IMG/VR virus record: IMGVR_UViG_3300048922_000093 | Coordinates: 1 to 33,163 of that record | Strand: one strand, 5' to 3' | Origin: a virus | Length of the DNA: 33,163 bases | Part shown: positions 1 through 33,163 of the stretch, one piece after another | Layout of the letters: every line of letters begins with the position of its first letter | Position numbering within the stretch: the first letter of the stretch is position 1 | Translations under genes and position numbers: made by a program | Notes under the pieces: model-generated | The model's input: the letters and a program-made list of their open reading frames with translations, nothing else | Databases searched by the model: none | Told to the model about the DNA's origin: nothing

Positions 1-22
1 ATTTTATAGCGTCTGATTTTTT

Positions 23-51
23 AGGAATAGCGTATTTGCAGCGATATTCCT
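23..51. promoter_or_regulatory. inverted repeat upstream of leuE, possible operator
   Basis: Seven-base arms AGGAATA (23-29) and TATTCCT (45-51) form a perfect inverted repeat, with arm centres 22 bp apart, about 27 bp upstream of the leuE start. Two helical turns is a common spacing for a dimeric regulator. E. coli leuE is controlled by Lrp, so an Lrp-type or local regulator is possible, but the arms do not clearly match an Lrp consensus. The window starts too close to show the whole promoter. Confidence 0.3.
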
Positions 52-77
52 GTTGTGTTTAGCAAAAGGAGGGAGAA

Positions 78-713
78 GTGTTTGCGGAGTTTGGCGTACT
101 GAATTTCTGGACGTATGTTGTCGGCGCGTTTTTTATCGTGCTGGTGCCAGGGCCGAATACCCTGTTTGTGCTCAAAACCGGGATCGGTCACGGCGTTAAA
201 AAAGGGTATCTTGCCGCCACTGGCGTGTTTATCGGCGATGCGGTGCTGATGTTTCTGGCCTGGGCGGGCGTCGCGGCATTAATCCAGACTACGCCGGTAC
301 TGTTTAATATCGTGCGCTATCTCGGGGCTTTCTATCTGCTCTGGCTGGGCGGCAAAATGCTCTGGTCAGTGGTGAACCGTCAGAAAAACGCGCATGAGAG
401 CGGCCCCGAACCGGCCAGTATGATCATGAAACGTTCGCTGGTATTAAGCCTGACCAATCCCAAAGCGATTCTGTTCTACGTATCGTTCTTCGTTCAGTTC
501 ATTGACGTGAATGCGCAGAGCACCGGCACTTCTTTCCTGATCCTCGCGACGACGCTGGAGTTGATAAGCTTCATGTATATGAGCTTCCTGATCTTCTCAG
601 GCGCGTTTGTCACGCGTTATCTGAAAACGAAGAAGAAACTGGCAAAGCTGGGGAACGGGCTGATAGGGCTGCTGTTTGTCGGGTTTGCGGCGAGGCTGGC
701 GTCGCTGCATTGA
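78..713 (+). CDS. leuE: leucine efflux protein LeuE (LysE/RhtB family)
   Basis: Inner-membrane amino-acid exporter of the LysE/RhtB family; the E. coli homologue exports leucine and some other hydrophobic amino acids. The 211-residue product is close to the 212 residues of E. coli LeuE and is very hydrophobic, with about six membrane segments. The family's N-terminal motif VPGPNT is at residues 23-28 and the conserved [11 protein letters not shown] segment is near residues 124-134. The start is a GTG preceded by a strong AGGAGG ribosome site. It is a host gene: the prophage begins 10 bp after its stop codon, inside its terminator, so the reading frame is untouched. Confidence in the family is very high; substrate range is inferred from E. 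coli. Confidence 0.95.
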
Positions 714-723
714 TGGTTTGAAA

Positions 724-744
724 GGCTCCTGAGGGAGCCTTTTT
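724..744 (+). repeat. attL core, identical to the leuE terminator hairpin
   Basis: A 21-bp stretch, stem GGCTCC / GGAGCC with loop TGAG followed by five T, recurs exactly at 31715-31735. The two copies bracket the P2-type prophage, with the integrase gene next to this one, as expected for attL. The same sequence is a classical intrinsic terminator directly after leuE. Repeat identity is seen directly; the crossover position within it cannot be fixed from the sequence. Confidence 0.85.
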
Positions 745-747
745 AAT

Positions 748-777
748 GTCTGGCGTAGCTGGTAAGCCGCGCCAGAC
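748..777. other. inverted repeat in the attP arm between core and arm sites
   Basis: Perfect 8-bp arms GTCTGGCG (748-755) and CGCCAGAC (770-777) with a 14-nt loop lie just inside the prophage, between the att core and the arm-type integrase sites. There is no T-run, so it is not an obvious terminator. Its role is unknown; a structural or protein-binding role in recombination is possible. Confidence 0.35.
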
Positions 778-823
778 AAGGCTTCACGTTTTATTACTAG
801 CAGCCAAAAGCCATAAAAAGCGG

Positions 824-1834
824 CTAGGGTGTGGACACATTGTGGACACTCTTACCACCATTAGCACCCTTCAGCGGGTTAAGCGAAATCGCGTCCTGCA
901 GGTACTGAGGAGCGAAGTGCGCATAGACCATTGTCTGCGCAATTTTCGTATGACCTAAGATCCTCTGCAGTGTGATGATATTGCCCCCGTTAATCATAAA
1001 GTGCGTGGCGAAAGAGTGTCGTAGTGCATGTGTTGCTTGCCCCGCCGGTAAGTCGGGCTTAACTTCTTTGAGGATTCGCCTAAATTCAGCATAACTGGCA
1101 TCAGGAAACAGAAAGCCTCGTGCTTTGCCGACTACGTAAGCCGCAACGTCATCAGAGATCGGGACCGTGCGCGGTGTGTTGGTTTTCGTCTTAACGAAAG
1201 ACACCCGGTTATGAATCACGTTCTCCGCTTTCAGCCTTGCAGCCTCACCCCATCTTGCCCCGGTACTCAGACACAAGACGGCAATTTTACGATTATCTCC
1301 TGATAGCGCTGCCAGTAAGGCGTCAATTTCCTCAAGAGTGAGATAGCCCGTTTCGGCAGTCTGCTCTTTCAGTTTTTTGAACCCCCTAAACGGATGCTCG
1401 CCGTTATACATTTCTGACTCAATCAGGGTAGTAAACATTCCACCTAATGTAATCAGGTCGCGGTTGATGGTAGTTGGCTTAATACCTTCAGCCCGTCGTT
1501 GAGCACAATATTGCGTTATCAGGCTCTTGGTGATCTGGAAAGCGCATGGGTTACCGGTCATCGTTTCGAAACGCTCAATTTTCCTGAGATACGATTGACC
1601 GTGTTCCTCGTGTTTACCTTTCAGCTTCCACCATAACTCTTTCAGTTCTGACAGTTGGCGTTTGTCCGTTGGTTTTGAAAGCCATTCCTTTGAGTGATGG
1701 TTATATTGAGTATGCTTTTCAAAAGCCATCGCCTCGCTTTTCTTGTCGAACTTCCGACGGATGCGTTTTCCGTTACGCCCGGTCGGTCTAATGTCCACTT
1801 CATATCGACCATCATCGAGCTTTTTAACAGACAT
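824..1834 (-). CDS. int: P2-type tyrosine integrase
   Basis: Site-specific recombinase that inserts and, with Cox, excises the prophage. The 336-residue product (P2 Int is 337) opens with MSVKKLDDGRYEVDIRPTGR, which closely matches P2 Int from memory. The catalytic set is complete: Arg194 (TGARWGEA), His269 and Arg272 (HALRHSF), His295 (LGHT) and nucleophile Tyr304 (MVYAHF). An ATG at 1834 preceded by GGGAGG was chosen over a longer upstream frame without a ribosome site. The gene is transcribed leftward after C, and its 3' end overlaps the arm-type sites. The att core used here is unlike the P2 core, so its core specificity must differ although the protein is P2-like. Confidence 0.96.
   Translation of the reverse strand: MSVKKLDDGRYEVDIRPTGRNGKRIRRKFDKKSEAMAFEKHTQYNHHSKEWLSKPTDKRQLSELKELWWKLKGKHEEHGQSYLRKIERFETMTGNPCAFQITKSLITQYCAQRRAEGIKPTTINRDLITLGGMFTTLIESEMYNGEHPFRGFKKLKEQTAETGYLTLEEIDALLAALSGDNRKIAVLCLSTGARWGEAARLKAENVIHNRVSFVKTKTNTPRTVPISDDVAAYVVGKARGFLFPDASYAEFRRILKEVKPDLPAGQATHALRHSFATHFMINGGNIITLQRILGHTKIAQTMVYAHFAPQYLQDAISLNPLKGANGGKSVHNVSTP
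830..848. other. paired integrase arm-type sites (left arm)
   Basis: Two copies of TGTGGACA, at 830-837 and 841-848, are 11 bp apart. P2 integrase arm sites have a core of this type. They lie within the last codons of the integrase gene. A matching pair, TGTGGTCA and TGTGGACG with the same 11-bp spacing, lies in the other arm at 31648-31666. Together with the att core they give the expected P2 attP layout. Confidence 0.65.
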
Positions 1835-1895
1835 AAAGCCTCCCGATGATGTTACTGCGTACTTCAATTTCCTGATTTAAATAGCAAAAACTCAC

Positions 1896-1912
1896 TGTGC
1901 ATTTACTGCACA
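1896..1912. other. small inverted repeat between C and int
   Basis: TGTGCA (1896-1901) and TGCACA (1907-1912) form a 6-bp stem with a 5-nt loop in the short gap between the C and int genes. No T-run follows on either strand, so termination is doubtful; attenuation or mRNA processing between C and int is possible. Confidence 0.25.
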
Positions 1913-1930
1913 AATAAGCGCCATAAATAG

Positions 1931-2230
1931 TTAGCCAGTTTTCTGGTCTGAGTGGGATGACGTTGTTGTCTGCTGCCCAAAGTGCGCGAGAGCCGGTGCA
2001 ATCTGCCCAGCTTCGGGTGTTATTTGATCAGTCATGAACCACATGGTGTATTTCGTGAAGCGTGGGTGCTGGAGGATTTTCATGATTTGTTCGATTCCCG
2101 GCTTTTTGTCGCCGGCTTCATAACTACAAAAAGAACCGTAAACGATTCCAGTTAACTCGCTGAATTGTCTCCTATTTAACCTTTCTGACTCTCTTATCAG
2201 CTTGATTTTTTCATGGATCTGTATTGACAT
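1931..2230 (-). CDS. C: P2-type lysogeny repressor C
   Basis: Short immunity repressor that holds the early promoter off in the lysogen. It has 99 residues, exactly the length of P2 C. A helix-turn-helix spans about residues 20-45 (RRQFSELTGIVYGSFCSYEAG), and the C-terminal segment with GQIAPALAHFGQ is near-identical to P2 C as I recall it. P2 C has no RecA-cleavage domain and none is seen here, so SOS induction through C is not expected. It is divergent from cox across a 124-bp control region; its ribosome site AGGTGA overlaps one of the ATCACCTAT repeats there. The N-terminal half differs from P2, suggesting its own immunity specificity. Confidence 0.93.
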   Translation of the reverse strand: MSIQIHEKIKLIRESERLNRRQFSELTGIVYGSFCSYEAGDKKPGIEQIMKILQHPRFTKYTMWFMTDQITPEAGQIAPALAHFGQQTTTSSHSDQKTG

Positions 2231-2233
2231 AAA

Positions 2234-2262
2234 ATCACCTATAGTTGAACATTATCACCTAT
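2234..2262. promoter_or_regulatory. tandem direct repeats, candidate C operator
   Basis: ATCACCTAT occurs at 2234-2242 and 2254-2262, a 20-bp period. A related ATCACCTTT is at 2289-2297. P2 C binds two short direct repeats about two helical turns apart in this location, so these are the best operator candidates. The first copy also overlaps the C ribosome site. A TATAAC at 2273-2278 may be the -10 of the rightward early promoter, though I see no good -35. Confidence 0.55.
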
Positions 2263-2295
2263 CGTAGATTTATATAACCGATGGGTGAATCACCT

Positions 2296-2325
2296 TTTAG
2301 AGCAACTAAACCCTATTTAGAGCAA
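2296..2325. promoter_or_regulatory. second tandem repeat pair, candidate Cox boxes
   Basis: TTTAGAGCAA occurs exactly at 2296-2305 and 2316-2325, again with a 20-bp period. P2 Cox binds several short direct repeats (from memory TTAAAGNCA-like) in the C-cox region to repress the C promoter; these repeats agree at 6 of 9 positions. Assignment to Cox rather than C is inference from location and weak similarity. Confidence 0.45.
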
Positions 2326-2354
2326 TTAATCACACTAAAGGAGAATCGTAACAG

Positions 2355-2630
2355 ATGAGTAACCAGCTTGTAAGCAGAACAGATGCGGTTCCATATCAGG
2401 AATTTGCCCGTCTTATTGGAAAAACTCCCGCAGCGGTTAAAGGGATGATTGAGAAGGGCAAGTTGCCTGTTGTTGAGATGACCGATCCGCAGTCAACGAG
2501 TGGGCGCGCAGGGGAATATTGGGTTTATCTGCCTGCCTGGAACAAGGGTATGAAGATGGCATATGACAGCCGCCCGAAGGAAATTCGTGATGGTTGGCTG
2601 ATGTGGCTCGGATTAGGGGAGCCAGTATGA
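2355..2630 (+). CDS. cox: Cox: excisionase and repressor of the C promoter
   Basis: P2 Cox is both the directionality factor for excision and a repressor of the C/int promoter, so it commits the phage to lytic growth. The 91-residue product has the same length as P2 Cox and shares long blocks with it, such as TDAVPYQEFARLIGK near the N terminus and SRPKEIRDGWLMWLGLGEP at the end. The N-terminal half is a winged-helix DNA-binding domain (AVKGMIEKGKLPV). AGGAG lies about 12 nt before the ATG. The stop overlaps the next start (ATGA at 2627-2630), so the early genes are translationally coupled. Confidence 0.94.
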   Translation: MSNQLVSRTDAVPYQEFARLIGKTPAAVKGMIEKGKLPVVEMTDPQSTSGRAGEYWVYLPAWNKGMKMAYDSRPKEIRDGWLMWLGLGEPV

Positions 2631-2800
2631 ATAGTGAACCTCGCTGTATTGCACAGTTGCTTCGAAGAGAAAGCCCTAATCCTATCAACTTCACCATCAC
2701 TCACGGTCGCGGCCGCAAGGGCATAATCATCCGAACCCGTAAGCCGGGCGTTATCGAGAAGGTTCGCCGTCTGGTCAAAAAGAGAGGACTGTGGTTATGA
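2627..2800 (+). CDS. small early protein, orf78/Fil-like
   Basis: A 57-residue basic protein with the start MNSEPRCIAQLLRRESPNP followed by HGRGRKG. It occupies the P2 orf78 position between cox and B. The pattern LLKRxSP...HGxG resembles the Fil family of 186-like phages, whose overexpression causes host filamentation, but similarity is partial and from memory. It overlaps cox and B by ATGA at both ends, which supports real translation in the early operon. Function here is unproven. Confidence 0.75.
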   Translation: MNSEPRCIAQLLRRESPNPINFTITHGRGRKGIIIRTRKPGVIEKVRRLVKKRGLWL

Positions 2801-3297
2801 CGGTAATGACACTGGACGTGATCCACAAACAGCCAATAGCGCTTCGCGGTCTGGTCTGCAAGTATCTGGCTCAGCCTCGCTGGCAGGACACGTGCGATTT
2901 TTACAATCAGATGATGGAGCGGGAGCGTCTTACGGTTTGTTTCCATGCTCAATTAAAACAGCGTCACTCTGTCATGCGCTTAGAGGAAATGACCGAAGCC
3001 GATCGTGAGCGTCTTGTTTGCGCGCTTGATGAATTGAGAAATGCATTCGCCCGGCACCGCCAACTTGGCGTGTCGAAAGCAACCTTCATCAGCCGCCTGA
3101 CCGTTAGCCAAAGGCGATCACTGTTTCTTCATGCGGGACTGACAGAGCAGGAATTTATGATGCCGCACTGGCGTTTGAATGAAGAGGGCTGTTATTGGCG
3201 CGACAAACTTTTCCGCGCTCTGCGAGAGCTGTTCAGCCTTTTTGAGTACGCACCAACTATTTTAACCTCGGTAAAACCTGAGCAGTATTTACATTAA
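2797..3297 (+). CDS. B: replication protein B (P2 gpB type)
   Basis: P2 gpB is needed for lagging-strand synthesis and works with host DnaB, acting like a helicase loader. From the ATG at 2797 the protein has 166 residues, the P2 length. Segments such as CDFYNQMMERERLTVCFHAQ and LFRALRELFSLFEYAPTILT are strongly P2-like. This ATG overlaps the stop of the upstream gene and was preferred over a GTG two codons earlier. It lies in the early operon between the Fil-like gene and the small DUF genes leading to A. Confidence 0.9.
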   Translation: MTVMTLDVIHKQPIALRGLVCKYLAQPRWQDTCDFYNQMMERERLTVCFHAQLKQRHSVMRLEEMTEADRERLVCALDELRNAFARHRQLGVSKATFISRLTVSQRRSLFLHAGLTEQEFMMPHWRLNEEGCYWRDKLFRALRELFSLFEYAPTILTSVKPEQYLH

Positions 3298-3363
3298 TTA
3301 ATCTGGATTCGACTTATTACGCGCCTTACAGCGTGGGGACTCCTTTTGTCCGGAGATAGGCAA

Positions 3364-3582
3364 ATGCAAAAACAAAATACAGCACAGCGGGGGATGTGTT
3401 CGGCACATCTGGCGCAGGCAGTAAGCGAGGCTCAGCGCGACACGGCGACCCGTTTCTCTTCTCAGTTTGACGGACTTATCGCGTACATCAGTAAGTCAGA
3501 ACTTAATCGCACCGAGATTATCGAGTTATTAGGCCAGGAGTCGGAAAAGCTACACAACTCAATTTTCGGTAGAGCTGGCTAA
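3364..3582 (+). CDS. small early protein, DUF2732-like
   Basis: A 72-residue, mostly helical protein with no cysteine pair or membrane segment. The core AHLAQAVSEAQRDTATRFSSQ followed by LIAYISKSELNRTEIIELL matches the pattern of the DUF2732 proteins common between B and A in P2-like phages. GGAGATAGG precedes the ATG at 3364. Function is unknown in the family; P2 carries several small non-essential genes in this interval. Confidence 0.8.
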   Translation: MQKQNTAQRGMCSAHLAQAVSEAQRDTATRFSSQFDGLIAYISKSELNRTEIIELLGQESEKLHNSIFGRAG

Positions 3583-3604
3583 CCACTTTTAACAGGAAGC
3601 AAAA

Positions 3605-3868
3605 ATGAGCATACGCATCGAGATTAATAACCAATACGTCATCACCAGTGATCGCTACCAATTCATTTTGCAGGAAAAAAAGACCGCTACATCCGGGAAG
3701 AATGAAGGTAAGGAATGGCTGGACGTTGTGGGTTACTACCCAACTATCCACAAGCTTATCTCAGGGCTGGTATTGCATGATCTTTTGACCAGCGATCTTA
3801 CCGGCTTCTCAGTTCTGGAAGCTCGGATTGAACGCTTGGGGAAGCAATGTCTGGACGCTTTTAAATAA
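3605..3868 (+). CDS. small early protein, DUF5405-like
   Basis: An 87-residue protein starting MSIRIEINNQYVITSDRYQF with the later block GYYPTIHKLISGLV. These features match the DUF5405 family found directly before gene A in P2-like phages. AGGAAG lies a few bases before the ATG. It ends one base before the A start, so the two are probably coupled. Function is not known. Confidence 0.82.
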   Translation: MSIRIEINNQYVITSDRYQFILQEKKTATSGKNEGKEWLDVVGYYPTIHKLISGLVLHDLLTSDLTGFSVLEARIERLGKQCLDAFK

Positions 3869-3869
3869 T

Positions 3870-6167
3870 ATGTCCAACGAACCTCGGGGGCGTGTTGCCC
3901 CCTCGCCACCACCACCATTTTTGAAGGGCACCAGTGATTCATTCGTTGGTGCTTATCCCTGGAATAACGTCACCAAAGAGGCTATTGGCCGCGACAGACC
4001 CCTTACACGTGCCGAACTCCGTCAGGTGCAAGGTGTTTTAAACCGAATTGACCGTCTGCCGTTTTTCCTGCAAACGCTGTTTACATCGCGTTATAACTTC
4101 ATCCGCCGTAAAAAGAGCCCTTTAGGTGGGCTGTATTTCCTTAAAAACACGTTTGAGCGCAAGCTGCTGCCGCGTCTTGAGCGTGTTAATGAGCTGTGCG
4201 GGATGAATGAATCCGCCTCGATTGGGTTTCTGTCCGAGCGCGACCAGTATGCGCGCTTACCAGATATGAATGACAAAGAGCTCAGGAAGTTTGCGGCCAG
4301 AATTGCCTCTCAGCTCTGGAGCAAATACGAGGAGTTAAGCGACGCATGGGCGGAGGCTCACGGCGGGAAAGAGACACTTTTCACCGATGAAGCTCAGTCG
4401 CACCTATACGGGCAAGTGGCCGGTATTGCTCGCACATTTAACATCAACCCGATGTACTGGAAAAAATACCGTAAGGGTCAGATGACGATCCGCATGGCAT
4501 TTTCCGCTATTTCCCGACTGATTAAGGATGAGTGGTGGGTTAACCAGCTCAAGGCGCAGCGTATGCGCTGGTGCGAGGCGCTGCTCATCGCTGCCGGTGA
4601 GGTCAATAAAGACCGCTCACCTTACGCCAGCAAAAGGGCGATCCGCGATGTTCACGCGCGCCGCCTGGCTAATCTTGAATACCTCAAATCATGCGAGCTG
4701 GAAAACAAAGTCACCGGCGAACGTATCGACCTCATCAGTAAGGTCATGGGGAGTATCTCAAACCCTGAAATACGTCGTATGGAGCTGATGAATACCATCG
4801 CCGGGATTGAACGTTACGCGGCCAGCGTTGGTGATGTGGGAATGTTTATCACGCTGACCACGCCGTCGAAGTATCACCCGACTCGTCAGGTCGGCAAAGG
4901 TGAAAGCAAAACGGTACAGCTCAATCACGGCTGGAACGAAACCGCATTCACGCCCAAAGACGGCCAGCGCTATCTTTGCCGAATCTGGAGCCTCATGCGC
5001 ACTGCGTTCAAAGATAACGATTTAGAAGTTTACGGGATGCGTGTTGTCGAGCCGCACCACGACGGCACGCCACACTGGCACATGATGCTTTTTTGCAAAC
5101 CCGGTCAACGTAAAGCCATTAACGAAATTATGCGTCGTTATGCCCTTAAAGAGGACGGGCACGAAAAGGGCGCGGCAAAACAGCGCTTTGAGTCCCGTCA
5201 TCTTAATCAGGGCGGTGCGGCGGGTTACATCGCTAAATACATTGCCAAAAATATCGACGGCTACGCGCTCGATGGCCAGCTCGACCACGACACCGGCAAG
5301 CCGCTGAAAGACACGGCCGCAGCCGTTACCGCATGGGCGTCTACATGGCGCATCCCTCAGTTTAAACCGATTGGCCTTCCGACAATGGGCGCCTACCGCG
5401 AACTGCGCAAGCTGCCGCGCGGCGTGAGTATCGCCAGCGAGTTTGACGACCGTGTCGAGGCTGCGCGAGCGGCTGCAGATAAGGGCGATTTTGACCTGTA
5501 TATCATCGCGCAGGGCGGGGCAAATATGCCGCGTGATGCTCAGGCCGTCAGGGTCGCCCGAAAGCTGACGGATGAGGTCAACGAATACGAGGAGGATATC
5601 GAGAGAGTTATCGGGATTTATGCCCCTCACCTCGGGGCTCACCGTGTCCATGTAACCCGTACAGCCGAATGGCGCATTGTTCCAAAGGTTTTGGCCGTTG
5701 AGCCTTTGACCTTAAAAAGCGGCTCTGCCGCGCCTCGGAGTCCTGTCAATAACTGTGGGTTGGTTACCAACGGAGTCACCACGGATATGACGCCTACACC
5801 GTCTGAGCAAGCCGCAGCGGTGCTAAATCTTATTGAAAACGGGGTTATCGGTTGGGATGACCCGGAGGCCGTGAAGGTGCTCAGGGAGGCGCTGAAGGCG
5901 GGGGCTAAACCTCAAAACAGACAGCAACGAAACCGATCACTTTTAAAACAGGATGAATTAGCACCTTCAGCGCGCCTGACAAAATCGCAGCGCGACCAGA
6001 TATCACGCATCCGGTTTGACCTCGCACAGCATGGCATCACGCCGGAACGGTGGGAGCTGGATGTACTGGCGCAAGGTGCGACGGTGACCTACGGCGAGAA
6101 AAAATTCAGTTATGCGGTTGTTGATGAGTGGCCGGGGGATTCAACACAAACGGAGTGGAAACAATGA
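3870..6167 (+). CDS. A: replication initiation endonuclease A (HUH rolling-circle nickase)
   Basis: gpA nicks the phage origin and becomes covalently attached to the 5' end, starting rolling-circle replication. The 765-residue protein (P2 A is 761) has the HUH metal motif PHWH at His402 and His404 and the two-tyrosine motif GYIAKYIAKNI with Tyr453 and Tyr457, equivalent to Tyr450 and Tyr454 of P2. Blocks such as KVMGSISNPEIRRMELMN are conserved with P2. The ATG at 3870 lacks a clear ribosome site but is one base past the upstream stop, which favours coupling; the longer frame would need a TTG start. The origin lies inside the 3' part of this gene. P2 A acts mainly in cis. Confidence 0.96.
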   Translation: MSNEPRGRVAPSPPPPFLKGTSDSFVGAYPWNNVTKEAIGRDRPLTRAELRQVQGVLNRIDRLPFFLQTLFTSRYNFIRRKKSPLGGLYFLKNTFERKLLPRLERVNELCGMNESASIGFLSERDQYARLPDMNDKELRKFAARIASQLWSKYEELSDAWAEAHGGKETLFTDEAQSHLYGQVAGIARTFNINPMYWKKYRKGQMTIRMAFSAISRLIKDEWWVNQLKAQRMRWCEALLIAAGEVNKDRSPYASKRAIRDVHARRLANLEYLKSCELENKVTGERIDLISKVMGSISNPEIRRMELMNTIAGIERYAASVGDVGMFITLTTPSKYHPTRQVGKGESKTVQLNHGWNETAFTPKDGQRYLCRIWSLMRTAFKDNDLEVYGMRVVEPHHDGTPHWHMMLFCKPGQRKAINEIMRRYALKEDGHEKGAAKQRFESRHLNQGGAAGYIAKYIAKNIDGYALDGQLDHDTGKPLKDTAAAVTAWASTWRIPQFKPIGLPTMGAYRELRKLPRGVSIASEFDDRVEAARAAADKGDFDLYIIAQGGANMPRDAQAVRVARKLTDEVNEYEEDIERVIGIYAPHLGAHRVHVTRTAEWRIVPKVLAVEPLTLKSGSAAPRSPVNNCGLVTNGVTTDMTPTPSEQAAAVLNLIENGVIGWDDPEAVKVLREALKAGAKPQNRQQRNRSLLKQDELAPSARLTKSQRDQISRIRFDLAQHGITPERWELDVLAQGATVTYGEKKFSYAVVDEWPGDSTQTEWKQ
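5729..5750 (+). other. ori: probable replication origin / gpA nick site
   Basis: Within the A gene, the segment containing CGCCTCGGAGTCCTGTCAA closely resembles the P2 origin region as I remember it, and encodes the conserved AAPRSPVNNCG peptide. P2 ori lies at this relative place in A. The exact nick position cannot be confirmed here. Confidence 0.6.
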
Positions 6168-6256
6168 CAACCAAGTTAATCCAGATAGATAATTATCATA
6201 CACATAAAATGAATATGTGCGTGATATTTTTACTTTCCTCCCTTTGTCATACGTAA
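6164..6256 (+). CDS. 30-residue reading frame overlapping the end of A, possible remnant
   Basis: An ATG overlapping the A stop (ATGA at 6164-6167) opens a 30-codon frame starting MTTKLIQIDNYHTHK. The ATGA overlap is the same coupling used elsewhere in the early operon, so this could be a real small gene or the stump of one cut off when the AT-rich cargo arrived. The last ten residues are hydrophobic and cysteine-containing without a recognisable domain. Low confidence. Confidence 0.3.
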   Translation: MTTKLIQIDNYHTHKMNMCVIFLLSSLCHT

Positions 6257-6355
6257 CACCGTGTATTTACACAGTACTTATTGTGAGAGCTAAGTGGATA
6301 GAGAGCTAGATGAGCAGGTTGTGCTTGAACGAGTAGAAATGTTAGATTTTAATTA

Positions 6356-6386
6356 TAAGCACTCTGAGGTTATTTCAGAGTGCTTA
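6356..6386. terminator. bidirectional hairpin between A and the cargo operon
   Basis: A perfect 12-bp stem (core AGCACTCTGA at 6358-6367 and TCAGAGTGCT at 6375-6384) with a 7-nt loop lies 14 bp beyond the stop of the last cargo gene. Flanks are A/T rich on both sides without a pure T-run, so it probably limits converging transcripts from A and from the cargo operon. Confidence 0.7.
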
Positions 6387-6400
6387 GTAGTAAATTAAAT

Positions 6401-7072
6401 CTAAGAAGTGAAGTTGGTTACAGTAGAGAATATTTCTTCGAATATTTCTTCTGGAAAGTTAATGGAACCATTGGAGTTTACCTCCAAAGATTCATAACCA
6501 GCATTGTTCTTTACATTAAGTTTTACTTTATCGATGGTGAATTTAGCATTCTTGAAGATATTCTTAATCTCATCAATGGCATCGCTTGAAGACTCAAGTT
6601 CCAAAATACCAGAAGTATGTTTGTTGAAAGTTAAATCTTTCAATTTGGCTTTATGAACTTGCACTTTTTCGAACTGAGGTGTAAGTAATTGAATGAAATC
6701 ATCAATTTTTATAGTTAGTAACGAAACGTTAAAGTCAGACTCCGTTGCCTTAATAATATTTGATATAAAGCTTTTTATGCTTCTTGGTGGAGATTCAATG
6801 ATAAGGATAAATCTATCATTATATGCTCTACAAAACCAAAAGTTAAAATGGATATATTTGAAGTGTTCGAACTCAGTTTCATTACCATATGGATCAGTGA
6901 TGATTTCACGTACTTCAATTCTTTCAACATACTTTGATGATATAAAATTTTCTTCGTATGTGTTAATGCTAAAACCCCATCCTTTATCACTGTCAAAAGG
7001 AGTGTCAATGATAGATTTATATAACCCATCAAGTCCTGCTGGGAAGTTGGCATTAAACCATTTTGTTTTCAT
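6401..7072 (-). CDS. third gene of cargo operon, unknown protein
   Basis: A 223-residue soluble protein that I do not recognise. It starts MKTKWFNANFPAGLDGLYKS, has a central hydrophobic strand-rich part (FKYIHFNFWFCRAYNDRFILIIESPP) and a lysine-rich middle, with no signal peptide, membrane segment or obvious catalytic motif. AAGGAG lies 5 nt before its ATG and 14 bp separate it from the upstream gene, so it belongs to a three-gene operon. Base composition is clearly more AT-rich than the phage backbone, which signals separate acquisition. In P2 this place is held by tin and old, which block other phages; a partner or adaptor role in a similar module is the natural inference. Confidence 0.85.
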   Translation of the reverse strand: MKTKWFNANFPAGLDGLYKSIIDTPFDSDKGWGFSINTYEENFISSKYVERIEVREIITDPYGNETEFEHFKYIHFNFWFCRAYNDRFILIIESPPRSIKSFISNIIKATESDFNVSLLTIKIDDFIQLLTPQFEKVQVHKAKLKDLTFNKHTSGILELESSSDAIDEIKNIFKNAKFTIDKVKLNVKNNAGYESLEVNSNGSINFPEEIFEEIFSTVTNFTS

Positions 7073-7086
7073 AGCAACTCCTTTTA

Positions 7087-8217
7087 TTATTCAGTGACAA
7101 CCTCAAGTGTATGCGAGGAAATTATTTTCCCAGAAATAGCTCGAGCTGTATTTTCTATGGATAATAATAACACATTCTCTTTTTCTTTATCTACATTTTG
7201 GCGGTGAGTGTAATCATTTATTTTTTTGTACTTGTAGAGACCGCGAACTAAGTAAGAAAACAATTTACAATTGTCTGGGTCCACGAATTGAGCTTCGAAT
7301 TCATATTTATCGGAATCTTTGAAGTGCTCTACTACTGAAATCCAAACAATCTTAGTAATGTAAAAACCTTTACTTAATAACTCTTTTAGTTCTGGTGATT
7401 CCAGTACGCCGCGACCTTTGAGTGATGCCTTGGATATATGATAACCAGTGTCAATGACAGTATCATCGTCATCGTCATCGTCATCGTCATCAACAGGTTC
7501 ATTATCTTGTTTAGGATGTTTTTTTGCCTCTAAAATAGGGTGGGTTACATAAACATCTGAAACATCTATACATTTATAGTTAGGCATGCTGATAATCAAT
7601 TGCTTAAAGAAATTACTACGCTCAGTGTGATCTTTAACAGTTTCAAGCGATATCTCTTCTAAGCTGGCTTGAGCTTCTTGATTCTCTTCTTTAATCTTTC
7701 CAATGAGACGGTCGTTAAAATCTCTGGCCTTAGCATTCTGCGGAAAACGAGTGATATATTCTCCAGTCTCATTAATTTCGACTTGGATTTTAGCTTCGCG
7801 AGATGATGACTGGCGGAATTCACTCATTTTATAGTCTAATTTTACATATTTTACTGATACATCGAATCCTTTTTCGGTGAAAGTTATGTTTGTTATATCA
7901 CCTTCCTTTTGGAGATCTTCGCAAATGGATTTTAGAGTTGCCTCCATATCATCTTTTTTAATAGAGGTGTTAACAATGTTAATAGATAATTTCTCTCTTC
8001 TTCCAACTGAACCAAGAATTCCAGAAAGATATTCGAAATCATCATATCCATGATAGTTTTTTGAAAAATCTAATGCTAAAGCTTTACGTTTCGTCTCTTT
8101 GGATATGATTGTACCTCTTTTGAAGAAAAGGCTTTTCATATCTTCATGAGTAACCTTTGTTTGATTTAGAGCATCAAACATAGCCTTGTCATTTACACTA
8201 TATAAACCGATTTTCAT
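7087..8217 (-). CDS. second gene of cargo operon, unknown protein with poly-aspartate linker
   Basis: A 376-residue protein that I cannot assign to a family. It seems to have two parts separated by a run of ten aspartates (about residues 243-252). The N-terminal part (MKIGLYSVNDKAMFDALNQT onward) is mixed helix/strand with many charged residues; the C-terminal part contains KGFYITKIVWISVVEHF and LFSYLVRGLYKYKK. No membrane segment or known nuclease motif is evident. The ATG at 8217 follows GGGAG at 9 nt and starts 2 bp after the upstream stop, so coupling is likely; a TTG five codons earlier is the only alternative. The acidic linker suggests DNA mimicry or a flexible tether, but that is speculation. 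Confidence 0.88.
   Translation of the reverse strand: MKIGLYSVNDKAMFDALNQTKVTHEDMKSLFFKRGTIISKETKRKALALDFSKNYHGYDDFEYLSGILGSVGRREKLSINIVNTSIKKDDMEATLKSICEDLQKEGDITNITFTEKGFDVSVKYVKLDYKMSEFRQSSSREAKIQVEINETGEYITRFPQNAKARDFNDRLIGKIKEENQEAQASLEEISLETVKDHTERSNFFKQLIISMPNYKCIDVSDVYVTHPILEAKKHPKQDNEPVDDDDDDDDDDTVIDTGYHISKASLKGRGVLESPELKELLSKGFYITKIVWISVVEHFKDSDKYEFEAQFVDPDNCKLFSYLVRGLYKYKKINDYTHRQNVDKEKENVLLLSIENTARAISGKIISSHTLEVVTE
7462..7491 (-). repeat. hexanucleotide GATGAC repeat encoding ten aspartates
   Basis: On the coding strand GAT and GAC codons alternate (GATGAC four times, then GATGAT), giving 30 bp of simple repeat. Slippage by a unit would change the linker length by two residues without shifting the frame. 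Confidence 0.9.
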
Positions 8218-8219
8218 TA

Positions 8220-9278
8220 TTATCGCTCCCAACCAATTTCAACTGAACTAAATCGAGGTTTGGTAAATTCCACTTGGTGAAAGTCAATTGTGTTTATTAT
8301 TTTTTGTTTGTGTTCGTCAAAACCCCATTCTCTAGAGTAAGTTTCTTTAGCTCGCATAAAAATGCTGCGCACATCTTTAAATATATTTGGATGAACGATC
8401 CTGATTCTTATTTTTTCATTGCCATCAAGGAGTTGATATTTTGATAATGTATCTAGTATATAAATGAACTCTAATTCATTTTTTCCTTCGCCGTTGTAGT
8501 AAATTACATATCCGTGGTCAAATGTCTTTTCCCACTTTTCAGTGTCTTCATTACAATGCTTAACATCATTGTGTTTAATGATAAGAAATGGGCCGGTTAA
8601 TAATTCGACTGTTGCTGGATGATCTTCAGGAGAGCCACTGACTTTATGTAATGATAAATCAGGATAAAAGAACTGATAATTTCTACCGAGTGGGAACTCT
8701 CGTTTATGGCTTAAATGAGATAAGTCAGAAATTATGGATTGAAGATAATTTATCGTTCTTGGTTCGATTATATGTATTTTTTGACCTTGTTTTAAAGGTA
8801 TATTGTCAAGATTTATACCTCGTTGTATTTTATCCGTTTCTGAAACGTGAGACTGATAAAATACATCATAAAATGATTGGTCGAAATCACCATCATGATT
8901 ATAAACAAATAACATACCTCTGACCTCAGAGGATCCGCTTTGATAAGAGTACCGTTCTTTCCATTCCTTACTACCTTCGGCACAGTCTATTGAATTGGCT
9001 AATGACACCAAGGCTTTCCGCATTGAAGTTGAAGTGATAGAACCTTTAACATAACTCTTTAAATCAGTGTTTAAAAAAACAGTTCTATTCAGATAGGGGT
9101 CTTTGTAGGAAAAAACCACATCTGTTGGATGAGTACCTGATTTAGCCTTATGTTGTTCTTTTTTCATACATGGGAAATTCTCATTAGTTGTACCAACGAG
9201 GTCCCATTTAAACCATCTAAATAAATCAGAAGATAATTTTTCTGCCATTTTTGAAATATTTTCTGTTTCACCTGCCAT
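8220..9278 (-). CDS. first gene of cargo operon, putative PD-(D/E)XK-like nuclease
   Basis: A 352-residue protein. The N-terminal 120 residues carry a pattern like the PD-(D/E)XK nuclease core: a helix with Glu13 (MAEKLSSDLFRWF), then HPTDVVF with Asp53 and, after a strand, TDLKSY with Asp72 and Lys74, followed by a helix (TSMRKALVSLANS). The rest is strand-rich (ELEFIYILD, KIRIRIVHP) without a motif I know. AGGTGA lies 6-7 nt before the ATG. It leads the three-gene operon, and a candidate promoter lies about 120 bp upstream. The nuclease call is inference from motif spacing only; a structure prediction could overturn it. Location next to cos and AT-rich composition fit an anti-phage cargo gene. 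Confidence 0.85.
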   Translation of the reverse strand: MAGETENISKMAEKLSSDLFRWFKWDLVGTTNENFPCMKKEQHKAKSGTHPTDVVFSYKDPYLNRTVFLNTDLKSYVKGSITSTSMRKALVSLANSIDCAEGSKEWKERYSYQSGSSEVRGMLFVYNHDGDFDQSFYDVFYQSHVSETDKIQRGINLDNIPLKQGQKIHIIEPRTINYLQSIISDLSHLSHKREFPLGRNYQFFYPDLSLHKVSGSPEDHPATVELLTGPFLIIKHNDVKHCNEDTEKWEKTFDHGYVIYYNGEGKNELEFIYILDTLSKYQLLDGNEKIRIRIVHPNIFKDVRSIFMRAKETYSREWGFDEHKQKIINTIDFHQVEFTKPRFSSVEIGWER

Positions 9279-9392
9279 GGATAGTCACCTATATTTTGGG
9301 GTAAGTCTCTAAATGTCAGCCTACGGTCAGACTCATCTGTACGCTACGAGAAAGACCTGACATATCGATCAGTATCATATTCTTCATCTCTT

Positions 9393-9429
9393 TGCATTGT
9401 ATTGCATGGAAATGCATGACTTTTTTCAA
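9393..9429 (-). promoter_or_regulatory. candidate cargo-operon promoter with TGCAT repeats
   Basis: Read on the minus strand, TTGAAA (9429-9424) and TGCAAT (9406-9401) are separated by 17 bp and point toward the cargo operon. TGCAT occurs at 9393, 9403 and 9413, an exact 10-bp period that overlaps the -10 and spacer. The repeats could be an operator on one helical face. The promoter call is by eye. Confidence 0.45.
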
Positions 9430-9512
9430 CCGCGATCATCCATTTCAATGTAGGCAGCTCAGGGTTGTATGGCGAAGTGCAACTGCATTAAAACCGACCC
9501 ATTAAGCGGGCA

Positions 9513-9531
9513 GGCGAGGCGGGGATAGCAC
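9513..9531 (+). other. cos: cos site (cohesive-end packaging site)
   Basis: GGCGAGGCGGGGATAGCAC differs from the 19-nt P2 cohesive end, as I recall it, at a single base (T instead of A at position 14). It lies upstream of nothing but phage packaging genes, between the cargo slot and the Q gene, exactly where P2 has cos. Terminase (M and P) would cut here to give 19-nt single-stranded ends. Confidence 0.88.
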
Positions 9532-9665
9532 TGCGCGCCAGACGTGCTGACAGGATTTATTTTGCGCGTCTGTGTGCGTCGTGGTGGCGTGCTGAGTGGT
9601 GAGGTTGATCGTATGGCGCTGGCGGGGGTGCGTGGCGCGTGCGGCATCTGTTGAGGTCTGAGGAT

Positions 9666-9689
9666 ATGCCGCCCGTAGGCGGCATTTTT
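9666..9689 (+). terminator. intrinsic terminator hairpin past the portal gene
   Basis: ATGCCGCC (9666-9673) and GGCGGCAT (9678-9685) form an 8-bp stem with loop CGTA, followed by five T on the plus strand. It is 8 bp past the stop of Q, which is read from the other strand; on that strand an A-run precedes the stem and only ATATCC follows. It may still stop the Q transcript, or it may block rightward transcripts entering the packaging genes. Confidence 0.65.
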
Positions 9690-9696
9690 GGCAGGT

Positions 9697-10722
9697 TTAG
9701 TCGGTCTCGATGTTGTAATCCTTAAAGCGAATCACCTCCATCCCGAGCCAGTCGTTTATCTCTTTGAAACGCTCCTGCAGCGGCGTCAGCTCGTTACGCA
9801 CAAATACCCGCGCCACCTTCTCGATATCGCCCATCGAGCCGATATTTTCAGGCTTGCCACCCATGAGCTGGAACGGCACGCGGTGTGCATCGAGCAGGTC
9901 AGCGGCGCTCACCTTCTTGATGTTAAAAAAATCATCCTTCGTGGCGACTTCACTCAACGGCACGATCTTGATGCCATCCGGCTTTCCGTTCGGGGCATAG
10001 AAAAACAGGTTTTTAAAATTCCCGAGTCCTTTCGAGTCGCGCATCGCGGAGCGCAGCGCCTCAACGTCGGTGCTGCTCTGCGCCGCGTCGGTCACGTACA
10101 TGATGTAACCCGCGTGCGCGCCGTTCTGGTAATACTTGCGACGAAACAGCGTGGCGGATTCATTCAGCCAGGCAGAATTGAGCGCACTCAGGTATTCCGG
10201 CATCCCGTAGAGCTCTTGGTTGATATCAGGCTCAAGCAGATGAAACACCGAATCGGGGGCGAACTGGTGCGGGTGCGTATAGTCAGACACGTACCAGTAA
10301 ACGCCATCCTCCACGCCGCGGCGGGTGTATTTAGCCGGTGAGGTTTCAAGCTTCATGAGCTGGCCGGTCACGCTCATGCGCTTTTCAAGATAGCCGTTTG
10401 CAAACACCAGATAATCAAGCACAAGGCGGCTGAAGTCCTGGCGGGACAACAACGGGTGCGGGATAAAGGTGCTGGTCAGAATGTTGCGCTTTACGTAAAT
10501 CGGGGAGCTGTGGTGCACGGCGGCGCGCAGGCTTTTTGCCAGTCCCGAGAAGTTGACCGGCGGCTCGTACCATTTACCGTTGTTGATGCACTCGACATAA
10601 TCGAGGATGTCGCGGCGATCCAGCACGGGTGACGGCTCACCAAAAGTGAACGCCTCCATTTTCTGCGGGGCGCTGGCGGTCATGTTGGTCTGTTTGGGCT
10701 GTTTCTTTTGGCGTTTTTTCAT
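9697..10722 (-). CDS. Q: portal protein Q
   Basis: Forms the dodecameric portal ring at one capsid vertex, through which DNA is packaged and ejected. Length 341 residues (P2 Q is 344). P2/PBSX-type portal features are seen: FTFGEPSPVLDRRDILDY near the N terminus, PEYLSALNSAWLNESATLFRRKYYQNGAHAGYI in the middle and the GGKPENIGSMGDIEKVARVFVRNELTPLQ block near the end. The N-terminal 25 residues are lysine/glutamine rich. Its ATG begins 1 bp after the stop of P, so it is the second gene of the leftward late operon. Confidence 0.95.
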   Translation of the reverse strand: MKKRQKKQPKQTNMTASAPQKMEAFTFGEPSPVLDRRDILDYVECINNGKWYEPPVNFSGLAKSLRAAVHHSSPIYVKRNILTSTFIPHPLLSRQDFSRLVLDYLVFANGYLEKRMSVTGQLMKLETSPAKYTRRGVEDGVYWYVSDYTHPHQFAPDSVFHLLEPDINQELYGMPEYLSALNSAWLNESATLFRRKYYQNGAHAGYIMYVTDAAQSSTDVEALRSAMRDSKGLGNFKNLFFYAPNGKPDGIKIVPLSEVATKDDFFNIKKVSAADLLDAHRVPFQLMGGKPENIGSMGDIEKVARVFVRNELTPLQERFKEINDWLGMEVIRFKDYNIETD

Positions 10723-10723
10723 C

Positions 10724-12493
10724 TTAGTTAATATCCAGAATTGAACTTGATTGCATACCGCTACCGGCGGAAAGCGGCTCGTTTAGCAAGGCGTGCATGG
10801 TCGCCCACGCAATATCCGCGTGGCTGGCTTCCTCGCTGCGGCTGGCTTCATAGGTTGCGCTGCGGCCACTGCTGGTCATGGTTTTGTGGATAGCCATAAA
10901 TGACTGCGTGATGTCGGTCGCCCCGGCGTCATATTCCAGACACCCGCGCCTGATGGTGTCTTTTGCTTTCAGCACCATTGCGGTTTTCATTTCCGGCGTG
11001 TAGCGGATGGCGCGCGCCGCCGGGAAGAATGAGCGCACGAGCTGGTAAACACCCTGGCCGATGCCAGTCGCATCGATGCCGATATAGTCGACGGTGTATT
11101 TCTCGGTCAGCGCCCGGATGGCCTCGGCCTGCGCGGCAAAGTCCATGCCTTTCCACTGGTGACGCTCAAGGACGCGGAACTTGCCACCGGCAACCAGCGG
11201 CGGAGCCAGTACCGCGCACCCGGCGCTGTCACCGGTGTGTGACGGGTCATAGCCAATCCAGACCGGTCGCCAGTTAAACGGACGGTCGGCGAACGGCTCG
11301 AAGTCATCCCATTCTTCCATCGCGTCGACCATGCAGCGCTGCAGCTCCTCGAACGGGAATACCGATGCCTTATCGTCGACGAACTCGCACATAAATAGGT
11401 TACGGAAGTCATCCGCGCTGTTTTCCTGCTTAAGCTGGTCGAGGTTAAACAGGGTGCAGCCACCGGCGAGCGCGTCCTCAATGGTGACAATCTGCCGCCA
11501 CTGTCCATCCGCGCACAGCACGCCACCGGCGAGCGCCTGATGGCTGATATCAATGTCGACACGTTCGTCGCGGTTGCTGCGGCCACGGTTAAACAGTTCG
11601 CCTGACCAGAACGGGTAAGCGCCGTGCGCCAGCGTCGACGGGGTCGAGAAATAGGTGGTGCGCAGATGTGACTGCGAGGCCATGCCCGAGGCGACTTTGC
11701 GCAGCTTCTGAAAATTGGGGATCCAGAAAATTTCATCGACGTACAGGTCGCCGTTGTGGCTCTGCGCGGTGTTGGAATTGGTCCCGAGAAAAATCAGCTC
11801 AGCGCCATTATTGCCGATGACGATCGGGTCGCCTGACAGGTCGACGTCAACCTGACGGGCAAAGGCGATGATGTACTTACGGAACACGTAAGCCTGCGTC
11901 TTACTGGCCGACAAAAATATCTGATTTTGCCCGGTCTTAAGTGCGCGCAAAAGTGACTCGCGCGCAAAGTAGAACGTCGCGCCAATCTGTCGCGATTTCA
12001 GGATGTGGCGGATGCGGTGCTCTAACCCTGCTTTATGCCAGCGGAGCTGATAATCAAACGACTGGTCGAAGAAAATCTCCTCCAGTTTCTCGATGGCTTC
12101 ATCACTGAAATAGTTTCGTTTCGGCTTTTTACGATCCCCTTTGTTGCGGCTGGCGATATTAGGGTTTAAATCCACCTCATTTCCGGTCTGGCCGTAGCGG
12201 TTAATGCGCGCGAGTCGCTCCATCTGGCGCGACAAAAAATCAGCGACTTTGAAGTCATGCGCGGTCAGGTCTGGCTTTGCGTAGAGCTGGATAAGCCGCG
12301 CCTCTAACGTCGATTCAACGCGGTTAATCGGCGCGGTTTCTTCCCATCCATCTCGCTGTTTCCAGCTCTGCACGGTCGGGCGCTTGAGCTGAAGCATCTC
12401 GCAGATTTGCGGGACGGCGAACCCCTGCCAGTACAACAGCCGCGCCTGTCGTCGCGAGTCATTTAACAGAGAAAGGTCAGTTGAAATGGTCAT
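10724..12493 (-). CDS. P: terminase ATPase/large subunit P
   Basis: Powers DNA packaging and, with M, cuts cos. The product has 589 residues (P2 P is 590). An N-terminal helix-turn-helix (VPQICEMLQLKRPTVQSW, residues 27-44) is followed by the ATPase with a Walker A-like KSRQIGAT (166-173), Walker B LYVDEIFW (Asp253-Glu254) and a C-terminal nuclease part with IGYDPSHTGDSAG and IGIDATGIGQGV. The ATG at 12493 follows GAGG and matches the P2 start MTIST; the longer frame starts at TTG without a ribosome site. First gene of the leftward P-Q operon. Confidence 0.95.
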   Translation of the reverse strand: MTISTDLSLLNDSRRQARLLYWQGFAVPQICEMLQLKRPTVQSWKQRDGWEETAPINRVESTLEARLIQLYAKPDLTAHDFKVADFLSRQMERLARINRYGQTGNEVDLNPNIASRNKGDRKKPKRNYFSDEAIEKLEEIFFDQSFDYQLRWHKAGLEHRIRHILKSRQIGATFYFARESLLRALKTGQNQIFLSASKTQAYVFRKYIIAFARQVDVDLSGDPIVIGNNGAELIFLGTNSNTAQSHNGDLYVDEIFWIPNFQKLRKVASGMASQSHLRTTYFSTPSTLAHGAYPFWSGELFNRGRSNRDERVDIDISHQALAGGVLCADGQWRQIVTIEDALAGGCTLFNLDQLKQENSADDFRNLFMCEFVDDKASVFPFEELQRCMVDAMEEWDDFEPFADRPFNWRPVWIGYDPSHTGDSAGCAVLAPPLVAGGKFRVLERHQWKGMDFAAQAEAIRALTEKYTVDYIGIDATGIGQGVYQLVRSFFPAARAIRYTPEMKTAMVLKAKDTIRRGCLEYDAGATDITQSFMAIHKTMTSSGRSATYEASRSEEASHADIAWATMHALLNEPLSAGSGMQSSSILDIN

Positions 12494-12559
12494 GCTTGCC
12501 TCGTTTTTGGTGTTACGTGGCAAGGCTAAGGAAATAGGGGGCTATTCGCGCTAAGTGCC

Positions 12560-12583
12560 TGTTGTGTCAGATCTAATCAGATC
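12560..12583. promoter_or_regulatory. Ogr-type activator site serving the divergent P and O promoters
   Basis: TGTTGT at 12560-12565 is the exact left half of the P2 late-activator consensus TGTTGT-N12-ACAACA; the right half is poorly matched (CAGATC). P2 late activators bind centred about 55 bp upstream of the start point. From a centre near 12571 this predicts transcription starts near 12516 leftward and 12627 rightward, 23 and 33 bp from the P and O start codons. One site may therefore serve both operons. Confidence 0.6.
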
Positions 12584-12659
12584 GTAAGCGGTGGCTGATA
12601 CAGGTCAGAGTCGGGAAACTAAACCCGACCCGAAAACCCAACATCAGGACACCTGAACA

Positions 12660-13514
12660 ATGGCAAAGAAAGTTTCTAAATGGTTTCGCATCGGCGTCGA
12701 GGGTGACACCTGCGATGGCCGCGTCATCAGCGGCGATGATATTCAGGATATGGCCGACACGTTCGACCCGCGCGTCTACGGCTGCCGCATTAACCTCGAA
12801 CATATCCGGGGGCTGATGCCTGACAGCCAGTTTAAACGTTATGGCGATGTGACCGCGCTCAAGGCGGAGATTATCAGCGATGGCTCTGCGCTCGATGGCA
12901 AAAAAGCGCTGTTTGGCAAAATCGCCCCGCTCGACGAGCTGGTCAGCATGGTTAAGGCCGGGCAGAAGGTTTACACCTCCATGGAGATCCGCCCGAACTT
13001 TGCCAACAGCGGCAAGTGTTACCTCGTTGGTCTGGCCGTCACCGATGACCCGGCAAGTCTCGGCACCGAGTACCTCGAATTCTGCAGCCGCGCCGCGCAG
13101 AACCCGCTCGCCGGTAAAAAAGACCAGCCGGACGACGTTTTTTCTGTCGCCTCACTGGCTGAGCTGGAGTTTGAGGACGTTCCCGACACCATGTTTAACA
13201 GTCTTACCGATATGGTTAAGGCCATTTTCAGCCGGAAGCAGGTCAGCGATGACGAGCGTTTCGCGGATGTGCATGAGGCGGTGACCACCGTTACCGAGCA
13301 GGTGCAAACCAATCTCAACGTTACCGACCAGCGCGTCACCGAGCTGGAGACCGCTTTTGCACAGCTTAAGCAGGACGTGAACAGCAAAGTCGATGAAAAC
13401 GCGCAGGCGTTTACCTCCCTGAAAAGCTCCCTCGATAACACCGAAAGCCAGCGCCAGCCGCGCCGCGAGCTTTCAAAAGGCGGTACCGGCGACGAGCTGC
13501 TGACCAACTGCTGA
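12660..13514 (+). CDS. O: capsid scaffold and maturation protease O
   Basis: Internal scaffold for procapsid assembly whose N-terminal serine protease domain processes N, L and itself. At 284 residues it equals P2 O. The protease triad is present at the P2 positions: Asp19, His48 and Ser107 (KVYTSMEIRP). A helical scaffolding C-terminal region runs from about residue 195 (ADVHEAVTTVTEQVQTNLN). First gene of the rightward O-N-M-L operon. Antisense frames over this gene are composition artefacts. Confidence 0.95.
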   Translation: MAKKVSKWFRIGVEGDTCDGRVISGDDIQDMADTFDPRVYGCRINLEHIRGLMPDSQFKRYGDVTALKAEIISDGSALDGKKALFGKIAPLDELVSMVKAGQKVYTSMEIRPNFANSGKCYLVGLAVTDDPASLGTEYLEFCSRAAQNPLAGKKDQPDDVFSVASLAELEFEDVPDTMFNSLTDMVKAIFSRKQVSDDERFADVHEAVTTVTEQVQTNLNVTDQRVTELETAFAQLKQDVNSKVDENAQAFTSLKSSLDNTESQRQPRRELSKGGTGDELLTNC

Positions 13515-13570
13515 TAACCCGCCGGGCGTGCAGCCCGGCCTGATACCCTTTTACCCGAACAGGAAAAACC

Positions 13571-14638
13571 ATGCGTAAAGATACCCGCTTCAAATTTAAT
13601 GCCTACCTGTCCCGCGTCGCGGAGCTGAACGGCGTTTCCACCGATGACGTGGCGAAGAAATTTACCGTCGAGCCGTCGGTCACGCAAACCCTGATGACCA
13701 CCCTACAGATGTCATCCGCGTTTCTGACCAAAATCAACATCGTGCCGGTCGACGAGCTGAAAGGCGAAAAAGTCGGCGTCGGCGTTAACGGCACAATTGC
13801 GAGCACTACCGACACCGCCGGTGATGATGAGCGTAAGACCGCTGACTTTACCGCGCTGGAGTCGAATAAGTACGAGTGCGCGCAGATTAACTTTGACTTC
13901 CATATCCGCTACAAACAGCTCGACCTGTGGGCGCGATTCCAGGACTTCCAGACCCGTATCCGTGACGCCATCATCAAACGTCAGTCCCTCGATTTCATCA
14001 TGGCCGGTTTCAACGGTACTACCCGAGCGGAAACCTCGAACCGCAAAAACAATCCGCTGCTGCAGGATGTGGCCGTCGGCTGGCTGCAGAAGTACCGCAA
14101 TGAAGCGCCAGCGCGCGTGATGTCGAAAGTCACCGACGAGGACGGCACAGTCATTTCCGACGTGATCCGTGTGGGTAAAAACGGCGACTATGCGAACCTC
14201 GACGCGCTGGTCATGGATGCCACCAGTAACTTGATTGACGAGATTTATCAGGATGACCCGGAGCTCGTCGTCATCACCGGGCGTAAGCTGATGGCGGATA
14301 AGTATTTCCCTATCGTCAATCAGGAGCAGGCAAACACCGAATCGCTGGCCGCTGACATCATCATCAGCCAGAAGCGAATCGGCAACCTGCCAGCCGTGCG
14401 CGTGCCTTACTTCCCGGCTGATGGGTTGATGGTGACGCGTCTCGACAACCTGTCGATTTACTTCATGGATGACGCGCACCGTCGCGCCATCATTGAAGAA
14501 CCGAAAAAAGACCGCGTAGAAAACTACGAGTCAATGAATATCGACTATGTGGTCGAGGCTTACGCCGCCGGTTGCCTGATTGAAAACATCAAGCTCGGTG
14601 ACTTTACCCCACCGGCAGCGCCGGAAAGCGGAGAGTAA
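13571..14638 (+). CDS. N: major capsid protein N
   Basis: HK97-fold major head protein, 355 residues (P2 N is 357). It starts MRKDTRFKFNAYLSRVAELNG as in P2 capsid precursors; residues around 1-31 are expected to be removed by O. Further conserved blocks include FHIRYKQLDLWARFQDFQ and YFMDDAHRRAIIEEPKKDRVENYESMN. AGGAA is 6-7 nt before the ATG. It follows O and precedes M closely, consistent with stoichiometric expression as a late operon. Confidence 0.96.
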   Translation: MRKDTRFKFNAYLSRVAELNGVSTDDVAKKFTVEPSVTQTLMTTLQMSSAFLTKINIVPVDELKGEKVGVGVNGTIASTTDTAGDDERKTADFTALESNKYECAQINFDFHIRYKQLDLWARFQDFQTRIRDAIIKRQSLDFIMAGFNGTTRAETSNRKNNPLLQDVAVGWLQKYRNEAPARVMSKVTDEDGTVISDVIRVGKNGDYANLDALVMDATSNLIDEIYQDDPELVVITGRKLMADKYFPIVNQEQANTESLAADIIISQKRIGNLPAVRVPYFPADGLMVTRLDNLSIYFMDDAHRRAIIEEPKKDRVENYESMNIDYVVEAYAAGCLIENIKLGDFTPPAAPESGE

Positions 14639-14641
14639 GCC

Positions 14642-15397
14642 ATGACGAGTCCCGCAGCGCGTCACATGATGCGGGTCTCGGCCTCTGAAACAGCGCAGCG
14701 GGCTGCTGTCCCGTTGCGCAATGCAACTGCCTATGAGCAGATGCTCGTTAAGCTGGCCGCAGACAACCGCACGCTGAAACAAATCAGCTCCAAAGAGCGC
14801 AAAGCCGCGAAAAAGCGCGAGCTGTTGCCGTTCTACCTGCCGTGGGTCGCTGGCGTCCTCGCAAACGGCAAAGGCGCACAGGATGACATCGTCATGACGG
14901 TGATGCTCTGGCGTCTCGATGCTGACGATATCGCCGGGGCGCTGGAAATCGCCCGTTACGCCATGACCTACGGCCTCACCATGCCGGTCGGTCGCCGTCC
15001 GACGCCGTGCCTGCTGGCTGAAGAAGTGGCACTGGCCGCGCAGCGCCTGCTGACGGCAAAACAGCCGGTCAATCTGGCGAACCTGCTCGACACTATTGCG
15101 CTGACCGAGCGTGCGGATATGCCAGATATCGTGCGTGCGAAGCTGCACAAAATCACCGGCTACGTGCTGCGTGATGCGGAGCAACTGCCGGAGGCGCTGG
15201 CGCACCTGCAGCGTGCGATCCAGTTAGAAAGCACTATCGGGGTGAAAAAGGATATCGAGCAGTTAGAGCGCCAGCTCAGGCCAAAACCCGAACCGGTATC
15301 GAAAACCCAAAAGACAAAACCGCGCAGGCGCAAAGTTGCCGAAAAACCGGCGGCACGGCGCGGGCGTCCACCAAAGGCGGCAAAAGCCGCAGGTTAA
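14642..15397 (+). CDS. M: terminase endonuclease/small subunit M
   Basis: Packaging partner of P; in P2, M carries the cos-cutting activity. Length 251 residues (P2 M is 247). Family blocks include LLPFYLPWVAGVLANGKGAQ and DDIVMTVMLWRLDADDIAGAL. The C-terminal 50 residues are very basic with proline and lysine repeats (KPEPVSKTQKTKPRRRK), suggesting DNA contact. It begins 3 bp after the N stop. Confidence 0.93.
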   Translation: MTSPAARHMMRVSASETAQRAAVPLRNATAYEQMLVKLAADNRTLKQISSKERKAAKKRELLPFYLPWVAGVLANGKGAQDDIVMTVMLWRLDADDIAGALEIARYAMTYGLTMPVGRRPTPCLLAEEVALAAQRLLTAKQPVNLANLLDTIALTERADMPDIVRAKLHKITGYVLRDAEQLPEALAHLQRAIQLESTIGVKKDIEQLERQLRPKPEPVSKTQKTKPRRRKVAEKPAARRGRPPKAAKAAG

Positions 15398-15496
15398 CCG
15401 AGCGCTCCCCGAGCCGGGCGGCACGCCGGTCAATGCGGGTATCAATTGCCCTGACTGCGACCGGTGTCCACCGCCCACCCATTACCCGAGGTTGTC

Positions 15497-16003
15497 ATGA
15501 CGACGCTGATTATTGAGCCAAAAAAAGAGCCGCAGGATATGCCGGGCGTGGTGATACCGCCACCGGGCGTGAGCGAGCCGGTAATCAAAAACACCCCGTT
15601 TTTTCCTGACGTTGATCCGAAGCGCGTGCGGGAAGAAATGCGACTGGAGCAGACCGTTTCCCCCGTTCGCCTGCGCCGGGCGATTAAGACCGCGATCGCG
15701 GAGACTAACGCGGAGCTGAGCGACTGGCGCGAAATTCAGCTCGATGCCGGTTACCCCACGCTGGCGGATGTCCCGACGGACAAGCTCGACGGCGAGAGCG
15801 TGCGCGTTTTCCACTACTTCAACGCCGTGTGCTCGATGACGACGGCCACGCTTTATGAGCGTTTTCGCGGCGTGGATGCGACCGCCAAAGGCGACAAAAA
15901 AGCCGACAGCATCGACAGCACTATCGATGAAATGTGGCGGGACATGCGCTGGTCTGTGGCGCGCATCCAGGACAAAGCGCGCTGCATCGTGGGGCAAATC
16001 TGA
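15497..16003 (+). CDS. L: head completion protein L
   Basis: Head-tail connector protein that stabilises filled heads. The 168-residue product (P2 L is 169) starts MTTLIIEPKKEPQ and contains the P2-like blocks FPDVDPKRVREEMRLEQTV and GVDATAKGDKKADSIDSTID. The ATG at 15497 agrees with P2; an upstream in-frame ATG at 15464 would add 11 unrelated residues. Its TGA overlaps the X start (TGATG). Confidence 0.94.
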   Translation: MTTLIIEPKKEPQDMPGVVIPPPGVSEPVIKNTPFFPDVDPKRVREEMRLEQTVSPVRLRRAIKTAIAETNAELSDWREIQLDAGYPTLADVPTDKLDGESVRVFHYFNAVCSMTTATLYERFRGVDATAKGDKKADSIDSTIDEMWRDMRWSVARIQDKARCIVGQI

Positions 16004-16206
16004 TGAAAGCCTACGCGCTGCAGGGCGACACCCTCGACGCGATTTGCGCCCGGTACTACGGGCGCACTGAGGGCGTGGTCGAAACCGTCTTAGAGGCAAA
16101 TCCCGGCCTGTCTGAGCTCGGCGTCATCCTCCCGCACGGCACGGCAATTGAGCTGCCTGAGAGCGGGAGCGCGGCCAGAACCGAAACGGTGAATCTATGG
16201 GACTGA
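16003..16206 (+). CDS. X: tail protein X (LysM-like)
   Basis: Short tail protein, 67 residues as in P2, with a LysM-like fold (MKAYALQGDTLDAICARYYG and VVETVLEANPGLSELGVILP). In contractile-tail phages this protein sits at the tail hub or baseplate and may touch peptidoglycan. Start codon overlaps the L stop by one base. Confidence 0.93.
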   Translation: MKAYALQGDTLDAICARYYGRTEGVVETVLEANPGLSELGVILPHGTAIELPESGSAARTETVNLWD

Positions 16207-16418
16207 GTATGGAAAAAATCACCACGTTTATCGCCTACTGGCTGGCCGTGGGGCTGGCGTATGTCGGGGCAATGTCCCCCGAAAAGATGGCGCTTTACGT
16301 GGGCGGTGGATGCGCCATTTTTACCGCGCTGACGAACTACTGGTTTAAGCGCAAAACCTATATCTATCTGACGTCTCTCGGACTCGATAAAGGGGCTATT
16401 CGTGAAATCAATCGTTAA
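16197..16418 (+). CDS. Y: holin Y (class II, two membrane segments)
   Basis: Opens lesions in the inner membrane and, with the SAR endolysin, collapses the proton gradient to time lysis. 73 residues with two membrane segments (about residues 10-25 and 32-50) and a basic C terminus ending AIREINR. It is shorter than and unlike the 93-residue P2 Y; it resembles the class II holins of many Salmonella and Klebsiella P2-like phages. The ATG at 16197 has GGTGA just upstream and overlaps X by 10 bp; a second ATG at 16209 would give 69 residues. Dual starts are common in holins, so both may be used. Confidence 0.85.
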   Translation: MGLSMEKITTFIAYWLAVGLAYVGAMSPEKMALYVGGGCAIFTALTNYWFKRKTYIYLTSLGLDKGAIREINR

Positions 16419-16911
16419 AAAATGCAGTGTGGCCGCCGTGCTGGCGCTGGCAGCGCTGATGCCTGACTTTCGTCTGCTTAACACCTCGCCCGGGGGGCTG
16501 GCGCTGATTGCCGACCTCGAAGGTTGTCGCCTGACGCCTTACCAGTGCAGCGCGGGAGTGTGGACGTCGGGCATCGGCCACACTGCAGGCGTCGTGCCGA
16601 AGGGAGAAATCACCGAACGGCAGGCGGCGGCGAACCTTGTCGCGGATGTGCTGAACGTCGAGAAACGTCTGGCCGTATGCGCGCCGGTGAAAATGCCGCT
16701 GTACGTTTACGACGCGCTGGTCAGTTTCTCATTCAACGTGGGAACCGGCGCGGCCTGCCGGTCGACGCTGGTCTCGTTTATCAAACGCCAGCAGTGGCCG
16801 CAGGCGTGCGACCAGCTCACACGCTGGGTTTACGTGAATGGCGAAATTAACAAGGGGCTGGAAAACCGCCGCGCGCGCGAGCGTGCTTACTGCCTGAGGG
16901 GGATTCAATGA
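16402..16911 (+). CDS. K: SAR endolysin K (P1 Lyz-type glycoside hydrolase 24)
   Basis: Muramidase that degrades peptidoglycan. 169 residues. The N terminus (MKSIVKKCSVAAVLALAALM) is a weakly hydrophobic signal-anchor-release segment with Cys8. The active site reads EGCRLTPYQC then VWTSGIGHT: Glu40, Cys49 and Thr55, where T4-type enzymes have Glu-Asp-Thr. This is the arrangement of phage P1 Lyz (Glu42/Cys51/Thr57), in which the catalytic Cys is locked in a disulfide with the Cys two after Glu (here Cys42) until the SAR cysteine takes over that bond. The same redox switch is therefore predicted here. Overlaps the holin by 17 bp and LysB by 4 bp. Confidence 0.93.
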   Translation: MKSIVKKCSVAAVLALAALMPDFRLLNTSPGGLALIADLEGCRLTPYQCSAGVWTSGIGHTAGVVPKGEITERQAAANLVADVLNVEKRLAVCAPVKMPLYVYDALVSFSFNVGTGAACRSTLVSFIKRQQWPQACDQLTRWVYVNGEINKGLENRRARERAYCLRGIQ

Positions 16912-17333
16912 AAGTGATGTTGTTTTTACTGGCCGCGCTGATGGCGGTTGCGCTCTGGCAGCGTCATGAAAACGGCAATCTGACGCGCTCGTTTGAACGG
17001 GCAAACAGGGTCGCCACGGAACAAAAAACCGCGATCGGAATGCTGACAAATCAGCTTTCCGTTTCGCAGGGAATTGCCAGGCGAAATGAAACCGCGCAGG
17101 TCAGTCTACGCGGCGAACTGCTGGCCGCCGGTGCAATGGCCGTGCGACGTGAAGAAACCATTACGAGGCTGATAAATGAGAATGAAACCTTACGCCGCTG
17201 GTATAGCGCTGAGCTGCCTGATGTTATGCGCAGGCTGCACACCCGCGCCGCCTGCACCTCCGCCGGTCATTGTTTACAGCGCCTGCCCGAAGGTGAGCTA
17301 TTGCCCGATGCCGGGAAGCGACCCGGCCACTAA
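16908..17333 (+). CDS. lysB: inner-membrane spanin / lysis regulator LysB
   Basis: 141-residue protein with an N-terminal membrane segment (MKVMLFLLAALMAVALW) followed by a long helical periplasmic domain, as in Rz-type i-spanins and P2 LysB. It overlaps the K stop by ATGA. The outer-membrane partner is encoded in the +1 frame within and beyond its 3' end. Together they would fuse inner and outer membranes in the last step of lysis. Confidence 0.88.
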   Translation: MKVMLFLLAALMAVALWQRHENGNLTRSFERANRVATEQKTAIGMLTNQLSVSQGIARRNETAQVSLRGELLAAGAMAVRREETITRLINENETLRRWYSAELPDVMRRLHTRAACTSAGHCLQRLPEGELLPDAGKRPGH

Positions 17334-17466
17334 TGGCGACCTGAGCGCCGATATTCGCAGGCTTGAGCACGCGCTCGCCGCCTGCGCGCTGCAGGTTGAA
17401 ACCGTCAAAGACTGTCAGGATAAACTCGATGAAGAAAGCACGCAGCCTGCGCGAAGCGCTGATTAA
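17176..17466 (+). CDS. lysC: outer-membrane lipoprotein spanin LysC (Rz1-like)
   Basis: 96-residue lipoprotein with signal peptide and lipobox LCAGC (Cys21), followed by a proline-rich stretch (TPAPPAPPPV) typical of o-spanins. It starts inside lysB in the +1 frame (ATG at 17176) and extends 133 bp past it, a partly nested gene pair like Rz/Rz1 and P2 lysB/lysC. It ends overlapping the start of R. Confidence 0.9.
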   Translation: MRMKPYAAGIALSCLMLCAGCTPAPPAPPPVIVYSACPKVSYCPMPGSDPATNGDLSADIRRLEHALAACALQVETVKDCQDKLDEESTQPARSAD

Positions 17467-17896
17467 AGCCGTTCCGCAACTGGAAACAAACCCCGAAATG
17501 ATGCGCATCTTTGCCGATGAGGGGAATATCGACGCGCGGCTCGCGGCCTCGCTGTCGCATGAGAAAATTTACACCCTTAATGTGATCGTGTGTGACTTTG
17601 TGGGCGACCCTGACCTGATTTTCGTGCCGGTGGCCGCCTGGCTCAGGGAAAACCAGCCGGATATCTGCACGCTCGATGACGGCCGCAAAAAGGGCTACCG
17701 TTTCCAGATGGATTTAAACGACGGGGACAGCGTCGATATCAGCATCAGCCTGCAGCTCACCGAGCGCACCATTATCAAAGAGGAAAACGGCGCGCTGCAT
17801 GTGAGCTATGCCCCTGAGCCTCCGCTGCCGGAGCCCGTAACCCCACCAAAAGAGCTCTATCTTGATGGGGAGCTGGCGAGTAAATGGGATGAGTGA
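17429..17896 (+). CDS. R: tail completion protein R
   Basis: Needed for finishing the tail end that joins the head. 155 residues, the P2 length, from the ATG at 17429 (MKKARSLREALIKAVPQL); frames starting further upstream run through lysC and are not needed. P2-like blocks: LNVIVCDFVGDPDLIFVPV and FQMDLNDGDSVDISISLQLTE. Overlaps lysC by 38 bp and S by 8 bp. Confidence 0.93.
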   Translation: MKKARSLREALIKAVPQLETNPEMMRIFADEGNIDARLAASLSHEKIYTLNVIVCDFVGDPDLIFVPVAAWLRENQPDICTLDDGRKKGYRFQMDLNDGDSVDISISLQLTERTIIKEENGALHVSYAPEPPLPEPVTPPKELYLDGELASKWDE

Positions 17897-18338
17897 ATTT
17901 AAGCCCTTTGACGACAGGCTCAACGGTCTGATTGCTGCTCTGTCACCGGCATCCCGTCGGAAGCTGGCCGGGGAGATAGCAAAGGAGCTGCGCAAGTCCC
18001 AACAGCAACGTATAAAGCTGCAGAAAGCCCCTGACGGCTCACCCTATCAGGCGCGAAAGCGTCAGCCGCTCAGGGCAAAAAACGGGCGGATTAAACGGGC
18101 GATGTTCCAGAAGCTCCGCACAAGCCGATACATGAAAGCCACTGGCCGCAAAAACAGCGCCGTGGTGGAATTCACCGGTAAAGTGCAGCGCATTGCACGG
18201 ATTCACCAGTACGGTCTAAAAGACCGGCCTAATCCGCATACCAGTGACGTTCAGTATGCAGAACGCCAGTTGCTCGGCATCAGTGAGGATGAAAGACAGA
18301 GGATTGAACGAATAATTATTGATGCACTGATGTTATAA
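17889..18338 (+). CDS. S: tail completion protein S
   Basis: Partner of R in tail completion. 149 residues (P2 S is 150), basic, with the P2-like opening MSEFKPFDDRLNGLIAALSP and the motif QKAPDGSPYQARK. The ATG overlaps the last codons of R. It is the last gene of the O operon before the AT-rich insert. Confidence 0.93.
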   Translation: MSEFKPFDDRLNGLIAALSPASRRKLAGEIAKELRKSQQQRIKLQKAPDGSPYQARKRQPLRAKNGRIKRAMFQKLRTSRYMKATGRKNSAVVEFTGKVQRIARIHQYGLKDRPNPHTSDVQYAERQLLGISEDERQRIERIIIDALML

Positions 18339-18355
18339 TATTTACTCTTCCTCTT

Positions 18356-18383
18356 TTGACATAATTGTGATTAATTATTTCAT
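18356..18383 (+). promoter_or_regulatory. candidate promoter of the inserted membrane-protein gene
   Basis: An exact TTGACA at 18356-18361 is followed, after 16 bp, by TTTCAT (4 of 6 to TATAAT). It lies directly after gene S and before the insert, suggesting expression in the lysogen independent of the late operon. Confidence 0.5.
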
Positions 18384-18420
18384 ACGGGAAATGATATTAA
18401 TACCAATGAGGAAGTGTTTC

Positions 18421-19191
18421 ATGTTTGAAAATGTGTTCAGCCTTGAGTCTCTGCTGGCTATTTCAGTCGGGGCTCTGTTTAGCTTCAGGGTCAATAAAGT
18501 CAGCCTGAATCTGAAAAATAACATCAGAAATCAAAGTCCGGATATCTACGGGAACAATAACGTTGTAATCTACAATCAGGCTATGGATGATGTCGGAAAG
18601 GAAATGACACTCTCCGTCAGACTCTGCGCCATAGCGATGATGATTGTATTTCACATGATTCCGGCCTTTTTTGTTAATCTGCTGATGTCTCTTTCGTTCT
18701 TCCTGCCGGTATTCAGCATTATTGGGGTTATAAATGCCATCCGGCTTAATGGTATGAACAGAGGGTGGGATGTTTTATACCCTCTGGCCTCTGTTGTAAT
18801 GGGGGTTATTTTCTATTGCTCGGCGAAAATCATGACGCATTATCTGCCGATCTATCCACAATTAACCCAGCTTTATCATTATCTTTCTGGGTATGATCTG
18901 ATTAGGGTGTTTAAGGCACATCCTCAGATTGATGATTTTCAGCATATATTATTCTCAAGTCTGGCATGCCCTGTATTAATTGTGCTGGGGTTCTATCTGT
19001 CCTTTGCGTATACAAGGGCAAGGGACGGAAATAACGCTTTCAGGTACTGCGCAGGTTTTCTTGCTGCCGGGTACATGTTCTATATTTTGCTGTCCGGTAG
19101 CTTGTTTTCGAACAACCAGAGTAACACTGATTACTTTGTTCAGGTTCTGATTTATCCCTTCAACACCCTTTTCTCGCTTTTCTCTTTCTAG
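18421..19191 (+). CDS. AT-rich membrane protein inserted between S and V (moron)
   Basis: 256-residue protein that I do not recognise. After MFENVFSLESLLAISVGALF it has a glycine/asparagine-rich soluble loop with SPDIYGNNNVVIYNQ, then about five membrane segments (for example VFHMIPAFFVNLLMSLSFFL and FQHILFSSLACPVLIVLGFYL). The ATG at 18421 has GAGGAAG 6 nt upstream and is preferred to a GTG at 18367 that lacks a ribosome site. It lies at the place where P2 carries the non-essential orf30, and composition differs from its neighbours. With its own promoter it could act from the prophage, for example to exclude other phages at the inner membrane. Function is inference. Confidence 0.85.
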   Translation: MFENVFSLESLLAISVGALFSFRVNKVSLNLKNNIRNQSPDIYGNNNVVIYNQAMDDVGKEMTLSVRLCAIAMMIVFHMIPAFFVNLLMSLSFFLPVFSIIGVINAIRLNGMNRGWDVLYPLASVVMGVIFYCSAKIMTHYLPIYPQLTQLYHYLSGYDLIRVFKAHPQIDDFQHILFSSLACPVLIVLGFYLSFAYTRARDGNNAFRYCAGFLAAGYMFYILLSGSLFSNNQSNTDYFVQVLIYPFNTLFSLFSF

Positions 19192-19193
19192 TT

Positions 19194-19217
19194 AGTTGTG
19201 CAGTCCGTAACACATAC
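19194..19217 (+). promoter_or_regulatory. weak Ogr-type site before V
   Basis: AGTTGT (19194-19199), 12 bp, then ACATAC resembles the late-activator consensus. A TCAACA half-site is also present at 19160-19165. The first predicts a start point almost at the V codon, the second leaves a more normal leader, so the assignment is uncertain, but a V promoter is expected here by analogy with P2. Confidence 0.3.
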
Positions 19218-19260
19218 GGCCTGAATTGCCGCTGGCCTCGCCCGGCGGCATCCTTTCCCC

Positions 19261-19902
19261 ATGAATAATCTAAATTCTCTGCAGGAAATCGCCCGCGCGA
19301 TCCGCAACCTTATCCGCACCGGCATCGTGACCGACGTCAACCACGACGAGGGGCTGTGTCGTGTCCAGACCGGCGGCATGGAAACCACCTGGCTGAACTG
19401 GCTGACCTGTCGCGCCGGTCGCTCGCGCGTATGGTGGGCTCCATCCGTTGGCGAGCAGGTGCTTTTGCTGGCGATCGGCGGCGAGCTCGATACGGCCTTT
19501 GTGCTGCCCGGCATTTTCTCTGACGACAATCCCGCGCCGTCTGCCTCCCCTGATGCGCTTCACGTGTCCTTTCCTGACGGGGCGGTTATTGAGTACGAGC
19601 CCGAAAGCGGTGCGCTCACCGTGTCAGGCATCAAAACCGCTGACGTCACCGCGTCGGATTCCATTACGGCCACCGTGCCGCTGGTACTGGTGAAAGCGGA
19701 AACCCGCATCACGCTCGATACGCCGGAGGTGGTGTGCACCAACAAGCTGACAACCGGCACGCTCGAAGTGAAGAACGGCGGGAAGATGAGCGGGGACATC
19801 GAGCACACTGGCGGGACACTGAAATCAAACGGCGTGCAGGTGGATAACCACGCGCACGGCAACGTACAGAGCGGCGGAAGCTGGACTAAGGGGACGCAAT
19901 GA
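19261..19902 (+). CDS. V: tail spike / baseplate protein V
   Basis: Trimeric membrane-piercing spike at the tip of the tail tube. 213 residues (P2 V is 211). An OB-fold N-terminal part contains CRVQTGGMETTWLNWLT and RAGRSRVWWAPSVGEQVLLL. The repetitive beta-helix C-terminal part ends with an HxH motif (His197, His199 in DNHAHG) that binds iron at the spike tip in P2. It starts the V-W-J-I-H operon. Confidence 0.95.
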   Translation: MNNLNSLQEIARAIRNLIRTGIVTDVNHDEGLCRVQTGGMETTWLNWLTCRAGRSRVWWAPSVGEQVLLLAIGGELDTAFVLPGIFSDDNPAPSASPDALHVSFPDGAVIEYEPESGALTVSGIKTADVTASDSITATVPLVLVKAETRITLDTPEVVCTNKLTTGTLEVKNGGKMSGDIEHTGGTLKSNGVQVDNHAHGNVQSGGSWTKGTQ

Positions 19903-20249
19903 CGGTGCGTTATCTGGGAATGAACAGCCAGACCGGCCTCAGTATCTCTGAGGTTGAGCATATCCGGCAAAGCGTACGCGACATTCTGGTCACGCCGGTT
20001 GGCTCGCGCGTCATGCGCCGTGAATACGGCTCGCTCCTGTCGCAGATGATTGACCAGCCGCAGACCCCGGCGCTGCGCCTGCAGATTATGGCCGCGTGCT
20101 ATTCCGCGATCCAGAAGTGGGAGCCACGCGTAGACCTCTCGACCATTTCCTTTGAACGGTCAGAGACCGACGGGGGGCTGTATGTCGACATCACCGGCAC
20201 CCGCTCGACCGGCGGCCAGCCATTTTCCATCACCATTCCACTGAGCTAA
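19899..20249 (+). CDS. W: baseplate wedge protein W (gp25-like)
   Basis: Baseplate component related to T4 gp25. 116 residues (P2 W is 115), with the family signature of a conserved GSRVMRREYGSLL followed by an alpha/beta domain. It overlaps V by ATGA and is followed by J after 6 bp. Confidence 0.95.
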   Translation: MTVRYLGMNSQTGLSISEVEHIRQSVRDILVTPVGSRVMRREYGSLLSQMIDQPQTPALRLQIMAACYSAIQKWEPRVDLSTISFERSETDGGLYVDITGTRSTGGQPFSITIPLS

Positions 20250-20255
20250 ATCACT

Positions 20256-21164
20256 ATGGCAACCGTTGACCTGAATCAGTTACCCGTTCCCGATGTGGTG
20301 GAAGAACTGGACTTTGAAACCATTCTTGCCGAACGCATTGCGACGCTAATTTCGCTTTATCCCGAAAATCAGCAGGAGGCTATCGCCCGGACGCTGGCAC
20401 TTGAGTCAGAGCCGATTGTGAAGCTGCTGCAGGAAAACGCCTACCGTGAAGTTATCTGGCGTCAGCGTGTGAACGAAGCCGCGCAGGCGGTAACGCTGGC
20501 CTATTCAACCGGTCACGACCTCGACGTCGTGGCCGGGAACAATAATACCGTACGCCTGACCATTACCCCTGCAGATGACACCACCATACCGCCAACGCCT
20601 GCCGTTATGGAATCAGATGCTGACCTGCGACTGCGCACACAACAAGCTTTTGAAGGATTAAGCGTGGCGGGTCCGGTTGGCGCCTATGAGTATCACGGTC
20701 GAAGCGCTGACGGACGGGTCGCCGACGTGTCGGTCGAAAGCCCGTCGCCCGCCTGCGTGACGATTTCCGTGTTATCCCGTGAGGGTGACGGCACCGCGAG
20801 CCCTGAATTACTGGCAATCGTTGAAAAAGCACTGAACGCCGAAGATGTGCGACCGGTGGCTGACCGGGTGACCGTCCAGTCGGCGGAGATTGTACCGTAC
20901 CAGATTGACGCGACGATCTACGTTTACCCCGGCCCCGAGTCTGAGCCCATCAGGCAGGCATCGGAGCAGAGGCTTCAGAGCTATATCAGCGCGCAGCACC
21001 GCCTCGGGCGTGATATCCGCCTGTCAGCCATTTATGCGGCGATGCACGTTGAGGGGGTGCAGCGTGTCGAGCTGGCATCACCGCAGGCCGACATTGTGCT
21101 GAGTAAATCGCAGGCGTCGAACTGTACCGAGTACCAGATAACCATCGGGGGCTCGGATGAGTGA
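20256..21164 (+). CDS. J: baseplate assembly protein J
   Basis: Baseplate wedge protein related to T4 gp6 and Mu gp47. 302 residues, the same as P2 J. Typical start MATVDLNQLPVPDVVEELDFE and the central GPVGAYEYHGRSADGRVADVS block. Overlaps I by 8 bp. Confidence 0.96.
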   Translation: MATVDLNQLPVPDVVEELDFETILAERIATLISLYPENQQEAIARTLALESEPIVKLLQENAYREVIWRQRVNEAAQAVTLAYSTGHDLDVVAGNNNTVRLTITPADDTTIPPTPAVMESDADLRLRTQQAFEGLSVAGPVGAYEYHGRSADGRVADVSVESPSPACVTISVLSREGDGTASPELLAIVEKALNAEDVRPVADRVTVQSAEIVPYQIDATIYVYPGPESEPIRQASEQRLQSYISAQHRLGRDIRLSAIYAAMHVEGVQRVELASPQADIVLSKSQASNCTEYQITIGGSDE

Positions 21165-21765
21165 CCGGCTGTTACCCGTTGGCTCATCGCCGCTGGAGGT
21201 CGCCGCCGGTGCCGCGCTCTCTGAAATTCAGCGCGTGCCGGTACCGCTGCGCACCCTGTGGAACTGGCGCACCTGCCCGGTAAACCTGCTGCCGTATCTG
21301 GCGTGGGCGCTGTCGGTCGACCGGTGGGACGAGAAGTGGCCGGAGGCGACAAAGCGCAGCGTCTGTGCGTCCTCGTTTTTCGCCCATCAGCACAAAGGCA
21401 CCATCAGCGCATTGCGTCGGGTGGTTGAGCCGCTCGGCTTTCTGATTGAGGTGCGCGAGTGGTGGCAGCTCGACGAGGCGCCAGGCACTTTCCGCCTCGT
21501 TGTCGGAGTGCTCGACAGCGGCATCACTGACGAAATGTATCAGGAGCTCGAGCGCCTGATTGAAGACGCCAAACCGGCAAGCCGCCACCTGACGGGGCTG
21601 GCTATCAGCTTGAGTGCGACCGGTGAGCTATATGTCGGCACGGGATGCTACGACGGCGACGCGCTCACCGTTTACCCCTACACCCCCGAGGAAATTGTCG
21701 TCGGCGGTGAATATTACCCGGCCTCGGCCATCCATTTGATTGATAACCTGAGAGTGAACGCATGA
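21157..21765 (+). CDS. I: tail formation protein I
   Basis: Baseplate protein that connects to the tail fibers. 202 residues with the P2_gpI pattern LLPVGSSPLEVAAG...NLLPYLAWALSVDRWDEKW near the N terminus. It is somewhat longer than P2 I as I remember it, and overlaps the H start by 4 bp. Confidence 0.93.
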   Translation: MSDRLLPVGSSPLEVAAGAALSEIQRVPVPLRTLWNWRTCPVNLLPYLAWALSVDRWDEKWPEATKRSVCASSFFAHQHKGTISALRRVVEPLGFLIEVREWWQLDEAPGTFRLVVGVLDSGITDEMYQELERLIEDAKPASRHLTGLAISLSATGELYVGTGCYDGDALTVYPYTPEEIVVGGEYYPASAIHLIDNLRVNA

Positions 21766-22748
21766 CCGCAAAATATCTTGCCATTCTGACCAATCAGGGC
21801 GCGGCGCGGCTGGCGAACGCGGCGGCACTCGGTACCAGACTAAACCTGACGCAGATGGCCGTCGGCGATGCGAATGGTACTTTGCCGACCCCTGACCCGG
21901 CGCAGACGAAGCTCATTAACCAGAAGCGCATCGCACCGATAAACCTGCTGACCGTTGACCCGGCCAATACCAGCCAGATTATTGCGGAACAGATTATTCC
22001 CGAGAATGAGGGCGGTTTCTGGATACGCGAGATTGGTCTCTACGACGATGAGGGGATTCTGATTGCCGTGGCAAACTGCCCGGAGACCTACAAGCCGCAG
22101 CTGCAGGAGGGAAGCGGCCGCACGCAGACCATTCGCATGATTCTGATTGTGTCGAGCACGTCGGCCATTACCCTGAAAATCGACCCGTCGGTGGTGCTGG
22201 CAACGCGCCAGTATGTCGAGGATAAGGTTATCGAGGTGAAAGCCTATGCCGATAATCTGCTGGCCGCACACCTCGCCGCTGCAGACCCGCACACGCAATA
22301 CCTCAAAACGGCGGATATTGATAAATATATTCCGGTCGGTTTTCCGCTGCCGTGGCCACAGGCAACTCCTCCGGAGGGCTGGCTTAAATGCAACGGCGCG
22401 GTTTTTGACAAGGTGAAATATCCAAAGCTGGCTGTCGCTTATCCATCCGGTAAATTGCCTGACTTGCGCAGTGAGTTTTTGCGAGGGTGGGATGACGGGC
22501 GCGGGATAGATAATGGACGAGCGCTATTATCCGCTCAGGTCGGCTCTGGAGTTGGGATGTTCATCGGGGGTCATTCAGATGGGACCGCATATATCCCATT
22601 GAGTGATTTCGACAGCGTTGTCGACAACAGCCCGTCATGGTCACACATAAATACCGCAGGGCTGATTTCTTCAATTGGTGGTCAACGGTCATCATTCGGC
22701 GCTCGCCCACGCAACATTGCATTTAACTACATCGTGAGGGCGGCATAA
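21762..22748 (+). CDS. H: short tail fiber H
   Basis: Receptor-binding fiber. The first 160 residues match the P2-type fiber N terminus (MTAKYLAILTNQGAARLANA, GGFWIREIGLYDDEGILIAV) that attaches to the baseplate; AAADPHTQYL marks the shaft. The C-terminal half is a collar-like tip (PLPWPQATPPEGWLKCNGA, LPDLRSEFLRGWDDGRG, ARPRNIAFNYIVRA). At 328 residues it is half the length of P2 H (669), so shaft repeats and receptor specificity differ. It is an intact short version, since the C-terminal tip is complete and a chaperone gene follows. Confidence 0.93.
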   Translation: MTAKYLAILTNQGAARLANAAALGTRLNLTQMAVGDANGTLPTPDPAQTKLINQKRIAPINLLTVDPANTSQIIAEQIIPENEGGFWIREIGLYDDEGILIAVANCPETYKPQLQEGSGRTQTIRMILIVSSTSAITLKIDPSVVLATRQYVEDKVIEVKAYADNLLAAHLAAADPHTQYLKTADIDKYIPVGFPLPWPQATPPEGWLKCNGAVFDKVKYPKLAVAYPSGKLPDLRSEFLRGWDDGRGIDNGRALLSAQVGSGVGMFIGGHSDGTAYIPLSDFDSVVDNSPSWSHINTAGLISSIGGQRSSFGARPRNIAFNYIVRAA

Positions 22749-23344
22749 TGGCAAAAGCGACACTTAACAAACAGGGCATTACCACAAAAGCCGGTGATAT
22801 GACGGTTTATAACTATGACGGTGAAACCCGCGAATATCTGACGTCCTCTGTTGAGTTTTTGGCGCTGGGCGTGGGGATTCCTGCTAATTCCTGCACCGAT
22901 GCACCGGTCGAAGAAAAAGAAGGTTTCGCGGTGTGTCGCGCGGCCAGTCTTGACGGGTGGGAGTATGTCGCAGACCATCGCGGTGAGACGGTTTATGACA
23001 CGGAAACCGGTCAGCCGGCCAACATTACCGCGCCCGGTGACTATGCCGTCGGCGTAACTACGATTGCACCGTCGACCCCCTATGACCGCTGGAACGGTGG
23101 CGAATGGGTCACGGATAAGGACGCGCAGAAAAACGGTCAGGTTAAGGAGGCTGAACAGAAAAAATCCGCGCTGCTGTCAGAGGCGCAAAGCGCTATCAGC
23201 CTGTGGCAGACTGAGCTGCAGCTCGGCATCATCAGAGACGATGACAAGGCCAGCCTGATTGCGTGGATGAAATACATTCAGGCGCTGAACGCGATCGACA
23301 CATCTACGGCGCCGGATATTGAGTGGCCGGAAAAACCAGAATAA
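22748..23344 (+). CDS. tail fiber assembly chaperone (G/Tfa family)
   Basis: Helps trimerise or fold the tip of H. 198 residues with the Tfa pattern: CxDAPVEEKEGFAVCRAASLDGWEYVADHRGETVYDTETG in the first half and a helical C-terminal part (SLIAWMKYIQALNAIDTS). The start overlaps the H stop (TAATG). Last gene of the V operon, followed by a strong terminator. Confidence 0.92.
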   Translation: MAKATLNKQGITTKAGDMTVYNYDGETREYLTSSVEFLALGVGIPANSCTDAPVEEKEGFAVCRAASLDGWEYVADHRGETVYDTETGQPANITAPGDYAVGVTTIAPSTPYDRWNGGEWVTDKDAQKNGQVKEAEQKKSALLSEAQSAISLWQTELQLGIIRDDDKASLIAWMKYIQALNAIDTSTAPDIEWPEKPE

Positions 23345-23349
23345 ACGAA

Positions 23350-23373
23350 GCCCTCCACCCGGAGGGCTTTTTT
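23350..23373 (+). terminator. intrinsic terminator of the V-H operon
   Basis: GCCCTCC (23350-23356) and GGAGGGC (23361-23367) form a 7-bp GC-rich stem with a 4-nt loop, followed by six T, 5 bp after the chaperone stop. Confidence 0.9.
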
Positions 23374-23376
23374 GTA

Positions 23377-23400
23377 TGTTGTGTTATCCCTCCACCAACG
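23377..23400 (+). promoter_or_regulatory. Ogr-type activator site of the FI operon
   Basis: TGTTGT (23377-23382), exactly 12 bp, then CCAACG (4 of 6 to ACAACA). The centre predicts a transcription start near 23443, 25 bp before the FI start codon; this is the best late-activator site in the window. Confidence 0.75.
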
Positions 23401-23467
23401 GCATTGCATCGCGCCTGCGCGACACACAACAGAAAATAGTCGCACCCCTAACCACGGAGTTAAACAG

Positions 23468-24661
23468 ATGGGCGACTATCATCACGGCGTCGAGGTCATC
23501 GAGATTAATGATGGCACGCGCACCATTTCCACCGTCTCGACGGCCATCATCGGCATGGTCTGCACGGCCAGCGATGCTGACGCAAAGACATTCCCCCTGA
23601 ACGAGCCGGTGCTGATTACCAGCGTGCAAACGGCGATCGGTAAGGCCGGTAAAAAAGGCACGCTGGCAAAATCCCTGCAGGCCATTGCCGACCAGTGCAA
23701 GCCGGTCATTGTGGTGGTGCGCGTTCCCGAAGGTGTCGACGACCCGTCAGACCCGGAAGCGGCGCAGAAAGAAACCATTTCCAACATCATCGGCACGACC
23801 GACGAAAACGGCAAATACACCGGGCTGAAAGCGCTGTTAACAGCGAAAACCGTCACCGGTGTTAAGCCGCGCATTCTCGGCGTGCCGGGGCTGGATACGC
23901 AGGAAGTGGCGACCGCTCTTGCGTCGACCTGCCAGAGCCTGCGCGCGTTCGGCTATGTGAGCGCGTGGGGCTGCAAGACCATTTCCGACGCCATTAAATA
24001 CCGTGAGAACTTCAGCCAGCGCGAGCTCATGGTCATTCACCCTGATTTTCTGGCATGGGACACCACGGCGAACGAAACCGATATTGCATGGGCGACCGCC
24101 CGCGCGCTCGGCCTGCGCGCCAGAATCGACCAGGATACCGGCTGGCACAAAACGCTGTCCAACGTCGGCGTGAATGGCGTCACCGGCGTCAGCGCCTCGG
24201 TCTCATGGGATTTGCAGGAGCAGGCCACCGACGCCAACCTGCTGAATCAGGCCGGGGTGACAACGCTCATCCGCAACGATGGCTTTAAATTCTGGGGTAA
24301 CCGAACCTGCTCGGACGATCCATTATTCGTGTTTGAAAACTACACCCGCACGGCGCAGGTGCTGGCCGACACGATGGCGGAAGCGCACGCGTGGGCGATG
24401 GATAAGCCCGTTTCTGCAACGCTCATCCGCGACATCGTCGCCGGTATCAATGCCAAATTCCGCGAGCTGAAAAACAACGGCTATATCGTTGACGGCTCCT
24501 GCTGGTACGACCCGGAGTCAAACAGCGTGGAAACCCTCAAAGCCGGGAAACTGTATATCGATTACGACTACACCCCCGTCCCGCCGCTGGAAAACCTGAC
24601 CCTGCGCCAGCGCATCACCGATACCTATCTGGCAGACCTGTCAGACTCGGTCAACAGCTAA
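23468..24661 (+). CDS. FI: tail sheath protein FI
   Basis: Contractile sheath subunit, 397 residues (P2 FI is 396). It starts MGDYHHGVEVIEINDGTRTI and carries the conserved C-terminal domain with RTCSDDPLFVFENYTRTAQV and YTPVPPLENLTLRQRITDTY. The ATG at 23468 agrees with P2; upstream in-frame codons cover the promoter. First gene of the FI-D operon. Confidence 0.96.
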   Translation: MGDYHHGVEVIEINDGTRTISTVSTAIIGMVCTASDADAKTFPLNEPVLITSVQTAIGKAGKKGTLAKSLQAIADQCKPVIVVVRVPEGVDDPSDPEAAQKETISNIIGTTDENGKYTGLKALLTAKTVTGVKPRILGVPGLDTQEVATALASTCQSLRAFGYVSAWGCKTISDAIKYRENFSQRELMVIHPDFLAWDTTANETDIAWATARALGLRARIDQDTGWHKTLSNVGVNGVTGVSASVSWDLQEQATDANLLNQAGVTTLIRNDGFKFWGNRTCSDDPLFVFENYTRTAQVLADTMAEAHAWAMDKPVSATLIRDIVAGINAKFRELKNNGYIVDGSCWYDPESNSVETLKAGKLYIDYDYTPVPPLENLTLRQRITDTYLADLSDSVNS

Positions 24662-24673
24662 GGAGCTCAGAGC

Positions 24674-25192
24674 ATGGCGTTACCACGCAAACTGAAATAC
24701 CTGAACATGTTTAACGACGGTCTCAGCTACATGGGCGTCGTTGAATCCGTCACCCTGCCAAAGCTGACCCGCAAGCTTGAGAAATATCGCGGCGGCGGGA
24801 TGCCGGGCTCGGTGTCTATTGACCTCGGCCTCGACGACGACGCGCTGTCGCTTGAGTGGACGCTGGGCGGCCTGCCTGACGTCGCGCTGTGGGCGCAGTA
24901 TGCGTCACCGGGTGCCGACAGCGTGCCGCTGCGCTTCACCGGCTCATTCCAGCGCGATGATACCGGCGCAATTTCCGCCGTTGAGGTGGTCATGCGTGGC
25001 CGTCACAAGGAGTACGACGGCGGCGAGAACAAACAGGGCGAAAGCGGCACGACCAAAATCGCGACCGAGTGCTCGTATTACCAGCTCACGATTGACGGCA
25101 AAGAGGTCATCGAGATTGACGTCGTCAACATGGTGATGAAAGTCGACGGCGTTGACCGTCTCGCTGAGCACCGCCGGGCGATTGGCCTGTAA
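24674..25192 (+). CDS. FII: tail tube protein FII
   Basis: Inner tube subunit, 172 residues as in P2. It starts MALPRKLKYLNMFNDGLSYM and has the strand-rich tube fold with LTRKLEKYRGGGMPG. AGGAG lies 8 nt before the start. Confidence 0.96.
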   Translation: MALPRKLKYLNMFNDGLSYMGVVESVTLPKLTRKLEKYRGGGMPGSVSIDLGLDDDALSLEWTLGGLPDVALWAQYASPGADSVPLRFTGSFQRDDTGAISAVEVVMRGRHKEYDGGENKQGESGTTKIATECSYYQLTIDGKEVIEIDVVNMVMKVDGVDRLAEHRRAIGL

Positions 25193-25252
25193 CCCGTTAA
25201 CCGGTCAGCCAGGCTGGCCGGTCACTTACTCACATTCAAAGAGAGCAACATC

Positions 25253-25561
25253 ATGGAAAACATCAACGAAACCGCCACCATCGAAACCGAAAACCCAAAC
25301 ATTGTGATCCTCGATAATCCAATCATGCGCGGTGAGCAAAAAATCGAACAGGTGACCGTGTCCAAACCCAACGCCGGTACTCTGCGCGGTGTGAGTCTGG
25401 CCTCGCTGGCAAACTCTGACGTCGATGCGCTGATTAAGGTGCTGCCGCGCATGACGTACCCGGCGCTGACCGAGCCCGAGGTCATGCGTCTGGAAGCATC
25501 AGACCTGATTTTGTTCGCCGGTAAGGTGGTCGGTTTTTTGTCGCCATCTTCGGCTCGCTGA
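25253..25561 (+). CDS. E: tail assembly protein E
   Basis: Chaperone for the tape measure protein, 102 residues in the zero frame. Family blocks ETENPNIVILDNPIMRGEQ and LPRMTYPALTEPEVMRLEA. The reading frame carries a slippery heptamer near its end that produces the longer E+E' product. Confidence 0.94.
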   Translation: MENINETATIETENPNIVILDNPIMRGEQKIEQVTVSKPNAGTLRGVSLASLANSDVDALIKVLPRMTYPALTEPEVMRLEASDLILFAGKVVGFLSPSSAR

Positions 25562-25716
25562 CGTTCCCGGACAACCTTTCGGTCGATGACCTGATGGCGG
25601 ATATCGCGGTGATATTTCACTGGCCGCCATCAGAGCTGAATTCCCTGAGCGTGACCGAGCTCATCACATGGCGCGAAAAGGCGCTGCAGCGAAGCGGACA
25701 CCACCATGAGCAATAA
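25253..25716 (+). CDS. E': E+E' tail assembly fusion made by -1 frameshift
   Basis: The E gene has the heptamer T_TTT_TTG at 25534-25540 in the correct zero frame (GGT TTT TTG). A -1 slip there continues from 25540 in a frame that stays open to a TAA at 25714, adding 58 codons (starting VAIFGSLTFPDNLSVDDL). The fusion has about 154 residues and ends by overlapping the T start by 11 bp. P2 E/E', and G/GT of lambda, use the same device between tube and tape measure genes. Confidence 0.9.
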
Positions 25717-28153
25717 CGTCAGGATTGAGGTACTGCTGAACGCAGTAGACCGGGCAAGCCGACCGCTCAAGTCTATCCAGACTGCCAGTAAGACCCTTGC
25801 CGGCGACATCCGCACTTCTCAAAACAGCCTGCGCGACCTGAATGCGCAGGCTGGCCGAATTGACGGATTCAGGAAAGCGAGCGCACAGCTTGCCGTGACA
25901 GGCCAGTCGCTTAACAAGGCGAAACAGGAAGCCGCCGCGCTGGCCGTCCAGTTTAAAAACACGCAGAACCCTACAACCGCGCAGGCGCGCGCGATGGAGG
26001 CGGCAAAGAAATCCGCCGCTGACCTGCAGCTCAAATACAACAGCCTCAGGCAGTCGGTACAGCGCCAGCGCACCGAGCTCGCGCAGGCCGGGATTAACAC
26101 CCGTACTCTCTCGGCGGATGAGCGCCGACTGAAAACCAGCATCAGTGAGACGACCGCGCAACTTAACCGGCAGCGCGAGGCACTGGCGCGGGTCAGTCAA
26201 CAGCAGGCGCGACTCAGTCGCGTTAAAGAGCGTTATCAGGCCGGTAAATCCCTTGCCGGAGGCGCTGCAGCGGCAGGCGCGGCGGGCGTCGGTATCGCCA
26301 CGGCGGGAACAATGGCCGGAGTGAAATTACTCACGCCCGGTTATGACTTTGCACAGAAAAACTCTGAGCTGCAGGCCGTGCTCGGCGTTGATAAACAGTC
26401 ACCCGAGATGGAGGCGCTGCGCAAACAGGCGCGCCAGCTCGGGGACAATACCGCTGCGTCTGCAGATGATGCGGCGAGCGCGCAGATTATCATTGCGAAA
26501 AGCGGCGGGGATGCCGCAGCGATTCAGGCGGCGACGCCGGTCACGCTGAATATGGCGCTGTCTAACCGTCGCTCGATGGAAGAAAACGCCGCGCTGCTGA
26601 CGGGTATGAAATCCGCGTTTCAGATGTCAAACGACCAGATCGCACACATCGGCGACGTGTTGTCGATGACCATGAACAAAACGGCCGCTGACTTTGACGG
26701 GCTGAGCGACGCGCTGACCTATGCTGCGCCGGTGGCAAAAAATGCCGGGGTCAGTATCGAGCAGACCGCCGCGATGGTCGGCGCGCTCCATGACGCCAAA
26801 ATCACCGGCTCGATGGCGGGGACGGGCAGCCGTGCCGTCCTGAGTCGCCTGCAGGCTCCGACCGGTAAGGCATACGAGGCAATCAAAGAGCTCGGCGTTA
26901 AAACGTCTGACAGCAAGGGCAACACGCGCCCGATATTCGCCATTCTGAAAGAAATGCAGCGCAGTTTTGAGAAAAATAATCTCGGAACAAGCCAGAAAGG
27001 CGAGTACATGAAAACCATCTTTGGTGAGGAAGCCAGCTCGGCGGCGGCGGTACTGATGACCGCGGCATCAAGCGGCAAGCTCGACCAGCTCACGGCGGCG
27101 TTTAAAGCCTCGGACGGGAAAACCGCTGAGCTCGTTAAAATCATGCAGGACAACCTCGGCGGTGACTTCAAAGAATTTCAGTCAGCCTATGAGGCCGTCG
27201 GTACTGACCTGTTTGACCAGCAGGAGGGCTCACTGCGTGAGCTCACTAAAACCGCCACGAAATATGTTTTAAAGCTCGACGGCTGGATCACCAATAACAA
27301 AACACTTGCGTCAACCATCGGGTTAATTGCAGGTGGTGGGCTGGCGCTGATTGGCGTGCTGGGCGGGATTGGCCTGATAGCGTGGCCGGTGGTAACGGGT
27401 TTCAACGTGATTATGGCCGCTGCCGGTGTTCTCGGTGCAAATCTGGCCGCAATGGGGGCGGCCATTGTCTCTGTGCTCGGGGCGCTTACCTGGCCGATTG
27501 TGGCTATTGGCGTTGCCATCATCGCCGGTGCGCTGCTCATCCGCAAATACTGGGAGCCAATAAGCGCATTTTTCTCAGGCGTAATGGAGGGGATAAAGCA
27601 GGCTTTTGCCCCTGTAGTGGAGTTATTCGAACCGTTAAAGCCGGTTTTTGACTGGCTGGGTGACAAACTCAAAGCGGCGTGGCAGTGGTTTAAAGACCTG
27701 ATCGCACCGGTTAAGTCGACGCAGGAGACGCTCGACAGCTGCAAAAATGCGGGTGTGATGTTCGGTAAGATGCTGGCCGAAGCGCTGATGTTACCGCTCA
27801 AAAGCTTTAATACATTGCGTACCGGCGTTAACTGGTTACTGGAAAAGCTCGGGGTTATCAATAAAGAATCGAGCGACCTTGACCAGAAAGCCGCTAAAGC
27901 CAGTGCCGCCACCGGCTCGCAAAATGGGTCTTATATTCCGGCAACCTCTGCATATGGAGGCTATCAGGCATATCAGCCGGTAACGGCGCCCACGGGTAAG
28001 ACTTACGTCGACCAGAGCAAGCCTGAATACAACATTAACCTGAATGGTGGCATCGCGCCGGGCAGCGACCTCGACCGTCAGCTCCGCGAGGCTGTCGATA
28101 AACTCGACCGTGAAAACCGTGCGCGTCAGCGCTCAAGTATGCGCCATGAATGA
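25706..28153 (+). CDS. T: tape measure protein T
   Basis: Sets tail length and is ejected during infection. 815 residues, the same as P2 T as I recall, so tail length should be the same. The N-terminal half is coiled-coil (RASRPLKSIQTASKTL onward). A hydrophobic zone with several membrane-like segments lies at about residues 530-615 (TIGLIAGGGLALIGVLGG, WPIVAIGVAIIAGALL). The C-terminal region is glycine/serine rich. Confidence 0.95.
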   Translation: MSNNVRIEVLLNAVDRASRPLKSIQTASKTLAGDIRTSQNSLRDLNAQAGRIDGFRKASAQLAVTGQSLNKAKQEAAALAVQFKNTQNPTTAQARAMEAAKKSAADLQLKYNSLRQSVQRQRTELAQAGINTRTLSADERRLKTSISETTAQLNRQREALARVSQQQARLSRVKERYQAGKSLAGGAAAAGAAGVGIATAGTMAGVKLLTPGYDFAQKNSELQAVLGVDKQSPEMEALRKQARQLGDNTAASADDAASAQIIIAKSGGDAAAIQAATPVTLNMALSNRRSMEENAALLTGMKSAFQMSNDQIAHIGDVLSMTMNKTAADFDGLSDALTYAAPVAKNAGVSIEQTAAMVGALHDAKITGSMAGTGSRAVLSRLQAPTGKAYEAIKELGVKTSDSKGNTRPIFAILKEMQRSFEKNNLGTSQKGEYMKTIFGEEASSAAAVLMTAASSGKLDQLTAAFKASDGKTAELVKIMQDNLGGDFKEFQSAYEAVGTDLFDQQEGSLRELTKTATKYVLKLDGWITNNKTLASTIGLIAGGGLALIGVLGGIGLIAWPVVTGFNVIMAAAGVLGANLAAMGAAIVSVLGALTWPIVAIGVAIIAGALLIRKYWEPISAFFSGVMEGIKQAFAPVVELFEPLKPVFDWLGDKLKAAWQWFKDLIAPVKSTQETLDSCKNAGVMFGKMLAEALMLPLKSFNTLRTGVNWLLEKLGVINKESSDLDQKAAKASAATGSQNGSYIPATSAYGGYQAYQPVTAPTGKTYVDQSKPEYNINLNGGIAPGSDLDRQLREAVDKLDRENRARQRSSMRHE

Positions 28154-28165
28154 GGGGGATAAAGC

Positions 28166-28630
28166 ATGTTAATGGTTTTAGGTTTGTTTGTGTTTGAGCG
28201 CCGCACGCTGCCCTATCAGTCTATGCAGTATTCGAAGGATTACCGCTGGGCGTCAAACGACCGTATCGGCAAGCCACCGGCTTACCAGTATCTCGGGGAA
28301 GGGGAAACCACGCGCACGCTGTCGGGCGTGCTCTATCCCGAAATTACCGGCGGACGGCTGTCACTGACCGCCATCGAGCTGATGGCAGACGAGGGGCGCG
28401 CGTGGCCGCTGATTGACGGAACGGGCATGATCCACGGCATGTATGTCATCGACAAAGTGACGCACACGCACACCGAGCTATTCAGCGACGGAGCGGCGAG
28501 AAAAATCGAGTTTAGCCTTTCTCTTAAGCGGGTCGATAAATCGCTGGCGGCCATTTATGGCGACCTAAAAACGCAGGCCGACAATCTGGTCACGTCTGCC
28601 GGTGACTGGCTGGGAGGGCTGGCGGGATGA
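28166..28630 (+). CDS. U: tail protein U
   Basis: Baseplate/tail tip protein, 154 residues (P2 U is about 159), starting MLMVLGLFVFERRTLPYQSM. Ends with a helical segment (AAIYGDLKTQADNLVTSAGD). Its stop overlaps the D start (ATGATGAC). Confidence 0.94.
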   Translation: MLMVLGLFVFERRTLPYQSMQYSKDYRWASNDRIGKPPAYQYLGEGETTRTLSGVLYPEITGGRLSLTAIELMADEGRAWPLIDGTGMIHGMYVIDKVTHTHTELFSDGAARKIEFSLSLKRVDKSLAAIYGDLKTQADNLVTSAGDWLGGLAG

Positions 28631-29796
28631 TGACGGGTATGAATATTCAGGCCGGGGCGAAGATAGCCCCGGCGTTTATGCTCAAGCTGGATAACGACGA
28701 TATCACCCAGGATTTTAGTGACCGCCTAATCAGTCTGACCATGACCGACAATCGCGGATTCGAGGCCGACCAGCTCGATATCGAGCTCGATGACACTGAC
28801 GGTCAGATAGCTTTGCCACCGCGCGGCGCAACGTTGACGCTGTGGTTAGGCTGGCAGGATTCCGCGCTGATAAAAAAAGGGACGTTCACGGTCGACGAAA
28901 TCGAGCACAGGGGCGCGCCTGATACGCTGACCATCCGGGGGCGCAGCGCCGATTTTCGAGGTACGCTGAATTCGCGCCGGGAACAGTCATGGCATGACAC
29001 CACGCTAGGACAAATTGTGGAGACGATTGCGGCACGCAATAAGCTGACGGCCAGCGTGGCCGACACGTTGAAAGCCGTCGCAGTGCCTCACATTGACCAG
29101 TCGCAGGAATCCGACGCGGTGTTTCTGTCCCGCCTGGCGGACCGGAACGGTGCAGCGGTTTCGGTAAAAGGGGGAAAACTGTTATTCCTGAAAGCGGGGA
29201 GCGGTAAGACGGCCAGCGGAAAGCCCATTCCCCAGATGACGCTTGAGCGCGGGGACGGCGATCGTCATCAGTTTTCCATTGCCGACCGGGAAGCCTACAC
29301 CGGTGTGACGGCGAAATGGCTGCACACCAAAGACCCGAAGCCGCAAAAGCAAAAGGTGAAGCTCAAGAGAAAGCCCAAAGAGAAGCACCTCCGCGCGCTG
29401 CAGCACCCGAAAGCGACCAAAGCCCCGGCAAATGCCAAAGCCAAAAAAGAGCAGGAAGCGCGCGAGGGTGAGTATATGGCCGGTGAAGCTGACAACGTGC
29501 TGGAGCTTACAACCATCTACGCGACAAAGGCACAGGCCATGCGCGCCGCTCAGGCGAAGTGGGACAAGTTGCAGCGAGGCGTTGCGGAGTTTTCAATCTC
29601 GCTGGCGATTGGCCGGGCAGATTTATTTCCTGAAACGCCAATCGCAGTGAGAGGGTTTAAGCGCGTCATAGACGAGCAGGCGTGGATAATCAGCCGGGTG
29701 GTGCATAACCTCAACGGGAGCGGCTACACGACGGGCTTAGAGCTTGAGGTTAAGGTTTCGGATGTGGAGTATGAAAGCGAAGATGTAACGCAATGA
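28627..29796 (+). CDS. D: tail hub protein D
   Basis: Baseplate hub protein that carries the spike, related to T4 gp27. 389 residues (P2 D is 387). P2-like blocks include PAFMLKLDNDDITQDFSDRL and DRLISLTMTDNRGFEADQL; a lysine-rich linker (KPQKQKVKLKRKPKEKH) lies in the middle. Last structural gene of the late operon. Two possible starts, ATG at 28627 or the next codon at 28630, cannot be separated. Confidence 0.95.
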   Translation: MMTGMNIQAGAKIAPAFMLKLDNDDITQDFSDRLISLTMTDNRGFEADQLDIELDDTDGQIALPPRGATLTLWLGWQDSALIKKGTFTVDEIEHRGAPDTLTIRGRSADFRGTLNSRREQSWHDTTLGQIVETIAARNKLTASVADTLKAVAVPHIDQSQESDAVFLSRLADRNGAAVSVKGGKLLFLKAGSGKTASGKPIPQMTLERGDGDRHQFSIADREAYTGVTAKWLHTKDPKPQKQKVKLKRKPKEKHLRALQHPKATKAPANAKAKKEQEAREGEYMAGEADNVLELTTIYATKAQAMRAAQAKWDKLQRGVAEFSISLAIGRADLFPETPIAVRGFKRVIDEQAWIISRVVHNLNGSGYTTGLELEVKVSDVEYESEDVTQ

Positions 29797-29873
29797 ATTT
29801 TTAATTATATATTTGATATGTAAGGTTTTAGTGGTTAAAATTGATGCATCCTAAACGCTTTGAGGTGCTCGCA

Positions 29874-30095
29874 ATGTTTCACTGTCCAAAATGTCATTAC
29901 GCCGCCCACGCTCGCACAAGTCGCTATTTTACTGACACGACCAAAGAGCGTTATCATCAGTGCACTAACATCAACTGCAGCGCAACGTTTGTGACCACTG
30001 AGACGGTCGAGCGTTTTATCGTTTCGCCGGGGGTAGTAGTGCCAGCGGCACCTCACCCGACATCATCAGGTCAGCAACAAATCCAGTGGCAGTGA
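29874..30095 (+). CDS. ogr: late gene activator Ogr
   Basis: Small zinc-binding activator of the phage late promoters that contacts the alpha subunit of host RNA polymerase. 73 residues (P2 Ogr is 72), with MFHCPKCHYAAHARTSRYF at the start and zinc ligands Cys4, Cys7, Cys30 and Cys35 (C-X2-C-X22-C-X4-C). GAGGTG lies 6 nt before the ATG at 29874; an upstream ATG at 29841 in frame lacks P2 similarity. It would act on the TGTTGT sites upstream of O/P and FI. Confidence 0.95.
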   Translation: MFHCPKCHYAAHARTSRYFTDTTKERYHQCTNINCSATFVTTETVERFIVSPGVVVPAAPHPTSSGQQQIQWQ

Positions 30096-30098
30096 CTA

Positions 30099-30132
30099 AA
30101 AGAAAGCTCCGTAAATGCGGGGCTTTCTTTTT
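30099..30132 (+). terminator. intrinsic terminator after ogr
   Basis: AAAGAAAGC-T-CCG pairs with CGG-G-GCTTTCTTT around the loop TAAATG, a 13-bp stem with one T-G pair, ending in five T. It follows the ogr stop by about 4 bp and separates the late genes from the HEPN cargo. Confidence 0.88.
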
Positions 30133-30211
30133 GAGAATCAAAAATTATCAGCAAAAATATTTTTACAGTTGATTAGATTTATCATAAAAACCTAAAATTA
30201 ATCTACATCAA

Positions 30212-30239
30212 TTAATAGTAAGAGTGTTGTCATTATAAT
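30212..30239 (+). promoter_or_regulatory. candidate promoter of the HEPN pair
   Basis: TATAAT at 30234-30239 is an exact -10. TTAATA (30212-30217) at a 16-bp spacing is a 4-of-6 match to the -35. It lies 55 bp upstream of the first HEPN gene in an AT-rich leader, independent of the late operon because a terminator intervenes. Confidence 0.5.
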
Positions 30240-30294
30240 CTATTGATCTTATGATGGTTTATTTGACTATGCTCATGATTTGTCCAAGGAAAAA

Positions 30295-31038
30295 ATGGCT
30301 AAGAACAAAATTCTAATATGCTTTCCTCTTTGGGCTGCTACATCGTCCATTGATATCATGCGAATGCTTGCAGAACAGGCTGAAAAAAATATTGCTATTG
30401 CTGTGGAAGAAGTTAATGAACCGGGCGCTATTAAGGAGGGCGAATATGAGGATGAGGCATTTGACCATTATGGGGAAATTTATACTTTTATGAATATATA
30501 TTACTCATGTGGTGCGTGTGTGGGTATCGACTATGAAGAAGTTAAACTAGAGTATATACGATTAACGACACAGCTAACACGTCGCTCTGCATTTTTAACT
30601 ATATTTGGACTCTTCGAACATCGTATTAATGATTGTCTGGAGTTTATGCTCGAGCTGGCAAAGTATTCAGGTGAAATCAAAGGAAAGGGGCCCATTGAAA
30701 AGATACATTATCTTATAAAAAGAGTTTATGGATGCAAAAGCATTACTGATGTCGATCATCTCACAAAAATTAGGAATATAATGATTCACAATGATGGGAA
30801 TGCAAACAATTACATTGATATTTTTAATAGCACTGATAAAAAGAGCTCTTCTGAAAAAAGGCTTCTGAACGCAATACGTAGGTCAGAAGGTGTTGTCGTT
30901 AATGATTTTAATGAAGTGCTAATGAATGAAAGTTTTTTAATGTATTCTGTCAACGAATTTAGACGTTACATTAATGCACTGGGTGATTTAATCAACGCTT
31001 ATTATAGGAAAGTGAATAATGGGAAGGATAATGAGTAG
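30295..31038 (+). CDS. HEPN-like protein, larger of a pair
   Basis: 247 residues, mostly helical. It has the HEPN RNase motif R-x4-H at Arg160-His165 (KIRNIMIHNDG) and a preceding long helix (RRSAFLTIFGLFEHRINDCL) typical of HEPN proteins. The N-terminal segment MAKNKILICFPLW is hydrophobic but too short for a confident membrane anchor. AAGGA lies 5 nt before the ATG at 30295; a TTG at 30280 is the alternative. It is AT-rich, placed between ogr and attR, and overlaps the next gene, which also has an HEPN motif. HEPN proteins are often RNases in toxin-antitoxin and abortive-infection systems; this specific family I do not recognise. Confidence 0.88.
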   Translation: MAKNKILICFPLWAATSSIDIMRMLAEQAEKNIAIAVEEVNEPGAIKEGEYEDEAFDHYGEIYTFMNIYYSCGACVGIDYEEVKLEYIRLTTQLTRRSAFLTIFGLFEHRINDCLEFMLELAKYSGEIKGKGPIEKIHYLIKRVYGCKSITDVDHLTKIRNIMIHNDGNANNYIDIFNSTDKKSSSEKRLLNAIRRSEGVVVNDFNEVLMNESFLMYSVNEFRRYINALGDLINAYYRKVNNGKDNE

Positions 31039-31507
31039 TAATAAATTAACATTAGATGATCTAAGCAATGAGTTCTACCGCGAGTTTTCTCGTTATGAGT
31101 ACTGTCTTAAAGCTGTAGGACTTAGGCATGAAAAAGGAGATGCAAAGGCAAACTGGGATTTGTATGCCAAAGAAGTTGAAGATGTTATTATTAATGCTAC
31201 TGACAAAGAGCTTTGCACTGCCATTGACTATTTTTTTTCTCATCCTCCCAAAAAACAAATTGTTAAGGATGGCTCTCTTGCTTGGGATGATTCCCCGTTA
31301 CAGGAAAAAAACAAATCTATTGCTGTTTTTATTCTAATTCGTCGTGTTAGGAATAATCTTTTTCATGGCGGTAAATTCAATGGTCAATGGTTTGAGCCAG
31401 AACGCAGCGAGCTTTTACTTCAGTACGCGCTTACCATTTTGAAGACTTGCGCTAAAAACCATGAAAACGTAAGCAAGGCATATGAAGGTATGTCAACAGG
31501 GAGTTAG
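31031..31507 (+). CDS. HEPN-like protein, smaller of a pair
   Basis: 158 residues, helical, with R-x4-H at Arg107-His112 (RRVRNNLFHGGKF), a classic HEPN signature. An N-terminal helix FYREFSRYEYCLKAVGL precedes it. The ATG at 31031 has AAGGA 2-3 nt upstream and overlaps the end of the larger gene by 8 bp, so expression is coupled; an ATG at 31019 is possible. No nucleotidyltransferase partner gene (the usual HEPN antitoxin) is present. Two different HEPN proteins could form a heterodimer in which the composite active site is controlled by pairing. Function is inference. Confidence 0.88.
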   Translation: MSSNKLTLDDLSNEFYREFSRYEYCLKAVGLRHEKGDAKANWDLYAKEVEDVIINATDKELCTAIDYFFSHPPKKQIVKDGSLAWDDSPLQEKNKSIAVFILIRRVRNNLFHGGKFNGQWFEPERSELLLQYALTILKTCAKNHENVSKAYEGMSTGS

Positions 31508-31617
31508 TTTAAGTACATAAACGCTTATGGCCAAAGATAAATCTTACCAGCACATGTATTAACATTTTTAATTGAAGTGCATTACTTGCTTAAAGTGATA
31601 TTGGATTTTGTCAGTTA

Positions 31618-31642
31618 GCCCCACTTATGTGGGGCTTCTTGT
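31618..31642 (+). terminator. intrinsic terminator after the HEPN pair
   Basis: GCCCCAC (31618-31624) and GTGGGGC (31629-31635) form a 7-bp stem with loop TTAT, followed by TTCTTGT. It ends the HEPN transcript before the attachment site. Confidence 0.82.
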
Positions 31643-31647
31643 ATCGA

Positions 31648-31666
31648 TGTGGTCAACATGTGGACG
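31648..31666. other. paired integrase arm-type sites (right arm)
   Basis: TGTGGTCA (31648-31655) and TGTGGACG (31659-31666), spaced 11 bp, match the pair TGTGGACA/TGTGGACA at 830-848 in the other arm. TTAAAGTGA at 31590-31598 resembles a Cox box (8 of 9 to the consensus I recall), suggesting Cox binds near this arm for excision. Confidence 0.6.
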
Positions 31667-31672
31667 TAACCT

Positions 31673-31692
31673 GAAATAAATCCTTTTATTTC
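31673..31692. other. inverted repeat between right-arm sites and core
   Basis: GAAATAAA (31673-31680) and TTTATTTC (31685-31692) form a perfect 8-bp AT-rich stem with a 4-nt loop. It occupies the same relative position as the inverted repeat in the other arm. An AT-rich bend or host-factor site (IHF-like) is possible. Confidence 0.4.
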
Positions 31693-31714
31693 ATTATGTT
31701 GAAGCGTTCAAAAT

Positions 31715-31735
31715 GGCTCCTGAGGGAGCCTTTTT
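31715..31735 (+). repeat. attR core, second copy of the terminator repeat
   Basis: Exact copy of the 21-bp attL core. The sequence to the right is the promoter of the host MarR/GNAT gene, so the prophage ends here. Flanking bases differ from those at attL on both sides. Confidence 0.85.
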
Positions 31736-31743
31736 TATTATGT

Positions 31744-31783
31744 TTGACAACCCCTCACTATTTAGTTGTATAGTGCAACTAAA
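31744..31783 (+). promoter_or_regulatory. promoter with overlapping palindromic operator for the MarR/GNAT gene
   Basis: An exact TTGACA (31744-31749) and TATAGT (31769-31774) spaced by 19 bp form a promoter. TTTAGTTG (31761-31768) and CAACTAAA (31776-31783) are an 8-bp perfect palindrome around a 7-bp centre that contains the -10. A repressor bound there would block polymerase, which fits autorepression by the MarR-domain product just downstream. Confidence 0.7.
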
Positions 31784-31798
31784 TGATGAGGGCACAAC

Positions 31799-32752
31799 AT
31801 GCACAGCGAAACCCCGGTAGTCAGTGTTATTCGACGTTCCTCGCGCCTTATGGTGCGAGAGTTAGGTTTTATGGCCTCGACCCTGGCCTCAACGAATTAC
31901 TCACCGTCGGCCGTCCATACCCTGGTCGAAATAGCCCTACGCAAAGAGATGACGGCGAGTCAGCTGGTGCAGCTGCTGGGCCTGGATAAATCCAGCGTCA
32001 GCCGGATGCTGGCTCGCCTGATTGCCGCGGGCGAACTCGAGGAAGTGACTTCACCTGAAGATGCGAGAGCGAAGAGCCTCAGGCTGACCGCGAAAGGTCA
32101 TGAGACGGTCAGTAAAATTAATACCTTTAGCAACGAGCGCGTGGTCTCAGCAATAAAGAGTCTTGCTCCTGTCCAGCAGCAGACCATCTCTGAAGGACTC
32201 TCCCTTTATGCCAACGCGCTGCTGGCGTGCCGTGAGACGGGCAGCGACAAGCGCCCCGACGAACTCACGATAGTTAAGGGGTATATTTCCGGCATGATTG
32301 GTCGTGTCGCGGAGATGCACGGGGTTTATTACGCGCGCGAGCACCATTTTGGCCGCTTTTTTGAGGCTAAAGTGGCTACGGGAGTTGCGGAATTTAGTGA
32401 CCGCCTGGATAAGCCATGCAACCAGATCTGGCTGGCGGTGATGAACGGCAGGATAGTGGGGTCAGTGGCGATAGACGGCGAGGATTTAGCGCCGGGTGAA
32501 GCGCATCTTCGCTGGTTTATTCTCGACGATGGCTGCCGGGGACACGGGGTGGGGAAAAAACTGCTGACCGATGCGATGCGCTTTTGCGACAGCGCTGGTT
32601 TCTCTGCTGTGCATCTCTGGACATTCAATAAGCTGACCGCCGCACGGCGTTTATACGAATCGTTTGGATTTACGCTCGTCAAGGAGTGGGAGGGCGATCA
32701 GTGGGGAACCCTTATAACGGAGCAGCAGTTTACCCGGCGCAGAGACGCGTAA
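31799..32752 (+). CDS. MarR regulator fused to GNAT acetyltransferase
   Basis: 317-residue host protein with two domains. Residues 1-145 are a MarR-type winged helix (TASQLVQLLGLDKSSVSRMLARLIAAGELEEV, recognition helix about residues 61-76). Residues 155-317 are a GNAT acetyltransferase with the acetyl-CoA loop RGHGVGKKLL (about residues 248-257) and the AARRLYESFGF motif. Start ATG at 31799 has GAGGG upstream. Autoregulation through the palindrome in its promoter is likely. The acetylated substrate is unknown. The prophage is inserted immediately upstream of its promoter but does not damage it. Confidence 0.92.
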   Translation: MHSETPVVSVIRRSSRLMVRELGFMASTLASTNYSPSAVHTLVEIALRKEMTASQLVQLLGLDKSSVSRMLARLIAAGELEEVTSPEDARAKSLRLTAKGHETVSKINTFSNERVVSAIKSLAPVQQQTISEGLSLYANALLACRETGSDKRPDELTIVKGYISGMIGRVAEMHGVYYAREHHFGRFFEAKVATGVAEFSDRLDKPCNQIWLAVMNGRIVGSVAIDGEDLAPGEAHLRWFILDDGCRGHGVGKKLLTDAMRFCDSAGFSAVHLWTFNKLTAARRLYESFGFTLVKEWEGDQWGTLITEQQFTRRRDA

Positions 32753-32763
32753 CCTCTACTATA

Positions 32764-32784
32764 AAAAAGGCTCCTTTCGGAGCC
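32764..32784 (-). terminator. intrinsic terminator of yciI
   Basis: Read on the minus strand, GGCTCC and GGAGCC enclose a GAAA tetraloop and are followed by six T. It terminates yciI and lies 10 bp past the converging MarR/GNAT gene, which it may also serve. Confidence 0.85.
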
Positions 32785-32793
32785 GCTTTGGTA

Positions 32794-33090
32794 TCAGAAC
32801 ACTTTCTTATACGGTCGAACCGTTACTTTCGCATATACACCTGCGGCAACATACGGATCTGCGTCAGCCCATGCCTGAGCGCTTTCCTGAGATTCAAACT
32901 CAGCAATCACTGTGGAACCGGCAAAACCGGCGGCGCCAGGATCGTTGCTGTCTACTGCAGGCATTGGGCCGGCGGTCAGTAAACGGCCTTCATCCTGGAG
33001 CAGCTGCAAACGTGCCAGATGCGCAGGGCGCACAGACTGGCGTTTTTCGAGCGAATCAGCAACATCTTCAGAGTAAATCACGTAAAACAC
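32794..33090 (-). CDS. yciI: YciI family protein
   Basis: 98-residue host protein, the length of E. coli YciI, with a ferredoxin-like YCII fold. Seen are [26 protein letters not shown] containing the conserved His, and the block [22 protein letters not shown]. The start is GTG at 33090, equivalent to the E. coli start. The fold carries conserved His and Asp residues suggestive of catalysis, but the reaction is unknown. Its upstream region is cut by the window edge. Confidence 0.93.
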
Positions 33091-33163
33091 GGCGAAGCTC
33101 CTTAACCGGTAAAAGTGTCAGTTACGTTATGTGAAAGGGCAAACGACTGCAATGTAAAATAAA

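Follow-up and report, generated by a model that had tools for sequence, protein, structure and literature searches.

Does the AT-rich cargo of a P2-like prophage encode an undescribed anti-phage module, and how might its proteins work together? This question is raised by three genes in a viral sequence of 33,163 nucleotides (IMG/VR record IMGVR_UViG_3300048922_000093; hereafter the window), which an earlier note, made from the sequence alone, had placed in the slot that holds tin and old in P2. Our analysis agrees with that note on the gene calls and on their position. The three minus-strand reading frames of 352, 376 and 223 amino acids are intact and occupy the gpA-gpQ hotspot of a P2-like prophage, flanked as follows:

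3828..6167, plus strand: P2-like gpA replication endonuclease (phrog_91, E 5e-301), left border of the hotspot
6348..6394, minus strand: strong hairpin (-20 kcal/mol, z -6.6), between Hp3 and the convergent gpA gene
6401..7072, minus strand: Hp3 gene, 223 amino acids, third gene
7087..8217, minus strand: Hp2 gene, 376 amino acids when read from the ATG at 8217
8220..9278, minus strand: Hp1 gene, 352 amino acids, first gene of the 3HP operon
9697..10722, minus strand: P2-like gpQ portal protein (phrog_68, E 2e-172), right border of the hotspot

The genes are tightly packed, with gaps of 2 nt between Hp1 and Hp2 and of 14 nt between Hp2 and Hp3, and the GC content of the block is ~33%, versus 53–60% for most of the flanking phage genes. 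Plausible ribosome sites were found at all three starts (AGGTGA for Hp1, GGGAG for Hp2 and AAAGGAG for Hp3); if Hp2 were to start at the TTG at 8232 instead, its product would have 381 amino acids. Other regulatory signals proposed previously fared less well. A candidate promoter for each gene is not supported, as our scan returned 21 matches where 13.6 are expected in such AT-rich DNA, and none of those listed lies upstream of Hp1 on the minus strand. Similarly, of the closing hairpins claimed for each gene, only the one at the end of the operon is convincing. This hairpin (6348–6394), which lacks a poly-T tract, is a probable transcription end. Because the genes nearly overlap, we expect a single transcript for all three.

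A few other parts of the window stood out as well. A 274-aa reading frame at 18367–19191 (plus strand), in an AT-rich patch amid structural genes, matched nothing in PHROG or PADLOC at E 0.001 and is possibly a second cargo site. Near the prophage end, an AT-rich pair of reading frames (252 and 162 aa; 30280–31507, plus strand) matched only the uncharacterised families phrog_21382 and phrog_19013, and is a possible further piece of cargo. The gene at 31799–32752 (plus strand) encodes a protein of 317 aa that joins a regulator-like N-terminal part to an acetyltransferase domain at the C terminus; it may be host DNA past the prophage end.

The note could match none of the three proteins to a named system, but all of them matched the Rst_3HP profiles of PADLOC, in operon order: PDLC03004 Hp1 for the 352-aa protein (E 3.8e-66), PDLC03005 Hp2 for the 376-aa protein (E 9.8e-33) and PDLC03006 Hp3 for the 223-aa protein (E 1.5e-11). 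By the note's own account, its proposal would fall if all three proteins strongly matched the profiles of a known system, and Rst_3HP is such a system. The corresponding PHROG families are phrog_7059 (Hp1), phrog_6531 (Hp2) and phrog_5850 (Hp3, E 3.9e-79), and a homologous operon in a Vibrio phage record is labelled Rst_3HP Hp1/Hp2/Hp3. P2 Tin and the OLD nuclease Old were considered as identities and rejected, as PADLOC and Pfam gave nothing above noise except the Hp1–Hp3 families. By established usage, too, the published three-gene system of this hotspot is presumably Hp1–Hp3. The same link is made through the system name Rst_3HP in the DefenseFinder publication, which describes the system as mostly prophage-encoded (PMC9090908). 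In the original report, Rousset et al. (2022) present a three-gene system in the gpA-gpQ hotspot that has "no clear predicted domain" and protects against P1. A survey of Salmonella likewise found 3HP predominantly on prophages (PMC11305592).

Judged from its sequence, the operon thus belongs to 3HP, a known anti-phage system, as a divergent member; it is carried as cargo in a P2-like prophage hotspot. Hp1 is 41% identical to the copy of a Pf phage and ~36% identical to the P2-like copies of Klebsiella and E. coli, and no near copy of the operon was found in the complete E. coli genomes searched. General domain databases had little to add. Pfam and NCBIfam gave nothing above noise for the three window proteins, and Pfam gave only scattered weak matches for 83–95 relatives per subunit; DUF4518, for instance, appeared in 13 of 90 Hp2 members (best 1.5e-5) and was absent from ten members that were re-scanned. 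A profile search by sequence against solved structures returned no match for Hp1 and noise for Hp2 and Hp3, and comparison of the Hp1, Hp2 and Hp3 profiles showed them to be unrelated to one another.

Of the earlier proposal, the conserved three-gene unit and its character as anti-phage-type cargo stand; its undescribed status does not, since the unit has already been described as Rst_3HP. We compiled 169 loci, 159 from scans of GTDB genomes and IMG/VR and 10 from annotated phage or plasmid records. Hp1, Hp2 and Hp3 occurred in this order on one strand in 158 of these, and the other 11 were cut off by the ends of their records. Hence, the genes form an obligate three-gene unit. The phage records with Hp1 were the same eight as those with Hp2, and orphan Hp2 and Hp3 genes were sought with single proteins and tblastn. 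Neighbouring genes usually overlap, with a median of -4 nt at both junctions. The three subunits diverge in step (correlations 0.86–0.96), at mean pairwise identities of 39% for Hp1, 29% for Hp2 and 21% for Hp3.

Carriers of 3HP belong to the Pseudomonadota and some other phyla. The genes gpA and gpQ flank 48 loci, including the window, in either orientation, and the unit also occurs outside P2 prophages, on Pf filamentous phages, plasmids and chromosomal contigs. Complete operons are found, for instance, in the Pseudomonas aeruginosa Pf phages 54-4 and 99-2 (L004:2581-3252, L002:4995-6074), where some of the genes bear the labels 'nuclease related protein' and 'RdgC-like exonuclease'. In one related prophage, an insertion with IS3-type transposase reading frames (L118:8034-9202) interrupts the 3' end of Hp2 and lies between Hp2 and Hp3; that 3HP copy is therefore probably inactive.

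This distribution bears on whether the operon might act in the prophage's own replication, recombination or DNA processing instead of in defence. In favour of such a role, RdgC as well as nucleases belong to the recombination proteins, and phages carry related operons. Yet, the slot holds variable cargo. Prophages of E. coli with 82–88% identity to this one across gpP-gpQ carry different genes there: a reverse transcriptase together with an ATP-dependent nuclease, a DUF3696 pair, or a pair of P-loop NTPases. Furthermore, the operon also resides on plasmids and chromosomal contigs unrelated to P2, and another 3HP member protects against P1, according to Rousset et al. (2022). We therefore consider a function for the prophage itself very improbable.

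How, then, might the three proteins act? In Hp1, the residues W25, C37, H50, P51, D53, Y58, P61, D72, K74, C99, F124, N127, P206 and A222 were invariant in all 83 diverse members, and E4 was present in 82 of the 83, with a gap in the remaining one. At the sequence level, H50-P51-x-D53 followed after 18 residues by D72-L-K74 is a PD-(D/E)XK signature, and together with E4 these residues are the predicted active site. The AF2 model of Hp1 (pLDDT 91) places the signature on adjacent strands after the first helix, which contains E4. The structure matches listed by VIA-align are mostly PD-(D/E)XK nucleases, with Upx first (Z 8.0), then EndoMS (7.8), AF1548 (7.6, over 118 of 184 residues), HamA (7.6), FokI (6.8), the R2 endonuclease domain (6.6), McrC (6.1), and Can2 and Card1 (5.3–5.8). 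Cap4 is also among the fold matches. HamA and Cap4 proteins were found in 3HP carrier genomes as well, in numbers too small for a useful profile comparison. With Z at or below 8.0, all of these matches are moderate for one small domain, and with Foldseek alone no PDB match to the Hp1 model was convincing (best E 3.9e-3). Because single Z values are moderate, the argument for a nuclease rests on the conservation of these residues. Taking model and conservation together, Hp1 is very probably a PD-(D/E)XK nuclease, with predicted activity.

A second region of Hp1, residues 171–341, resembles the N-terminal region of Rpb5 (VIA-align Z 6.2–7.3). It may be a second, inactive endonuclease-like domain.

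The AF2 model of Hp2 (pLDDT 89.9) comprises an N-terminal helical domain (1–70) and a two-domain body (73–367), split by an acidic disordered linker at about 230–260. Its best solved structure in VIA was E. coli RdgC (2owl; Z 10.8, 218 residues, 4.4 Å), which aligned to residues 73–367 in model numbering. The next matches were to single domains, and the kinetochore proteins Iml3 (4kr1, Z 9.3) and CENP-L (7r5v_L, Z 8.0) both aligned end to end. Among viral models (BFVD), a phage RdgC matched Hp2 with E 2.4e-5. Spermine synthase, the first Foldseek match, was dismissed as misleading, as it covers only one subdomain. By sequence, Hp2 had no Pfam match to the RdgC family PF04381, and hhalign gave a probability of 0.2%. 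Hence, as far as the model can tell, Hp2 shares the two-domain RdgC fold while it is not a member of the RdgC family by sequence.

The same fold has been seen in a prophage exclusion protein. The crystal structure of lambda RexA was reported to show an RdgC/IML3/CHL4 fold in a dimer that binds DNA without sequence preference (PMC11077077). RexA mutants, however, are defective in exclusion whatever their DNA binding (PMC11077077). As DNA binding does not track exclusion in RexA, the clamp fold of Hp2 need not mean a DNA-targeting mechanism.

Hp3 is the fastest-evolving of the subunits, and gave few clues to its fold. Its hhalign alignment to RdgC was colinear over RdgC residues 5–170 but not significant, at a probability of 2.4%, and Hp1, used as a nuclease control, scored alike. 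One Pf phage record calls its Hp3 an 'RdgC-like exonuclease'. By analogy with Iml3-Chl4, a heterodimer of Hp3 with Hp2 can be put forward, as a hypothesis only.

We propose that Hp2, with Hp3, would load on or recognise phage DNA in replication, recombination or repair. Hp2, or Hp2-Hp3, would then recruit or activate Hp1, which as the DNase effector would cut DNA. Hp3 would be an obligate partner, perhaps supplying the clamp's second half or the contact with a phage factor. Complex formation, DNA binding, the nuclease activity, the trigger, the target and the survival of the cell are parts of this scheme that we infer. The explanation as a whole, a 3HP member in which an Hp2(-Hp3) DNA clamp licenses the Hp1 nuclease, is in our estimation evenly poised between right and wrong. 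A bolder version would be a new kind of defence complex, in which an Iml3-Chl4-like heterodimer of Hp2 and Hp3, as an RdgC/RexA-type clamp around DNA, senses intermediates of phage replication or recombination and delivers Hp1. We offer this version tentatively, and believe it somewhat unlikely.

The main alternative explanation would be that Hp2, together with Hp3, senses a phage protein, for example a DNA-end-binding or anti-recombination factor, whereupon Hp1 kills the cell by cutting host DNA in an abortive infection, and that the RdgC-like fold is a dimerisation scaffold only. The rapid evolution of Hp3 (21% versus 39% for Hp1) is as expected of a subunit that faces phage proteins, and the behaviour of the RexA mutants (PMC11077077) and the presence of the PD-(D/E)XK defence effectors Cap4, HamA, Can2 and Card1 among the fold matches of Hp1 point the same way. 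Fast evolution of Hp3 fits relaxed constraint as well, though, and the protein trigger is conjectural. We regard a protein sensor as possible but doubtful.

The operon might also be a toxin-antitoxin-like module, in which Hp2 and Hp3 restrain the Hp1 nuclease until infection lifts the inhibition. In line with this idea, the genes obligately co-occur and are tightly coupled, and the nuclease is the first gene. Nevertheless, it would be unusual for an antitoxin to consist of two proteins and to have a DNA-clamp fold, and we think such a module improbable. The best supported of these mechanisms is the clamp-licensed nuclease.

The operon adds no new defence system, as 3HP has already been described and has public profiles. 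What appears to be new, within the literature searched, are the domain assignments of Hp1 and Hp2; our partial search found no paper that makes them. They provide 3HP with a testable model, in which a predicted nuclease, its active-site residues named, acts with a partner of RdgC/RexA fold. If true, this model would connect the old problem of Rex exclusion with nuclease-based immunity and with a DNA-clamp fold that kinetochores use as well.

Compared to 3HP as described, the window operon has all three profiles, the gene order, the operon layout and the gpA-gpQ hotspot in common, but its Hp1 shares only ~36% identity with those of the E. coli-type copies. It was a different member whose protection against P1 was measured, and by analogy defence by the window copy is putative; the original paper gave no domain assignment. 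Like Hachiman, 3HP has an effector with a HamA-like PD-(D/E)XK fold (8zue Z 7.6, 8vx9 Z 7.2), and would likewise combine a nuclease with a DNA-engaging partner, if the role predicted for Hp2 from its model holds. It differs from Hachiman in that this partner is RdgC-like; none of the three proteins matched a helicase, and there was no match to the HamA family.

With RexAB of lambda, 3HP shares exclusion encoded by a prophage, and Hp2 and RexA are alike through their common resemblance to RdgC; RexA itself is absent among the Hp2 matches listed. RexA pairs with RexB, a membrane protein, and works without a nuclease. RdgC is a recombination-associated ring that encircles DNA, and its fold extends over residues 73–367 of Hp2. 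Sequence similarity between the two proteins is not detectable. Unlike RdgC, Hp2 also has a helical domain at its N terminus and an acidic linker, and it travels with a nuclease.
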